From positions 744,001-808,000 of the forward strand of contig NZ_JACCAC010000001.1 in assembly GCF_013409425.1 (NCBI RefSeq): a stretch of DNA of 64,000 nucleotides, read 5' to 3'. The notes beneath the pieces were generated by a model. That model saw only the letters and a list, made by a program, of their open reading frames with translations, was not told the DNA's origin and made no database searches. The position numbers and the translations under genes were made by a program. Positions 1 through 64,000 of the stretch are shown here, one piece after another. The stretch's first letter is position 1; the number at the start of each line of letters is the position of its first letter. Source of the stretch: Nocardioides perillae (GTDB lineage: Bacteria > Actinomycetota > Actinomycetes > Propionibacteriales > Nocardioidaceae).

Positions 1-1563
<1,563 letters not shown>

Positions 1564-1674
1564 GGTGTCTCCTGGTGCGTCGTACGGCGCGTCCCGGTGC
1601 CCGGTGCGCTGCTCATTGGATCGTTCAAGTCATCTTGTCCGACGACCCCGGCCCAGTACCCACCCGCATGCGCG

Positions 1675-1702
1675 TTACCCGCCGGTAGCGACGGCGTACG
1701 AT
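1675..1702 (+). promoter_or_regulatory. Leaderless promoter of the acyl-CoA dehydrogenase gene
   Basis: TTACCC (1675-1680) and TACGAT (1697-1702) are separated by 16 nt. The hexamer ends 7 nt before the ATG at 1710 and there is no Shine-Dalgarno sequence, so transcription probably starts at the start codon. Confidence 0.55.
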
Positions 1703-1709
1703 GGCCGGC

Positions 1710-2864
1710 ATGAAGCGCACCATCTACACCGAGGACCACGAGGCCTTCCGCGCCTCCGTGCGCGAGTTCCTCGAGCGGTCGGTCGTCCCCCACGTCGAGC
1801 AGCACGCGGCCGACAAGTCGCTGCCCCGCGACTTCTGGCTCGAGGCCGGCAAGCAGGGCTTCCTCGGTCTCGAGGTCCCCGACGAGTTCGGCGGCGCCAA
1901 GGACCTCCAGGGCGGCGACTACCGGTTCAACGCCGTGCTGATGGAGGAGCTGTCCTTCGTCAACGCCGCGCTGTCGTCGTGCGTCGGCATCCACGCCGAC
2001 ATCGTCGCGCCCTACCTCGTCGAGCTCACCACCGAGGAGCAGCGCCAGCGCTGGCTGCCCGGTGTCGCCTCGGGCGAGACGCTCTGCGCGATCGGCATGA
2101 CCGAGCCCTCCGGCGGCTCCGACCTGGCGGCGCTCAAGACGACCGCGGTGCGCGACGGCGACGACTGGGTCGTCAACGGCTCGAAGACCTTCATCACCAA
2201 CGGCTACTCCGCCGACCTGGTGGTCACCGCGGTCCGCACCAGCCCCGAGAAGGGCGCGCGCGGCATCACGCTCTTCGGCATCGAGACCGACAAGCCGGGC
2301 TTCAGCCGCGGTCGCAAGCTCGACAAGGTCGGTCAGGACGAGTCCGACACCGCCGAGCTGTTCTTCGAGGACGTCCGCGTCACCGACGCCGACGTCGTGG
2401 GCGAGCTCGACAACGGCTTCATCCACATGATGCAGAACCTCCCGCAGGAGCGCCTGGGCTGCGCGATCTCCAACCTGGCGCACGCCAAGCAGATCCTGGT
2501 CGAGACGCTGCAGTACACCAAGGACCGCAAGGCCTTCGGCCAGGGCGTGGGCTCCTTCCAGCACAACAAGTTCCTGCTCGCCGAGCTGTTCACCCAGGTC
2601 GACGTCACCCAGGCCTACGTCGACCAGTGCGTGCTCGCGCACTCCGCCGGCGACCTCACCCCCACCGACGCCGCCAAGGCCAAGTGGTGGACCTCGCAGG
2701 TGCAGAACGAGATCCTCGACCACTGCGTGCAGCTGCACGGCGGCTACGGCTTCATGAACGAGTACCGCGTCGCCCGCGCCTGGCGCGACGCCCGCGTCTC
2801 GAAGATCTGGGCCGGCTCCAACGAGATCATGAAGGAGCTCATCGGCCGCGACCTCGGCCTCTGA
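1710..2864 (+). CDS. Acyl-CoA dehydrogenase
   Basis: This 384-residue FAD enzyme catalyses alpha,beta-dehydrogenation of an acyl-CoA, passing electrons to ETF. The whole fold is present: helical N-terminus, beta-domain with MTEPSGGSD (FAD/substrate binding), and C-terminal helical domain with the LHGGYGF and ARAWRDARV signatures. The MCAD-type catalytic Glu position (IYEGT) reads IWAGS here; E247 in NLPQERL sits where long-chain type enzymes carry their base, by recollection of the family. An ATG at 1701 is also in frame, but the TACGAT box covers it, so 1710 is preferred. Chain length cannot be assigned. Confidence 0.93.
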   Translation: MKRTIYTEDHEAFRASVREFLERSVVPHVEQHAADKSLPRDFWLEAGKQGFLGLEVPDEFGGAKDLQGGDYRFNAVLMEELSFVNAALSSCVGIHADIVAPYLVELTTEEQRQRWLPGVASGETLCAIGMTEPSGGSDLAALKTTAVRDGDDWVVNGSKTFITNGYSADLVVTAVRTSPEKGARGITLFGIETDKPGFSRGRKLDKVGQDESDTAELFFEDVRVTDADVVGELDNGFIHMMQNLPQERLGCAISNLAHAKQILVETLQYTKDRKAFGQGVGSFQHNKFLLAELFTQVDVTQAYVDQCVLAHSAGDLTPTDAAKAKWWTSQVQNEILDHCVQLHGGYGFMNEYRVARAWRDARVSKIWAGSNEIMKELIGRDLGL

Positions 2865-2883
2865 GGCGCGTCTGCGGGGTGTC

Positions 2884-2947
2884 GGAGTCCCCGGCTGACC
2901 GGTGACTCCTGCACTTGTGGCCCGACAACTCGGGCCACAAGTGCAGG
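2884..2947. repeat. Palindromic repeat family, copy 1
   Basis: Twenty nt after the acyl-CoA dehydrogenase stop there is an imperfect palindrome (2884-2909, GGAGTC to GACTCC) joined to a perfect 18-bp hairpin with loop CAAC (2908-2947, arm CCTGCACTTGTGGCCCGA). Closely similar units lie at 35811-35905 and 58254-58313. No T-tract follows. It may act as a terminator or be a REP-like mobile repeat. Confidence 0.85.
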
Positions 2948-3068
2948 ACTTGCCCCCCCAGTACGCCGGGGCGCGCGACGCGGCCCCGTCCCAGGGCCCC
3001 CGCCCGCCCCAGCAGCCCCTTTGGTGCATTCGGCTGTGCGGCGCGGCGGGGTCCGGCACGATGAGCGC

Positions 3069-3317
3069 GTGGACGACGAGCAGGACCGCGGCACGGGACC
3101 GCGCGGCCCCGCGCCCGGGCGCCGGCCGCACCCCGGGCCCGACGCCTCGCCCTTCGCGCTGGAGGTGTGGCGCGCGAGCGAGGAGGTCGCCGACGTGCTC
3201 GACCAGTTCGACGACGAGGACGAGCGCCAGCGCGCCGCCGAGCTGATCTACCGCGACGCCGACGGCACCGTGCGCACGCGCCACGGCATGCTGCGCCCGG
3301 TCCGCGACGACCCCTGA
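3069..3317 (+). CDS. Small conserved-looking hypothetical protein
   Basis: An 82-residue acidic protein with a Pro/Gly/Arg-rich N-terminus and a folded-looking helical half (ALEVWRASEEVADVLDQF, then ERQRAAELIYRDADGTVRT). No signal peptide or membrane segment is seen. The GTG at 3069 lies 6 nt after CACGAT, matching the leaderless pattern of this genome; a longer in-frame reading from TTG 3021 is less likely. It precedes thpR with a 106-nt gap. I do not recognise the family. Confidence 0.5.
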   Translation: MDDEQDRGTGPRGPAPGRRPHPGPDASPFALEVWRASEEVADVLDQFDDEDERQRAAELIYRDADGTVRTRHGMLRPVRDDP

Positions 3318-3423
3318 GCCCGCCTCCGACCCGCCGCCGACCGGCCGCCGTCCCGCGGCACCCCTGCCGACCCGCACCAGCACCTGCACCGCAACCCCCG
3401 GCGTACGTCGTAGGGTCGCCGCC

Positions 3424-3996
3424 GTGCGCGTCTTCGTCGCCCTGAGGCCGCCCGAGGAGGCGGTGGAGCACCTCGCCGACTTCCTGGAGCCGCGGCGCGA
3501 GGCCGCGCCGCCGGGGCTGCGGTGGTCACTGGTGGAGCAGCTGCACGTGACGCTCGCCTTCGCCGCGGAGCTCGAGGAGCGCCGCCTCGACGACCTGCTC
3601 GAGGGGGTGGCCGCCGCCGCGGCGCGCCGTCGCCCCGTGCCGACCCGGGTCGCCGGTGGCGGGGCCTTCCCCGACGTCGGCCGCGCGAAGGTGCTGTGGG
3701 CGGGCCTCGACCTGGCGCCCGACGACGCGGCGGAGGTCGATGCGCTCGCGGCCGGCGTCCGCACGGCCGTGGCGCGGGCCGGCGCGCCGGTCGACGGCGC
3801 CCGCTTCCGCCCGCACCTGACCGTGGCGCGGCTCGGCCGGCCGCGCGAGATCACGCGGTGGGTGCAGCTGCTCGACGCCTACGTCGGGCCGCGCTGGCAC
3901 GCCGACCAGGTCGCGGTGGTGGCGTCCCACCTCGGGGAGGGCCCGGGCGGGCGCCCGCGCCACGAGCAGCTGGCCCGGCTGCCCGTCGGCGCCTGA
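3424..3996 (+). CDS. thpR: RNA 2',3'-cyclic phosphodiesterase (2H family)
   Basis: A 190-residue 2H-phosphoesterase of the LigT/ThpR family, which opens 2',3'-cyclic phosphates on RNA ends. The two catalytic histidine motifs are HVTL at H41 and HLTV at H131, the normal spacing. Length is typical. The GTG start follows TAGGGT (3411-3416) by 7 nt, so the mRNA is probably leaderless. It stands alone between the small hypothetical gene and the transhydrogenase operon. Confidence 0.92.
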   Translation: MRVFVALRPPEEAVEHLADFLEPRREAAPPGLRWSLVEQLHVTLAFAAELEERRLDDLLEGVAAAAARRRPVPTRVAGGGAFPDVGRAKVLWAGLDLAPDDAAEVDALAAGVRTAVARAGAPVDGARFRPHLTVARLGRPREITRWVQLLDAYVGPRWHADQVAVVASHLGEGPGGRPRHEQLARLPVGA

Positions 3997-4103
3997 CCCG
4001 CGTCTCACCCGCACCCGACCCCGCAGGACCCCGCCAGACCTGCGCCGACCCCGCACCGCGCGGTGCCTGTCGCGCGCCCGCTCGGTGCCCTAGGTTCAGC
4101 GGC

Positions 4104-4145
4104 GTGAGGCCGCGCGCTGGAGGCACTGCAGGGAGCACCGCATGA
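4104..4145 (+). CDS. Possible 13-codon leaderless leader ORF upstream of pntAA
   Basis: TAGGTT at 4091-4096 is followed after 7 nt by GTG, opening a 13-codon frame whose TGA (4143-4145) overlaps the ATG of pntAA as ATGA. The spacing equals that of the leaderless genes in this window, so the mRNA may begin with this uORF and couple it to pntAA. The peptide is Gly/Ala/Arg-rich with no recognisable function. No expression evidence is available. Confidence 0.4.
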   Translation: MRPRAGGTAGSTA

Positions 4146-5299
4146 GGATCGCCGTCGTCCGCGAGACCCGCGAGGCCGAGGCCCGCGTCGCCATGGTGCC
4201 CGAGCTGGTGGGCAAGCTGACCGCCCTGGGCTACGAGGTGCTGGTCGAGCCCGGGGCCGGCCTGAGCGCGGGCGCGACCGACGCCGACTACACGACCGCG
4301 GGCGCGCAGGTCGACGACCGCGCGCTCGACGACGCCGACGTCGTGCTGGCGGTGCAGCCGCTCGGCGTCGACCAGGTGCGCCGGCTGCGCCGCGGTGCGG
4401 CGACGATCTCCTTCCTGCCGACCGCGCAGGTGCCCGAGGTGGTACGCGACCTGCGCGACCTGGCGATCACCTCCTTCGCGGTCGAGCTGGTGCCGCGGAT
4501 CAGCCGCGCGCAGTCGATGGACGCGCTCTCCTCGCAGTCGCTCGTCTCGGGCTACCGCTGCGCGATCGTCGCCGCCGGCATGCTGCGCCGCTTCTTCCCG
4601 CTCAACATGACCGCCGCCGGCACGGTGCCGCCCGCCGAGGTGGTCGTGCTCGGTGCGGGCGTCGCGGGCCTGCAGGCCATCGCCACCGCGCGCCGGCTCG
4701 GCGCCGTCGTCAAGGCGTACGACGTGCGCGCGGCCGCCGCCGAGGAGATCCGGTCGCTGGGGGCCCAGGCGATCGAGCTGGACCTCGAGACGCTCGAGGG
4801 CGCCGGGGGCTACGCCCGCGAGATGAGCGAGGAGCGGGCGGCGCGCCAGCGCGAGCTGCTCGCCCCCCACATCGCCTCGGCCGACGCGCTCATCACCACC
4901 GCGGCGGTGCCGGGCCGCACCGCGCCGGTGCTGGTGACCGCCGCCATGGTCGAGCGCATGCGGCCCGGCTCGGTCGTGGTCGACCTGGCCGCGGAGTCCG
5001 GCGGCAACGTCGAGGGCTCGGTGCCCGGCGAGGTGGTGCGCGTGGGCGGCGCCACCCTGTGGGGCGGGCGCAACGTGCCCGCGCAGATGCCGGCGCCCGC
5101 CTCGCGGCTCTACGCCCAGAACCTCGTCAACCTCGTCGCCCTCATGACCGCCGCCGGCGAGGACGCGCCGCCCGGCACGTTCCTGCCGGACTGGGGCGAC
5201 GAGATCGTCGCCGCGTCGTGCGTCACCCGCGACGGCGCGATCGTCCACGACCCGACCCGGGTCGCCCTCGAAGGACCTGCCGGAGGTGCCCTGCCGTGA
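4142..5299 (+). CDS. pntAA: NAD(P) transhydrogenase subunit alpha 1 (NAD-binding domain I)
   Basis: A 385-residue soluble dI component of proton-translocating transhydrogenase, which transfers hydride between NADH and NADP+. It shows the alanine dehydrogenase/PNT N-domain (RETREAEARVAMVPE), the RAQSMDALSSQ loop and the Rossmann motif VLGAGVAGLQA. It ends after dI, so the alpha chain is split as in Rhodospirillum-type systems. ATG at 4142 has GGGAG upstream. The stop overlaps pntAB as GTGA, indicating coupled translation. Confidence 0.95.
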   Translation: MRIAVVRETREAEARVAMVPELVGKLTALGYEVLVEPGAGLSAGATDADYTTAGAQVDDRALDDADVVLAVQPLGVDQVRRLRRGAATISFLPTAQVPEVVRDLRDLAITSFAVELVPRISRAQSMDALSSQSLVSGYRCAIVAAGMLRRFFPLNMTAAGTVPPAEVVVLGAGVAGLQAIATARRLGAVVKAYDVRAAAAEEIRSLGAQAIELDLETLEGAGGYAREMSEERAARQRELLAPHIASADALITTAAVPGRTAPVLVTAAMVERMRPGSVVVDLAAESGGNVEGSVPGEVVRVGGATLWGGRNVPAQMPAPASRLYAQNLVNLVALMTAAGEDAPPGTFLPDWGDEIVAASCVTRDGAIVHDPTRVALEGPAGGALP

Positions 5300-5625
5300 C
5301 CCTCGACCCCGCGGTCGTCTGGCTGACGATCTTCGTGCTCAGCGTCTTCGTCGGCGTCGAGGTGATCTCGAAGGTCTCCTCGACCCTGCACACCCCGCTC
5401 ATGTCCGGCGCCAACGCCATCCACGGCATCATCCTGCTCGGCGCGGTCCTGGTGACCGGCACCGCCGACTCGGGGCTCGCCCTGGTCGTCGGCCTCGTCG
5501 CCGTCGTGCTCGCCTCCGTCAACGTCGTCGGCGGCTTCGTCGTGACCGACCGGATGCTGCGGATGTTCCAGCGCCGCAAGCCAGCGAAGGGGCAGCCGGC
5601 CGGGTCCGACGGCGCCGGCCGGTGA
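5296..5625 (+). CDS. pntAB: NAD(P) transhydrogenase subunit alpha 2 (membrane part)
   Basis: A 109-residue membrane protein with three to four hydrophobic segments and the conserved stretch HTPLMSGANAIHGI of the transhydrogenase dII alpha part. It forms half of the proton channel with PntB. GTG at 5296 overlaps the pntAA stop and has GGAGG 9 nt upstream. The basic C-terminal tail is presumably cytosolic. The next start overlaps its stop. Confidence 0.95.
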   Translation: MTLDPAVVWLTIFVLSVFVGVEVISKVSSTLHTPLMSGANAIHGIILLGAVLVTGTADSGLALVVGLVAVVLASVNVVGGFVVTDRMLRMFQRRKPAKGQPAGSDGAGR

Positions 5626-7019
5626 GCGACGTGAGCACCGTGCCCACCTGGGTGCAGCTGGTCTACCTCGGCTGCGCCGTCGCCTTCATCCTCGCGCTCA
5701 AGGGGCTGGCAGGCCCGCGCACCGCCCGCGCCGGCAACCTGCTCGGCGCCGCCGCGGCCGCGGTGGCCTGCGCGGTCCCCTTCCTCCACCTCGACCTCGA
5801 CCACGTCGGGCTGATCCTGGGCGCGGTCGCGCTCGGCTCGCTCGTCGGCGCGGTCGGCGCCCGCCGGGTGCAGATGACGCAGATGCCGCAGATGGTCGCG
5901 CTCTTCAACGGCGTCGGCGGCGGCGCGGCCGCCCTGGTGGCGCTCCTGGAGCTCGAGCACCTCGTCGAGGACGGCGCGCCCACCTTCTACCTCGTCGCCA
6001 CGGCGTTCACGATCCTCGTCGGCTCGGTCTCCTTCTCCGGCTCGGTCGTCACCTTCGCCAAGCTGCAGGAGCTCATGACCTCGCGGCCGGTGACCTTCCC
6101 GGGGCTGCCGGTGGTCTTCGGCCTGGCCGCCGTCGCGGCGCTCGCGGTGGGCGTCGTGCTGTCGACGGCGTCGGGGGCGAGCGTCTGGCTGGGCGTCGGG
6201 CTCGCGCTGCTCGGCCTCGCGGTCGGCGTGCTGCTGGTGCTGCCGGTCGGCGGCGCCGACGTGCCGATCGTCATCTCGCTGCTCAACGCCTTCACCGGCC
6301 TGACGGTCGCCGCCGGCGGCTACGTCCTGCAGAACGTCGTGCTCCTCGTCGCCGGCACCCTGGTCGGCGCCTCCGGCACCTTCCTCACCCTGCTGATGGC
6401 CGGCGCGATGGGCCGCTCGGTGTCGAACATCCTCTTCGGCGCGCTGAAGGGCGGCTCCACGCTCGGCGCGGGCGAGGCGTCCGACCGCCCGGTGCGCTCG
6501 GCCGGGCCCGAGGACGTCGCCATCCTGCTCGGCTACGCCGACAGCGTCCTCGTCGTGCCCGGCTACGGCCTCGCCGTGGCCCAGGCGCAGCACACCCTGC
6601 GCGAGCTGGTCGAGGTGCTGCAGGCGCGCGGCACGCGCGTCGCCTACGCCATCCACCCGGTCGCCGGCCGGATGCCCGGCCACATGAACGTGCTGCTGGC
6701 CGAGGCCCAGGTGCCCTACGAGCAGCTGCGCGAGATGGACGACGTCAACGGCGAGTTCAAGCAGACCGACGTGGTGCTCGTCGTCGGCGCCAACGACGTG
6801 GTCAACCCCGCCGCGCGCACGTCGCCCGGTGCGCCGATCTACGGCATGCCGATCCTCGACGTCGACGAGGCGCGACAGGTGGTCTTCCTGAAGCGCTCGA
6901 TGCGTCCCGGCTTCGCCGGCATCGAGAACGAGCTGCTCTTCGACCCCAAGACCACCCTGCTCTTCGGCGACGCCAAGGCCACGCTGACCAAGCTGCTGGG
7001 GGCGACCAAGGCGCTCTGA
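5622..7019 (+). CDS. pntB: NAD(P) transhydrogenase subunit beta
   Basis: A 465-residue beta subunit: about nine membrane helices (residues 8-265) complete the proton channel, and the C-terminal dIII domain binds NADP(H), with the GYGLAVAQAQ nucleotide motif and the FKQTDVVLVVGANDVVNPAA signature. GTG 5622 overlaps the pntAB stop. With pntAA and pntAB it forms the full enzyme, probably supplying NADPH from the proton motive force. Confidence 0.96.
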   Translation: MSDVSTVPTWVQLVYLGCAVAFILALKGLAGPRTARAGNLLGAAAAAVACAVPFLHLDLDHVGLILGAVALGSLVGAVGARRVQMTQMPQMVALFNGVGGGAAALVALLELEHLVEDGAPTFYLVATAFTILVGSVSFSGSVVTFAKLQELMTSRPVTFPGLPVVFGLAAVAALAVGVVLSTASGASVWLGVGLALLGLAVGVLLVLPVGGADVPIVISLLNAFTGLTVAAGGYVLQNVVLLVAGTLVGASGTFLTLLMAGAMGRSVSNILFGALKGGSTLGAGEASDRPVRSAGPEDVAILLGYADSVLVVPGYGLAVAQAQHTLRELVEVLQARGTRVAYAIHPVAGRMPGHMNVLLAEAQVPYEQLREMDDVNGEFKQTDVVLVVGANDVVNPAARTSPGAPIYGMPILDVDEARQVVFLKRSMRPGFAGIENELLFDPKTTLLFGDAKATLTKLLGATKAL

Positions 7020-7051
7020 GGCCCGCCGGCAGCGCGGCCGGGCGGTGCCGC

Positions 7052-7696
7052 TCAGCCGTGCGCCACCCCGTACAACCGGTCGCCGGCGTCGCCGAGGCCG
7101 GGGACGATGTAGCCGAGCTCGTTGAGCCGCTCGTCCATGGCGGCGGTGACGACGGTGACCGGCACGTCGAGGTCGGCGAGCTCGCGCTCGAGGCGCTCGC
7201 AGCCCTCGGGGGCGACGAGCAGGCAGATCGCGGTGATGTGGTCGGCCCCGCGGTCGGTGAGGAAGCGGATCGCCGCGGCCAGCGTGCCGCCGGTGGCGAG
7301 CATCGGGTCGAGCACGTAGCACTGGCGCCCCGAGAGGTCCTCGGGCAGGCGCTCGGCGTAGGTCGAGGCCTCCAGCGTCTCCTCGTTGCGGATCATCCCG
7401 AGGAAGCCCACCTCGGCCGTCGGCAGCAGCCGCATCATCCCGTCGAGCATCCCGAGCCCGGCCCGCAGGATCGGCACGACGAGCGGCTTGGGGGTGGCCA
7501 GGCGTACGCCGGTCGTCGCCGCCACGGGCGTCTCGATGTCGACGTCGGTCACCCGCACCTCGCGGGTCGCCTCGTAGGCCAGCAACGTGACGAGCTCGTC
7601 GGCCAGCCGCCGGAAGGTCGGCGAGTCGGTCGAGGCCTCCCGCAGCGTGGTGAGCTTGTGGGCGACGAGCGGGTGGTGGACGACCTCGGTGCGCAT
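7052..7696 (-). CDS. upp: Uracil phosphoribosyltransferase
   Basis: A 214-residue enzyme that makes UMP from uracil and PRPP for pyrimidine salvage. Family signatures are complete: [10 protein letters not shown], the PRPP loop DPMLATGGT and the C-terminal [12 protein letters not shown] uracil-binding stretch. ATG at 7696 follows TAGGGT by 7 nt, so a leaderless mRNA is likely. It is convergent with pntB and divergent from the tadA pair. Confidence 0.97.
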
Positions 7697-7703
7697 GGGC
7701 CGC

Positions 7704-7709
7704 ACCCTA
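7704..7709 (-). promoter_or_regulatory. -10 box of upp
   Basis: TAGGGT on the minus strand ends 7 nt before the upp ATG. The absence of a ribosome binding site supports leaderless transcription. Confidence 0.5.
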
Positions 7710-7831
7710 GCCCCGCGGGGTGGAGCGACCAGAACCCTCTTGGCGCGGGCCCCCCGACCTGCCACGCTGGACGGCGGGACAGGCGGGGACCCGGCTGGCG
7801 GGACCGCGAGCAGGCGCAGGAGGAGGCAGTC

Positions 7832-8329
7832 GTGAGCGAGCAGACCGACGGCATCGACTTCGCCGTCGCGGCCTACCGCGAAGACGGCCGCTGGGTCGTC
7901 GACGACATCGCCGACCGCTTCCTCACCGACCTCGACACGCTCGCCTCGGGCCTGCGGCGCTTCCCGGGCGACGGCGGGGCGGTGGGCCTGGTCGCGGTCG
8001 ACGAGGACTTCTTCCTCGTCGTCCGGGTCACCGGCCCGCGCACCCGGTTGCTCCTCTCCGACGTCACCGCCGCGCTCGAGTGGGAGCTCGCGGCGGAGGC
8101 CGTCGAGCTGCTGGGCCTGCCCGACCCCGAGGACGACGACGAGCCGGAGCCGGCCGGCGACGTCGAGGTGCTGAGCGACCTGGGCCTGCCCGCCGCCGAG
8201 CTGGTCGACCTGCTCGAGGACCTCGTCGACGACGACGACCTCTACCCCGACGAGGTGCTCTCGGAGGTCGCCCGGCGCCTCGGCTTCGGCGAGCTCTTCG
8301 ACGACGCCGTCGGCCTCACCACCGCGTGA
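7832..8329 (+). CDS. tRNA adenosine deaminase-associated protein (TIGR03941-like)
   Basis: A 165-residue acidic protein recognised as the actinobacterial family always found before tadA. It contains [13 protein letters not shown] near the N-terminus, a central beta-rich region and a [26 protein letters not shown]-terminal helix region. Its role is unknown; co-occurrence suggests help with tRNA deamination. GTG at 7832 has AGGAGG 7 nt upstream. Its stop overlaps the tadA start as GTGA. Confidence 0.85.
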
Positions 8330-8853
8330 GCGCCGGCCCCCACGTCGGCGCCGCACCCGCGGGGCCGGCGGCACCGTCGGCGTACGACGGGTGGATGGGC
8401 CTCGCGCTCGACGAGGCGCGGGGCGCGCTCGCGACCGGTGACGTCCCGATCGGCGCGGTCGTGGTCGACCGGGCCGGCGCGGTGCTGGGACGCGGGCGCA
8501 ACGTCCGCGAGGCAGAGGCGGACCCGACCGGCCACGCCGAGGTGGTCGCGCTGCGCGCGGCCGCACGCGAGCGCGGGGAGTGGCGGCTCGGCGGCTGCAC
8601 CCTGGTGGTGACCCTCGAGCCCTGCACGATGTGCGCTGGAGCTGCGGTGCTGGCGCGCGTCGACCGGGTCGTGCTCGGCGCCTGGGACGACAAGGCCGGC
8701 GCGGTCGGCAGCCTCTGGGACGTCGTGCGCGACCGCCGTCTGAACCATCGTCCCGAGGTGGTCGCCGGGGTGCGCGCGGAGGAGTCCGCCGCGCTGCTCG
8801 AGGGGTTCTTCGTCGAGCACCGGCGTGCCGACCGCGACCCGACCGGTGACTGA
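8326..8853 (+). CDS. tadA: tRNA-specific adenosine deaminase
   Basis: A 175-residue zinc deaminase that converts A34 to inosine in tRNA-Arg(ACG). The zinc motif HAEVVALR and PCTMC and the start of the fold (DVPIGAVVV) are present. The chosen GTG overlaps the partner stop; this gives an Ala/Pro-rich 20-residue N-extension. An ATG at 8394, 6 nt after a TACGAC box, is an alternative start. A strong hairpin follows. Confidence 0.93.
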
Positions 8854-8862
8854 CCTGCGCCG

Positions 8863-8886
8863 GGCCGGCGCCGCGCGGCGCCGGCC
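8863..8886 (+). terminator. Hairpin after tadA
   Basis: A perfect 24-nt GC palindrome (arm GGCCGGCGCCGC) starts 10 nt after the tadA stop. It could serve both tadA and the opposing small gene. No T-run follows. Confidence 0.5.
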
Positions 8887-8914
8887 TCGTCGGTCGGCGG
8901 CCGGGTGGAGGCCG

Positions 8915-9057
8915 TCAGGCCGAGGCGGGCTGGCCGACCTCGAGGCCGAGCAGGAAGCCGACGACGTCGAGGTCGTCGGCGAAGCGGTGCGTGACCACGC
9001 CGCGACCGGCGCGCGCCACGACGGCGACCGAGCCCGTGCCCGCGGGGGGCTGAGCAC
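8915..9057 (-). pseudogene. Small gene with apparent 1-nt frameshift in a C6 run
   Basis: A protein-like frame reads TGSVAVVARAGRGVVTHRF then FADDLDVVGFLLGLEV up to a stop at 8915. A ribosome binding site AGGAGA with GTG 5 nt on (start 9057) lies in another frame. Adding one base to the run of six C (plus-strand G run 9044-9049) would join both into a 47-residue protein. This may be a sequencing error, a true frameshift, or phase variation. I do not recognise the family. The remaining DNA of 8887-9297 holds only a 13-bp tandem duplication (ACCGCCCGTGGGC) and the presumed lutA promoter. Confidence 0.4.
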
Positions 9058-9297
9058 GGGGGTCTCCTGGGTGCGGTGGTCTGCGACCGCGGGGTGGGCG
9101 GCCGGCCTCGCCGACGCTGGTGCGGCAGCGGCCCGGGTGTGGCCGCAACGACCGGACGGGGGACGGAGGTCCCGGTCGAGCGGGACCGTCGGTGGGGCCT
9201 CAGCCGCGCACCGCCCGTGGGCACCGCCCGTGGGCCCCCTTCCGTGCGCGTCGCCCGCCGGGTAGAACGGGGTGGTGCGACGGACGGGCGGTGCGGC

Positions 9298-10107
9298 GTG
9301 AAGGTCGCCCTGATGGTGACGTGCGTCAACGACGCGATGTTCCCCGAGACCGGCAAGGCGGTCGTGCGGCTGCTGGAGCGGCTGGGGGTCGAGGTCGACT
9401 TCCCGGCGGCGCAGACCTGCTGCGCCCAGCCGATGGTCAACACCGGCTACCTCGACGAGGCGGTGCCGGTGGTCCGCACGTTCGTGGAGGCGTTCGACGG
9501 CTACGACGCGGTCGTGACGCCGTCGGGCTCGTGCGCGGGGTCGGCCCGCCACCAGCACGCGATCGTCGCGCGCCGCTCGGGCGACCCGGCGCTCGCCGCC
9601 GCGGTGGAGCGGACCGCGCCGCGGACCTACGAGCTGTCGGAGTTCCTCGTCGACGTGCTCGGCGTGGTGGACGTCGGCGCCTACTTCCCGCACACCGTGA
9701 CCTACCACCCGACCTGCCACTCGCTGCGGATGCTGGGCGTCGGTGACCGGCCCCGGCGGCTGCTCGAGGCCGTGCGGGGGCTGCGGCTCGTCGAGCTCCC
9801 GGGCGCGGCGGAGTGCTGCGGCTTCGGCGGCACCTTCGCGGTGAAGAACAGCGACACGTCGATCGCGATGGGTGCCGACAAGGCCCGGCACGTGCGCGGC
9901 ACCGGGGCCGAGGTGCTGGTCGCGGGCGACAACTCGTGCCTGGTGCACGTCGGTGGCGTGCTGTCGCGGCAGCAGGCGGGCGTCCGCGTGGTCCACCTCG
10001 CCGAGGTGCTGGCCTCGACGGAGGAGGACGCGGCCGACGAGCCGCCGCAGACCTCGCCCGCCACGGCCGTCGGGCGGGCGCCGCTGCAGGGGGAGCGCAC
10101 GCCGTGA
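9298..10107 (+). CDS. lutA: Lactate utilization protein A (cysteine-rich Fe-S protein)
   Basis: A 269-residue protein with two CCG-type cysteine-rich domains: AAQTCCAQPM with PSGSCAG, then YHPTCHS with AECCGFGGTF. LutA works with LutB and LutC to oxidise L-lactate to pyruvate. The start is uncertain: GTG 9298 directly precedes KVALMV, where the fold begins, without a clear ribosome binding site. A TAGAAC hexamer lies at 9263-9268. Its stop overlaps lutB. Confidence 0.93.
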   Translation: MKVALMVTCVNDAMFPETGKAVVRLLERLGVEVDFPAAQTCCAQPMVNTGYLDEAVPVVRTFVEAFDGYDAVVTPSGSCAGSARHQHAIVARRSGDPALAAAVERTAPRTYELSEFLVDVLGVVDVGAYFPHTVTYHPTCHSLRMLGVGDRPRRLLEAVRGLRLVELPGAAECCGFGGTFAVKNSDTSIAMGADKARHVRGTGAEVLVAGDNSCLVHVGGVLSRQQAGVRVVHLAEVLASTEEDAADEPPQTSPATAVGRAPLQGERTP

Positions 10108-11606
10108 GCGGCACCTTCGTCGGCATGCCGGCCTTCCCCGCGGCGGCCCGCGTGGCCCTGGCCGACACCCAGCTGCGCCACAACCTGGCCCACGCCACCC
10201 GCACGATCCGCGACAAGCGGGCCGCGGTCGTCGGCGAGGTGGCGCAGTGGGAGGCGCTGCGCCTGGCCGGGGCGGCGGTCAAGGAGTCGGCGCTGCTCGA
10301 CCTCGACCGCCACCTCGAGCAGCTCGAGGAGCGGCTGACCGCGGCCGGCGCGACGGTCCACTGGGCGCGCGACGCCGAGGAGGCCTGCGCGGTGGTGGCC
10401 GCCGTGGCGCGGGCCCACGGCGTGGACGAGGTGGTCAAGGTCAAGTCGATGGCGACCGCCGAGATCGGCCTGAACGAGGCGCTGGCCGCCGAGGGCATCG
10501 CCGCGTGGGAGACCGACCTCGCCGAGCTGATCGTGCAGCTGGGCGGCGACCTGCCCTCCCACATCCTGGTGCCGGCGATCCACCGCAACCGTGCCGAGAT
10601 CCGCGAGATCTTCCGCCGCGAGATGGCCGCCGCGGGCCGGCCCGCGCCCGACGACCTCACCGACGAGCCGGCCGTCCTGGCGGCAGCGGCGCGGGCGCAC
10701 CTGCGCGAGAAGTTCCTGCGGGCGAAGGTCGGGGTGTCGGGGGCGAACTTCGCGGTCGCCGAGAGCGGCACGCTGGTCGTCGTGGAGTCCGAGGGCAACG
10801 GCCGGATGTGCCTCACGCTGCCCGAGGTGCTCGTCAGCGTCGTGGGCATCGAGAAGGTCGTGCCCACCTGGGAGGCGCTCGACCCGCTGCTGCGGCTGCT
10901 GCCGCGCTCCTCCACCGGTGAGCGGATGAACCCCTACACGTCGACGTGGTCGGGCGTGACCCCGGGCGACGGGCCGCAGGAGGTGCACGTCGTGCTGCTC
11001 GACGCCGGTCGCACCCGCGCGCTCGCCGACGAGGTCGGCCGGCAGGCGCTGCGGTGCATCCGCTGCTCGGCGTGCCTCAACGTCTGCCCGGTCTACGAGC
11101 GCACCGGCGGCCACGCCTACGGCTCGGTCTACCCCGGCCCGATCGGCGCGATCCTCAACCCGCTGATGAAGGGGGTCGGCCAGGCCGGCCCCGAGGGGGC
11201 GCAGACCGACTCGCTGCCCTACGCCTCCTCGCTGTGCGGTGCCTGCTTCGAGGTCTGCCCCGTCCGCATCGACATCCCCTCGGTCCTGGTCGACCTGCGC
11301 GCCCAGGTGGTCGACGCGCACCGGGGTGACCGCGGCGTGAAGGGGGAGGCGGTGGCGATGAGGGCGGCCGCCTGGTCCTTCTCCGACGCCCGCCGGCTCG
11401 CCTGGGCGGAGCGCGCCTCCGGGGTGGCGGGCCGTGTGCTGACCCGCCTCGGGCGCACCACGCTGCCCGGCGGTCGCCGCGCCGCGGGCCGCCTGCCGGG
11501 CCCGGGTGCGGCGTGGACCGGCGCCCGTGACCTGCCTGCGCCGCCGCGGGAGTCGTTCCGGGCGTGGTGGGCCCGCACCCGCCCGACGCAGGAGGACGAC
11601 CGGTGA
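10104..11606 (+). CDS. lutB: Lactate utilization protein B (4Fe-4S protein)
   Basis: A 500-residue protein with an N-terminal LUD domain (about 60-300) and two ferredoxin-like cluster motifs, CIRCSACLNVCP and CGACFEVCP, in the C-terminal third, followed by a helical tail. It is the electron-transferring core of the LutABC lactate oxidase. GTG 10104 overlaps the lutA stop and GGGGAG is upstream. The GAMN-like stretch VKVKSMATAEIGLN is the LUD signature. Confidence 0.95.
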   Translation: MSGTFVGMPAFPAAARVALADTQLRHNLAHATRTIRDKRAAVVGEVAQWEALRLAGAAVKESALLDLDRHLEQLEERLTAAGATVHWARDAEEACAVVAAVARAHGVDEVVKVKSMATAEIGLNEALAAEGIAAWETDLAELIVQLGGDLPSHILVPAIHRNRAEIREIFRREMAAAGRPAPDDLTDEPAVLAAAARAHLREKFLRAKVGVSGANFAVAESGTLVVVESEGNGRMCLTLPEVLVSVVGIEKVVPTWEALDPLLRLLPRSSTGERMNPYTSTWSGVTPGDGPQEVHVVLLDAGRTRALADEVGRQALRCIRCSACLNVCPVYERTGGHAYGSVYPGPIGAILNPLMKGVGQAGPEGAQTDSLPYASSLCGACFEVCPVRIDIPSVLVDLRAQVVDAHRGDRGVKGEAVAMRAAAWSFSDARRLAWAERASGVAGRVLTRLGRTTLPGGRRAAGRLPGPGAAWTGARDLPAPPRESFRAWWARTRPTQEDDR

Positions 11607-12238
11607 GTGCCCGCGAGGAGGTCCTGGGCCGGGTGCGCGCTGCGCTGGCCGACGTCGCACCGCAGGCCCGTGCAGCGGTGGCGCCGACCGCGCCGCGGGT
11701 CCCCGAGCGGCCGCACCACGAGGTGGTCGACCTGTTCTGCGAGCGGGTCGCCGACTACCGCGCGGTCGTCGAGCGGTGCGCGGTCGACGAGCTGGGGGAC
11801 CGGGTCGCCGCGGCGCTGGCGGGGGCCGCGCGGGTCGTCGTACCGCCCGGGCTCGCGGACGTGGCGTTGCCGCCCGGGCTCACGGTGGTCGTCGACGGCG
11901 AGCCGGACGTGCTGGGCGCGGCGGAGCTCGACGCCGTGGACGCGGTCGTGACCGCGGCCCGGGTCGGCATCGCCGAGACCGGCACGGTCGTGCTCGACCA
12001 CGCGCCCGACCAGGGACGGCGCGCCCTGACCCTCGTGCCCGACCTCCACGTCTGCGTCGTGCGCGAGGAGCAGGTGGTCGCCGACGTGCCCGACGCGCTG
12101 CCGCTGCTCGACCCCGCCCGGCCGCTCACCTGGATCAGCGGGCCGTCCGCGACCAGCGACATCGAGCTGAGCCGGGTCGAGGGCGTCCACGGCCCACGCA
12201 CCCTCCACGTGCTGGTCGTGGCGGACCGCGAGGGCTGA
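11603..12238 (+). CDS. lutC: Lactate utilization protein C
   Basis: A 211-residue LUD-domain protein completing the lutABC operon. The glycine-rich GIAETGTVVLDH and SGPSATSDIELSRVEGVHGP motifs are typical of LutC/YkgG. GTG at 11603 overlaps the lutB stop as GTGA, with AGGAGGA upstream. An inverted repeat follows ten bases after the stop. Confidence 0.94.
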   Translation: MSAREEVLGRVRAALADVAPQARAAVAPTAPRVPERPHHEVVDLFCERVADYRAVVERCAVDELGDRVAAALAGAARVVVPPGLADVALPPGLTVVVDGEPDVLGAAELDAVDAVVTAARVGIAETGTVVLDHAPDQGRRALTLVPDLHVCVVREEQVVADVPDALPLLDPARPLTWISGPSATSDIELSRVEGVHGPRTLHVLVVADREG

Positions 12239-12247
12239 CCGCGGGCC

Positions 12248-12282
12248 CCGCGGACCCGAGCCCCGCGGGCCCGGGTCCGCGG
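12248..12282 (+). terminator. Terminator-like hairpin after lutABC
   Basis: An 11-bp perfect stem (CCGCGGACCCG at 12248-12258 and its complement at 12272-12282) encloses a 13-nt loop. There is no T-tract, as is usual in this genome. Confidence 0.5.
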
Positions 12283-12324
12283 AACTTGCTGGACGTGGCG
12301 GGGGCGTGCCCTCACCCTGGCCCG

Positions 12325-13431
12325 GTGGGCAACCTCCTCGTGCTGCTGTCGGCCGTCTGCTTCGGTGCGATGGCGGTCTTCGCCAAGCTGGCGTACGCCG
12401 AGGGGGTCACGGCCGACGCGCTCGTGCTGGTGCGCTTCTGGCTGGCCGCCGTGCTGCTGGCCGCGCTCACCTGGGTGTGGGGAGGCCGGCGGCGCGGTCC
12501 GTCCCAGGCGACGGGTCGGCGGCACGGACTGACCCGGCGCACGGTCGCCGCGGCCCTGGGCCTCGGCGCCCTCGGCTACGCGACGCAGGCGACGCTCTAC
12601 TTCTCCGCGCTCGAGCGGGCGGGTGCAGGCGTGGTCGCGCTCGTCTTCTACACCTACCCCGCGCTGGTGGTCCTCGCCGCGCTGGCGCTCGGGCGGGAGC
12701 GCCCGACCCCCGCACGGGTGGCGGCCCTGGTCGTCGCGACGGCCGGCACGGTGCTGGTGCTGCTCGGCAGCGGGCCGCTCGGCCTCGGTGGCGCCGGGCT
12801 CGCCGGGGTCGCGCTGGCGCTCGGTGCGGCCGTGACCTACACCGGCTACATCCTGGTGGCCGACGCGACCGTGCGGGAGGTGCCGCCGCTGGGCCTGGCC
12901 ACGCTGGTGATGGTCGGAGCCGCGGTCGCGCTGTCGGTGCGCGGCCTCCTGGTCGGTGTCGACCTCACGCTCTCGCCCGCCGGCCTGGCCTGGGTCGCCT
13001 GCATCGCGGTCGTGTCGACGGTGGTGGCGGTGACCGCCTTCTTCGCGGGGCTGCAGCGCACCGGCCCCGGCACCGCCTCGATCCTGTCGACCGCCGAGCC
13101 GGTGGCCACCGTCGTGCTCGCCGCCGCCGTGCTCGGTGAGCTGCTCGCGCCGGTCGAGCTCGCGGGCGGCCTGCTCGTCCTCGCCTCGGCGCTGCTGGTG
13201 CAGTGGCGACGCCGCGGGACCGCACCTGAGAGGCACCTAAGAAAAGTCGGCCCCCGAACGGTGTGGGGGAGGAGCGCCCGGGTACCGGACGACACCTGCG
13301 TGGACCCCTGCCACGCCGACGGAGGGAAACGACCATGGACATCCTCGGACTCATCGTCGCAGGCATCATCATCGGCCTGCTCGGCAAGCTCGTCGCCCCC
13401 GGCGACAAGGACAACATCCCGATCTGGCTGA
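12325..13431 (+). CDS. EamA/DMT family transporter with unusual C-terminal extension
   Basis: The first about 300 residues form ten membrane helices of the drug/metabolite transporter superfamily, with two EamA repeats (FGAMAVFAKLAYAEG; TGPGTASILSTAEPVATVVLA). The substrate is unknown. The normal end would be near QWRRRG; instead the frame stays open for about 70 more codons and runs 97 bp into the next gene. The tail is Ser/Asp/Arg-rich and is probably non-functional, or reflects a frameshift. GTG 12325 is the first start before the first helix. Confidence 0.85.
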   Translation: MGNLLVLLSAVCFGAMAVFAKLAYAEGVTADALVLVRFWLAAVLLAALTWVWGGRRRGPSQATGRRHGLTRRTVAAALGLGALGYATQATLYFSALERAGAGVVALVFYTYPALVVLAALALGRERPTPARVAALVVATAGTVLVLLGSGPLGLGGAGLAGVALALGAAVTYTGYILVADATVREVPPLGLATLVMVGAAVALSVRGLLVGVDLTLSPAGLAWVACIAVVSTVVAVTAFFAGLQRTGPGTASILSTAEPVATVVLAAAVLGELLAPVELAGGLLVLASALLVQWRRRGTAPERHLRKVGPRTVWGRSARVPDDTCVDPCHADGGKRPWTSSDSSSQASSSACSASSSPPATRTTSRSG

Positions 13432-13616
13432 CGATCCTGTGCGGCATCGGCGGCGTCATCCTGGGCTACTACGTCTACGCCGCCTTCGGTGGCTCGGGCC
13501 AGACCAGCGGCATCGACTGGGTGCGCTGGATCGTGGCCGTCATCACCGCGGCCGTGCTCGTGGTGATCGCCTCGACCCTCACCGGGCGCAACACCGGTCA
13601 CCGCAGCCGCGTCTGA
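13335..13616 (+). CDS. GlsB/YeaQ/YmgE family stress membrane protein
   Basis: A 93-residue protein with three predicted membrane helices and the family start MDILGLIVAGIIIGLLGKL, then PGDKDNIPIWLTILCGIGGV. The family is often induced by envelope or general stress; its biochemical role is unknown. ATG has GGAGGGAA 8 nt upstream, a strong site. A GGGTAC hexamer at 13280-13285 could be the -10 of an alternative sigma factor, but this is weak. A clear terminator follows. Confidence 0.88.
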   Translation: MDILGLIVAGIIIGLLGKLVAPGDKDNIPIWLTILCGIGGVILGYYVYAAFGGSGQTSGIDWVRWIVAVITAAVLVVIASTLTGRNTGHRSRV

Positions 13617-13653
13617 CCCTCGTGCGGCCTGCGGGCCCGACGAGACCGACCTC

Positions 13654-13687
13654 ACCGCGCCGGGGCCCTGACGGGTCCCGGCGCGGT
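13654..13687 (+). terminator. Terminator hairpin after the GlsB-like gene
   Basis: A perfect 11-bp stem ACCGCGCCGGG/CCCGGCGCGGT encloses a loop that can pair further (CCC-TGAC-GGG). It lies 15 nt before the next start. Confidence 0.65.
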
Positions 13688-13701
13688 GGCACGCTGGGAG
13701 G

Positions 13702-14973
13702 GTGCCGCACCCGACGCTCCAGCCCGCTGGCGCGCTGCACCGTCCCGGCACCCCGGGCTACCGCCGGCTCAACCTGGCGATGGTCGCCGTCGGCTCCGCC
13801 GCCTTCGGCCTCCTCTACGCCACCCAGCCGATCCTCCCGCAGCTCGGCCGGGCGTACGCCGTGCCCGCCGCCTCCGCGGCCCTCACCGTCTCCGCCGCCA
13901 CCGGCGCGCTCGCGCTGCTGGTCGTGCCCGCGACCGCCGTCGGGCTGCGGCTCGGCCGGGTGCGCACGATCAGGTGGGCGCTGCTGGCCGCGGTGGTGCT
14001 GACCGGCCTCGCCGCGGTGGCCCCGACGTACGAGGTGCTGGTGGGGGTGCGCGGCCTCACCGGCGCGGCGCTGGCGGCCGTCGTGGCGGTGGCGATGGGC
14101 CACGTCGCCGCCGAGGTGCACCCGAGCGGCCTCGCCGGCGCGATGGGGCTCTACGTCGCCGGCAACTCGCTCGGTGGCGTCGGTGGGCGGCTCGTGACCG
14201 CGGGCGTCGCCGACTGGCTGGGCTGGCGCGGCGCGCTGGGCGTGCTGGCCGCGGTCGCGCTGGTCGCCACCGCGCTCGTGTGGTGGCTGGCCGAGGACAC
14301 CCCCGCCCCGGGGTCGGCCCGGGGTGCCGACCGGGCGCGGCTGCCGTGGCGCAGCCCGGCGCTGTGGGCCGTGCTCGCGCTGCCGCTCCTGCTCATGGGC
14401 GGCTTCGTCGCGACCTACAACTACCTGTCCTACCGGCTCGTCGCCCCGCCCTTCGGGTTGCCGGCCTCGGCGGTGGGCCTGGTGTTCCTCGCCTACCTCG
14501 CCGGCACGCTGAGCTCGGCGGGTGCGGGGCGGCTCGCGCAGCGGTGGGGCCGCGCGCCCGTGCTGGTGGCCTCGGTGCTCCTGATGGCCGCGGGGCTCGC
14601 GCTCACGCTGCCGGACCGGCTGCCCGTGGTCGTCGTCGGTCTGCTCGTCGCCACCGCGGGCTTCTTCGCCGCCCACGCCGTCGGCAGCGGCTGGGCGCCC
14701 GTGGTCGGCGGGGCCGCGGCCACGCAGGCATCGGCCCTCTACGTCGCCTCCTACTACGCCGGCTCCAGCGTCTTCGGTGCCCTCGTCGGCCTCGCGTGGT
14801 CGGGCGCCGCGTGGCCGGGCGTCGTCGCCGCGGTCGGTGCCCTCGTCGCCCTCGCGCTCGGCGCCGCGCTCGTGCTGGCGCGTGCCGCGCCGACACCTCC
14901 CAGCCCGACCCGGTGGTCCGGCACACCTCCGACCCGACCCGGTAGTCCGGCACACCTCCGACCCGACCGGTAG
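13702..14973 (+). CDS. MFS transporter (YnfM/CynX-like)
   Basis: A 423-residue protein with twelve predicted membrane helices; the first reads AMVAVGSAAFGLLYATQPIL, as in small-molecule efflux members of the major facilitator superfamily. The substrate cannot be assigned. GTG 13702 follows CACGCT by 6 nt. The last about 25 residues (Pro/Thr/Ser/Arg-rich, after LVLARAAP) are encoded by a 29-bp tandem repeat, so the natural C-terminus may have been replaced when the repeat expanded. Confidence 0.9.
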   Translation: MPHPTLQPAGALHRPGTPGYRRLNLAMVAVGSAAFGLLYATQPILPQLGRAYAVPAASAALTVSAATGALALLVVPATAVGLRLGRVRTIRWALLAAVVLTGLAAVAPTYEVLVGVRGLTGAALAAVVAVAMGHVAAEVHPSGLAGAMGLYVAGNSLGGVGGRLVTAGVADWLGWRGALGVLAAVALVATALVWWLAEDTPAPGSARGADRARLPWRSPALWAVLALPLLLMGGFVATYNYLSYRLVAPPFGLPASAVGLVFLAYLAGTLSSAGAGRLAQRWGRAPVLVASVLLMAAGLALTLPDRLPVVVVGLLVATAGFFAAHAVGSGWAPVVGGAAATQASALYVASYYAGSSVFGALVGLAWSGAAWPGVVAAVGALVALALGAALVLARAAPTPPSPTRWSGTPPTRPGSPAHLRPDR

Positions 14974-15034
14974 TCCGGCACACCTCCGCCCTTCCGCGGG
15001 CCCGGGAGGGCGCACCTGTGCCGGACTACCCGGG
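14904..15034. repeat. 29-bp tandem repeat (three units) with an inverted copy
   Basis: Three units of about 29 bp, core GGTAGTCCGGCACACCTCCG, run from 14904 to 14989; unit 1 has one substitution and unit 3 one deletion. A diverged inverted half-copy (CACCTGTGCCGGACTACCCG) follows at 15013-15032, so units 2 or 3 can pair with it. The array starts inside the MFS gene and ends 60 bp before tRNA-Ser. Confidence 0.85.
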
Positions 15035-15093
15035 CAGGAGGCGTCGTGGGTCCGATTCGGAGCCGCGACGCGGGGTCCGGTATGTTCTCCCGC

Positions 15094-15180
15094 GGTGGCG
15101 TGTCCGAGCGGCCTAAGGAGAACGCCTCGAAAGCGTTTGTGGGTGCAAGCCCACCGAGGGTTCAAATCCCTCCGCCACCG
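15094..15180 (+). tRNA. tRNA-Ser(CGA)
   Basis: An 87-nt class II tRNA. Acceptor GGTGGCG pairs with CGCCACC; the anticodon stem AACGC/GCGTT carries loop CTCGAAA with anticodon CGA at 15128-15130; a long variable arm (TGTGGGT..GCCCACC) and T-arm GAGGGTTCAAATCCCTC follow. CCA is encoded at 15181-15183. TATGTT at 15081-15086 is a plausible -10. It decodes UCG, a major Ser codon in this GC-rich genome. Confidence 0.97.
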
Positions 15181-15188
15181 CCAGCCTC

Positions 15189-15219
15189 GAGCCCGGTCCG
15201 GCAGCCCCGGACCGGGCTC
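15189..15219 (+). terminator. Terminator of tRNA-Ser(CGA)
   Basis: A perfect 13-bp stem (GAGCCCGGTCCGG and complement) with loop CAGCC lies 9 nt after the tRNA. The following 190 bp up to 15411 show no gene. Confidence 0.75.
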
Positions 15220-15411
15220 TGCTGCGTTCGAGGCGGCCGTCACCCGGGTCGCCCCCGACCCGGACCCGCCCGACGGCGAGCGGCTGGCGCTGTGCTCGGA
15301 CGTTCGACCACGACGTGCACGGACGTCCAGCATGCGCCGGACTCTCCCCCGGGGACCGACGGGCCGGGCCCGCGGAGCCGACGGCGCGGGCCGGGGCTCC
15401 ACGAGCCTGGA

Positions 15412-17181
15412 TCAGGCGCGCAGCGCGCGCCGCACCCGCCGCGAGACCAGCTCGACGGCGACGCTGACGGCGAAGGAGGCCAGCAGCACCGACGCGACCA
15501 CGGGGAAGCGGAAGGCTGCGAGGTTCTCCGCCAGCAGCCGGCCGAGGCCGGCCGCGCCCACGACGCCGACGACGGCGGTGTCGCGGACGCTCACCTCGAA
15601 GCGGTAGAGCGTGTAGGTCGTCAGCTGCTGCGCCGACGGCGGCACGACCGCCAGCAGCGCCGCTCGCCAGGACGCCACCCCGCCGCGCACCAGCGCGTCG
15701 CGCGGCCCGCGGTCGACCGACTCCCACGCCTCGGCGACGAGCCGGCCGAGGATGCCGCCGGCGTAGAGCCCGAGCGCGACCGCGCCGGGCAGGACACCGG
15801 GGAAGAAGACGAAGAGCGCCAGCACCGCCCAGATCGACGGCGGCACGGAGCGGAGCGCCAGCAGCAGCACCCGCGCGACCAGCCTCGCCGTGCCGCGCAG
15901 CAGCCCGGAGGCGACCAGCGCGCCGCGGGACCCCCCGGGCCGCGCACCGGCCGCCCGGGCGGGGGCGGCCGCCCACGGCGCGAGCAGCAGGGTGAGGGCG
16001 ACGGCGCCCGCCATCGCCAGCACGGCCATCGCGAGGGTGTCGACGACGCTCAGCAGCAGCGTGCTCGCGCCGCCGGTCGGCCACGCCGGCGGCACCAGGT
16101 CGGCGAGCAGCTCGCGGGTGATCTCCCACGTGACGGGGTCGACGAGGCCGCTGAGCGTCGCGCCGGTCCACCACCACGCGAGCGCCAGGCCGGGCAGGCC
16201 GAGGAGCACCGACCACCGCGTCCAGGTGCGCCGCGGCGGGGCGGTGTCGCCGCGTCGGCCCTCGGCGGCGACCACCCCCTCGGCGTCGGCGTCGAGCACG
16301 CAGGCCGGGGCGGTGGAGGGCGGACCGGCCTCGCGGCGCACCTGCGCGCTCCAGGCCTCGACGAGGGCGGAGAGCAGCAGCAGGGCGAGGACGAGCGTCC
16401 AGACCTCGTCCCAGTTGCGCGACTGCAGGCTGACGACCAGCTCCTGCCCCAGGCCGCCGACGCCGACGACCCCGAGCAGCACGGTGGAGCGCAGCGAGCA
16501 CTCGAAGCGGTAGAAGGAGTAGGACAGCAGCAGCGGCGAGGCGGAGGGCAGCAGGCCGTAGAGCACGGCCGCGGTGCGCGGCGCCCCCGCGCGGCGCATC
16601 GCGGCGTGCGCGCCGCCGCGCACGCCGTCGAAGGTCTCGGCGAACACCTGCGCGGTCTGCGCCCCGAAGGGCACCACCAGCGCCAGCACGGCGACCAGCG
16701 GGTCGAGCCCGAGCACCGTGACGAGCAGGAGCGCCCACACCAGCTCGTGAACGGACCGCGCGAGCACCAGCACGCCGCGCAGCACGAGCCGCAGCGCCCG
16801 CACGGGTGCGGGCGGGCGTCGCGACCACGCCGCGTCGCTCAGCACCAGGCCGCCGAGCAGACCGACCAGCAGGGCACCCGCGGCACCCACCGAGGCGAAG
16901 GCCAGCGTCGTGACCGTGGCCCGGGCGACCAGCTCGAGGAACTCGGCGTCGAGGCGGGGGGAGAGCGCCTGCGCGAGCAGGTCGTCGAGGAGGGCCGCGC
17001 CGCCGGTGTTGACCGGGTCGCCGGTGCCGGCGAGCGCGCGCCAGGCGCTGAGGCCCAGGACGGTCGCGAGCACCACGACCGTGACCGCTCGGCGCCGCAG
17101 CACCGTCGCGCGACCCACCCGGGGCAGGTCGGCGGGCGCCGTGACCGGCACGAGTGCCGGGGCGTCGAGCAGTCCGGTCAT
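15412..17181 (-). CDS. ABC transporter permease, two fused PhnE-like domains
   Basis: A 589-residue membrane protein built as two BPD permease domains (about 95-290 and 370-585). Each ends with a coupling motif, YSFYRFECSLRSTVLLGVVGVGGLG and YTLYRFEVSVRDTAVVGVVGAAGLG, as in PhnE; the linker (about 295-340) is polar. One chain therefore replaces the usual homodimer or PhnE1/E2 pair. ATG overlaps the ATPase stop as ATGA. No C-P lyase gene is near, so phosphonate is not a safe substrate; a selenium or sulfur oxyanion is inferred from the binding protein. Confidence 0.88.
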   Translation of the reverse strand: MTGLLDAPALVPVTAPADLPRVGRATVLRRRAVTVVVLATVLGLSAWRALAGTGDPVNTGGAALLDDLLAQALSPRLDAEFLELVARATVTTLAFASVGAAGALLVGLLGGLVLSDAAWSRRPPAPVRALRLVLRGVLVLARSVHELVWALLLVTVLGLDPLVAVLALVVPFGAQTAQVFAETFDGVRGGAHAAMRRAGAPRTAAVLYGLLPSASPLLLSYSFYRFECSLRSTVLLGVVGVGGLGQELVVSLQSRNWDEVWTLVLALLLLSALVEAWSAQVRREAGPPSTAPACVLDADAEGVVAAEGRRGDTAPPRRTWTRWSVLLGLPGLALAWWWTGATLSGLVDPVTWEITRELLADLVPPAWPTGGASTLLLSVVDTLAMAVLAMAGAVALTLLLAPWAAAPARAAGARPGGSRGALVASGLLRGTARLVARVLLLALRSVPPSIWAVLALFVFFPGVLPGAVALGLYAGGILGRLVAEAWESVDRGPRDALVRGGVASWRAALLAVVPPSAQQLTTYTLYRFEVSVRDTAVVGVVGAAGLGRLLAENLAAFRFPVVASVLLASFAVSVAVELVSRRVRRALRA

Positions 17182-17933
17182 GCGCGGGCGTAGAGCTCGT
17201 CGAGGTGGTGGTCGCGCAGCTCGTCGGCGGGCAGGTCGAGCACGACCCGCCCGCGCCGCAGGCCGAGCGCGCGGGTGAAGGTGCGCCGCGCCAGCTCGGG
17301 CTGGTGCAGGCTCACCACGGTCGTGCCGGTCGAGGCGCTCGACGGCAGCAGCGCGAGCACGTCGCGCGCCGTGGTGGGGTCGAGGCTGGAGGCGGGCTCG
17401 TCGGCGACGACGGCCGCCGCCCCCTGCACGAGCAGCCGGGCCACGGCGACCCGCTGCCGCTCGCCACCCGAGAGCTGCTCGGTGCGGGCGTGCACGGCCC
17501 ACGGCAGCCCCACCTGCTCCAGCACCCGTCGTGCCTCGTCGTCGGCGCGGGCCGTGAGCAGCGCGCTCAGCGCGGTGCGCAGCGGCCAGCGGCCGAGGCG
17601 CCCGGCGTTGACGTTGTGCAGCACCCGCACCTGCTCGACGAGGTCGAGCTCCTGGCTCAGCGCTCCGACCTGCGCGCACAGGGTGCGGCGACGCCGGTGG
17701 CCCACCGCGGCCAGGTCCTCGCCGAAGAGCAGGGCGGCGCCGTCGTCGGGCACCGCCGCGCCGCTGAGCACCGACAGCAGGGTCGACTTGCCGGAGCCGC
17801 TCGGCCCGAGCAGGGCGACGCGCTCCCCGGGACGCACCACCAGGTCGACGCCGTCGAGGGCCCGGTGCGCGCCGTACGCGACGACGGTGCCGCGCAGCTC
17901 GAAGACGGCCGGGGCCGCCGGGGGCTCGTTCAC
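17178..17933 (-). CDS. ABC transporter ATP-binding protein, PhnC-like
   Basis: A 251-residue ATPase with Walker A GPSGSGKST, signature LSGGERQRVAVARLL, Walker B AAVVADEP and switch His in VVSLHQ. It energises the adjacent fused permease. GTG 17933 overlaps the stop of the binding-protein gene and its own stop overlaps the permease start, so the three are translationally coupled. Confidence 0.93.
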   Translation of the reverse strand: MNEPPAAPAVFELRGTVVAYGAHRALDGVDLVVRPGERVALLGPSGSGKSTLLSVLSGAAVPDDGAALLFGEDLAAVGHRRRRTLCAQVGALSQELDLVEQVRVLHNVNAGRLGRWPLRTALSALLTARADDEARRVLEQVGLPWAVHARTEQLSGGERQRVAVARLLVQGAAAVVADEPASSLDPTTARDVLALLPSSASTGTTVVSLHQPELARRTFTRALGLRRGRVVLDLPADELRDHHLDELYARA

Positions 17934-18892
17934 CCCAGCAGACCCTGCGCCCTCGCGACCTCCTCGAGCTGGTCGTACGCCGCGTCGTCCGCCGCGATGA
18001 ACGACTCGGCGCCGAAGAGCTCGAGGATCTCCGCCTCCTTCGCGTTGCCGGCGTCGAGGCCGAGCAGGAAGTCGCGCAGCTCGTCGGTGGTGCCCTCGCC
18101 GAACTCCTCGTCGAGGTCGGGGCGGACCAGCCAGTGGTAGTCGGCGTAGCCGGGCGAGCGCCACAGCACGACGACGTCGGAGAGGTCGACCTCCCCGGCC
18201 TCCTGGGTGGCGGTGAAGACCTGCTCGTTGACCGCGCCGACGTCGTAGGCGCCGGAGGCGACCGCCTCGATGGTGGCGTCGTGGCTGCCGGAGAAGCCCG
18301 GGGCGCCCGCGAGGTCGGCCTCGGTGATGCCGGCCTGCTCCATGAAGTACTGCGGCATGAGGCGGCCCGAGGTCGACGTCTCGCTGCCGAAGGTCAGCGA
18401 CGACCCCGCGATGCTCGACAGCCCGCTGACGTCGTCGAAGGGCTCGAGCCCGGCGCGCCGGTTGGCGATGAAGAGGCTGTGGAAGTCGGCGTCGATGTCG
18501 CGCTGCGCGATCGCGGTCGCGCCGGGCACCAGCTCGCGGGCCTGGACCCCGGTGAGGCCGCCCATCCAGGCCAGGTGCACGTCACCGCGCTGGAAGGCGC
18601 GGACGACGGCGGTGTAGTCGGTGACGGGGCGGTACTCGACCTCGAGGTCGGTCGCCGCGGCCACGCAGTCGGCCACGGCGGGGTAGAGCCGGTTGAGCAG
18701 CTCGGGGTCCTGGTCGGGGATCGCCGAGATCGCGAGCGTGCGCGTGCTGCCCCCGCCCGCCCCACCGGAGCCGGAGCCGCCGCCGCACGCGCTCAGCAGC
18801 GGGACGGCGGGCACGGCGAGGACCCCGAGGAGCAGCCGACGGCGGCTCAGCGGCGACGCGGCGGAGGGGGTCGTGCGGGTCGTGCCGGTCAT
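17930..18892 (-). CDS. PhnD-like substrate-binding lipoprotein (putative selenate-type)
   Basis: A 320-residue periplasmic-type binding protein anchored as a lipoprotein: SRRRLLLGVLAVPAVPLLSAC combines a twin-arginine-like motif with a lipobox Cys. The mature part has the PhnD pattern VTDYTAVVRAFQRGDVHLAW and FGSETSTSGRLMPQYFM. The C-terminal portion (NEQVF, then VVLWRSPGYADYHWLVRP) recalls the family described as putative selenate ABC binding proteins rather than phosphonate binders; this is from memory. ATG 18892 has GGAGGA upstream. Confidence 0.85.
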   Translation of the reverse strand: MTGTTRTTPSAASPLSRRRLLLGVLAVPAVPLLSACGGGSGSGGAGGGSTRTLAISAIPDQDPELLNRLYPAVADCVAAATDLEVEYRPVTDYTAVVRAFQRGDVHLAWMGGLTGVQARELVPGATAIAQRDIDADFHSLFIANRRAGLEPFDDVSGLSSIAGSSLTFGSETSTSGRLMPQYFMEQAGITEADLAGAPGFSGSHDATIEAVASGAYDVGAVNEQVFTATQEAGEVDLSDVVVLWRSPGYADYHWLVRPDLDEEFGEGTTDELRDFLLGLDAGNAKEAEILELFGAESFIAADDAAYDQLEEVARAQGLLG

Positions 18893-19788
18893 GCGGTCCT
18901 CCGGGATCGGGCGAGCACCAGGCCGACGACGGCCAGGCACAGGTAGGCGGCGGCGCTGCTGGGCGTGCCGCCGAGCAGGGGGTCGGTGAAGCCGAGCTGG
19001 GCGTGCAGGGAGAGGGCGGCGAGCGCCCCGAGGCCGGCGGCGGCGAGGCCGAGCGTGCGGGTGCGGTCCGGGTCGCCGGCGCGGGCGGCGAGCACGAGCA
19101 GCGCGGCCAGGGCCAGCAGCACCAACGCGCCCACCAGGTTGTAGTTGCCGGTGCTCAACGAGGGGTCGGGGTCGTTGAAACCGGGACCCCGGGCAGCGAG
19201 CGGGTCGTCGAGCGACAGCACCACGCTCGGCAGCGCCACCACCGTGGCGACGCCGGCCCACACCAGCGCCTGGCGCCCGGGCAGCCGGCCCTCGGCGCGG
19301 GCGGCGTCGAGGGCGCCCCAGCGACCGGAGGCACCGAGCAGCAGGGCGGTGTGGCCGGCCATCATCAGCCAGTAGGCCCAGGGCCACTCGTCGGGGGCGT
19401 ACATCACCGACAGCGCGATCGCCACCGACTGGCCGAGGCCGACGAGGGCGCCCAGCCGGACCCACAGCCCGGTCAGGAGCAGCACGGCAGCAGCGGTCTC
19501 GGCGGCGATGACGAGGTAGCCGAAGAACGTGATGTTGGGCAGCAGGACGTTGTCGACCAGCCACGCCCACGGCGGGAGGACCGGGTGCTCGGACCCGTAG
19601 GCGGTGAAGTAGTAGAGGCCGTTGTCGGCCTCCTCGCCGAAGTCGGGCGCGCGCTTCCAGGCGACGTTGTAGAACCACATCAGCCCGAGGGTCAGGCGCA
19701 GCACCAGGAAGCCGACGTCCTGCGACCGGCCGGGCTCGCGCGCGGGGGCGGTCAGCCAGGCCAGCGAGCCGGCGACGCGCTCACGCAC
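18889..19788 (-). CDS. DoxX/DoxD-like integral membrane protein
   Basis: A 299-residue protein with about seven or eight hydrophobic helices. The N-terminal half (VLRLTLGLMWFYNVAWKRAP, FGYLVIAAETAAAVLLLTGLW) matches the DoxX/TQO small subunit DoxD superfamily, linked to thiosulfate-quinone oxidation and sulfur redox; the C-terminal half adds three helices. GTG 19788 overlaps the radical SAM stop by 8 nt and its stop overlaps the next ATG. Its position between a TusA-like enzyme and an importer supports a role in sulfur or selenium redox (inference). Confidence 0.8.
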   Translation of the reverse strand: MRERVAGSLAWLTAPAREPGRSQDVGFLVLRLTLGLMWFYNVAWKRAPDFGEEADNGLYYFTAYGSEHPVLPPWAWLVDNVLLPNITFFGYLVIAAETAAAVLLLTGLWVRLGALVGLGQSVAIALSVMYAPDEWPWAYWLMMAGHTALLLGASGRWGALDAARAEGRLPGRQALVWAGVATVVALPSVVLSLDDPLAARGPGFNDPDPSLSTGNYNLVGALVLLALAALLVLAARAGDPDRTRTLGLAAAGLGALAALSLHAQLGFTDPLLGGTPSSAAAYLCLAVVGLVLARSRRTA

Positions 19789-20884
19789 AGCGGAAGACCT
19801 CGCGGCCCGACGCGGCGGCCGCGCCCTGGACGTCGAGGATGTCCTCCACCACGCCGAAGACCTCGGCCAGCGGGAGCGGGGAGTCGGCGATGCGCATGTG
19901 GGGGTCGGTCACCGCGACGGGGTGCCACCAGGCGCCGTCGGCGGTGAGCGTGGGCTCGGGCTCGAGGTTCTCCAGGGAGACGTGGATGCCGGTCTCCGCG
20001 AACCCCTCGGCCGCGACCGGGCGGATGACGCGGTCCTCGGCCGCGATGCCCTCCTGGTCGAGGCGGGCGTGCAGCGCCGCCACGCCCTCGGGGTCCTCGT
20101 CGAACATGGTCGCCGCCACCCGCACGCGGAAGCCGAGCGAGTGGGCCAGCCCGATGCCGTCGAGCGCGCGGGCCCACGAGCCCTTGCCGCGCTGCCGGTC
20201 GTGCAGCTCCGGCCCGGCGGAGTCGAGGCTGACCTGCAGCAGCACCGAGCGGTCCATCTCCTCCAGCACCGCCCGCCGGTTGCCGCGGCCGAAGATCATC
20301 GCGTTGGTCAGCACGGTGCGCTCGAAGCCCTCCGCGGCCTTGACCAGCTCGCCGAGCTCGGGGTGCATGAAGGGCTCGCCGCCGGTGAGGTAGACCTCGC
20401 GGCCGCCCATCTCGGCGAACTCGGCGAAGACCTGGCGGGCGGTGTCGACGTCGACGCGCCGCGCGGCCGCCTTCGGCGAGGACTCCGCGCAGCAGTAGAG
20501 GCAGGCGAGGTTGCAGTCGAAGTTGGTGTAGACCCAGAGCCGGTGGCCGACCGGGGTGCGCTCGCCCTGGCTGAAGACCGTGACCGTGGCCGAGCCCTTG
20601 CGCACCGCGAACCACCACGGGCCCTGCTCGGTCTCCGCGGCCTGCGAGGCCACGTCGTTGCCGACCATGTCGGCCCAGGCCGGCAGGTCGACCAGCACGC
20701 TCGGCTCCGCGCTGCGGATGGCGAGCAGATCGCCGTCGTCGAGGCGGCGCATCGCGCGGGTGATGAGCAGCAGCAGCCCGCTGCCGCAGTCCATGTCGCC
20801 GCCGTCGACGAGGCGCGCCGTGGCGGGGAACCCGGGGGGCGGGCTCGCGGGCAGCGCGGGGTCGGGCAGCGTGGTGGAGGTCAC
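19781..20884 (-). CDS. TusA-like / radical SAM fusion protein
   Basis: A 367-residue two-domain protein. Residues about 20-75 (DGGDMDCGSGLLLLITRAM, then DGDLLAIRS) resemble the TusA/SirA sulfurtransferase fold with the conserved Cys at C33, though CPxP is replaced by CGSG. Residues about 115-330 form a radical SAM core with C124, C128 and C131 (CNLACLYC) and the GGEP motif; no SPASM cluster is seen, and a lone Cys sits next to the last residue (FRCA). GTG 20884 is chosen because TACTGT ends 7 nt upstream; GTG 20929 is an alternative. It heads the five-gene operon; its substrate is unknown. Confidence 0.82.
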   Translation of the reverse strand: MTSTTLPDPALPASPPPGFPATARLVDGGDMDCGSGLLLLITRAMRRLDDGDLLAIRSAEPSVLVDLPAWADMVGNDVASQAAETEQGPWWFAVRKGSATVTVFSQGERTPVGHRLWVYTNFDCNLACLYCCAESSPKAAARRVDVDTARQVFAEFAEMGGREVYLTGGEPFMHPELGELVKAAEGFERTVLTNAMIFGRGNRRAVLEEMDRSVLLQVSLDSAGPELHDRQRGKGSWARALDGIGLAHSLGFRVRVAATMFDEDPEGVAALHARLDQEGIAAEDRVIRPVAAEGFAETGIHVSLENLEPEPTLTADGAWWHPVAVTDPHMRIADSPLPLAEVFGVVEDILDVQGAAAASGREVFRCA

Positions 20885-20891
20885 GCGCGGG

Positions 20892-20897
20892 ACAGTA
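20892..20897 (-). promoter_or_regulatory. -10 box of the radical SAM/ABC operon
   Basis: TACTGT on the minus strand ends 7 nt before the GTG at 20884, matching the leaderless pattern. Confidence 0.45.
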
Positions 20898-21032
20898 GTC
20901 GAGGGACGAAGGGGCGCCGAGGAGCTCACCTGAGTCCTTCGTCGCCCTTTGGCCGACGGATGGCAGGTCTTGCGGGGACGACCTCTCCTGCGGACGCCGC
21001 GGCGGCCTGGACACCCCGCCTACGCTTCCCGG

Positions 21033-21689
21033 GTGACCACGGACCCGCAGCAGGCGCCCTGGCGCCCCGAGGACGCCACCTCCCGACGCTCCTTCTGGGA
21101 GGACGCCCACCACGGCAAGGACGTCGACTCGGTCTCCTGGTGGCAGTCGGTGCCCGAGCTCTCGCTCGACCTCGTCGACCGCACCGGCGTCGGCAAGGAC
21201 GCGGGCGTCATCGACGTCGGCGCCGGGTGGTCGACGCTGGTCGACCACCTCGTCGAGCGCGGCTTCACCGACGTCTCCGCGGTGGACCTCTCGCGCACCG
21301 CGCTCGACACCGTGCGCGAGCGCATCGGCACCGCCGGGGAGTCGGTCGTGCTCGAGGTCGCCGACGTCCTCGACCTCGCGATGGGGCGGACGTACGCCGT
21401 GTGGCACGACCGGGCGGTCTTCCACTTCCTCACCGAGGAGGACGAGCGCGACGACTACCGCGCCTCCCTCGACCGCCACGTCGAGCCCGGCGGGTGGGCG
21501 GTCGTCGCCACCTTCGGCCCCGACGGACCGACGACGTGCAGCGGGCTGCCGATCGTGCGCTACACCCACGCCGACCTGGCCGCCGAGTTCCCCGGGTGGG
21601 CGCTGGTCGACACCAGCGGTGACGACCACGAGACGCCCTGGGGCACGGTCCAGCAGTTCACCGCGGTCCTGCTGCGCCGCGAGGGCTGA
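21033..21689 (+). CDS. Class I SAM-dependent methyltransferase
   Basis: A 218-residue Rossmann methyltransferase with the SAM motif VIDVGAGWSTLVDHL, acidic end of beta-2 (SAVDLS) and the conserved VWHDRAVFHFLT. The family belongs to a METTL10/13-like group of small methyltransferases of unknown substrate. GTG follows TACGCT by 6 nt, indicating a leaderless mRNA. It is divergent from the radical SAM operon across 148 bp and convergent with selO. Confidence 0.85.
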   Translation: MTTDPQQAPWRPEDATSRRSFWEDAHHGKDVDSVSWWQSVPELSLDLVDRTGVGKDAGVIDVGAGWSTLVDHLVERGFTDVSAVDLSRTALDTVRERIGTAGESVVLEVADVLDLAMGRTYAVWHDRAVFHFLTEEDERDDYRASLDRHVEPGGWAVVATFGPDGPTTCSGLPIVRYTHADLAAEFPGWALVDTSGDDHETPWGTVQQFTAVLLRREG

Positions 21690-21710
21690 GCGCCCCGGCG
21701 CCGGTCCCGC

Positions 21711-23195
21711 TCAGGTGCCGCAGAAGGTGCGGTACGCCGCGGCGAAGTCCTGCGGGGCGGGCGCGGCGTAGCGCTCCAGGCCGGGCCGCTCGTCGTACGG
21801 CGCGCGGAGGACGTCGACGAGGCGCTCGAGCGGGCCGAGGTCGGGCTCCCCGTCGCTCTCGGCGGAGCCGGTCGCCGCGGCGAGGGCCTCCTCGACGAGG
21901 TGGTTGCGCGCGACGTACACGGGGTTGGCGCCGGCCGCGACCTCCGACGACGGCGCGAGGGCCCGCCAGCGCTCCAGCCAGGCGTCGACGCCCGCGAGGT
22001 CGAGGAAGAGCCCGCGCAGCGGCTCGGCGTCGCCGGCAGCGGCCGGCACCAGCGCCCGCCAGCCGGAGGTCCAGTCGACGTGGCCCTGGTGCATCAGCCG
22101 GGTCAGGTCGTCGGCCAGGCCGGTGACCACCGCGTCGGCCGGACCGCGGCCCAGGCCGAGCTTGGCCCGCACGCCACGGGCCCAGGCGGCGCCGTAGAGG
22201 TCCGGGAAGCGGCCGAGCTCGGCCTGCGCGACCGCCACGGACTCCTGCTCGTCGTCGTGGAGGAGGGGCAGCAGCGCCTCGGCCAGCCGGGCGAGGTTCC
22301 ACTGGATCACCGCCGGCTGGTTGCCCCAGGCGTAGCGACCGCCCTCGTCGATCGAGCTGAAGACCGTCGCGGGGTCGAAGGCCTCCATGAAGGCGCACGG
22401 GCCGTAGTCGATCGTCTCGCCGGAGAGCGTCGTGTTGTCGGTGTTGAGCACGCCGTGCACGAAGCCGAGCAGCATCCACTGCGCGACCAGCTGCGCCTGC
22501 GCCTCGACGACCGCGGCGTAGAGCGCGCGGTGGGGGTGCTCGGCGTCGGCGGCTGCCGGGTGGTGGCGCGCGATCGCCAGGTCGGCGACGCGGCGCAGCA
22601 GGTCGCGGTCGTCCGTGGCACGGGCGTACTGCACGCTGCCGACGCGCAGGTGGCTCGCGGCGACGCGGGCCAGGACCGCCCCCGGCAGCACGGTCTCGCG
22701 CTGCACGGGCGCCCCGGTGGCGACGACCGCGAGCGCGCGGGTGGTGGGCACGCCGAGCGCGTGCAGCGAGGTGCTGACCACGTGCTCGCGCAGCATCGGC
22801 CCGACGGCGGCGAGACCGTCGCCGCCGCGGGCGAAGGGGGTGCGTCCCGAGCCCTTGAGGTGCAGGTCGCGCACGCGCCCGTCGCGGTCGACGAGCTCGC
22901 CGAGCAGCAGCGCACGGCCGTCGCCGAGGCGGGGCACGAAGCCTCCGAACTGGTGGCCGGAGTAGGCCTGCGCGACCGGCCGGGCGCCGTCGGGCACGTC
23001 GGTGCCGGTGAGCAGCGCCAGCCCGGCGGGAGTGCGCAGCGCGGCCGGGTCGAGGCCGAGCTCGGCGGCCAGCGCCTCGTCGAGCGCGAGGAGCCGCGGC
23101 GCGGGCGCGGGCGCCGCCTGCCACGGCACGGCCATCTCGGGCAGCGTCCGGGCGAACTGGTCGTCGAGCCTGACGGCGGTGGGGGCGACGGTCAC
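21711..23195 (-). CDS. selO: Protein adenylyltransferase SelO
   Basis: A 494-residue pseudokinase-fold enzyme of the SelO/YdiU family that transfers AMP to Ser/Thr/Tyr of proteins in redox responses. Hallmarks include [55 protein letters not shown] and [10 protein letters not shown]. It ends with FCGT, so Cys is present where eukaryotic homologues carry selenocysteine. GTG 23195 follows TACGCT by 7 nt. Length is typical. Confidence 0.96.
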
Positions 23196-23202
23196 CTCTC
23201 CC

Positions 23203-23208
23203 AGCGTA
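23203..23208 (-). promoter_or_regulatory. -10 box of selO
   Basis: TACGCT on the minus strand ends 7 nt before the sel[11 protein letters not shown] lies between the two and could act as a ribosome binding site if transcription starts upstream. Confidence 0.45.
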
Positions 23209-23237
23209 CGGCGCCACCCGAGGGGGTACCGCTGCCC

Positions 23238-24860
23238 ATGCGGACCCTCTGGAAGGCCCCCGTCGCGGCAGCCGGCGCCCTCGGCGCGGTCGCCGCGCAC
23301 GACCTGCTGCAGCGGCGGCACGCGATCCTGCGCAACTACCCGGTGCTCGGCCACGCCCGCTTCCTGGTCGAGAAGATCGGGCCCGAGCTGCGGCAGTACG
23401 TCGTGGCCGGCAACGACGAGGAGCGGCCCTTCACCCGCGACCAGCGCCGCTGGGTCTACGCCTCGGCGAAGCTGGAGAACAACTACACCGGCTTCGGCAC
23501 CGACAACGACCTCGAGCACGGCTCCGGCAACGTCGTGGTGCACCACCGCACCTTCGCGCGGGCGGCGCCCACGCACGGCACGGTCGGCCAGGAGGCCCGG
23601 CTGCCGGCGGCCAAGGTGCTCGGCGGGCCGCGCGGGCGGCGCCACGCCTTCCGCCCGGAGTCGGTCGTCAACGTCTCGGGCATGAGCTTCGGCTCGCTGT
23701 CGGGCCGCGCGGTCGAGGCGATCAACCGTGGGTCGGCGATGGCGGGCTGCCTGCACGGCACGGGCGAGGGGGCGGTCTCCCCGCACCACCTGCACGGCGG
23801 GGACCTCGTCTTCCAGATCGGCACGGCCTACTTCGGCTGCCGCGACGACGACGGCCGCTTCAGCCTGCCGCGGCTCGTCGAGCTGTGCGAGCGGGCCCCG
23901 GTGCGGGCGATCGAGGTCAAGCTCAGCCAGGGCGCCAAGCCGGGGCTCGGCGGGGTGCTGCCGGGCGCCAAGGTCTCGCGGGAGATCGCCGAGACCCGCG
24001 GCGTACCGGAGGGCGTCGACTGCCTCAGCCCGCCCCGGCACGCGGAGTTCGACGACGTCGACTCGATGCTCGACTTCGTCGAGCGGGTCGCGGACGCCAC
24101 CGGCCTGCCGGTCGGCATCAAGTCGGCCGTCGGCGACATGGGCTTCTGGCGCGAGCTGGCCGAGGCGATGGAGCCGCGCGAGCGCGGCGTCGACTTCGTC
24201 TCGGTCGACGGCGGCGAGGGCGGCACGGGTGCGGCCCCGATGGTCTTCGCCGACTCGGTCTCGCTGCCCTTCCGCCTCGGCTTCTCCCGCGTGTACGCCG
24301 AGTTCGCGCGGCGGGGCCTGCACGAGGACGTCACCTTCGTCGGCGCCGGCAAGCTGGGGCTGCCCGACAACGCGGTGGTCGCCTTCGCCCTGGGTGCCGA
24401 CCTCGTGGCCGTGGGCCGCGAGGCGATGCTCGCCGTCGGCTGCATCCAGGCCCAGAAGTGCCACACCGGTGCCTGCCCCACCGGCGTCGCCACCCAGAAC
24501 CCGTGGCTCGAGCACGGGCTGGACCCCGCGCTCAAGGCCGACCGGCTCGCCAACTACGTGCGCACGCTGCGCCGCGACCTGCTGAAGGTCGCCGAGACGT
24601 GCGGGGTCGAGCACCCGGCCCTCATCGACCCGGAGTCCGTCGAGGTGCTCGACACCCTCGCGGACGGCCGGCTGCTCACCGAGGTCTACGGCTACGAGCC
24701 CGGGTGGGGTCGTCCCTCGGCCCGCGACGTCGACCAGGTCGTGGCGCTCATGCGGCAGGTCGACGACGGCGAGGTCGAGGCGCGCACCGAGGGCCCGCCG
24801 GAGACCGCCGAGCGCGGCCCCGCCACCCGGGAGACCGACGACGACCGGCCGGTCCTGTGA
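23238..24860 (+). CDS. FMN-binding glutamate synthase family protein
   Basis: A 540-residue protein with one N-terminal hydrophobic segment and the FMN/3Fe-4S synthase domain of glutamate synthase: [49 protein letters not shown] and the cluster cysteines in [15 protein letters not shown]. It lacks the amidotransferase and GXGXG domains, so it is a stand-alone redox enzyme of unknown substrate, perhaps membrane-bound. It is divergent from selO; ATG 23238 is the first good start. Confidence 0.9.
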
Positions 24861-24909
24861 CCCTGCGCGCCCCGTGCCGCGCCGCCCCCGGATGCGGTAG
24901 GAACGCCTC

Positions 24910-25554
24910 ATGACCACGCGCCCGATCCGCGTCTTCCTGCTCGACGACCACGAGGTGGTGCGCCAGGGCCTGCGCACGCTGCTGGAGGCGGCGGGCGACA
25001 TCGAGGTCGTGGGCGAGGCCGGGCTGGCGGCCGACGCGATCGCCCGCATCCCGGCGCTGCGCCCCGACGTGGCCGTGCTCGACGCCCGCCTGCCCGACGG
25101 CAGCGGCATCGACGTGTGCCGCGAGGTGCGCTCCCTTGACCCGTCGATCCACGCGCTCGTCCTCACGTCCTACGACGACGACACCGCGCTCTTCGCCGCG
25201 ATCATGGCCGGCGCCAGCGGTTACGTCCTCAAGCAGGTGAGCGGGCCGAGCCTGGTCGAGTCGCTGCGTCGGGTGGCCGAGGGCCAGTCGCTCATCGACC
25301 CCGCCCTCATGGCCAAGGTGCTCGACCGCGTGCGCCACGGCGACCAGGCCGAGCAGCCGGAGCTGGCCGACCTCACCGAGCGCGAGCGCGAGATCCTCGC
25401 CCTCATCGCCGAGGGCATGACCAACCGGCAGATCGGCGAGCAGCTCTTCCTCGCCGAGAAGACGGTGAAGAACTACGTCTCCAGCCTGCTGGCCAAGCTC
25501 GGCCTCGAGCGCCGCACCCAGGCGGCGGTGCTGGCCGCGAAGCTCCTCGGCTGA
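24910..25554 (+). CDS. NarL/LuxR-family response regulator (DevR-like)
   Basis: A 214-residue regulator with a receiver domain ([12 protein letters not shown]; phosphorylation site D58 in [10 protein letters not shown] in YVLKQ) and a C-terminal LuxR helix-turn-helix ([21 protein letters not shown]). Overall it resembles DevR/DosR of mycobacteria. ATG follows TAGGAA by 6 nt. The partner is almost certainly the convergent kinase at 25599-27209. Confidence 0.93.
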
Positions 25555-25559
25555 CCACT

Positions 25560-25580
25560 GCGGGCCACCGGCCGGCCCGC
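25560..25580. terminator. Bidirectional hairpin between regulator and kinase genes
   Basis: A 7-bp stem GCGGGCC/GGCCCGC with a 7-nt loop sits in the 44-nt space between the convergent stops. Confidence 0.4.
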
Positions 25581-25598
25581 CGACCGCGGGCAGGCCGC

Positions 25599-27209
25599 TC
25601 AGGCGATCGGCACCCGCCACACGACGCGGGTGCCGCCGTCGGGTGGGCACACCAGCTCGAGGTCGCCGCCGAGGCGCCGGGCCCGCTCGCGCAGGTTGGC
25701 CAGGCCGCTCTCGCGGCGCCCGCTCGGCAGGCCGGCGCCGTCGTCGCCGATCTCGACCTCGAGGCGGTCGGCGGTGGCGTGCAGCTCCACCCACGCCTCG
25801 CTGGCGCCGCTGTGGCGCGCGACGTTGGACAACGCCTCGCGCACGACGGCAGCGGTCTGCTCGGTGAGGGTGGGCGAGGCCAGCGAGTCGACCGGGCCCG
25901 ACGAGCGCACGGCCGGCGTCCAGCCCAGCACGCGGCCGTAGTCGCGCACGATGCCCTGCACCTCGCTGCGCAACGACCCCGCGTGGCTGGCCTGCAGGTC
26001 GAAGATCGTGGAGCGGATGTCGGAGATCGTGGTGTCGAGCTCGGCCACGAGGCGGCGCAGCACGGCGTCGGTGGACTCGGGGTCGCGGGCGGCGCCCTGC
26101 GACAGCGTCGACTGCACCTGCAGCCCGGCGGCGAAGAGCCGCTGGATCACCACGTCGTGCAGGTCGCGGGCGATCCGCTCGCGGTCGGTGAGGATCGCCA
26201 TCTCCTGGCGGTCGCGCACGCCCTCGGCCCGGTCGAGCGCGAGCGCGGCCTGGTCGGCGAAGCTGCGCACCAGATCGTGCCCGGGCGGCAGCGCCGGGGC
26301 TGCCGACTCCTCGGTCAGCACCACGAGCACGGAGTCGCGCACGAGGTGGGTGCGCATCGGCACCAGCAGGGCCGACACCCCGTCGCCCGCGGGCACCAGC
26401 AGCTCCTCGCCGCCGAGGGCGCGCGAGACGAGGCCCGAGCGGCCGTCGACCAGCTCGGTGATGACCTGCGCCCCCGGGCCGTCGGCCACCAGCTGTGTCG
26501 GAGAGCCCTCGTCGGAGGCGACCAGCACCGCGGCTCCCGGCGCCTGCGCCACCCGGCGTACGCCGGCCACCACCGCCGCGAGCGCCGTGCGGAGGGGCAC
26601 CTCCGGACGCACCTCCGCGGTGAGCAGCGCGACCTCCTCGAGCCAGCGGCGCTGCCGCTCGCTCACGGCGTAGGCCCGCGCGTTGTCGACGACGAAGCCC
26701 GCGGCCGACGCGAGGCCCTGCACCAGCTCCTCGTCCTGCTCGTCGAAGTCGACGCCCCCCGCCTTCTCGGTGAGGTAGAGGTTGCCGAAGACGGTGCCGC
26801 GGATGCGCACGGGCACGCCGAGGAAGGTGGTCATGCGCGGGTGGTGCGCCGGGAAGCCGTAGGAGGAGGCGTGCGTCTGCAGGTGCTCGAGGCGCAGCGG
26901 CCGCGGGTCGGCGATCAGCTGGCCCAGCAGCCCGCGCCCGGTCGGCAGCGGGCCGATGCGGGCGTGCGCCTCGACGGGGATGCCGTGGGTGATGAAGGAG
27001 GAGATGCCGCCGGAGGGCCCGATGACGCCGAGCGCGCCGTAGCGGGCACCGGTGAGCGCGCAGGCCGTGGCCACGATGCGGTCCAGCACCCGGTCGACCT
27101 CGAGGCTCTCGCCGAGCCCGATGACCGCCTCGAGCAACGACTGCGTCGCGCCGTCGGTCACGACCGGGTCCGCACCCGTGGTCTCCTCGCGCTGCCCCTG
27201 CTCGCCCAC
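25599..27209 (-). CDS. GAF-domain sensor histidine kinase (DevS/DosT-like)
   Basis: A 536-residue soluble kinase. The first GAF domain (about 25-185) contains YGFPAHHPRMTTFLGVPVR, where the mycobacterial heme kinases DevS/DosT hold their heme-ligand His (here H122/H123; from memory); a second GAF follows (about 195-335). The HisKA_3 dimerisation motif carries H351 in RIARDLHDVVIQRLF, and an HATPase_c domain with GDDGAGLP and SGLANLRERA ends the protein. A gas or redox signal is likely but unproven. GTG follows CACGAT by 7 nt. Confidence 0.9.
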   Translation of the reverse strand: MGEQGQREETTGADPVVTDGATQSLLEAVIGLGESLEVDRVLDRIVATACALTGARYGALGVIGPSGGISSFITHGIPVEAHARIGPLPTGRGLLGQLIADPRPLRLEHLQTHASSYGFPAHHPRMTTFLGVPVRIRGTVFGNLYLTEKAGGVDFDEQDEELVQGLASAAGFVVDNARAYAVSERQRRWLEEVALLTAEVRPEVPLRTALAAVVAGVRRVAQAPGAAVLVASDEGSPTQLVADGPGAQVITELVDGRSGLVSRALGGEELLVPAGDGVSALLVPMRTHLVRDSVLVVLTEESAAPALPPGHDLVRSFADQAALALDRAEGVRDRQEMAILTDRERIARDLHDVVIQRLFAAGLQVQSTLSQGAARDPESTDAVLRRLVAELDTTISDIRSTIFDLQASHAGSLRSEVQGIVRDYGRVLGWTPAVRSSGPVDSLASPTLTEQTAAVVREALSNVARHSGASEAWVELHATADRLEVEIGDDGAGLPSGRRESGLANLRERARRLGGDLELVCPPDGGTRVVWRVPIA

Positions 27210-27315
27210 GCGCCCGATCGTGCCGCACCTCGACGCGATGCGCAGGCCGACCGGCCGACCGGGGACCTCCGTCCTGGCCGCGGCGCAGCCGCTCCGGTCC
27301 CGCCCCGGGCTGGAC

Positions 27316-27321
27316 TAGGTT
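27316..27321 (+). promoter_or_regulatory. -10 box of the crotonase gene
   Basis: TAGGTT ends 7 nt before GTG 27329. The promoter is intact although the frame contains a TGA. Confidence 0.5.
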
Positions 27322-27328
27322 GCCGCGG

Positions 27329-28096
27329 GTGAGCGTCCACGTGCACCGCGACGGCCCCGTCACCACCGTGACCCTCGACCGCCCCGACGTGCGCAACGCC
27401 GTCGACGGCCCGACCGCGGCCGCGCTCGCCGACGCCTTCCGGGCCTTCGACGCCGACGACGAGGCGGCCGTCGCCGTGCTCACCGGCGCGGGCGGCACCT
27501 TCTGATCCGGTGCCGACCTCGGCGCGGTCGGCACACCGTCGGGCAACCGTGTCGACCCGCTGCCGGCGGACGGCCCGATGGGCCCCACCCGGATGCGGCT
27601 GGGCAAGCCCGTGGTGGCGGCGATCGAGGGCTACGCGGTGGCGGGCGGCCTCGAGCTCGCGCTGTGGTGCGACCTGCGCGTGGCCGCGTCCGACGCGGTG
27701 CTGGGGGTCTTCTGCCGCCGCTGGGGCGTGCCGCTGATCGACGGCGGCACCGTCCGGCTGCCGCGGCTGGTCGGCGCGAGCCGGGCGATGGACCTCGTGC
27801 TCACCGGTCGCCCGGTGGCGGCCGACGAGGCCGAGCGGATCGGCCTGGTCAACCGGGTCGTCGCTCCCGGCGAGGCGCTCGGCGCCGCGCAGGCCCTGGC
27901 CCGCGAGCTGGCGGCGCTGCCCCAGGCGTGCCTGCGCCACGACCGGCTGTCCCTGCTCGAGGCCGAGGGGGTCGAGGAGGAGCAGGCGCTGGTGCGCGAG
28001 CTCGAGCACGGCCTGGTCTCGCTGCAGGAGGTCGAGGCCGGCCTGCGCGCCTTCCGCGGCGGCGCGGGGCGCCACGGCGCCCCGCGCACGTCGTAG
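27329..28096 (+). pseudogene. Enoyl-CoA hydratase/isomerase family gene with in-frame TGA at codon 59
   Basis: Read through, this is a 255-residue crotonase: DRPDVRNAVDGPTAAALADAF, GAGGTF-(TGA)-SGADL, then EGYAVAGGLELALWCDLRVA (oxyanion-hole region) and FCRRWGVPLIDGGTVRLPRL. The TGA at 27503-27505 replaces the residue that is usually Cys (TGC) in FCAGADL. The frame continues intact for 196 codons with normal GC3, so decay is recent, the base is an error, or TGA is decoded. A stem-loop begins 5 nt after it. If not decoded, the product is a useless 58-residue fragment. Confidence 0.85.
27510..27534 (+). other. Stem-loop directly after the in-frame TGA
   Basis: A 9-bp perfect stem GTGCCGACC/GGTCGGCAC with loop TCGGCGC starts 5 nt after the TGA of the crotonase gene. 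Bacterial SECIS elements lie in this position, but their consensus is loose and such stems are frequent at this GC content. Confidence 0.4.
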
Positions 28097-28110
28097 GCGA
28101 GGATGCAGCG

Positions 28111-28974
<864 letters not shown>

Positions 28975-29002
28975 GCGCCCGCCCCGGCTGAGGAGGAGCG
29001 CC

Positions 29003-30469
29003 GTGCCCGGCCTGCTGGACCGCCACCTCGCCTTCGTCGGCGCGCTGCGGCGCGCCGGCCTGCCGGTCTCGCTCGCCGAGGACCTCGACGCCCTCGACGC
29101 CCTGGGGCGCCTGCCGTGGGACGACCGCGAGACCGTGCGGGCGGCGTACGCCGCGACGGTGCTGAAGCGGCAGGCCCAGCGACCGACCTTCGACGCGCTC
29201 TTCGACCTGTGGTGGCCGCGGCTGGTCGGCGACGGGTGGCGGGGCGACCCGCTGGTGGCGGACGTCGACGACGAGGACGCCGGGGAGGCCGACGAGGGCG
29301 CAGCCGAGGCCGGTGACGGCGGGGCGGGGGAGGACGAGGCGCAGGCCGAGACCGAGGGCGCGGGCCCGGTCCGCGACGGCGGGGCCGCGCTGGCGGCGCT
29401 GCGCGAGCGCCTCGCCGAGGCCCTGGCGGCCGGTGACGACGCCGCCGCCCAGGCGCTGGCGGCCGAGGCGGTGGGCCGCTTCGGGGCGATGCCCGGGCGC
29501 GGGCCGGGGCTGTCGTCGTGGTCGGCCTACACCGCACTCCAGCGGGTCTCACCGGCCGAGCTGGTGGAGCGGCTCGTGCAGGCGCTCGCCGCGGGCGGCT
29601 GGGCCGAGGACGACGCGCGCCGCGCCGCGGTCGAGCGGGTCGCCCGCTTCGAGACGGAGGTCGAGGGCGACGCCCGCCGCCGCATCGCGGAGGAGCGCGG
29701 GCCGCGCCACGTCGCCGACGTCGTGCTGCGTCCGAGCATCGAGCGGCTCGACTTCCTCAGCGCTCGCCGCAGCGACCTGGAGGAGCTGCGCCGCGAGATC
29801 CAGCCGCTGGCCCGGCGCCTGGCGGTGCGGCTCACCAAGGAGCAGCACGCGCGGCGACGCGGACCGCTCGACTTCCGGCGCACCGTGCGGGCGTCGGTCT
29901 CGACCGGCGGGGTGCCGCTGACCACGCACCACCGGCCGAAGCGGCCGCACCGCTCCGAGCTGGTCGTGCTGTGCGACGTGAGCGGGTCGGTGGCCAACTT
30001 CGCGCAGTTCACGCTGCTGCTCGTCTTCGCGCTGCGCGAGCAGTTCACGAAGGTGCGGGCCTTCACCTTCGTCGACCAGGTCGTCGAGGTCACCGAGCAC
30101 TTCCGCCCCGGTGCCGACGTGGTCGACGTGATGACCCACCTCGCGGCGGCCTCGGCGCACGCGGCCCGCTTCGGGCGCACGAACTACGGCCGCGCCTTCG
30201 CCGCCTTCGAGGAGCAGCACGCCGACGCGCTGGGGCCGAGGAGCGCCCTGCTCGTGCTCGGCGACGCCCGCTCCAACCACGCCGACCTGCGCCTCGACGT
30301 GCTCCGCCGCCTCGTCGACGACACCCGCCACGCGTGGTGGCTCAACCCCGAGCACCGTCGGCACTGGGACACCGGCGACTCGGCCGCCCGCGCCTACGGC
30401 GCGCTGGTGCCCATGGTCGAGTGCCGCAACCTGACCCAGCTCGGGGAGTTCGTGCACGACCTGGTCTGA
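29003..30469 (+). CDS. CoxE-like VWA domain protein
   Basis: A 488-residue protein: helical N-terminus, an acidic Glu/Asp/Ala-rich linker (about 90-125), then a VWA domain with metal site D325 in CDVSGS. It matches CoxE, the partner of MoxR/CoxD in maturation of CO dehydrogenase and related molybdo-enzymes; no such enzyme is in this window. GTG 29003 has AGGAGGAG 4 nt upstream and lies 28 nt after moxR, so the two form an operon. Confidence 0.9.
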   Translation: MPGLLDRHLAFVGALRRAGLPVSLAEDLDALDALGRLPWDDRETVRAAYAATVLKRQAQRPTFDALFDLWWPRLVGDGWRGDPLVADVDDEDAGEADEGAAEAGDGGAGEDEAQAETEGAGPVRDGGAALAALRERLAEALAAGDDAAAQALAAEAVGRFGAMPGRGPGLSSWSAYTALQRVSPAELVERLVQALAAGGWAEDDARRAAVERVARFETEVEGDARRRIAEERGPRHVADVVLRPSIERLDFLSARRSDLEELRREIQPLARRLAVRLTKEQHARRRGPLDFRRTVRASVSTGGVPLTTHHRPKRPHRSELVVLCDVSGSVANFAQFTLLLVFALREQFTKVRAFTFVDQVVEVTEHFRPGADVVDVMTHLAAASAHAARFGRTNYGRAFAAFEEQHADALGPRSALLVLGDARSNHADLRLDVLRRLVDDTRHAWWLNPEHRRHWDTGDSAARAYGALVPMVECRNLTQLGEFVHDLV

Positions 30470-30477
30470 GCAGCCGA

Positions 30478-30495
30478 CCCCGACAGCGGTCGGGG
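30478..30495 (+). terminator. Hairpin after the CoxE-like gene
   Basis: A 7-bp stem CCCCGAC/GTCGGGG with loop AGCG, 8 nt after the stop. Further down, CCAGGTC (30522-30528) and GACCTGG (30543-30549) form another short inverted repeat upstream of the peptidase gene. Confidence 0.45.
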
Positions 30496-30652
30496 CGCCG
30501 GTCTGGACCGGTGGGCGTAACCCAGGTCACACCCGCTCGTTCGACCTGGTGACACCGGTGCGGGGGAGGGAGCCGGCGTCTCCCACCCCCTGGCGGCCTC
30601 GGCCGCCCCGACCGTCACCACTGAGCCGGTGACGTGGAAGGACCCTGCCACC

Positions 30653-33600
30653 GTGCGCAACCATCTCGGGAAGCGCGGGCGCCCTCAGCTGGCGCTCGCC
30701 ACCGCCGCCGTCATCGGCGCGGCCGCCCTCGTGCCCCTGTCCCTCCCCGCGTCCGGCGAGGAGCCGGACCCCCTCGCCGGTCTCGACGACGCCTCGTTCT
30801 CGTTCCAGGGGGAGGAGGGCAAGCTGCCCAACCTCGACGCGCGCGAGGGCCGGGTCGTCCCGAGCGCCGCGCAGCGCGACCTCGCCACCTCCCTCGGCGC
30901 CGACGACGCGCGCTGGAACGCGTTCGGCACGCCCCACGTGCTGATGGACCGGACGGGCTACCTCTCCGGTCCCCGCGCGGGCAGCGCCCGCGAGGCCGCC
31001 CGGGCCTTCGTCGCCGACCACGCGGCGCTCTTCCGGCTCGACGCCGCCGACGTCGAGGCGCTCGAGGTCCTCACCGACACGCCCCTCTACGACAGCCCCG
31101 ACCTGGTGCGGGTGCGCGAGGGGAAGGCACCGGCGCGGCCCGACGTCGCCCACGTCGTCACCTTCCGCCAGCGCTTCGGCGACCTCGTGGCCGGACACGA
31201 CGGCCTGCTGACCGTGGGCGTGCAACGCGACGGCCGGGTGGCGTGGGTGTCCTCGTCGGTCACCGGCGACTCCGAGGTGCGCGGTGAGCAGCGGCTCTCC
31301 GCCGTCGCCGCCCTGACCGCGGCCGCCGAGGACGTCGGCCTGCCGCTCGGCGACCTCGTCGAGGTCACCGACCAGGCGGCCCCGGGCCCGTGGCGGACGT
31401 TCGAGTCGCCGCTGACGCGCGACCTGCAGCGCGCCCGGCTGATGGCATTGCCGACCCCGACCGACGGCGTGCGCCTGGCGTGGGAGACCACCCTGCTGAA
31501 GGCCGACCACACCGACACCGACAGCGGGGGCCACCACGCCGAGCCCCAGGCCTTCATCAGCTTCGTCGACGCCGAGACCGGCGAGGTGCTCCTGCGCGAC
31601 AACCGCGTCGACCACCTGGCCGAGGGGGCGAGCCCCGCCTCGGTGAACCTGCCCGCAGCCGCACCGGGCGGCGTACGCGGTGGTGCCGGCGTGCGCGCGG
31701 CACTCGCCGCCGCGCCGAGCGCGGCTCCGTTCTCCGGTGCCACCGACGCGGCCGGGGCCTGCACCCCGACCGACGCGCGCCACCCGGTGAGCGTGCCGGC
31801 CGGCACCGGCCAGGTCAGCGTCGCCGCGGCGGTGACGTTGCCCAACGGCCTCGACGACGACATCACCGTCAACCTCTACCGCGCCGGCGTCTCCGCGCCG
31901 GTGGCCTCGCAGGACCTGCTGACCTCGCCAGAGGTGCTGACCTACGCGCCCGCAGGCGGGGTGCCGGCCGGCGACTACCTCGTGGAGGTCTGCGAGTTCA
32001 CCGCCTCGCCCGGCACGATCGGCTACGCCGGCACGGTCACCACCTCCGAGGGCGCGGCCTCGACCGACGTGCAGCTGCCGCGCTGGCGGGTCTTCCTGGC
32101 CAACCCGAACTTCACCGACTCGAGCGCCCCGAGCGAGGACACCCGCGAGCTGTGGTGCTGGGTGGCCGACGCCGAGGGCTGCGACCGCGAGCTGCGCAAC
32201 GACGCCGCGCGCCTGCCGTGGGACGTGCTCGCGCCGAGCCTGGCGACGCTCACGACGCTGGGCAACAACGCCTCGACGGCGATCTCCGAGGTCAGCTTCG
32301 TCAGCCCCGACACGGTCGTGCAGCGCCCGCTCACCCCGAGCCGCGTCTACGACTACCCGTGGGAGAACACGTGGTACGAGTCGCAGTGCGACCCGACCAC
32401 CTTCGACCAGCCCGGCGGCAACGACGACGACGCCTCGACGGCGAACCTCTTCGCGATGCACAACCGGATGCACGACTGGAGCTACTACCTCGGCTTCACC
32501 GAGCTGACCTCCAACCTGCAGGTCAGCAACTTCGGCAACACCGGACCCGACCGGGAGAACGACCCCGAGATCGGCAACGCCCAGGCCGGCCGCCGCACCT
32601 TCAACGGTCGTGACAACGCCAACCAGATCACGCTGCAGGACGGCATCGCGCCGATCACCAACCAGTACCTCTGGCAGCCGCTCGCCGGCGCGTTCTACGC
32701 CGCCTGCACCGACGGCGCCTACGACATGGCGGTGGTCGCGCACGAGTACGGCCACGCGATCAGCAACCGGATGGTCGCCGGCCCCGACACCGGCACCGGC
32801 TCGACCCAGGGCCAGACCGAGAGCTGGTCCGACCTGATCTTCGCCGAGTACTTCCGCGGCAACGCGATCTCCACCGGGCCGGGCGCGAGCCCCTACGCCC
32901 TGGCGCCCTACGTCTCGGGCAACAAGGAGCGCGGCATCCGGAACTACAGCATGGACACGAGCCCGCTCAACTACTCCGACCTCGAGTACGACGCCAACGG
33001 CACCACCTCGCCGCACGCCGACGGCGAGATCTGGAGCGCGGTCAACTTCGACATCAGCGAGGCGCTCAACCGGGTGTACGACGGGCAGTTCCCGTCGTCC
33101 GACGACGCGCTGCAGCGCCGGTGCGCCGCCGGCACGCTGCCGGCCGACGAGTGCCCCGGCAACCGCCGCTGGGCGCAGATCATGTTCGACGGCCTGCTGC
33201 TGACCCCGACCGGCTCGACGATGCTCGACTCGCGCGACGCGATGCTCGCCGCCGACCGGCTCCGTTTCGACGGGGCCAACCAGGAGGCCATGTGGCGGGC
33301 CTTCGCCGCCCGCGGCATGGGCGAGTCGGCCACCTCGACCGGCCCGGACGACCGCGAGCCGGTGCCCGGCTGGTCCTCGCCGCTCAGCGCCGACGAGGCG
33401 ACCGTGCGGTTCGTGACGGTCGGGCCCGACGGTGCGGCTGTCCCGGCCACCGTCTACACCGGCGTCTACGAGGCGCGGATCAGCCCCACCGCCGACACCG
33501 ACGGCGAGACCGCCACCTCCGACACCGTCGCCTTCGTGCCCGGCACGTACGACTTCCTCGTGCAGGCGGAGGGCTTCGGCGCCACCCGCGTCAGCCGCAC

Positions 33601-34357
33601 CTTCGCCCCCGGTGAGCAGGTCGTGGTCGAGGTGCCGCTGCAGCGCAACCTCGCCTCGGTGCACAACGGCGCCACCGTCGCCGGTGACGGCGTCAACCTC
33701 ACCTCCCTCGTCGACGACACCGAGACCACCAACTGGGCCTCGCTGACCTCCGTCGGCACCGCCAGCGAGGGCAAGGGCGAGGGTCGGCAGGTCGAGGGCC
33801 GTCAGGTCACGGTCGAGCTGGCCGACACCCCGGTGGCCATCGACCGGGTGCAGGTGAGCGCCGCGCTGCGGCCCACCGACCCCGCGAACACCGACGACCC
33901 GGGCTCGCAGAGCCGCTTCTCGGCGCTGCGGTCCTTCGACATCCTGGTCTGCGACGCCACCGTCAACGGCAACACCTGCACCGACGACCAGTCGGAGTTC
34001 TCGATCGTCTACCGCAGCAGCGCCGACGCCTTCCCCGGCGTGCGGCCGCGGCCGACGGCGCCCGACCTCACGCTGCGCGGCTTCGACGTCACCGATGCCC
34101 GGGCCACGCACGTGCGGATCCGGGTGCGCGACAGCCAGTGCACCGGCGGCCCGCTCTACAGCGGCGAGGCCAACCCGGTGAACGACCCGGTCTTCAGCAA
34201 CCCCGACTGCGACAGCCTCGAGAGCACCCCCGACCGGCAGGTCCTGAGCCCGCCCTTCGACCTCGTGCGCATCTCCGAGCTGCAGGTCTTCGGGCCGCCG
34301 CCGGCGGCGGTGACGACCGTGACCAAGGGGAAGGTGAAGCCGCGGCGCTCCCGCTGA
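30653..34357 (+). CDS. Secreted M36-family (fungalysin) metallopeptidase
   Basis: A 1234-residue exported protein. An N-terminal signal peptide (RGRPQLALATAAVIGAAALV) is followed by an FTP/PepSY propeptide (to about 300), a proprotein-convertase-P-like beta region, and the zinc peptidase domain with VVAHEYGHAISN (H697, E698, H701) and the fungalysin stretch NLFAMHNRMHDW. The C-terminus adds a carboxypeptidase-regulatory-like domain and a discoidin-like module. GTG 30653 is preferred over 30629 because GGAAGGA lies 10 nt upstream and the signal peptide begins there. It digests extracellular protein. Confidence 0.92.
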   Translation: MRNHLGKRGRPQLALATAAVIGAAALVPLSLPASGEEPDPLAGLDDASFSFQGEEGKLPNLDAREGRVVPSAAQRDLATSLGADDARWNAFGTPHVLMDRTGYLSGPRAGSAREAARAFVADHAALFRLDAADVEALEVLTDTPLYDSPDLVRVREGKAPARPDVAHVVTFRQRFGDLVAGHDGLLTVGVQRDGRVAWVSSSVTGDSEVRGEQRLSAVAALTAAAEDVGLPLGDLVEVTDQAAPGPWRTFESPLTRDLQRARLMALPTPTDGVRLAWETTLLKADHTDTDSGGHHAEPQAFISFVDAETGEVLLRDNRVDHLAEGASPASVNLPAAAPGGVRGGAGVRAALAAAPSAAPFSGATDAAGACTPTDARHPVSVPAGTGQVSVAAAVTLPNGLDDDITVNLYRAGVSAPVASQDLLTSPEVLTYAPAGGVPAGDYLVEVCEFTASPGTIGYAGTVTTSEGAASTDVQLPRWRVFLANPNFTDSSAPSEDTRELWCWVADAEGCDRELRNDAARLPWDVLAPSLATLTTLGNNASTAISEVSFVSPDTVVQRPLTPSRVYDYPWENTWYESQCDPTTFDQPGGNDDDASTANLFAMHNRMHDWSYYLGFTELTSNLQVSNFGNTGPDRENDPEIGNAQAGRRTFNGRDNANQITLQDGIAPITNQYLWQPLAGAFYAACTDGAYDMAVVAHEYGHAISNRMVAGPDTGTGSTQGQTESWSDLIFAEYFRGNAISTGPGASPYALAPYVSGNKERGIRNYSMDTSPLNYSDLEYDANGTTSPHADGEIWSAVNFDISEALNRVYDGQFPSSDDALQRRCAAGTLPADECPGNRRWAQIMFDGLLLTPTGSTMLDSRDAMLAADRLRFDGANQEAMWRAFAARGMGESATSTGPDDREPVPGWSSPLSADEATVRFVTVGPDGAAVPATVYTGVYEARISPTADTDGETATSDTVAFVPGTYDFLVQAEGFGATRVSRTFAPGEQVVVEVPLQRNLASVHNGATVAGDGVNLTSLVDDTETTNWASLTSVGTASEGKGEGRQVEGRQVTVELADTPVAIDRVQVSAALRPTDPANTDDPGSQSRFSALRSFDILVCDATVNGNTCTDDQSEFSIVYRSSADAFPGVRPRPTAPDLTLRGFDVTDARATHVRIRVRDSQCTGGPLYSGEANPVNDPVFSNPDCDSLESTPDRQVLSPPFDLVRISELQVFGPPPAAVTTVTKGKVKPRRSR

Positions 34358-34415
34358 GGACGCGCAGCCGCGGATCCCGCGGCACCGCTGCGGGCCCACC
34401 GAGGTGACCCACCGG

Positions 34416-34447
34416 GCGGGCGCGGCCGTGACCACGGCCGCGCCCGC
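34416..34447 (+). terminator. Strong hairpin after the M36 peptidase
   Basis: Two perfect 15-nt complementary arms (GCGGGCGCGGCCGTG and complement) are separated by only AC, with an effective 6-nt loop. It lies 58 nt after the stop. Confidence 0.6.
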
Positions 34448-34494
34448 TCGTTGCTCCGGTGTCCCGCACGCCCGCTCGACCACGAGGTTGTCCC

Positions 34495-35802
34495 ATGCGC
34501 CGGCCCCGCCCCGCCCGTCCGCTGACCGCCCGCACGCAGGCCCGCACGCGCGTCCGGGCCGCGGTGGCCGCGGCCCTCGGCAGCCTCGTCGCCGCCCTGG
34601 CGCCGGCACCCGCGGCCCACTCCTCCGAGGGCCAGGTGCCCGTCGGCGACGTGCGCCGGATGGTCTTCGTCGGCAACAACTGGGACGGCACGGTCGACGT
34701 GCTGCGGCCGGGCACGCTGGAGCGGGTGGCGCGGCTGGACGCGGTGCCGGACCTCGACGAGCGGATGCAGGAGATCGCGACCAACCCGCAGCGGCTGGCG
34801 TTCTTCCTCGCGATCCGCGAGGCGATCGGCGAGGGCAACGACCAGTTCGTCGACGACATGTACTCCTCCAACGACGGGCGCACGCTGGTCATCAGCCGGC
34901 CGTCGTTCGCCGACGTGGTGGCCCTCGACCTGCGCACCGGCGACATCCGCTGGCGCTTCGCCGTCGACGGCGAGCGCTCCGACCACATGGCGCTCTCGCC
35001 CGACGGCAAGCGGGTCGCGGTCAGCGCCTCGACCGGCAACGTCGTGCACATCCTGCGCGTGGCCGACGGCACGGAGGTCGCGGCGGTGCCGTCCGGCGGC
35101 TCGCCCCACGAGAACGTCTACTTCGACGGCGGTCGCAAGATCCTGCACGCGAGCATCGGCATGGTCTACAGCCCGCTCGACCAGCCCGAGCTCGACGCCA
35201 CCAAGCAGGAGCGCGTCTTCCAGGTCATCGACGCGCGCACCAACCGGGTCGTCCGCCGCATCGACGTGCGCCGCTCCCTCGACCAGGCCGGCCTCACCCG
35301 CCTCTCCCACGCCGTGCGCCCGCTGACCCTCTCGCCCGACGAGCGCACCGTGTGGTTCCAGGTGTCGTTCTTCCACGGCTTCCTGCAGATGGACCTGCGC
35401 ACCGGCCGCATCACGCGCGTGCGCCGCCTGCCCAACCTGGTGCCGGACCTTCCGCGCGAGGCCTACCTCCTCGACTCGGCCCACCACGGCATCGCGGTCG
35501 ACCCCACCGGCCGCAAGCTGTGCGTCGCCGGCACGATGTCGGACTACGCCACCGTCGTGCGCCGCGACGACCTGACCCGCGGACCGCTGCTCAAGGGCGG
35601 CACCAAGCCCTACTGGGTCACCCCCAGCGCCGACGGCCGCTTCTGCTACATCTCCTGGTCGGGCACCGACGCGGTCTCGCAGATCTCCTACCGCACCGGC
35701 CGGATCGCCAAGACCGTGCGCGTCGGCGACCACCCGCAGCGCATCCGCAACGGCTTCGTCGCCGCCTCGCTCGTGCGCGGCCTGCGGTCGCTGGGCGGCT
35801 GA
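34495..35802 (+). CDS. Secreted YVTN-type beta-propeller protein
   Basis: A 435-residue protein with a signal peptide (VAAALGSLVAALAPAPAAHS) and repeated beta-propeller blades: MVFVGNNWDGTVDVL, ALSPDGKRVAVSASTGNVVHIL, TLSPDERTVWFQ, AVDPTGRKLCVAG and TPSADGRFCYISWSGTD. Such proteins often bind extracellular partners; no catalytic motif is seen. ATG 34495 has GAGG upstream. It follows the M36 gene after a terminator, and copy 2 of the palindromic repeat starts 8 nt after its stop. Confidence 0.85.
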   Translation: MRRPRPARPLTARTQARTRVRAAVAAALGSLVAALAPAPAAHSSEGQVPVGDVRRMVFVGNNWDGTVDVLRPGTLERVARLDAVPDLDERMQEIATNPQRLAFFLAIREAIGEGNDQFVDDMYSSNDGRTLVISRPSFADVVALDLRTGDIRWRFAVDGERSDHMALSPDGKRVAVSASTGNVVHILRVADGTEVAAVPSGGSPHENVYFDGGRKILHASIGMVYSPLDQPELDATKQERVFQVIDARTNRVVRRIDVRRSLDQAGLTRLSHAVRPLTLSPDERTVWFQVSFFHGFLQMDLRTGRITRVRRLPNLVPDLPREAYLLDSAHHGIAVDPTGRKLCVAGTMSDYATVVRRDDLTRGPLLKGGTKPYWVTPSADGRFCYISWSGTDAVSQISYRTGRIAKTVRVGDHPQRIRNGFVAASLVRGLRSLGG

Positions 35803-35810
35803 CCGGGCGC

Positions 35811-35905
35811 TGCAGGAGTCACCGGTCGACCGGTGACTCCTGCACTTGTGGCCCGAGAACTCGGGCCACAAGTGACAGTCTCACCGGTCAGCCGGTGACT
35901 CCGAC
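35811..35905. repeat. Palindromic repeat family, copy 2 (most complete)
   Basis: A perfect 34-nt palindrome (arm TGCAGGAGTCACCGGTC, 35811-35844) leads into a 14-bp hairpin with loop GAAC (arm CACTTGTGGCCCGA, 35843-35874), followed by a third imperfect palindrome (about 35879-35903, CACCGG-TCAG-CCGGTG core). It fills most of the space between the propeller gene and the convergent aminotransferase. Confidence 0.88.
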
Positions 35906-35931
35906 AGCCACGGCGAGGCGTACGGCGGGGG

Positions 35932-37158
35932 TCAGCGCAGCAGGGTCGCGAGGCGGGTGAGCCCCTCCTCGACGTCGGAGGTCGGGCCCGCGAAGCTGAA
36001 GCGCAGCCACCGGGAGCCGTCGGCGGTGTCGAAGTCGACGCCCGGCGCGGTGGCGACGCCGGTCTCGGCGAGCAGCCGGTGGCAGAAGGCCATCGAGTCG
36101 TCGGTGAGGTGGCCGACGTCGGCCCAGGCGTAGAAGGCGCCGTCGGCGGGGGCGAGCCGGGTCAGCCCCAGCGAGGCGAGGCCGTCGAGCAGCAGCGCCC
36201 GGTTGGCGGCGTAGCGCGCGACGTGGCCGTCGAGCTCGGCGTAGGACTCGTCGCTGAAGGCCTGGACGCAGGCCCACTGCGCGACCACCGGCGGGCAGAT
36301 CGTGAAGTTGCCGGTCAGCACCTCGACGGCGCGCCGCAGCCGCTCGGGCACCAGCATCCAGCCGATGCGCCAGCCGGTCATCGAGAAGTACTTCGAGAAC
36401 GAGCTGAAGACCACCGCCTCCCGCGACGTCTCCCACGCGCTGCGCGTGAGGGACGCGCCGCCGCTCGCCGCGGCGTACTCGATGCCGTGGTAGATCTCGT
36501 CGCTGATCAGCTGCACCCCGTGCTCCTCGCACCAGCGCGCGAGTGCGGCGAGCTCCTCGGGCAGCAGCACGGTGCCGGTCGGGTTGGCGGGGGAGGCGAC
36601 GACGAGGCCGGCCAGCGGGGTCCGCGCGTGGACGGCGGCGACCTGCTCGACGGTGGGCTGGAAGCGGGTCGCGGGACCGGTCTCGACCTCGACCACCTCG
36701 CAGCCCAGGGCCTGCAGCACGTTGCGGTAGCAGGGGTAGCCGGGGCGTGCCATCGCCACGCGGTCACCGGCGTCGAAGGCGGCGAGGAAGGCGAGCAGGA
36801 AGCCGCCGCTCGACCCGGTCGTGACGACCACGTCGTCGGCGGTGACCTCGATGCCGTGGGCGCGCCGGTGGTGGCCGGCGATCGCGGCGCGCAGCTCGGG
36901 CACGCCGGTCGAGACGGTGTAGCCCAGCGGGTCGCCGGACTGCAGCAGCCGCACCGCCTCCCCCCGCACGGGCGCGGGAGCCCCGGTGCTCGGCTGCCCG
37001 GCCACGAGGTTGACCAGGTCGCCGTGGGTGCGCTGGCGCTCCGCAGCCGCGGCGAGGAGGTCCATCACGTGGAAGGGCGGCACCGCGGCGCGCGTCGCGA
37101 CGCCCAGCCGGGCCGCCGTCCCGTCGTCGGGCAAGCCGTCGGGGGTGGGGGCCGTCAT
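35932..37158 (-). CDS. Pyridoxal phosphate aminotransferase (class I/II)
   Basis: A 408-residue fold-type I aminotransferase with SGGFLLAFLAAFDAGDRVAM, the ASPANPTGTVL substrate loop, DEIYHGIEY and the PLP lysine K256 in SSFSKYFSMTGWRIGW. It resembles the AspC/AlaA-like subgroup; the amino donor is not predictable. ATG follows GACACT by 7 nt. It is divergent from the antiporter gene. Confidence 0.93.
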   Translation of the reverse strand: MTAPTPDGLPDDGTAARLGVATRAAVPPFHVMDLLAAAAERQRTHGDLVNLVAGQPSTGAPAPVRGEAVRLLQSGDPLGYTVSTGVPELRAAIAGHHRRAHGIEVTADDVVVTTGSSGGFLLAFLAAFDAGDRVAMARPGYPCYRNVLQALGCEVVEVETGPATRFQPTVEQVAAVHARTPLAGLVVASPANPTGTVLLPEELAALARWCEEHGVQLISDEIYHGIEYAAASGGASLTRSAWETSREAVVFSSFSKYFSMTGWRIGWMLVPERLRRAVEVLTGNFTICPPVVAQWACVQAFSDESYAELDGHVARYAANRALLLDGLASLGLTRLAPADGAFYAWADVGHLTDDSMAFCHRLLAETGVATAPGVDFDTADGSRWLRFSFAGPTSDVEEGLTRLATLLR

Positions 37159-37239
37159 GGCGGCGAGTGTCGCACCGCGCGCCGATAGGATGGCCACCCG
37201 GCCGGCCAGCAGCACCGAGACCACCGAGCGAGGTGAGGC

Positions 37240-38748
37240 GTGACCTTCGACGCCTCCCAGATGGACTCCTTCCTCCTGGTGGGCGCCGCCGTCACCCTCC
37301 TCGCCGTCCTGGCCGTGCGGGTCTCCGCCCGCGCGGGCCTGCCCTCGCTGCTGCTCTACCTCCTCATGGGCGTCGCGCTCGGGGAGTCCGGCGTCGGGAT
37401 CCAGTTCGACGACGCGGCCGTGGCGCACGCCCTCGGCTTCGCCGCGCTCGTGGTGATCCTGGCCGAGGGCGGCCTCACGACCTCGTGGCGCGAGCTGCGG
37501 CCGTCGATGCGGCTGGGCTTGGCGCTCTCGACGCTCGGCGTCACCGTCTCGGTGGCGGTGGTCGCGGTCGGCACGCACTACCTGCTCGGTCTGCCCTGGC
37601 AGCTCGCGGTGCTGCTGGGCGCCGCGACGTCCGCGACCGACGCGGCGGCGGTCTTCTCGGTGCTGCGCACCGTCCCGCTGCCCCGGCGCCTCACGGGCGC
37701 GCTCGAGGCGGAGTCGGGCCTCAACGACGCCCCCACCATCGTCCTCATCGTGCTCGTCTCGTCCGACACGGCGCTCGAGCAGGGCGTGCTCGTGACGGCC
37801 CTGGTGATCCTCGGCGAGCTCGCCGGCGGCGTCGCCCTCGGCCTCGCGGTGGGGTGGGCCGGGGCGTGGGTGATGCGGCGGGCCGCGCTCCCCTCGACGG
37901 GCCTCTACCCGATCGCGGTGCTGTGCCTCGCGGTCCTGGCGTACGCCGGCGGCGCGGCGCTCCACGTCAGCGGTTTCGCGGCCGTCTACGTCGCCGCCCT
38001 GTGGCTGGGCAACGCCGACCTGCCGCACCGCGGGGCCACCCGCTCCTTCTCGGAGGGCATCGCGTGGCTGGCCCAGATCGGCCTGTTCGTCATGCTCGGC
38101 CTGCTGCTCTCCCCGGAGCGCCTGGGCTGGTCCACGCTGTGGATGGCGCTGGTCGCCGGCGGCGTCCTCACCTTCGTGGCCCGCCCGCTCTCGGTGCTCG
38201 CCTGCAGCCTCGTGCAGCGGATGCCGCCGCGCGAGCTGGCGTTCCTGTCGTGGGCGGGGCTGCGCGGCGCCGTGCCGATCGTCTTCACCACGATCCCGCT
38301 CGCCGCGGGCACACCGGGGGCCGCGCAGCTCTTCGACCTCGTCTTCGTGCTGGTCGTCGTCTACACCCTGCTCACCGGACCGACCCTGCCGTGGGTCGCG
38401 AAGTGGCTGCGGGTGGCGCGGCGCTCGGAGCCGCGCGGGATCGACCTCGAGGCCGCGCCGCTCGAGCGGGTCGCCGCCGACATGCTGCAGGTGACCATCG
38501 CGCCGAGCTCGCGCCTGCACGGCGTCGAGGTCGGTGAGCTGCGGCTGCCGGTCGGCGCGTCGGTGTCGCTGGTCGTGCGCCAGGGCGAGGCGCTCGTGCC
38601 GGAGCCGCGCACCACCCTGCGCCACGGCGACGAGCTGCTCGTGGTCACCCCGCGGCGGCAGCGGCACGCCACCGAGGACCGCCTCCGAGCCGTCTCCGAG
38701 GGGGGCCGGCTGGCCCTGTGGCGCGGCCCCCGGCGGCCCGCGCGCTGA
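37240..38748 (+). CDS. CPA1-type potassium/proton antiporter with TrkA-C domain
   Basis: A 502-residue protein with about twelve membrane helices and the monovalent cation/proton antiporter motifs GAATSATDAAAVFSVL (ion-binding Asp) and ESGLNDAPTIV, followed by a C-terminal RCK/TrkA-C-like domain (about 400-490, VTIAPSSRLHGVEVGEL). This layout is that of NhaP2/CvrA-type K+/H+ antiporters. GTG 37240 has GAGGTGAG upstream; TAGGAT at 37185-37190 is a plausible -10. Confidence 0.92.
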   Translation: MTFDASQMDSFLLVGAAVTLLAVLAVRVSARAGLPSLLLYLLMGVALGESGVGIQFDDAAVAHALGFAALVVILAEGGLTTSWRELRPSMRLGLALSTLGVTVSVAVVAVGTHYLLGLPWQLAVLLGAATSATDAAAVFSVLRTVPLPRRLTGALEAESGLNDAPTIVLIVLVSSDTALEQGVLVTALVILGELAGGVALGLAVGWAGAWVMRRAALPSTGLYPIAVLCLAVLAYAGGAALHVSGFAAVYVAALWLGNADLPHRGATRSFSEGIAWLAQIGLFVMLGLLLSPERLGWSTLWMALVAGGVLTFVARPLSVLACSLVQRMPPRELAFLSWAGLRGAVPIVFTTIPLAAGTPGAAQLFDLVFVLVVVYTLLTGPTLPWVAKWLRVARRSEPRGIDLEAAPLERVAADMLQVTIAPSSRLHGVEVGELRLPVGASVSLVVRQGEALVPEPRTTLRHGDELLVVTPRRQRHATEDRLRAVSEGGRLALWRGPRRPAR

Positions 38749-38802
38749 GGCGGCGGGGCCGCGCGCCCCGGCGTACGACAGGTGGTGGCGCCCGCCGGCG
38801 TC

Positions 38803-38836
38803 GTGCGGCTGGGTGGGCCGTGCGGCTGGGTGGGCC
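38803..38836. repeat. 17-bp tandem duplication
   Basis: Two exact copies of GTGCGGCTGGGTGGGCC lie between the convergent antiporter and LytR_C genes. No function is apparent. Confidence 0.7.
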
Positions 38837-38843
38837 GAGCGGC

Positions 38844-39416
38844 TCAGCCCGCCGGCGTCTCGGCGGTGTCGGCCGGCGGGCTGCAGACGGTGGCGTCCTC
38901 GCGCACCTGCACCTGTCGCCTGCCGCGTGCCAGGCGGCCGAAGTCGTCACCCACGACGACCGTGATACCCGGGCCGAGGCCCTCGCGCTCCACGACCCGC
39001 ACGCCGCGGCCGAGGTGGCTGCGCACCAGGCGGACCGCCGGGTTGCGACGGTCGGGCGCCCAGACCTGCACCCGCGGGATGCGCTCGCCCGCGTTGCCGC
39101 TCTCGCCCAGCACGAAGCCGCGCTCGGCCAGCCGGCTCAGGGTGCGGCCGGCGAGCCCGGCGGTCGTGCCGCCGTTGTAGACGCTGACCACCACGTCGCC
39201 GCGGCCCAGCGTGCTGCCGGCCTCGACCGTGCGGTCGGTGCACAGCGGCGGCTCCTCGACGGCGAGGTCGGGTCGCGGCAGCGGCTGGGTGAGCGCGCTC
39301 CAGCCCCACGCGGTGCCGGCGACGAGCAGCAGGCCGAGGACGGCGAGGGTGAGGGCGGTGCGCACGCGTGGGTCGAGGTGCAGACCGCCGGGGCTGCCGG
39401 GTCGACCGTCGCTCAC
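38844..39416 (-). CDS. LytR_C domain membrane protein
   Basis: A 190-residue protein: short basic N-terminus, one membrane helix (ALTLAVLGLLLVAGTAWGW), then an extracellular LytR_C domain with VVSVYNGGTTAGLAGRTLSRLAERGF. Such domains are found at the end of cell-wall ligases but here stand alone; a wall-associated role is inferred. GTG 39416 overlaps the stop of the upstream VapB-like gene as GTGA, so the two are coupled. Confidence 0.87.
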   Translation of the reverse strand: MSDGRPGSPGGLHLDPRVRTALTLAVLGLLLVAGTAWGWSALTQPLPRPDLAVEEPPLCTDRTVEAGSTLGRGDVVVSVYNGGTTAGLAGRTLSRLAERGFVLGESGNAGERIPRVQVWAPDRRNPAVRLVRSHLGRGVRVVEREGLGPGITVVVGDDFGRLARGRRQVQVREDATVCSPPADTAETPAG

Positions 39417-39715
39417 GACCGGCCCCCCAGCGCGACGACGCGGGCGTGCAGCAGGTGACGCTGCTGCAGGGCGGCGCGCAGCGCGCGGTGCAGGCCGTCC
39501 TCGAGGTAGAGCTCGCCCTGCCACTCCACGACGTGGGCGAAGAGGTCGCCGTAGAACGTCGACTCCTCGTCGAGGAGCGCCGCGAGCTGGAGCGTGTCCT
39601 TCGTGGTCACGAGGTGGTCGAGGCGCACCTGGCGCGGCGCGACGTCGGCCCACGCCCGCGGGGTCAGCCCGTGGTCGGGGTAGGGGCGCCCGACGCCCAC
39701 CCGCTTGAAGATCAC
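39413..39715 (-). CDS. Small conserved actinobacterial protein (VapB-family name in databases)
   Basis: A 100-residue protein beginning VIFKRVGVGRPYPDHG with the very conserved block STFYGDLFAHVVEWQGELYLEDGLHRA. By recollection, databases label relatives as VapB-type antitoxins, but no toxin gene is adjacent and the invariant block suggests another role. GTG 39715 follows TAGGGT by 7 nt. It is co-transcribed with the LytR_C gene and divergent from the HerA-like ATPase. Confidence 0.85.
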   Translation of the reverse strand: MIFKRVGVGRPYPDHGLTPRAWADVAPRQVRLDHLVTTKDTLQLAALLDEESTFYGDLFAHVVEWQGELYLEDGLHRALRAALQQRHLLHARVVALGGRS

Positions 39716-39722
39716 GCCTGCG

Positions 39723-39728
39723 ACCCTA
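39723..39728 (-). promoter_or_regulatory. -10 box of the VapB-like gene
   Basis: TAGGGT on the minus strand, 7 nt before the start; it lies back to back with the herA box (TACGCT, 39746-39751, 6 nt before ATG 39758). Confidence 0.5.
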
Positions 39729-39757
39729 GCGCCGGCCCCCGCGGCTACGCTCCCCGC

Positions 39758-41461
39758 ATGGACGAGCAGAGCACGCCGGAGGCCGGGGCCGAGCACCCGC
39801 TGGCCGCAGCGATCAGGCCGGGCTACACCTTCGAGGGGCCGGCGCTGGAGCTCGGGGCGCTCATGGCCGACGAGTCCACCGTCCTTCCCGTGCCGATCCG
39901 GATCCCGATCGCGATGCTCAACCGCCACGGGCTCGTGGCGGGGGCCACCGGCACCGGCAAGACCAAGACGCTCCAGCTCATGGCCGAGCAGCTCAGCGAC
40001 GCCGGCGTGCCCGTCTTCGCCGCCGACGTCAAGGGCGACCTGACCGGCCTGCTCGTGCCGGGCGAGGACTCCCCGCGCGTCCGCGACCGGGCGGCCTCGG
40101 TCGGCCAGGCGTGGGAGCCCACCGGCTTCCCCGTCGAGCTGCTCGCCATCGGGGGCGAGGGCACCGGCACCCCGCTGCGCGCCACGGTCAGCACCTTCGG
40201 CCCGCTGCTGCTCTCGAAGGTGCTGGGCCTCAACGAGACCCAGGAGTCCAGCCTCGGCCTGGTCTTCCACTACGCCGACCAGGCGGGCCTGCCGCTGCTC
40301 GACCTCGCCGACCTGCGCGCGGTCGTGCAGCACCTCGTCTCCGACGAGGGCAAGCCGGAGCTGAAGCAGCTCGGCGGACTGGCCCCCTCGACCGCCGGAG
40401 TGATCCTGCGCGAGCTCATCGGCTTCTCCGACCAGGGCGCCGACGCGTTCTTCGGCGAGCCCGAGTTCGACACCGCCGACCTGCTGCGGGTGCTGCCCGA
40501 CGGCCGCGGCGTCATCAGCCTCGTCGAGCTGCCGCGGCTCGCCGACCGCCCGGCGGTCTTCTCGACCTTCTTGATGTGGCTGCTCGCCGACCTCTTCCAC
40601 GACCTGCCCGAGGTCGGCGACGTCGACAAGCCCAAGCTGGTCTTCTTCTTCGACGAGGCGCACCTGCTCTTCGACGACGCCTCCGAGGCGTTCCTCGACC
40701 AGGTCGCCCAGACCGTGCGGCTGATCCGCTCCAAGGGCGTCGGCGTCTTCTTCGTCACCCAGCAGCCGACCGACGTGCCCGACGAGGTGCTCGCCCAGCT
40801 CGGTTCCCGCGTCCAGCACCAGCTCCGCGCCCACACCCCCAACGACGCCAAGGCGCTCAAGGAGACCGTCGCCACCTATCCCCACCCCGAGTACGACGAC
40901 CTCGGCCGCGTGCTCACCGGCCTCGGCACCGGCGAGGCGATCGTGACCGTCATGGGGGAGCGCGGCGCGCCGACACCGGTGGCGTGGACCCGCCTGCCCG
41001 CACCCCGCTCGCTCATGGCGACCGCCGAGCAGGCCGTGCAGGACGCCGCGGTCGCCGCGAGCCCGCTCCACCCGACGTACGCCGCGGCGGTCGACCGCGA
41101 GTCGGCGCGCGAGCTGTTGGCCGCCCGCCTCGAGCGGGGCGCCCAGAAGGCCGCGGCGGAGGCGGGGGCGAGCGGGGGTGCTGACGCGGGTGCGTCGGGC
41201 CCCGGTCCGGACTCTCCGGACGGCGCGTCGCAGGACGAGCGGCTGCGGGCCGAGGCGGACCGGCTCGAGCGCGGCTCGCGCGCGCCGCGCGGTGGCGGCA
41301 GCCGGGCCGGTGGCCGTGCAGGTCGGTCGGGTGGTCGCTCCGGGGACGCCGGTGGCGGCGACGTGCTGCGCGACGTCGTCGAGTCGAAGGTCTTCCGCGA
41401 CGTGGTGCGCACCGCGGCGCGCGAGATCGCCCGGGGGATGTTCCGCACCGGGCGCCGCTGA
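39758..41461 (+). CDS. HerA-like DUF853 ATPase
   Basis: A 567-residue P-loop ATPase of the HerA/FtsK superfamily: Walker A AGATGTGKTKTLQLMAEQL, FAADVKGDLTGL, Walker B LVFFFDEAHLLFDDA and sensor VFFVTQQPTDVPDEVLAQLG, with IRIPIAMLNRHGL upstream. The last 150 residues are low-complexity (Ala/Gly/Ser, then an Arg-Gly-rich run at about 510-530) and end with a conserved helix DVVESKVFRDVVRTAAREIARGMF. A DNA-translocation role is inferred; no NurA-like nuclease is nearby. Confidence 0.9.
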   Translation: MDEQSTPEAGAEHPLAAAIRPGYTFEGPALELGALMADESTVLPVPIRIPIAMLNRHGLVAGATGTGKTKTLQLMAEQLSDAGVPVFAADVKGDLTGLLVPGEDSPRVRDRAASVGQAWEPTGFPVELLAIGGEGTGTPLRATVSTFGPLLLSKVLGLNETQESSLGLVFHYADQAGLPLLDLADLRAVVQHLVSDEGKPELKQLGGLAPSTAGVILRELIGFSDQGADAFFGEPEFDTADLLRVLPDGRGVISLVELPRLADRPAVFSTFLMWLLADLFHDLPEVGDVDKPKLVFFFDEAHLLFDDASEAFLDQVAQTVRLIRSKGVGVFFVTQQPTDVPDEVLAQLGSRVQHQLRAHTPNDAKALKETVATYPHPEYDDLGRVLTGLGTGEAIVTVMGERGAPTPVAWTRLPAPRSLMATAEQAVQDAAVAASPLHPTYAAAVDRESARELLAARLERGAQKAAAEAGASGGADAGASGPGPDSPDGASQDERLRAEADRLERGSRAPRGGGSRAGGRAGRSGGRSGDAGGGDVLRDVVESKVFRDVVRTAAREIARGMFRTGRR

Positions 41462-41472
41462 CCGAGGAACCG

Positions 41473-41515
41473 GCCCGCCCGGGCGGCGCTGCGTGAGTCG
41501 CCGCCCGGGGCGGGC
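41473..41515 (+). terminator. Terminator hairpin after the HerA-like gene
   Basis: Sixteen base pairs (GCCCGCCCGGGCGGCG arm) with one bulged G and a 10-nt loop, 12 nt after the stop. Confidence 0.6.
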
Positions 41516-41556
41516 ACAGGTGTGGTCCCCGCTGCGTGAGGGGGAAGCTGGTCGGG

Positions 41557-41730
41557 CTAGGCCGACCAGCGCACCGACTCGGTGACGAAGTCGGCCATCG
41601 CGTGGACGCCGGTCAGGTCCTTGCGCTCCTCGAGCAGGTGCGTGAGGGCGGAGGAGTGGCGGCTGCGGAGCTTCAGGTGCTGCGTCTCGAGGCGGACGAG
41701 GCGGAGGTCCTCGCGCTCTTCTTCGGTCAT
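41557..41730 (-). CDS. 57-residue charged helical protein
   Basis: A small protein starting MTEEEREDLRLVRLETQHLKL, rich in Glu, Arg and Leu and probably two helices. AGGAGG lies 5 nt before the ATG, the best ribosome binding site in the area, so translation is likely. The 160 bp upstream are the most AT-rich of the neighbourhood (GTTACCACCAGGTTTCC around 41839-41855) and may carry a regulated promoter. It lies downstream of eccC on the same strand. I do not recognise the family. Confidence 0.65.
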   Translation of the reverse strand: MTEEEREDLRLVRLETQHLKLRSRHSSALTHLLEERKDLTGVHAMADFVTESVRWSA

Positions 41731-41892
41731 GCGTCCTCCTGGGGTGTGGAGCCGACGTGGACGGTGCTTCCCGAGAGCCGCGCTGGTGAGCGCTGCCCTG
41801 AGCATGGAGCGCCGACGTCGCCCCGGTGTGGCCACCGGGTTACCACCAGGTTTCCGTCTGTGAGATCTCTGTGTCGCGTCGTCGAGACCCGG

Positions 41893-44800
41893 TCACGCTG
41901 GTCGCCCCTGCTGCAGGTGTCGACCCCCGGCGGGGCGGTCGGCGCCTGAGGTCGGATCCGTACCCCCGGACCCGTCGGCCATGCGCTCCGCGGCCCAGGC
42001 CACCTGCACCTCCGTGCCGGCCCCGCCCGCCACGCCGCCCGGTCCGCCCTCGCCGACCTCGCCGCCGGGCACGAAGCGGCCCCGACCGGGCCGGGCCGCG
42101 GAGGTGAGGTCGAGCCGAGGGGCACCGAGGTCGCGGAGCAGGCCCGCCACCGGGTCGTGGCCACGCTCGAGCCCGGTCGGGCGGCGCGCCAGGAGCAGGT
42201 GCAGCCCGACCTCGGCGGACCGCGGCAGCAGCGGCGCGAGCGGAGCCAGCGGGCTGGCGGCGGTGGGAGCGGCGAGGAGGTCGTAGTCGTCGGCCACGAC
42301 CAGCACCTCGGGTCCCTCCCACCAGCAGCGCTCGCGCAGCTGGGCGACGGTCGTGCGGGCGGTCGGCAGCCGCGCCCGCAGGTGCGCGGCGAGGGCCTCG
42401 ACCGCGGCGCGGCTGCGGTCGTCACCGGGGAGGTCGTCGAGCAGGTGGTCGGGCGAGACCTCGCCGGTGAGACCCCGGCGCGGGTCGAGCAGCACGACCT
42501 GCAGCGCCGACGGTGGGCGCTGCAGGAAGCCGCGCAGCGCCGTGCGCAACGACGCGGTGCGCCCGGACCCGGGCGGGCCGAGCACCACCAGGTGGCGTCG
42601 CGCCCCGGTCGGCACACCCACCGGCGCGCCGTCGGGGCGCACGCCGAGCGGTACCTCGACCTCGGTGGGCGCGTCGCGGGTGCCGGAGGTCTCGGAGCCG
42701 CCGGAGCCGCCGGAGCCGTGGGGGTCGTCGACGAGGTCGACGAGGTCGGCGAGGTCGAGGTGATCGGGGAGGGCCGGGAGAGTCGGTGCCGTGCGCTCGC
42801 CCCAGCGGGCCCGCAGCCGGTGCACGAGGTCTTCGGGACTGCCCTCGAGGCGGGGCTCGGCGACCAGCACGTGCGCACCGTCGGCGCGCAGACCACGGCC
42901 CGGCCGGTCGACCGGCACGGCCGCCGCCGCCCTGCGGTCGACCCAGGAGTCGAGGGGGTCGCCCAGGCGCAGCTCGACCCGGCTGCCGAGCAGGTCCCGC
43001 AGGGCGGGGCGCAGCTCCGACCACCGGTGCGCGGTCACCACGAGGTGCACGCCCACGCCCAGGCCGCGCGCGGCGAGCCCGACGAGGTCGTCCTCGAGGC
43101 CCGGGTGGTCGGCGCGGAGCGCGGCCCAGCCGTCGACCACCACGAGCACCTCGCCCCAGCCGTCGGCACGCCACCCGGGCCCCGCGGGCCCGGCCGCGTC
43201 GTGGCGAGACTCCTCGCCGGACTCCCGACGCTCGACCAACGAGCGCACGTGGGTGACCACCCGGCGTACGCCGTCGGGGTCGGACCGCTCCGCCCGCGCG
43301 GCGACGTGGGGGAGCCCCGCGAGCCCGGCGAGACCACCGCCGAGGTCGAGCAGCAGGACGGTGGTGCGGCCTGGTGCGGAGGTGAGGGCGGCGGCGCACA
43401 CGAGCGTGCGCACGGCCGTGCTCCGTCCGCTGCGCGGACCACCGACGACGGCGACGTGACCACCCGCCCCGCCGAGGTCGAGGACGAAGGGTTCGCGCCG
43501 TTGCTCGCGCGGGAGGTCGACCACGCCCACCGGCAGGCGGAGGGGCGCGGTGACCGGGGCGCCCGCACCGGGACGCCGGGGGGTGTCGGCCCGGTCCGCG
43601 TGCTCCGGCAGGAGCTCGGCCAGGGTCGGCGAGGTCGTGAGCGGCGGGAGCCAGACCTGGTGCGGGCGGGCGTGCCCGGCGTCGCGGGCCTGTCGGGCGA
43701 GCGCGGCGACGGCCGTGCTCAGCAGCGAGGGTGCCCCCGGGTCGGGTGCACCGCCGGGTGCACCACGGGCTGCGCCGCGGCCCGGCGGCTCCGTCCCAGC
43801 CCTGGGGCGCACCGGGCCCACGGGAGCCGCGCCGAAGCGGACCACCCGGGGTGAGGGCCCGTCGGGCGCGGCGGCGGACGTCCCGGGCGTCGTCCCGGGC
43901 GTCGTCCCGGGCGTCGTCAGGGGCGGTGTGGCCGGGGGTGTCGCGCCGGTCTCGGGCGGCACGGGCCGTGAGACCAGGCCGGCACGGAACGTCACGGGGG
44001 GCTCGGGGCCGGTGCGCAGCAGGGCGTGGCCGGGGTGGGTGGGCAGGAGGGCAGCATCGGGCACGCCCACCACGGCGCGCGACTCGGCCGCGCTGGAGGT
44101 GCGCAGCGCGATCCGGACCGAGAGGTGTGACTCGAGCCCGCGGAGCCGACCCTCCTCGAGCCGCTGCGTGGCCAGCAGCAGGTGGACCCCCAGCGAGCGG
44201 CCGAGGCGGCCCAGGGCCACGACCGTGTCGAGGAGGTCGGGGCGAGCGGCGAGCAGCTCGGCGAACTCGTCGACCACGACGAGCAACCGGGGCAGCGGCT
44301 CCAGGGGTGCGCCCGACACCCGTCGGGCCTCGTGCTCGTGGACGGACGCCAGGTCGCCTGCGGCGCGCAGGACCTCCTGCCGGCGCACCAGCTCGCCCTC
44401 GAGCGCGTCGCGCATCCGGTCGACCAGCGCCGCCTCACCGGAGAGGTTGGTGATGAGGGCGGCCACGTGGGGGAGGTCGCCGAGCCCCGCGAAGGTCGCC
44501 CCGCCCTTGAAGTCGACCAGGACGAGCGAGAGGTCCTCGGGCGGCTGGCCGGCGGCCAGCCCGAGCACCACCGTGCGCAGCAGCTCGGACTTGCCCGACC
44601 CGGTCGTGCCCACGACGAGGCCGTGCGGCCCCTGGCCGCCCGCGGCCGGCTCCTCGAGGTCGAGGGTCACCGGGCCGCTCGCGGCGGAGCCGACGACCAC
44701 GCGCAGCGGTGCGCGGCGCCCGTCGGGTCGCCACGACGCGGCCGGGTGTGCCGGGTCGAGGCCCGCGGGCAGCGCCGGCTCCGCTGTGCCGCCGGGGGCG

Positions 44801-46161
44801 CCGGTGCCGCCCGGGGTGTCGGCCGACGATCCGGAGGCCGTCGAGGTCGCAGCGACGGCACGGTGGGCCGCCTCGGCACGGTGGGCGCGCCCGGCGAGGG
44901 CGCGCGCGACGGCCTCGGCGGTCGTCGGGTCGAGCTGGTCGGCTCGGGCCGCGACCGGGGGGTGACCGTGGCGGTGGACGCGCACCGGCACGACGACCGG
45001 TGCGGTGTCGGGCGACCCCGTCGGTGCCGGCTCCCCCCAGGTTGCGGGAGGGGTCAGGTCGAGCACCAGGTCGGCGGCGTCGGCGGCCTCGTCGAGACGC
45101 AGCAGCGTCACCCGCGGGGGCAGGGCGAGCATCCCGACCAGGTCGGACGGCGCGTGGGCGCTGTCGACGACCAGCAGCAGGTGCGGGGGGCACGCCCCCC
45201 GGCCGTCGGCCCCGAGCCCCGGCAGTGCCCGGGAGGCCAGGCGGTGCGGGTCGTCGTCGAGCAGCCGTGCCGGCCCGGCGTCGTCGACGGCCGCCGGGGC
45301 AGCGGCGTGGGGCAGCCACGCGGCCCACGACCAGTCCCCGACGCTCGCGGCGTCGTGGAGGCACGCGACGCGGAGGTCACCGGGTGCGTGCGCCGCGGCG
45401 CCCGCGACGACGAGCGCACGCGCCAGGGCGCGACGCGCCGGCAGGGGGCCGGTCAGCACGACCTGGCGGTGCTCGGCCAGGTCGAGCGCAGCCGGCAGCT
45501 CCAGCCCGGCGGCGGCGCCCTCGACGACCCGTCGGTAGGCCGCGGCGCACACCGGGTCGGGACGGTCGTGGAGCTCCGAGGGCAGGTCGAGGGAGACCGG
45601 GTGCGGGTGGCGCGCGCACCCCCACCGCACGACCACCCGGCCGACGCGGTCGGGTCGGTCGGCGTGGACGGCGTGGACGGCGTGGACGGCGTGGTCGGGG
45701 AGGGGGAGCGCGGCGGGGCTCGGCAACGCCCGGCGGAGGTCCTCGCGGTGCTCGGCCGCCGCGGTGGCGAGGGCCTCCTCGACCGCGGCGAGGCGGCCGA
45801 GGTAGCCGTGGCGCACCTCGTCGGTCACCCGTGCGCGGGTCCGTCGCTGCCGGTCGGCCTGCAGCACGAGCACGGCGACGGTGGCGAGGAGGAACAGCAC
45901 CCCCGCCACGAGGGCCCGGGTGCGTGCCTCGCCGCCGGTCGTGGCGAGCACGAGCACGGAGCCGACGGACCCGGCGACCGGGAGCGCGGTCACGAGCGTC
46001 GACGACGAGCCGAGGTCCGGCTGCTCGACCGCGGGCGGTGCCTCGAGGGTCACCGGCGACCGGGTGCCGGTCCCGATCGGGGCCGGCACCGCGGCGGGCG
46101 CCGTGGTCGGCAGCGCGGCCGGCGTCGCGGTGGCGCCGAGCGCCTCCGACGGTGTGCTCAC
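41893..46161 (-). CDS. EccC-like FtsK/SpoIIIE ATPase of a type VII secretion system
   Basis: A 1422-residue protein with two N-terminal membrane helices (about 50-100), an FHA-less spacer, and three FtsK-like modules. Module 1 has a canonical Walker A (VVGTTGSGKSELL, K524) and Walker B VVVDEFAEL; module 2 reads GGPRSGRST (R913) and VVVDGWAAL; module 3 reads GPPGSGRTA (R1201). Linkers contain short tandem repeats (HAV at about 155-165; TTPG at about 750-760). EccC recruits WXG100 substrates and drives secretion. GTG 46161 has GGAGGG 6 nt upstream. It is divergent from the WXG100 genes. Confidence 0.9.
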   Translation of the reverse strand: MSTPSEALGATATPAALPTTAPAAVPAPIGTGTRSPVTLEAPPAVEQPDLGSSSTLVTALPVAGSVGSVLVLATTGGEARTRALVAGVLFLLATVAVLVLQADRQRRTRARVTDEVRHGYLGRLAAVEEALATAAAEHREDLRRALPSPAALPLPDHAVHAVHAVHADRPDRVGRVVVRWGCARHPHPVSLDLPSELHDRPDPVCAAAYRRVVEGAAAGLELPAALDLAEHRQVVLTGPLPARRALARALVVAGAAAHAPGDLRVACLHDAASVGDWSWAAWLPHAAAPAAVDDAGPARLLDDDPHRLASRALPGLGADGRGACPPHLLLVVDSAHAPSDLVGMLALPPRVTLLRLDEAADAADLVLDLTPPATWGEPAPTGSPDTAPVVVPVRVHRHGHPPVAARADQLDPTTAEAVARALAGRAHRAEAAHRAVAATSTASGSSADTPGGTGAPGGTAEPALPAGLDPAHPAASWRPDGRRAPLRVVVGSAASGPVTLDLEEPAAGGQGPHGLVVGTTGSGKSELLRTVVLGLAAGQPPEDLSLVLVDFKGGATFAGLGDLPHVAALITNLSGEAALVDRMRDALEGELVRRQEVLRAAGDLASVHEHEARRVSGAPLEPLPRLLVVVDEFAELLAARPDLLDTVVALGRLGRSLGVHLLLATQRLEEGRLRGLESHLSVRIALRTSSAAESRAVVGVPDAALLPTHPGHALLRTGPEPPVTFRAGLVSRPVPPETGATPPATPPLTTPGTTPGTTPGTSAAAPDGPSPRVVRFGAAPVGPVRPRAGTEPPGRGAARGAPGGAPDPGAPSLLSTAVAALARQARDAGHARPHQVWLPPLTTSPTLAELLPEHADRADTPRRPGAGAPVTAPLRLPVGVVDLPREQRREPFVLDLGGAGGHVAVVGGPRSGRSTAVRTLVCAAALTSAPGRTTVLLLDLGGGLAGLAGLPHVAARAERSDPDGVRRVVTHVRSLVERRESGEESRHDAAGPAGPGWRADGWGEVLVVVDGWAALRADHPGLEDDLVGLAARGLGVGVHLVVTAHRWSELRPALRDLLGSRVELRLGDPLDSWVDRRAAAAVPVDRPGRGLRADGAHVLVAEPRLEGSPEDLVHRLRARWGERTAPTLPALPDHLDLADLVDLVDDPHGSGGSGGSETSGTRDAPTEVEVPLGVRPDGAPVGVPTGARRHLVVLGPPGSGRTASLRTALRGFLQRPPSALQVVLLDPRRGLTGEVSPDHLLDDLPGDDRSRAAVEALAAHLRARLPTARTTVAQLRERCWWEGPEVLVVADDYDLLAAPTAASPLAPLAPLLPRSAEVGLHLLLARRPTGLERGHDPVAGLLRDLGAPRLDLTSAARPGRGRFVPGGEVGEGGPGGVAGGAGTEVQVAWAAERMADGSGGTDPTSGADRPAGGRHLQQGRPA

Positions 46162-46203
46162 GCGCCCTCCTCTCCTCGGGTGTGCGGCCCTGGACGAGGC
46201 CAG

Positions 46204-46209
46204 ACCGTA
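46204..46209 (-). promoter_or_regulatory. Possible -10 box of eccC
   Basis: TACGGT on the minus strand gives a 5' UTR of about 35-40 nt including the GGAGGG ribosome binding site. An identical TACGGT on the plus strand (46329-46334) faces the WXG100 genes, so the two promoters are back to back. Confidence 0.4.
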
Positions 46210-46250
46210 GGGGCCGGGGCCGACGCGCGTCGCGGCCCGGCGGGGTCGCC

Positions 46251-46300
46251 TGTGGACAACGGGGCGCGGACCGGGGCTGGCCCCGGTGGCCTGTGGACGA
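46251..46300 (-). promoter_or_regulatory. Pair of DnaA-box-like sites between eccC and the WXG100 genes
   Basis: TTGTCCACA (complement of 46251-46259) equals the actinobacterial DnaA box; TCGTCCACA (46292-46300) has one mismatch. Both have the same orientation and are 41 bp apart in the 248-bp divergent region. Function is unknown. Confidence 0.4.
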
Positions 46301-46409
46301 CGCGACGCACGGGAGCGCCGGCTCGTCCTACGGTGCACGCCACGCGGCTCGCCAGGGCCGTCCCGACCCCGCCACGACGGGGTCGGGTGCCCCCACCCGA
46401 GGAGGACCG

Positions 46410-46718
46410 ATGACCCAGCTCAGCCAGGGCCCGCGCGCCCTGAGCGCGGCGGCCGAGGCCGTGGCCGGCACCCGCGCCGACGTGACCCGAGTCCAGCAGG
46501 AGGTCGCCGGCGACGTCGCTGCGCTCGGCCAGCGCTGGTCCGGCTCGGGTGCGATCGCCTTCCACCGCGTCCACACCGCGTGGCAGGAGCAGCAGTCGCG
46601 GGTGGTCGCCGCGCTCGACGGCTTCGAGGCGGCCCTGCGCGAGACGGAGGCCGACACCGGACGCACCGACGACGACCAGGCCACCGGCTTCGCCCACTAC
46701 GCGTCGCGGCTCGGCTGA
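46410..46718 (+). CDS. WXG100 family type VII secretion protein (first)
   Basis: A 102-residue helical-hairpin protein with the WXG turn as GQRWSGSGAIAF at about residues 42-53 and long flanking helices (ALSAAAEAVAGTRADV; HTAWQEQQSRVVAALDGFEAAL). There is no C-terminal YxxxD/E signal, so it probably leaves as a heterodimer with the next product. ATG has GAGGAGGA 4 nt upstream. Confidence 0.9.
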   Translation: MTQLSQGPRALSAAAEAVAGTRADVTRVQQEVAGDVAALGQRWSGSGAIAFHRVHTAWQEQQSRVVAALDGFEAALRETEADTGRTDDDQATGFAHYASRLG

Positions 46719-46742
46719 GCCCGCCACGAGAGGAGCATCCCC

Positions 46743-47036
46743 GTGCACACCGGCATCCACGTCGACCACGCGGCCCTCGCCGCCACCGCCCAGCATCTGC
46801 TGCTCGGCGCGCGCCGCACCGGCGATCGCCTCGACCGGCTCGAGCAGGAGCTGGCCCCGCTGCGCGGGGAGTGGTCCGGCGCGGCCCGCGGGACCTACGA
46901 CGCGGCGAAGGCGCAGTGGGACGCCGCCGTCGCCGACATGGTCCAGCTGCTCGGGCAGGTCGGGCACGCGGTCGAGGCGGCCGACGCCGCCTACCGCGCC
47001 GCCGACCAGCGCGGCGCCGCCCGCTTCGGCGGCTGA
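46743..47036 (+). CDS. WXG100 family type VII secretion protein (second, with YxxxD signal)
   Basis: A 97-residue partner of the preceding gene, 24 nt downstream. The turn motif is GEWSGAARGTY, and the C-terminal end has YRAAD, fitting the YxxxD/E export signal read by EccC. GTG 46743 has AGAGGAG upstream. The pair probably forms the EsxA/EsxB-like heterodimer. Confidence 0.9.
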   Translation: MHTGIHVDHAALAATAQHLLLGARRTGDRLDRLEQELAPLRGEWSGAARGTYDAAKAQWDAAVADMVQLLGQVGHAVEAADAAYRAADQRGAARFGG

Positions 47037-47048
47037 CCCGGCACGGGC

Positions 47049-48512
47049 GTGGCGACGACCTGCGTCCCGGCGGCGACGGGCAGGGGCACGGGCGCGAGTG
47101 CCTCCCCGGCTCGCGCGCTGGTGCGCGTGCTCGCCGTGCACGGCGCACGGCGCGTGCCGCTGGCGGTGCCGGCCCGCGTCCCGCTCGCCGACCTGATCGA
47201 CGCGGTCGGGGCGGAGGTCGGCGCCCCCGTGCGCGTCGGCGGCGGCCTGCGGGCGACCACGGCCTGCGGTCGCCCGCTGCGCCCCGACACCTCGTTGGTC
47301 GAGCAGGGCGTGGTCGACGGCGACCTGCTCGTGCTCCTGGAGCGCCAGGAGGCGGTCGACCTGGGCGACCCGAGCGGCGGCGACCACGCCGCAGGAGGCG
47401 GGGAGGGGACGACCGCGGACGTGGCCGCCGCCGTGGCGCGCCTGGTCGAGGCGTCCGCGGCCGCGCGCCCGGCCTCGTCACCGACGCCGCGCCTGCTCGT
47501 GCCGGCGGTGGCCCTCGCGGGTCCTGCCGCCCTGCTGCCCACGGTGCCGGGCGGGGGTGCGCTGGCCCTGGCCGCGACCGCCTGCCTCCTGGCGCTCGCC
47601 GGCGTGCTCGGTCGTGCCGGGTCGGCGCGTGCACTCCCGGCGGCCGTCGCCGCCTGCGCCCACGCGGCGGCCGCCGGCGCCGTCCTCGTGCCCGCCGCCG
47701 GCGGGTGGCTGGGGCTCCGGCTGGCCGTGGCCGGGTCCGCGGCTGCGCTCGTCGGGGCGCTCGCACTGCCGCTGCTGCGCGAGCGCCGGCTGCTGCTCCT
47801 GCCTGTCGTGGCCCTGGGGGTCCTCCTGGCCGTCACGGCGCTCGCGGCGCGGCTCACCACTGCGCCGCCGGCGGCCGCCGTCCTGTCCGCAGCCGCCTTC
47901 GGCGTGCTCGTCCTGCCGGGGCTGCCGCGTCTCGCCGTCGGCGCGTCCGGCCTCGCCCGACGGCTGCCCGACCTCGGCCCGGTCACCGCGCTCCACGCCG
48001 GTGGCGGTCCCGTGCCCCTCCCCACCACCGCTGCGGCACCCCTGGCGGCCGAGGTGCGCGCTGCCCACGACCTCCTGCTCACCGGTCACGTGACCGCTGC
48101 GGCGCTGCTGCTCGTGGCAGCCCCGGTGGCGGTGCTCACCGGGCCTGCCGGCACCGCGCTGGTCCTCGCCGGCTCGACGGTGCTGCTGACCACGGCGAGC
48201 CGCTGGCGCGACCCGGGCCCGGCTCGGCCCGCGGCCGCCGCCGGCGTCGCCGTGCTGCTCGCGCTGGTCGCCGCGGTGCTCGTGCTGCAACCCGGCTGGC
48301 GGCCGGTGGTCGCGGTGACCCTGCTCGCGGTCGGGTCGGTGGCCCTCCTCGCGCCGACCGGTGGCGCGGCTGCCCGAGCGAGGCGGGCGCGGGCGTGCGA
48401 GCGGCTCGAGGGCACGGCAGTGCTCGTGGTCCTGCCACTGCTCGCGGTCGCGAGCGGTGCCGTCGACCTCGCGGCCGATGCCGTCCTCGACCTCCGCGGC
48501 TGGGGCCCGTGA
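47049..48512 (+). CDS. EccD-like type VII secretion membrane protein
   Basis: A 487-residue protein with an N-terminal ubiquitin-like (YukD) domain (about 20-100, VRVLAVHGARRVPLAVPARV then PDTSLVEQGVVDGDLLVLL) and about eleven membrane helices. This is the EccD layout, the channel-lining core component. It starts 12 nt after the second WXG100 gene, and its stop overlaps the next start as GTGA. Confidence 0.88.
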   Translation: MATTCVPAATGRGTGASASPARALVRVLAVHGARRVPLAVPARVPLADLIDAVGAEVGAPVRVGGGLRATTACGRPLRPDTSLVEQGVVDGDLLVLLERQEAVDLGDPSGGDHAAGGGEGTTADVAAAVARLVEASAAARPASSPTPRLLVPAVALAGPAALLPTVPGGGALALAATACLLALAGVLGRAGSARALPAAVAACAHAAAAGAVLVPAAGGWLGLRLAVAGSAAALVGALALPLLRERRLLLLPVVALGVLLAVTALAARLTTAPPAAAVLSAAAFGVLVLPGLPRLAVGASGLARRLPDLGPVTALHAGGGPVPLPTTAAAPLAAEVRAAHDLLLTGHVTAAALLLVAAPVAVLTGPAGTALVLAGSTVLLTTASRWRDPGPARPAAAAGVAVLLALVAAVLVLQPGWRPVVAVTLLAVGSVALLAPTGGAAARARRARACERLEGTAVLVVLPLLAVASGAVDLAADAVLDLRGWGP

Positions 48513-48724
48513 CCGCCCCGGTGCCGCAGCCGCGCGACCTGCCCGGCGCCGCGGCCTGGTCCCGGCGCCGGCTCGCCGCGGCGCTCGTGTCCGGGGCGGC
48601 GGGGGTGGGCGGCGACCCACCCGGCGTACGCCGGCCGGTGCGGTTGCTCGTCGGTGGCGGCCTGCTGTCGCTGCTGCTCCCCGCTGTCGCGGTCGGGGCG
48701 CGGCTGGTCGGCGGCGCCGGGTGA
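48509..48724 (+). CDS. 71-residue single-helix protein resembling an EccB N-terminal stub
   Basis: The protein has a cytosolic arginine-rich helix (AAAWSRRRLAAALVSG), a Pro/Gly loop (GGDPPGVRRP) and one membrane helix (LLVGGGLLSLLLPAVAVGARL), then stops. This mirrors the N-terminal 70-80 residues of EccB, which otherwise continues with about 400 periplasmic residues. GTG overlaps the eccD stop. Either EccB has been reduced, or an independent small subunit is used. Similarity is judged by pattern only. Confidence 0.65.
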   Translation: MTAPVPQPRDLPGAAAWSRRRLAAALVSGAAGVGGDPPGVRRPVRLLVGGGLLSLLLPAVAVGARLVGGAG

Positions 48725-48750
48725 GCCCGGGTGGCCCGGACCCAGGAGGC

Positions 48751-49548
48751 TCAGGCGCGCTTCTGCTTCTCCCGCACCCGGATCGCGGTGGTCCGGCCGC
48801 GCTCGTCGGCCACCCGCTCGACGTCGAAGAGGCCGACGGCGGTGACCAGGTCGACCAGCTTGGTGTAGCGCCAGTTGCGCGCGTCGAAGTCGGGTGCGCG
48901 GTTGGCGATGTGCGAGCCCAGCGTCCCGAGGTCGGCCCACCCCTCGTCGTCGGAGGCGGAGTCGACGCCGCGGCGCAGCAGCGAGACCAGCCGCGAGTCC
49001 TGGCGCAGCTCCTTGCCGCTCGGCTTCTCCGCGGGGGCTTCCGGCTCGTCGGTCTCGCCCGGCTCGTCGCCGCGCGAGCGCAGGACGTCCATGTAGACGA
49101 AGCGGTCGCACGCCGAGACGAAGGCCTGCGGCGTCTTGCGCTCGCCGAAGCCGTAGACCGTGACGCCCGACTCGCGCAGGCGGCTCGCGAGACGGGTGAA
49201 GTCGCTGTCGGAGGAGACCAGGCAGAAGCCGTCGAAGCGCTCGGTGTAGAGCAGGTCCATCGCGTCGATGATCATCGCGCTGTCGGTGGCGTTCTTGCCG
49301 GTGGTGTAGGCGAACTGCTGGATCGGGGTGATGGCGTGGACGTTCGAGGCCTCCTTCCACCCCCGGAGCTTGGGTGTCGTCCAGTCGCCGTAGACGCGCT
49401 TGACCGAGGCCACGCCGTACTTCGCGATCTCCGAGACCAGCGCGTCGGCGACCGACGGCGGTGCGTTGTCGGCGTCGATGAGCACGGCCAGCTTGTGGTC
49501 GCGCGAGGGGCGGGGGGCGGCCGAGGGGGAGGCCGAGGGGGTGGGCAC
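48751..49548 (-). CDS. NYN domain protein with C-terminal LOTUS/OST-HTH-like region
   Basis: A 265-residue protein: PIN-like NYN ribonuclease domain (about 15-155) with acidic residues in LIDADNAPP, DSAMIIDAMDLL and LVSSDSDF, an acidic linker (GDEPGETDEPEAPAEKP), and a helical domain DSRLVSLLRRGVD that resembles LOTUS/OST-HTH. It probably cleaves or binds RNA. GTG 49548 follows TAGCCT by 6 nt. It is convergent with the secretion cluster. Confidence 0.88.
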   Translation of the reverse strand: MPTPSASPSAAPRPSRDHKLAVLIDADNAPPSVADALVSEIAKYGVASVKRVYGDWTTPKLRGWKEASNVHAITPIQQFAYTTGKNATDSAMIIDAMDLLYTERFDGFCLVSSDSDFTRLASRLRESGVTVYGFGERKTPQAFVSACDRFVYMDVLRSRGDEPGETDEPEAPAEKPSGKELRQDSRLVSLLRRGVDSASDDEGWADLGTLGSHIANRAPDFDARNWRYTKLVDLVTAVGLFDVERVADERGRTTAIRVREKQKRA

Positions 49549-49626
49549 CCGGGCAGGCTAGTCGGCGGCCGCGGCTCCCGGCCCCGCCCTGGCCCGGCGC
49601 ACTACCGTGGTGGCCCATCCGTCGAG

Positions 49627-51369
49627 GTGGCGGAGGCAGCGCAGGTGGCAGCGGAGGTGCACGTGCCCGGACCCGACCCGCGACCGGCCGCGGACCCAGC
49701 CCCGCAGCGCGCCGCGCACCCCTCGCTCGCCGCGGCGTGGCGCGCCCGCGTCGCGGCGGCGCCCGACCGGGTCGCCCTGGCCTGGTTCGACGCCCGCCTG
49801 AGCGCCGCGGAGGTCGACGAGGCCTCCGACGCGCTCGCAGTGGCCTTCGCCCGGCTCGGCTGCGGGCCCGGTGACCGGGTCGGGATCCACCTGCAGAACG
49901 TGCCCCACCACGTCTTCGCGGTGCTCGCGCTGTGGAAGCTCGGGGCGATCGTGCTGCCGCTGAACCCGATGTACCGTCGCGCCGAGCTGCGGCGGCTCGT
50001 CGACGACGCGGAGGCGGTCGGCATCCTCTGCGCCGACCACGAGGTCGACGAGGTGGCCGAGTCGCTCGCCGGCTCGTCCGTGCGGTGGACCCTCAGCTCG
50101 CGCGCGCGCGACCTGCAGTCGCGCGACGACCCGCGCGTCTTCGCCCCCGGCGGACCGGAGGCCCCCGGTGCCGCGCACCGGCCCGCCGCGCAGGGCGACC
50201 TCGGCGCGCTGCTGCGCCGCCACCGCGGTGAGCGGCCCGACCCCGTCGACGTCGCCCCCGACGACGTCGCGCTGCTCACCTACACCTCCGGCACGACCGG
50301 GCCGCCGAAGGGCGCGATGAGCACCCACGCCAACGTGCTGTCGGTCGTCGACACCTTCGGCGACTGGGTGGGGCTCGCCCCCGGCGACGTCGTCCTCGCG
50401 ATGGCGCCGCTCTTCCACATCACCGGCGCCGTGGTCAACGCCGCGCTCTCCCTGCTGACCGACACGACCCTGGTCCTGACGGGCCGCTTCCACCCCGAGG
50501 TCGCGCTCGAGGCGTTCGTCGAGCACGGGGTGACGTTCACGATCGGCTCGATCACGGCGTACTCCGCGATGGCGCAGGTCCCGCACGCCTCCCGCGAGCA
50601 CTTCGCGAGCGCCACGGGACTGTGGTCGGGCGGCGCGCCGATCCCGCCGGCCACCGTGGAGCGCTTCGAGGCGCGGTTCGGCGTCCACCTCCACAACGCC
50701 TACGGCATGACCGAGACGACGTCGGCGGTGGTCGCCGTGCCGGCCGGGCGGCGCGCGCCCGTCCACGGTCCGAGCGGCACCCTCTCGGTGGGGGTGCCCC
50801 TGCCGGGGGTGACCGTGCGGGTCGTCGACCCCGAGGGTCGGCCGGTGCCCACAGGCGAGCAGGGCGAGCTCGAGATGTCCGGACCGTCCGTGGTGGCGGG
50901 CTACTGGCGCAATCCGGAGGCGACCGAGCACACGATGCCGGGCGGGCGGCTGCGGTCCGGTGACGTCGCCGTGCTCGACGACGACGGCTGGGTCTACCTC
51001 GTCGACCGGCTGAAGGACCAGGTGAACGTCTCCGGCTACAAGGTGTGGCCGCGCGAGGTCGAGGACGCGCTCTACGAGCACCCCGCGGTCCGCGAGGCCG
51101 CGGTGGTGGGCGAGCCCGACGCGCACCGCGGCGAGTCGGTGCTGGCCTTCGTCTCGCTCGTCGCCGGCGCCCAGGTGGCGCCCGAGGAGCTGATCGCGTT
51201 CGCGCGCGAGCGGCTCGCGGCCTACAAGGCCCCGCGGCGCCTCGTCGTGCTCGACGACCTGCCCAAGACGCAGACCGGCAAGATCCGGCGCAACGTGCTG
51301 CGCGAAGGCGCAGCGGACGCAGCGACGGCGCCGGCCGCAGGGCCGACGCCGTCGAGTGGCGGAGGATAG
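49627..51369 (+). CDS. Long-chain fatty acid-CoA ligase-like AMP-binding protein
   Basis: A protein of up to 580 residues that activates a carboxylic acid as adenylate and thioesterifies it to CoA. Motifs: LLTYTSGTTGPPKGAMSTH (P-loop), NAYGMTETTS, RSGDVAVLDDDGWVYLVDR and the C-terminal lysine in KTQTGKIRRNVL. The substrate is unassigned. In-frame GTGs at 49627, 49645, 49657 and 49663 compete; GGAGG lies 8 nt before 49645. The TAG stop (51367-51369) lies inside the opposing tRNA-Ser gene. Confidence 0.9.
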   Translation: MAEAAQVAAEVHVPGPDPRPAADPAPQRAAHPSLAAAWRARVAAAPDRVALAWFDARLSAAEVDEASDALAVAFARLGCGPGDRVGIHLQNVPHHVFAVLALWKLGAIVLPLNPMYRRAELRRLVDDAEAVGILCADHEVDEVAESLAGSSVRWTLSSRARDLQSRDDPRVFAPGGPEAPGAAHRPAAQGDLGALLRRHRGERPDPVDVAPDDVALLTYTSGTTGPPKGAMSTHANVLSVVDTFGDWVGLAPGDVVLAMAPLFHITGAVVNAALSLLTDTTLVLTGRFHPEVALEAFVEHGVTFTIGSITAYSAMAQVPHASREHFASATGLWSGGAPIPPATVERFEARFGVHLHNAYGMTETTSAVVAVPAGRRAPVHGPSGTLSVGVPLPGVTVRVVDPEGRPVPTGEQGELEMSGPSVVAGYWRNPEATEHTMPGGRLRSGDVAVLDDDGWVYLVDRLKDQVNVSGYKVWPREVEDALYEHPAVREAAVVGEPDAHRGESVLAFVSLVAGAQVAPEELIAFARERLAAYKAPRRLVVLDDLPKTQTGKIRRNVLREGAADAATAPAAGPTPSSGGG

Positions 51370-51445
51370 GGGATTCGAACCCCTGAGGGCTGTTAACCCA
51401 ACCCGCTTTCCAAGCGAGCGCCATAGGCCACTAGGCGAATCCTCC
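51360..51445 (-). tRNA. tRNA-Ser(GGA)
   Basis: An 86-nt class II tRNA: acceptor GGAGGAT pairs with ATCCTCC, anticodon loop CTTGGAAAG carries GGA (plus-strand 51409-51411), a long variable arm follows, and the T-arm reads AGGGGTTCGAATCCCCT. Discriminator G and CCA are encoded (to 51357). It decodes UCC/UCU. The last 10 nt overlap the acyl-CoA ligase gene on the other strand. Confidence 0.97.
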
Positions 51446-51522
51446 GCGGAGGAGGTTACTCGTCGCCCGCAGGGGGCGCGAATCCGCCCCGTCGGCGCCC
51501 GTCCGGCGTGCCCCGGGGTGCT

Positions 51523-51552
51523 TTGTGCGCCGCGCCCGGGCTCCCCTACAGT
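51523..51552 (+). promoter_or_regulatory. Promoter of the SRP RNA gene
   Basis: TTGTGC (51523-51528) and TACAGT (51547-51552) with an 18-nt spacer; transcription would start near 51558. Confidence 0.55.
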
Positions 51553-51556
51553 GGGG

Positions 51557-51649
51557 GCAACCCCCCGTGCGGCGGCACCTCGCCCAACTCCCCCAGGGCC
51601 GGAAGGCAGCAAGGGCAAGCGAGCTCTGTCGGGTGCGCGGGGGGCCTTC
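51557..51649 (+). ncRNA. ffs: Signal recognition particle RNA (small 4.5S type)
   Basis: The conserved helix-8 core AGGGCCGGAAGGCAGCA at 51593-51609 is the Ffh-binding site. The ends pair as CCCCCCGTGC with GCGCGGGGGG, closing a single long hairpin of about 85-95 nt. It lies upstream of dnaX as in many actinobacteria. Exact ends are uncertain by a few bases. Confidence 0.93.
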
Positions 51650-51728
51650 TCGTCCCCGGGTGACCGGTCCGAGGCGTACGCCGCGGGGCACCGGGGCGCC
51701 GCCGGTCCCGGCTGTCGGCGGCGCTGGT

Positions 51729-51734
51729 TAGGGT
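51729..51734 (+). promoter_or_regulatory. -10 box of dnaX
   Basis: TAGGGT ends 6 nt before the dnaX GTG; no ribosome binding site is present, so dnaX is probably read from a leaderless mRNA. Confidence 0.5.
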
Positions 51735-51740
51735 CGCAGG

Positions 51741-54029
51741 GTGGAGTCCCCCCTCGCGCTGTACCGGCGCTACCGACCCGAGACCTTCGCCGAGGTCATC
51801 GGGCAGGACCACGTCACGACGCCGCTGCGCGCGGCGCTGGCGAACAACCGGGTCAACCACGCCTACCTCTTCTCCGGCCCGCGCGGCTGCGGCAAGACCA
51901 CCTCGGCGCGCATCCTGGCCCGCGCGCTCAACTGCGAGCGCGCGCCGGTGGCCGACCCGTGCGGCGAGTGCGACTCCTGCCGCGACCTGGCCCGTGGCGG
52001 CCCGGGGTCGATCGACGTCATCGAGATCGACGCCGCCTCCCACGGCGGCGTCGACGACGCGCGCGACCTGCGGGAGAAGGCGTTCTTCGCGCCCGTGCGC
52101 AGCCGCTACAAGGTCTACGTCATCGACGAGGCCCACATGGTCACGACCCAGGGCTTCAACGCGCTGCTGAAGCTGGTCGAGGAGCCGCCGCCCCACCTGC
52201 GCTTCATCTTCGCCACCACCGAGCCCGACAAGGTGATCCCGACCATCCGGTCGCGCACCCACCACTACCCCTTCCGGCTCATCCCGCCGCGGCTGCTGAC
52301 GACCTACCTCACCGATCTGTGCCAGCGCGAGGGCGTGGCCATCGAGCCCGCCGCGCTGCCGCTCGTGGTGCGCGCGGGCGGGGGCTCGGCCCGCGACACC
52401 CTCTCCGTGCTCGACCAGCTGCTCGGCGGGGCGGGCCCGGAGGGCGTGACCCACCAGCTCGCCACCGACCTCCTCGGTTACACCCCCGACACGCTCCTCG
52501 ACGAGGTCGTCGAGGCCTTCGCCGCGGGCGACGGTGCGGCGGTCTTCGGCGTCGTCGACAAGGTCGTGGAGACCGGCCAGGACCCGCGCCGCTTCACCGA
52601 GGACCTCCTGCGCCGGCTGCGCGACCTCGTCATCGTCGACGCCGTGCCCGACGCCCCCGCCACCGGGCTCATCGACGTCTCGGAGGACCAGGGAGAGCGG
52701 CTGGTCGCGCAGGCCGCGCGGTTCGGTGGGGTCGAGCTCTCGCGCGCCGCCGACCTGGTCGCCGCCGGGCTGACCGAGATGCGCGGCGCGACCGCACCCC
52801 GGCTGCTCCTCGAGCTGGTCTGCGCCCGGGTGCTGCTGCCGGGGGCAGACGACACCGACGACGGCGTGCTCGCGCGTCTCGACCGGCTCGAGAAGCGGCT
52901 CGCGATCCCCGGTGGTGCGCCCGCACCGGCCGCTCCGGCAGCGGTCGCCCCGGCGGTGCCCGCAGCGGCGACCCGGTCCGAGGCCCCGGCGGCCCCGGTC
53001 GCCCCGGCAGCGCCGCCCAGCTCGGCCCGTCCTGAGCCCGCCGCGCCGGCCGCGCCACCGCCCGACCGCCCCTCCGAGGGCCCGGTCGCGCCGGCCGCCG
53101 AGGCGCCCGCCCCGTCGACACCGTCGGCCGCGCCCGCTGCGCCGGCAGCGGCCGGTGCCGCAGCCCCGGCCGGTGCTCCGACGACCACCCGGCCCGACAG
53201 CTCGTCCCCGACCAGCACCTCGTCGGGCCCCCCGGCGCCGTCCGCGCCCGCCGACGAGCAGCCGGCTGCCGCCGGGCCGGCACCGGCCGCCCCCGCGGGC
53301 GGACTCACGCTCGTCGACGTCCGGCGGCTGTGGCCCGACATCGTCGAGGCGACGAAGGCCCGCCGACGGGTCACCTGGATGCACCTCACCCAGCACGCGC
53401 AGGTGGTCTCGGTCGACGCCGGCAGCCTCGTGCTCGGCTTCGACGCCGCCGGCCCGCGCGACCACTTCGCCGCGGGCGGCCACGCCGAGATCGTGCGCCA
53501 GGCCGCGATCGACGTGGTCGGGGTCGACTGGCGCATCGAGGCGATCACCGACCCGGGTGTGTCGCCGGGTGCGGCCGCGCCGGCTGCGGCCCCCGCGGGC
53601 GGTGCGACCGGCTCGAGCCCGGCGGCTGCCCCGGCGCCGGCCCCCACCGAGCGCGACGCGCCGATCGCCGGCGACCGTGGCGCACCTGCCGCCGCGCCGC
53701 CGGCGGAGCCCCCCGGGTGGGCCACCACCGCGCCCGGCGGGACACCGGTCGAGCCCGCGGCGCCCGCCACGCCCGCCACGCCTGCGGGGGAGGCCACCGC
53801 GGCACCCGATCGTCCGTCCGCCTCGGCCGAGGGCATCGCCCACGCCCGCGCCGGCATCCAGCAGACCCGGGAGGCCGGCCGCTCGGCCGAGCGCGACGAC
53901 GACCGCGCGGCCGCCGACGCCGACGCCCACCCCGACGACATGGACGCCGAGACCGACGGACTCGCCGGTGCCGAGCTGCTCCAGCGTGAGCTCGGCGCCC
54001 AGGTCATCGAGGAGATCCCCCACCGCTGA
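51741..54029 (+). CDS. dnaX: DNA polymerase III subunits gamma and tau
   Basis: A 762-residue clamp-loader ATPase. Residues 1-370 hold LYRRYRPETFAEVIGQ, Walker A GPRGCGKTTSARIL, the zinc cysteines in CERAPVADPCGECDSC, Walker B VYVIDEAHMV and sensor 1 FATTEPDKV. An Ala/Pro-rich linker (about 390-515) leads to a C-terminal DnaX-III/tau-like domain (LVDVRRLWPDIVEATKARRR) and an acidic tail. No slippery A-run for gamma frameshifting is seen. GTG 51741 begins VESPLALYRRYRP. Confidence 0.96.
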   Translation: MESPLALYRRYRPETFAEVIGQDHVTTPLRAALANNRVNHAYLFSGPRGCGKTTSARILARALNCERAPVADPCGECDSCRDLARGGPGSIDVIEIDAASHGGVDDARDLREKAFFAPVRSRYKVYVIDEAHMVTTQGFNALLKLVEEPPPHLRFIFATTEPDKVIPTIRSRTHHYPFRLIPPRLLTTYLTDLCQREGVAIEPAALPLVVRAGGGSARDTLSVLDQLLGGAGPEGVTHQLATDLLGYTPDTLLDEVVEAFAAGDGAAVFGVVDKVVETGQDPRRFTEDLLRRLRDLVIVDAVPDAPATGLIDVSEDQGERLVAQAARFGGVELSRAADLVAAGLTEMRGATAPRLLLELVCARVLLPGADDTDDGVLARLDRLEKRLAIPGGAPAPAAPAAVAPAVPAAATRSEAPAAPVAPAAPPSSARPEPAAPAAPPPDRPSEGPVAPAAEAPAPSTPSAAPAAPAAAGAAAPAGAPTTTRPDSSSPTSTSSGPPAPSAPADEQPAAAGPAPAAPAGGLTLVDVRRLWPDIVEATKARRRVTWMHLTQHAQVVSVDAGSLVLGFDAAGPRDHFAAGGHAEIVRQAAIDVVGVDWRIEAITDPGVSPGAAAPAAAPAGGATGSSPAAAPAPAPTERDAPIAGDRGAPAAAPPAEPPGWATTAPGGTPVEPAAPATPATPAGEATAAPDRPSASAEGIAHARAGIQQTREAGRSAERDDDRAAADADAHPDDMDAETDGLAGAELLQRELGAQVIEEIPHR

Positions 54030-54153
54030 CCCCGCCCGGCGCGCCGGGCGGGCCCACCGGCAGGCGGTCCGACCAGCGCACCCCTCGACGTACTCCCCGC
54101 ACGGCCCCACCACCCCCACCACCACCCCACCACCAGCACAGGAGCGCACCGCG

Positions 54154-54579
54154 ATGACCCAGAACCCCTTCGAGGCCCTCGGCGGCGGCGGCTTCGACGT
54201 CAACGCCCTCCTGCAGCAGGCCCAGGCGATGCAGCAGCAGCTGCAGGAGGCGCAGCAGCGCCTCCACGACGAGACCGTCGAGGGCAGCGCGGGCGGCGCC
54301 GTGACGGTGACCGTCAACGGCGTCGGCGACCTGGTCAAGGTCGACGTCACGCCGGGTCGCTTCGACGGCGGTGACGCCGACGACCTCACCGACCTCGGCG
54401 ACCTCGTGGTGGCCGCCTACCGCGACGCCAAGGCCAAGGCCGACGCGCTCGCCGGCGAGGCCCTCGGGCCCCTCGCCGGGGGAGGTGCCGGTGGTGGTCT
54501 CGGAGACCTCGGCGGCCTGCTCGGCGGCGGCACCGACGACGCCGGGCCGGGCGCCACGCCCGGCCGGCTCGGCTTCTAG
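54154..54579 (+). CDS. ybaB: YbaB/EbfC family nucleoid-associated protein
   Basis: A 141-residue DNA-binding protein: Gln-rich helix LQQAQAMQQQLQEAQQRL, the strand GGAVTVTVNGVGDLVKVDV, and a Gly-rich C-terminal tail longer than in E. coli. It sits between dnaX and recR as in most bacteria. ATG has AGGAG 10 nt upstream. The 124-nt gap after dnaX is C-rich without a clear promoter. Confidence 0.94.
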   Translation: MTQNPFEALGGGGFDVNALLQQAQAMQQQLQEAQQRLHDETVEGSAGGAVTVTVNGVGDLVKVDVTPGRFDGGDADDLTDLGDLVVAAYRDAKAKADALAGEALGPLAGGGAGGGLGDLGGLLGGGTDDAGPGATPGRLGF

Positions 54580-54588
54580 GACCCCGCG

Positions 54589-55188
54589 TTGTACGAAGGC
54601 GTGGTCCAGGACCTCATCGACGAGCTCGGCCGGCTGCCGGGCGTGGGGCCCAAGAGCGCCCAGCGCATCGCCTTCCACCTGCTGCAGGCCGACCCCGCCG
54701 ACGTGAAGCGGCTCTCCGACGTGCTGGTCGAGGTCAAGCGCAAGGTGGTCTTCTGCTCCACCTGCTTCAACGTCTCCGAGGAGGAGACCTGCCGGATCTG
54801 CCGCGACCCCCGGCGCGACCCGACGGTGCTCTGCGTCGTCGAGGAGTACAAGGACGTCGTGGCCATCGAGCGCACGCGCGAGTTCCGGGGCCGCTACCAC
54901 GTGCTCGGCGGCGCGATCTCACCGATCGACGGCATCGGGCCCGACCAGCTGCACATCCGCGAGCTGATGCCGCGACTTGCCGACGGCACCGTCACCGAGA
55001 CCATCCTCGCGACCGACCCCAACCTCGAGGGCGAGGCGACCGCGACCTACCTGACGCGGTTGCTCAAGCCGATGGGGTTGCGCGTGACGCGTCTGGCGAG
55101 TGGACTGCCGGTGGGCGGAGACCTCGAGTACGCCGACGAGGTGACGTTGGGTCGGGCCTTCGCCGGGAGGAGGTCCGCCGATGACTGA
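54589..55188 (+). CDS. recR: Recombination protein RecR
   Basis: A 199-residue RecFOR-pathway protein: helix-hairpin-helix [17 protein letters not shown], zinc cysteines [16 protein letters not shown], and a Toprim domain with [12 protein letters not shown]. The start is the TTG at 54589, 10 nt after the ybaB stop, giving [13 protein letters not shown] as in other RecR proteins. Its last bases overlap the DUF5063 gene by 8 nt. Confidence 0.96.
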
Positions 55189-55852
55189 GCCAACGACCGC
55201 GCCGACGACCGCGCCGACGGCCGCGCCGACGGCCGGGGGCGGCGAGGCGCCCCCGCGCGCCGTGCCGGTGCTCGACAGCGACACCGAGGACCTCGCCCAG
55301 CAGGTCGCCGACCAGGTCGAGAGCTTCCTGCTCGCCCTGCGCGCCATCGCCCGCGAGGGCGACGGCGGCAGCGCGGTCTCGCTGCTGCTGCTCGAGGTCT
55401 CGCAGGTGCTGCTGGCCGGGGCGCGGCTCGGGGTGCTGCGCGACTTCACCCCCGACGAGGAGTTCCAGCCCGACGCCGGCCCCGACCCCGACCTCGACGA
55501 GCTGCGGCTGCGGCTGGCCGAGACGCTCGACGGCGTCGACCTCTACGTCGAGGTGCTCGACCCCTACGGCGAGCCCGAGGTCGTGCCGAGCACGCTGTCC
55601 GACGACCTCGCCAGCACCGCGGCGGCCCTCGCCCACGGCCTGCGCCACCACCGCGCCGGGCGGGTGCTCGAGGCGCTGTGGTGGTGGCAGTTCAGCTACG
55701 TCGCGAGCTGGGGCACCGAGGCATCCGCGGCGCTGCGTGCGCTGCAGTCGGTCGTCGCCCACGACCGTCTCGACGACGACCGGATGCTCGACGCCGAGCA
55801 GGTCCTGGCCGCCGGTGAGATGCTCGCGGGGCAGCGGACGGCGCGCCGGTAG
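55181..55852 (+). CDS. DUF5063 domain protein
   Basis: A 223-residue protein of the actinobacterial family that follows recR. After a Thr/Ala/Pro-rich N-terminus (1-30), helices include [23 protein letters not shown] and a tryptophan-rich stretch [17 protein letters not shown]. Function is unknown; its place between recR and lysC is conserved. ATG has GGAGGAGG 7 nt upstream. TAGGAT at its stop (55851-55856) may start lysC transcription. Confidence 0.88.
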
Positions 55853-58243
<2,391 letters not shown>

Positions 58244-58253
58244 CGGCCCTGCC

Positions 58254-58313
58254 GGAGTCACCGGCTGACCGGTGACTCCCTCACTGGTGGCCCGAGGACT
58301 CCGGGCACCGGTG
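58254..58313. repeat. Palindromic repeat family, copy 3 (degenerate)
   Basis: An 11-bp perfect stem GGAGTCACCGG with loop CTGA (58254-58279) is followed by an imperfect hairpin (58282-58313, CACTGGTGGCCCGAG arm with mismatches). It has the order of copies 1 and 2. Confidence 0.8.
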
Positions 58314-58369
58314 CAGGACTCGGGTCCCCCGTGGCCGGCCGGCGGGGCCCGACGGCCGGTCGGCGCGGC

Positions 58370-59209
58370 TCAGGCGTCGGCGGACTCGGACTCGGACTCG
58401 GCCACCTTGGTCGTCACCCAGTGGGAGACGCCGAAGGCCGCCAGCGACACGAGCGGCACCACGACGACCATCGCCCAGCTGAGGATGACGTCGATCAGCA
58501 CGGTCAGGGCGACGACCACGACGAGGCCGACCGCGAGGACGGCGGTCGACCCGGAGTCGCGCACCTGCCAGGCGTCGAGCAGGGCACGCCCGAGCAGCGC
58601 CATCACCAGCACGATCGCCCCGAGCACCAGGAAGCCCGCGTCGCCGCAGGACGAGGTGCCGCGGAGGGCCTCGCAGGTCGCGGTCGAGGCGAGGGTGAGC
58701 AGCACACCGACGACGCCGACGACGAGCCCCGTCACGAGCGCAGCGGCGCTGCCGCTCAGTGGCGGCAGCGCCGGCACTCCCGGCAGGGACAGGCGCGGGC
58801 GGGGTCGGCGAGGACGCGCCGGTGCGGTGGCGGCGGGCACGTCGGCGGCCGACGCCTCGGCGTGCGCTGGGTGCGCGGCCGGGTCAGCGACGACCGGCTC
58901 GGGCTGGGCAGGCGTGACCGGCGCTGACGCCACGGTGGGCGACGCGGGCCGGGCGGGCGCAGCCGCCGGCGGGGCTGGCGGCGCGGCCGGCGGCGGGGCT
59001 GCCGGGGTGCGCTGGCCGGTGGCGGGCTCGGCGGGCGGCTCGGCGGGCGGCTCGGTGGGCGGCTCGGCGGGTGCCGTCTCGGCCCGGGGGGCCTCGGTGG
59101 CAGGCGCCTGGCTCCGGCGTCGTCGGCGCAGCCCGAAGGAGGGCAGCTCGAGGGACGCCTCGGTCTCGCGGGCGTCGTCCGGGTGCGGCTCCCGGTGCTC
59201 GTCGGCCAT
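58370..59209 (-). CDS. Membrane protein with long Pro/Ala/Glu-rich N-terminal region
   Basis: A 279-residue protein. Residues 1-145 are low complexity, with a 12-bp DNA repeat encoding EPPAEPP near residues 50-60; residues 150-270 hold four membrane helices (ALVTGLVVGVVGVLLTLAS, FLVLGAIVLVMALLGRAL, and two near the end). The C-terminus is acidic (ESESESADA). ATG follows CAGACT by 7 nt. I do not recognise the family. Confidence 0.75.
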   Translation of the reverse strand: MADEHREPHPDDARETEASLELPSFGLRRRRRSQAPATEAPRAETAPAEPPTEPPAEPPAEPATGQRTPAAPPPAAPPAPPAAAPARPASPTVASAPVTPAQPEPVVADPAAHPAHAEASAADVPAATAPARPRRPRPRLSLPGVPALPPLSGSAAALVTGLVVGVVGVLLTLASTATCEALRGTSSCGDAGFLVLGAIVLVMALLGRALLDAWQVRDSGSTAVLAVGLVVVVALTVLIDVILSWAMVVVVPLVSLAAFGVSHWVTTKVAESESESADA

Positions 59210-59311
59210 GGGCGGGAGTCTGCCAGACCGGGCACGACGTCTCAGCCGGACGGCGCAGTCGGCGACCCGTCGGTGGGCGAGGACCGGCCCTGCAGGAACG
59301 GGGTCCGGGGC

Positions 59312-60478
59312 ATGGGGGAGGGCGGCCCAGGGGTACCCGTCGGGGTGCGCTCCCCGACCGACCTCCTCCACGCGGCAGCCGCGCGCGGTCTCGACCGTGG
59401 GCGGGCCGCGCTGGCCGTGCGCGCCGCCGTGGCGGCGGCCGCCGCGTGGCTGGTGGTGTGGCCGCTGGGCGGCCTCGCCGACGAGTACCCCTACTACGCG
59501 CCCTTCGGCGCGGTCGTGGCGGTGACCGGGACCGTCGCGGTCTCGGCGCGGGCGAGCCTGGGGGCGGTGGCCGCCATCATGGTCGGGTCCGCCGTGGCGC
59601 TCGGCTTCGCGGCCGCGCCCCTGCCGGAGGCGGTGGCGCTGGCCGCGGCCGTCGGGGTCGGCACGCTGCTGGCCGGCTGGACACCGTTGCGGGCCTCGGC
59701 GAGCTGGGTGCCGATGGCGGCCGTCTTCGTGCTCGAGCTCGGCGGCCAGGAGCCCTGGGAGTTCGCGACCGCCTACTTCGCCCTGACCGCTCTCGGTGCC
59801 CTCGTCGGCACGGCGGTCGACCTCGCCTACCCCGCACTGCCGTGGCGCGAGACCGACGACTCGCTGCGCGGCCTGCGCCGCAGCCTCGCCGACCAGCTCG
59901 ACGCGGTCGCCGACACCCTCGGCTCCGACGACCCGCCCGACCCCGACGTCTGGGTGCGCACCCGCACGCCCGTGGTCGACCGGTCGGTCACGGTCGACGC
60001 CACGGTCGCGGAGGCCGCGGTGGCGCGACGCGCGAACTGGCGCGCGCGGGGGTGGTGGCACGTGCCCGAGGCCCAGCAGCGGCGCGCCGAGACGTTGCGG
60101 CACCTCGCGATGCTGGTGCAGGACCTGCGCACCATGCTCGAGGCCCACGAGCACCGTGACGTCACCACGCCGGCGCTGGGGCCGTCGCTGCGCCGCCCTG
60201 CGGCCGAGGCGGCCCGGGCGGTGGCCGCGGCGCTGCGCTCCGCCACCCCGGCGAGCGAGGCCGGCGAGGGGGACGCCGACGAGCTCGACGACGAGCAGCG
60301 CCGCGACCTCGAGGTCGCCGTCGCCGCCCTGCGGGCGCTCGAGGAGGAGGTGCGGCGCAACCGTCGCGAGACGCAGGCCGACCTCTTCGCCGCAGCCAGC
60401 GCCGTCACGACGCTGTGGCGCGTGCTCGCGACGGTCGTGCCACCCGCGCTGCGCGAGGAGCTCGCCCCGGGCTGGTGA
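59312..60478 (+). CDS. FUSC-like membrane protein
   Basis: A 388-residue protein with about six membrane helices in the first 180 residues (AVRAAVAAAAAWLVVWPLGG, DEYPYYAPFGAVVAVTGTV) and a cytosolic helical C-terminal half. This is the layout of the FUSC/aromatic acid exporter family; the substrate is unknown. ATG 59312 is the first start before the helices; GTG 59340 is an alternative. A bidirectional hairpin follows. Confidence 0.8.
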   Translation: MGEGGPGVPVGVRSPTDLLHAAAARGLDRGRAALAVRAAVAAAAAWLVVWPLGGLADEYPYYAPFGAVVAVTGTVAVSARASLGAVAAIMVGSAVALGFAAAPLPEAVALAAAVGVGTLLAGWTPLRASASWVPMAAVFVLELGGQEPWEFATAYFALTALGALVGTAVDLAYPALPWRETDDSLRGLRRSLADQLDAVADTLGSDDPPDPDVWVRTRTPVVDRSVTVDATVAEAAVARRANWRARGWWHVPEAQQRRAETLRHLAMLVQDLRTMLEAHEHRDVTTPALGPSLRRPAAEAARAVAAALRSATPASEAGEGDADELDDEQRRDLEVAVAALRALEEEVRRNRRETQADLFAAASAVTTLWRVLATVVPPALREELAPGW

Positions 60479-60504
60479 CCGGCCGAGCCCGCCGGGCCGA
60501 CCCC

Positions 60505-60540
60505 GCCCGCCGGTCGCAGGGCCGGCCCTGCCCGGCGGGC
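60505..60540. terminator. Bidirectional terminator between FUSC-like and SDR genes
   Basis: An outer 9-bp stem GCCCGCCGG/CCGGCGGGC encloses a perfect 16-nt palindrome GCAGGGCCGGCCCTGC. It lies between convergent stops at 60478 and 60566. Confidence 0.6.
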
Positions 60541-60563
60541 CCCGACGCCTTCACGCCCGACGG

Positions 60564-61322
60564 CTAGATCGTGTGCCCGCCGTTGACGGTGATGCGCTGA
60601 CCCGTCACGAAGCCGCCGGCGTCGGAGACGAGGTGGGCGACGACCGCGGCGACGTCGTCGGGCGTGCCCATCCGGCCCAGCGGCACGTCGGCGACGTAGG
60701 ACGCGGTGTCGAGGCCGGCGTGGCGCTCGACCGGGATCCACCCGGGCTGCACCAGGTTGACGGTGATCCCGTCACGGCCGAGCTCCTTGGCCCACACCTT
60801 GGTGAGCCCGACCTGGGCGCTCTTCGCCGCGACGTACGCCGAGGTGCCGGGCAGGGCGCGGTCGACCGAGTCCGACCCGATCAGCACCACCCTGCCGCCG
60901 CCGGCGGCGCGCATGGTCGGCAGCGCCGCCTGCACGAGCAGCGTGGGGCTCTTGACGAAGAAGTCGAGCTGGTCGAGGTGGGCTCGCCAGGTCAGCTCCT
61001 CCACCCCGGCCTCGGGCTGCGGCCCGGTCGCGTTGGCGACGACCACGGTGACCGGGCCCAGGGTGCGCGTGACGTCGGCGACGAGGCCGGCGACGCCGTC
61101 CTCGTCGACCACGTCGGCCCCGAAGGCCTCCGCCACCCCGCCCGCCGACCGGATGCCGTCGACGACGGTCTGGGCGGCGTCGTGCCCGTGGCGGTAGCCG
61201 ACCGCGACGGCGAGCCCGTCGGCCGCGAGCCGGGTGGCGATGCCTGCGCCGAGCCCCCGGGAGGCCCCGGTGACCACCGCGACCCCCCGTCGGGCGGGCC
61301 TCGCCGCCTCAGACGCTGTCAC
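60564..61322 (-). CDS. Short-chain dehydrogenase/reductase
   Basis: A 252-residue NAD(P)-dependent oxidoreductase: cofactor motif VTGASRGLGAGIA, catalytic Ser in LIGSDS and YVAAK, and the C-terminal GFVTGQRITVNGGHTI typical of FabG-like SDRs. GTG 61322 overlaps the lacI-type stop by 14 nt, so it is the last gene of the sugar operon; it may act on the released sugar or aglycone (inference). Confidence 0.92.
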   Translation of the reverse strand: MTASEAARPARRGVAVVTGASRGLGAGIATRLAADGLAVAVGYRHGHDAAQTVVDGIRSAGGVAEAFGADVVDEDGVAGLVADVTRTLGPVTVVVANATGPQPEAGVEELTWRAHLDQLDFFVKSPTLLVQAALPTMRAAGGGRVVLIGSDSVDRALPGTSAYVAAKSAQVGLTKVWAKELGRDGITVNLVQPGWIPVERHAGLDTASYVADVPLGRMGTPDDVAAVVAHLVSDAGGFVTGQRITVNGGHTI

Positions 61323-62325
61323 GGCGCACCAGCTCCGGCACGAAGACGACCCGGCGCGGGGCGCCGCGCCCGCCGTGGTCGATGGCCTCGAGCAGGATCC
61401 GGACGGCCTCGGTGGCCATCTCGCCGATGGGGTTGCGCAGCGTGGTGAGGGGCGGGCGGGTGCGCTCGGCGACGCCGAGGTCGTCGTAGCCCACGATCGC
61501 CACGTCGTCGGGCACGCGGATGCCGCGGGACTCGAGCTCCCGCATGGCACCGAGGGCCATGAGGTCCGACGCGGCGAAGATCCCGTCGAGGTCGCCGGCG
61601 GCGTCGAGCAGCTGGGCGCACGCCGCGGCCCCGCTGTCCTCGGTGAAGTCGCCGAAGGCCACGAGGCTGCTGTCGAGGCCCGCCGCCTCGAGCTGCTGGC
61701 GCCACCCCTGGAGCCGGTCGTGGCCCGCGCGCATGTCGCCGGGGCCCGCGATCGTGGCGATCCGGCGCCGGCCGCTCTCGAGCAGGACGCGCACGGCCTG
61801 CGTCGCGGCGCCCGTGTTGTCGCTGTCGACCACGGAGACGCGCTCCCCGCCCGTCCAGGGCGCCCCGATGAAGACGCACGGCAGCCCGACGTCGGACAGG
61901 TGCTCGGCCAGGTGGTCGTCGCGGTGGTGCGACGCGACGACGGCGCCGTCGACGTAGCGCCCCCGCAGGTAGGTGAGCAGGCGGGTCTCGTCGCCCGGCT
62001 GGGCGAGCAGCAGCACCAGCTGCAGGTCGTGCTCGCGCAGCGAGCGGGCCACCTGGTGCAGCAGGCGGGCGAAGAACGGGTCGGTGAAGACGCGCTCGTC
62101 GGACTCGGGGAGGATCACCGCCACCGAGCCGGTCCGCCGCGTCACGAGCGAGCGGGCCGCCCCGTTCGGCGTGTAGCCGAGCTCGCGCACGGCGTCGAGC
62201 ACCGCCGCCTGCGCCTGCGGGCTCACCTTGTGCCGGCCGTTGATGGCGCGCGAGGCGGTCGCCTTGCTCACGCCCGCGAGCGCGGCCACCTCACCGAGCG
62301 TCGAGGCGTGCCCGTTCGTTCCCAC
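61309..62325 (-). CDS. LacI-family transcriptional regulator
   Basis: A 338-residue repressor: helix-turn-helix TLGEVAALAGVSKATASRAI, hinge, and a periplasmic-binding-like sensor domain (GSVAVILPESDERVFTDPFF to the end). It probably controls the adjacent glycosidase and ABC transporter in response to a sugar. GTG 62325 is preferred because TAGCGT ends 7 nt upstream inside the glycosidase gene; GTG 62334 is possible. Confidence 0.92.
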   Translation of the reverse strand: MGTNGHASTLGEVAALAGVSKATASRAINGRHKVSPQAQAAVLDAVRELGYTPNGAARSLVTRRTGSVAVILPESDERVFTDPFFARLLHQVARSLREHDLQLVLLLAQPGDETRLLTYLRGRYVDGAVVASHHRDDHLAEHLSDVGLPCVFIGAPWTGGERVSVVDSDNTGAATQAVRVLLESGRRRIATIAGPGDMRAGHDRLQGWRQQLEAAGLDSSLVAFGDFTEDSGAAACAQLLDAAGDLDGIFAASDLMALGAMRELESRGIRVPDDVAIVGYDDLGVAERTRPPLTTLRNPIGEMATEAVRILLEAIDHGGRGAPRRVVFVPELVRRDSV

Positions 62326-62330
62326 CCACG

Positions 62331-63773
62331 TCACGCTACTGGCAGACGGTTCTGGGTGATCACGTCCGCGTACCACCGCGCGCTGTCCTTCGGCGTGCGG
62401 ACCTGGGTGTCGTAGTCGACGTGGACGATCCCGAAGCGGTGGGCGTAGCCGTAGCTCCACTCGAAGTTGTCCATCAGCGACCACACGAAGTAGCCGTCGA
62501 CCTGGACGCCCTGCTCCAGCGCGTCGAGGGTCGCGTGGAGGTGCTGCTCGAGGAACTGCTGCCGTCCGACGTCGTGGACGGCGCCGTCCTCGAGCACGTC
62601 GTGGGCCATCGCGCCGTTCTCGGTGATGTAGATGGGGGGCGCGTCGTACTCCTCCCGGAGACGGACGAGCAGGCGGGTCAGCGCCGCGGGGTCGATCTCC
62701 CAGTCGCGGTCGGTGGTGGGGCGGCCCGTCCGCGGGAAGACGAAGCCGTCGCCGGGGTAGGGCGACTCGCGGTGGCGCGGCGAGTGCTCGATGCGGCTGC
62801 CGAGCAGCTCGTCGGGCTCGACGTCGAAGGGCACCGCGGCCGGCAGGTCGCCGTGGTAGAAGTTCACGCCCAGGAAGTCGGTCGGGGCGCTGATCAGCTC
62901 GAGGTCGCCGTCGAGGACGAACTCCTCCCACTGCCTGCACTGGAAGAGCATGCCCTCGGTGTCGCGGGAGAGGTCGTCGGCGTACTTGCCGTGGAAGAGC
63001 GGCTCGAGGAAGACCCGGTTGTGGAAGCCGTCGAGGCGGCGCGCCGCCTCGACGTCGGCCTCGCGCGCGGGGTCGAACGGGTCGGCCACCGTGGGGTTGA
63101 GGGTGATGCCCACCGCCTTGCCCTGCTCGGGCGTGCCGCCGCGGCGACGGAACTCGTCGACGAACAGGCCGTGGCCGAGCAGCAGGTGGTGCGCGGCGAC
63201 GACGCCGGCGACCCCTTCGCTGCGCCCGGGCGCGTGGCCGCCGCTGGTGTAGCCCAGGAAGGCCGAGCACCACGGCTCGTTGTGGGTCGTCCACGCGTCG
63301 ACGCGGTCACCCAGGGCGTCGTGCACCGCCAGGGCGTAGTCGAGGAAGCGGTAGGCGGTGTCGCGCTCGGTCCAGCCGCCGCGGTCCTCGAGCGCCTGGG
63401 GGAGGTCCCAGTGGTAGAGCGTCAGCCAGGGCTTGATCCCGGCCTCGAGCAGCTCGTCGGTCAGCCGGCTGTAGAAGTTCAGTCCGGCCGGGTTGACCGG
63501 TCCGCCGTCGGGGCACACGCGCGGCCAGGCCACCGAGAAGCGGTACGACGCGAGGTTGAGCTCCTTCATCATCGCGACGTCCTGCGGCATCCGGTGGTAG
63601 TGGTCGCACGCGACGTCACCGGTGTCACCGCCGAGGACCGCGCCGGGCTCGCGGCAGAAGGTGTCCCAGATGGACGGTGTGCGTCCGTCGGCCTCGACGG
63701 CGCCCTCGATCTGGTACGAGGCCGCAGCGGCTCCCCAGAGGAAGTCGGTGGGGAAGTGGCGGGTGGTCGTCAT
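62331..63773 (-). CDS. GH1 family beta-glucosidase
   Basis: A 480-residue retaining glycosidase of the cytoplasm. N-terminal FLWGAAAASYQIEGA, acid/base E166 in THNEPW and nucleophile E385 in YITENGA are intact. It hydrolyses beta-glucosides or related disaccharides brought in by the upstream ABC importer. ATG 63773 overlaps the permease stop as ATGA. Length is normal. Confidence 0.96.
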   Translation of the reverse strand: MTTTRHFPTDFLWGAAAASYQIEGAVEADGRTPSIWDTFCREPGAVLGGDTGDVACDHYHRMPQDVAMMKELNLASYRFSVAWPRVCPDGGPVNPAGLNFYSRLTDELLEAGIKPWLTLYHWDLPQALEDRGGWTERDTAYRFLDYALAVHDALGDRVDAWTTHNEPWCSAFLGYTSGGHAPGRSEGVAGVVAAHHLLLGHGLFVDEFRRRGGTPEQGKAVGITLNPTVADPFDPAREADVEAARRLDGFHNRVFLEPLFHGKYADDLSRDTEGMLFQCRQWEEFVLDGDLELISAPTDFLGVNFYHGDLPAAVPFDVEPDELLGSRIEHSPRHRESPYPGDGFVFPRTGRPTTDRDWEIDPAALTRLLVRLREEYDAPPIYITENGAMAHDVLEDGAVHDVGRQQFLEQHLHATLDALEQGVQVDGYFVWSLMDNFEWSYGYAHRFGIVHVDYDTQVRTPKDSARWYADVITQNRLPVA

Positions 63774-64000
63774 CCCTTGACGGCTCCTTGCATGATGCCG
63801 GCCACGAGCTGGCGGCCGGTCGCGATGAACAGGACGAGGAGCGGGATCGTCGCCAGCAACGTGCCTGCCTGCAGCAGGGCGATGTCGGCGATGCCACCCG
63901 CGGGGGCGATCTTGAGCTGGTCGAGCGCGGTCTGGAGGGTCTGGACGTCGGAGCCCTGCAGCACCAGCAGGGGCCACATGAACTCGGTCCAGGTCTGCAT
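63770..64000 (-). CDS. Carbohydrate ABC transporter permease, C-terminal part (MalG-like)
   Basis: The last 76 residues of an inner-membrane permease, with WTEFMWPLLVLQ, a membrane helix near LLQAGTLLATIPLLVLFIATG and the terminal RQLVAGIMQGAVKG typical of MalG/LacG proteins. The gene begins beyond the window edge; the ATG at 64000 is internal. It heads, within this window, the leftward sugar operon. Confidence 0.93.
   Translation of the reverse strand: MQTWTEFMWPLLVLQGSDVQTLQTALDQLKIAPAGGIADIALLQAGTLLATIPLLVLFIATGRQLVAGIMQGAVKG

What the first reader, a model, noticed from the sequence alone, without database searches (positions are those of the whole stretch)
27503..27534. In-frame TGA at a usual Cys codon of a crotonase, followed at once by a stem-loop
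The reading frame of an otherwise intact enoyl-CoA hydratase has TGA exactly where relatives often have Cys in GTFCAGADL. Its leaderless promoter and 196 downstream codons look unharmed, and a 9-bp stem with loop TCGGCGC starts 5 nt after the TGA, where a bacterial SECIS would be. Selenocysteine, stop-codon readthrough, a fresh nonsense mutation and a base-call error (TGC to TGA) all remain open. The last two are simpler, because this Cys is not known to be catalytic.
Basis: partly seen in the sequence, partly recalled or inferred. Interest (0 to 1): 0.78.

Follow-up and report, generated by a model that had tools for sequence, protein, structure and literature searches.

The report
Ordinary stop codon in crotonase gene
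An actinobacterium carries a stop codon in the middle of an otherwise intact crotonase-family enzyme gene, at a cysteine that all examined relatives keep; although the bacterium can make selenocysteine proteins, the RNA signal that would be needed is missing here, so this is most likely a plain recent mutation or a base error.

Summary
TGA 27503-27505 is codon 59 of a 255-codon PRK08259-type crotonase ORF, and a 9-bp stem (27510-27518/27526-27534, loop TCGGCGC) follows. The genome does make selenocysteine (Sec): selD, tRNA-Sec, selA and selB lie beside a Sec formate dehydrogenase.

The decisive element fails. The host's formate dehydrogenase SECIS (GUCCCC-GGUCU-GGGGAC, loop 18 nt after the UGA, in 30 of 30 loci) scores 76.5 bits with a model built from it; the crotonase site scores -1.2. 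4 of 123 Cys-bearing loci have a stem as long. 0 of 18 other genus members with selA and this gene show an internal stop.

Verdict: the UGA most likely terminates translation (young nonsense mutation, less likely base error). Sec about 4%.

The parts
27329..28096 (+). crotonase/enoyl-CoA hydratase-family ORF (PRK08259 type), 255 codons, interrupted at codon 59
27503..27505 (+). in-frame TGA at a column that is Cys in 123 of 123 other loci
27510..27518 (+). 5' arm of 9-bp stem
27519..27525 (+). loop TCGGCGC; begins 13 nt after the TGA; no G in its first two positions
   Evidence: model limits
27526..27534 (+). 3' arm of 9-bp stem
27316..27321 (+). -10-like TAGGTT, 7 nt before the GTG start (leaderless-type promoter, by eye only)
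27578..28096 (+). 172-aa ORF from the first ATG in frame after the TGA; a restart here would lack the first 83 residues
28111..28974 (+). AAA ATPase gene directly downstream (MoxR-type, name recalled), frame open; lies within 0.8 kb of the crotonase on the same strand in G016, G115, G149, G168 and G210, but far from it in others such as G013 and G205
   Evidence: crotonase coordinates
29003..30469 (+). VWA_CoxE gene, frame open

Best explanation
The TGA is a genuine, recent nonsense mutation at a conserved Cys codon of a dispensable crotonase gene. Translation starts at GTG 27329 and ends at the UGA, giving a 58-residue fragment that lacks everything from the Cys59 motif onward; the gene is a young pseudogene. 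The hairpin after it is an accident of GC-rich coding sequence. Shown: the TGA, the intact remainder, the conserved Cys column, the lack of a SECIS-like element. Inferred: that the UGA terminates, and that the change is real and recent.
For: Among 98 other genus members with a match at E 1e-60 or better, none shows an internal stop in the matched stretch (six rows are flagged with a stop: five carry it at the C-terminal end; for G137 residues to about 242 were read without one). The gene is often missing: 99 of 215 genomes of the genus, own included, have such a match (89 of 191 of the good-quality ones; at most 12 candidates per genome were scored). No hairpin within the bacterial SECIS limits; model score -1.2 against 76.5 bits. 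A stem of 9 bp or more (G-U allowed) in 4 of 123 Cys-bearing loci. TGA at a Cys codon is not improbable: in the orthologue L012, 4 of 9 single-base routes to TGA and 4 of 45 routes to any stop start at Cys codons. In several relatives the gene lies near the same AAA ATPase gene, so it is probably the orthologue in its usual place. It is the only interruption that the coding-signature scan found in 64 kb (two TGAs flagged; the other, 46716, is by eye an ordinary boundary between two genes).
Against: Nothing else in the gene has decayed, so the mutation must be young; the nearest held relative is only 78% identical, so no close strain dates or confirms it. The stop falls on a column that is Cys in 123 of 123 other loci, in a genome that decodes UGA as Sec elsewhere.
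Confidence: 0.64

Rival explanations
1. The base is wrong in the assembly, or was mutated only in the sequenced culture; the living gene encodes an ordinary Cys protein of 255 residues.
For: All 114 strongly conserved columns but this one are intact; no other genome listed shows an internal TGA here; one interruption found in 64 kb.
Against: The genome is one contig, rated 100% complete. Neighbouring codons 60 and 65 also depart from the genus (Ala in 98% and Lys in 91% of 43 other rows), so the local difference is larger than one base. Reads are not available.
Confidence: 0.24
2. The UGA is read through at low or regulated level (near-cognate tRNA, Trp or another residue), giving some full-length enzyme.
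For: Intact downstream frame. PMC7918605 (start of abstract and passages seen) argues that many in-frame stops in bacterial genes are read through, and that many of these events are short-lived.
Against: The TGA is kept in no relative examined. The base after the UGA is U, which I recall as an efficient termination context, whereas the formate dehydrogenase site has UGA-C.
Confidence: 0.08
3. The UGA encodes selenocysteine: SelB and Sec-tRNA act on the hairpin at 27510-27534, giving a selenoprotein crotonase with Sec next to the oxyanion-hole residue.
For: Sec system: selA (406.3 bits, over cut-off), selB (229.9 bits in the genome search, 239.5 for the ORF, cut-off 242.25; directly after selA), tRNA-Sec, selD (402.8 bits, cut-off 125), and formate dehydrogenase with an in-frame TGA. 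TGA/Cys pair at an invariant Cys and intact frame: the SECIS-independent criterion described. One search also says that some putative SECIS do not fit the model.
Against: No SECIS: spacing 13 nt, loop begins UC, no GGUCU; -1.2 bits. 0 of 18 other genus members with selA and the gene show an internal stop. I recall no redox or catalytic role for this Cys; rat enoyl-CoA hydratase has Ala at this place (recalled).
Confidence: 0.04

Closest known systems
PRK08259 / EchA5-type crotonases (PDB 4z0m, 4qfe, 3qka, 3r9q)
   Same: Family hit 398.9 bits over cut-off 273; these four solved relatives align over nearly the whole length, E 1.2e-94 to 4.6e-93
   Different: TGA in place of the Cys that all four have at this column (alignments)
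Actinobacterial formate dehydrogenase (NF041513) of the same genome, with Sec codon
   Same: In-frame TGA in an otherwise open gene; Sec genes adjacent
   Different: Has the GGUCU-loop SECIS at 18 nt (30 of 30 fetched loci), and each of the 54 matches in 209 genomes of the genus holds one TGA; the crotonase has no such element and no TGA-bearing relative
DsbA-like protein form 2, labelled 'crotonase/enoyl-CoA hydratase family protein' in reviews of prokaryotic selenoproteins
   Same: The label only
   Different: The 2022 review's table lists it under PRK06023 (PMC9312934, passage); the 2026 review's table gives PF01323 (a DsbA-type domain, recalled) with motif DxxUP (PMC13188914, passage). I infer that both rows mean the same family and that it is no precedent for a crotonase-fold selenoprotein

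Membership tests
Selenoprotein (bacterial) | Sec machinery in the genome (selA, selB, selC, selD) | tested here: met
   selB at 239.5 bits is just under its cut-off of 242.25 but directly follows selA
Selenoprotein (bacterial) | In-frame TGA aligned to a conserved Cys | tested here: met
   Cys in 123 of 123 other loci
[quoted passage not shown]
Selenoprotein (bacterial) | Resemblance to the host's own SECIS | tested here: not met
   76.5 bits (formate dehydrogenase, in the model's training set) against -1.2 bits
Selenoprotein (bacterial) | TGA-bearing homologues in other Sec-using organisms | tested here: not met
   0 of 18 other selA-positive genus members that hold the gene; no other internal TGA in the 91 of 393 genomes of the class with a match (one terminal TGA, G528)
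Selenoprotein (bacterial) | Selenium in the product, dependent on selB | not testable with these tools
   needs an experiment
PRK08259 crotonase | Profile score above the curated cut-off and conserved columns intact | tested here: met
   (TGA read as Cys)
Pseudogene | Disabling change with no recoding signal found | tested here: met
Pseudogene | Further decay of the frame | tested here: not met
   no other departure in 114 conserved columns; fits only a young lesion
Stop-codon readthrough gene | Stop kept at the same place in relatives | tested here: not met
   nearest relative held is only 78% identical

The most novel reading that the evidence does not exclude
A first crotonase-fold selenoprotein: this lineage has turned an invariant Cys beside the active site into Sec and uses a short-spaced hairpin without GGUCU (loop UCGGCGC at 13 nt) that its SelB accepts beside the canonical formate dehydrogenase SECIS; the local changes at codons 60 and 65 would then be adaptation of the element.
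Probability: 0.04. Interest if true: 0.8.

Novelty: already known. Interest (0 to 1): 0.2.

Why it matters
As it stands it is an ordinary broken or misread gene. It is a useful caution: a TGA at an invariant Cys, with Sec machinery in the genome and a perfect hairpin nearby, still fails once the hairpin is compared with the host's own SECIS and with Cys-bearing orthologues. If the Sec reading were true, it would be a new selenoprotein fold and a second SECIS type in one host.

Tried and rejected
Sec machinery absent: rejected, it is present. Other TGA-bearing orthologues: the flagged rows that I checked carry the stop at the C-terminal end (G008 and G016 paralogues; L051 = G149 and L148; G528, G066, G194, G213; G010); for G137 the stop was not seen, only that residues to about 242 hold none. 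A second interrupted gene in the window at 46716: by eye an ordinary boundary of two small genes. Other SECIS in the genome: only formate dehydrogenase is above noise (76.5 bits, next 16.9; 150 of 13385 first-look candidates scored), but the model is built on near-identical formate dehydrogenase sequences and would miss unlike SECIS. Rfam on 27300-27800: one match below its gathering score, on the other strand. Literature: 'selenoprotein' + 'crotonase' gave 2 papers; 'selenocysteine' + 'enoyl-CoA hydratase' + 'selenoprotein' + 'UGA' gave 3; no crotonase-fold selenoprotein in the passages seen. 'selenocysteine' + 'Nocardioides' gave 5 papers, listing only, none by title about Sec in this genus. 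A search on stops, errors and pseudogenes gave 13 papers, of which I looked into one. The structure model (pLDDT 88.7) left no coordinates in the Python box to measure Cys59-Cys129, so it was not used. In one search I gave the downstream gene in the wrong frame (no hit), corrected; the same gene was stepped in the wrong frame in the background count (548 of 2896), repeated in the right frame (547 of 2896).

Full report
What is there. The window lies in a 3.61-Mb single-contig genome, G000:C1:744001-808000, rated 100% complete. The ORF 27329-28096 reads VSVHVHRDGPV...GGTF*SGADL...; the stop is TGA 27503-27505, codon 59.

The protein. Read through, it is a crotonase (ECH_1) of the PRK08259 type (398.9 bits, cut-off 273); its nearest solved relatives are 4z0m, 4qfe, 3qka (EchA5) and 3r9q, E 1.2e-94 to 4.6e-93, all with Cys at this column. 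I placed codon 59 in 124 loci (18, 25 further, 80, and the window's own). The other 123 carry TGC (110) or TGT (13); only the window has TGA. After removal of near-duplicates (121 rows kept of 124) the window protein departs from one of the 114 columns that are at least 90% conserved, codon 59 itself; the median of the other rows is also one, so it is as well kept as its peers. Among 43 other rows fetched from the genus it departs at 59, at 60 (Ser for Ala, 98%) and at 65 (Gly for Lys, 91%), three neighbours. For three random columns of 255 to fall within seven has a chance of 0.0013, but this was looked at after the fact and the columns were taken as uniform. Ser at 60 occurs elsewhere (16 of 124 rows including the window). 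From memory, this Cys is the residue before the oxyanion-hole alanine of rat enoyl-CoA hydratase, where rat has Ala; no call tested that.

The Sec system is real. selA lies at 1128363-1129646 (406.3 bits, over its cut-off); selB directly after it (229.9 bits in the genome search, 239.5 for the ORF, just below the cut-off 242.25; the next elongation-factor-like hit has 201.5); tRNA-Sec with anticodon TCA; selD (402.8 bits); and a formate dehydrogenase whose frame holds one TGA. In the genus 56 of 209 genomes, own included, have a selA match at E 1e-50, and 54 of 209 have this formate dehydrogenase, each match with one TGA (the place of the TGA was read only in the 30 loci fetched).

The SECIS test. 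The 30 formate dehydrogenase loci fetched (of 54 matched) have GUCCCC-GGUCU-GGGGAC with 18 nt between UGA and loop in 30 of 30. A covariance model of 10 distinct ones finds that site at 76.5 bits in the genome and nothing else above 16.9 bits. Scored without filters on 27400-27700, the crotonase TGA gives -1.2 bits, fifth of 15 weak matches. The published bacterial model asks for a loop of 3-9 nt with G in its first two places, 16-37 nt from the UGA, and -7.5 kcal/mol or lower (PMC13188914, Fig. 2 legend, passage seen); the same passage says that a subset of putative SECIS does not fit. My scan (unbulged stems only) found five weaker hairpins in range, the best at -4.6 kcal/mol, none passing; the formate dehydrogenase site passes; 15 of 123 orthologue Cys codons pass by chance, as do 547 of 2896 codons in six window genes (19%). 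Since chance passes are that common, passing would prove little; the crotonase site does not pass.

The stem is coding sequence. Five of 124 loci, the window included, have a stem of 9 bp or more (G-U allowed) in the 45 nt after the codon; the longest, 12 and 10 bp, follow an ordinary Cys codon (L063, L142). The window ranks 22nd of 124 by folding energy.

No relative examined uses TGA here. Among 215 genomes of the genus 99, own included, match at E 1e-60; of the 98 others none shows an internal stop in the matched stretch (six rows flagged with a stop, five of them terminal, G137 checked only to about residue 242). From the lists (draws of 215 and 209 genomes), intersected, 18 genus members besides the window's have both selA and the gene, none with an internal stop. 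In a class-wide draw 91 of 393 genomes have a match, with no other internal TGA.

What it is. A TGA at a Cys codon is not far-fetched by chance: in the orthologue L012, 4 of 45 single-base routes to a stop and 4 of 9 routes to TGA start at a Cys codon (unweighted). 116 of 215 genomes of the genus have no match at E 1e-60 (some are incomplete and only 12 candidates per genome were scored), so the gene looks dispensable. It lies within 0.8 kb of the same AAA ATPase gene, on the same strand, in G016, G115, G149, G168 and G210, but not in all: in G013 and G205, for instance, the two are far apart (coordinates). The simplest reading is a recent nonsense mutation that ends translation after residue 58; a base error is next. 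Readthrough cannot be excluded: PMC7918605 (start of abstract and passages) holds that in-frame stops in bacterial genes are often read through and often short-lived. Sec is disfavoured but not excluded, because atypical SECIS exist.

Prior work. The search for 'selenoprotein' and 'crotonase' gives two reviews. The 2022 table lists a 'Crotonase/enoyl-CoA hydratase family protein' under PRK06023 (PMC9312934, passage); the 2026 table has 'DsbA-like protein form 2 (crotonase/enoyl-CoA hydratase family protein)', PF01323, motif DxxUP (PMC13188914, passage). I infer that these are one family and do not count it as a precedent for a crotonase-fold selenoprotein.

Limits. No reads, no strain closer than 78% identity in this protein, no expression data. 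The model R1 rests on nearly identical sequences and cannot find unlike SECIS. The split between true nonsense mutation and base error is judgement.

Noticed in passing
L010 3633-11547 (G000:C1 about 1123632-1131546): Compact Sec island outside the window: formate dehydrogenase with in-frame TGA, selD, tRNA-Sec, selA, selB; 56 of 209 genomes of the genus have selA and 54 of 209 this formate dehydrogenase.
   Followed up: yes
window 27503-27523: The window protein's three departures from genus-conserved columns (codons 59, 60, 65) lie together; unexplained.
   Followed up: partly
window 27713-27715 (codon 129): The subfamily has a Cys (GVFCRR), invariant in 27 aligned rows, where, from memory, rat enoyl-CoA hydratase has its second catalytic Glu; PRK08259 proteins may not be ordinary hydratases.
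   Followed up: no
window 46410-47036: Two small adjacent genes in one frame (46410-46718 and 46743-47036), separated by TGA 46716, beside a 1481-aa ORF on the other strand with a GSGKSELL nucleotide-binding motif; looks by eye like a type VII secretion locus.
   Followed up: no
PMC9312934 and PMC13188914 tables: A selenoprotein listed in 2022 as a crotonase family appears in 2026 as DsbA-like with PF01323; an apparent mislabel.
   Followed up: partly
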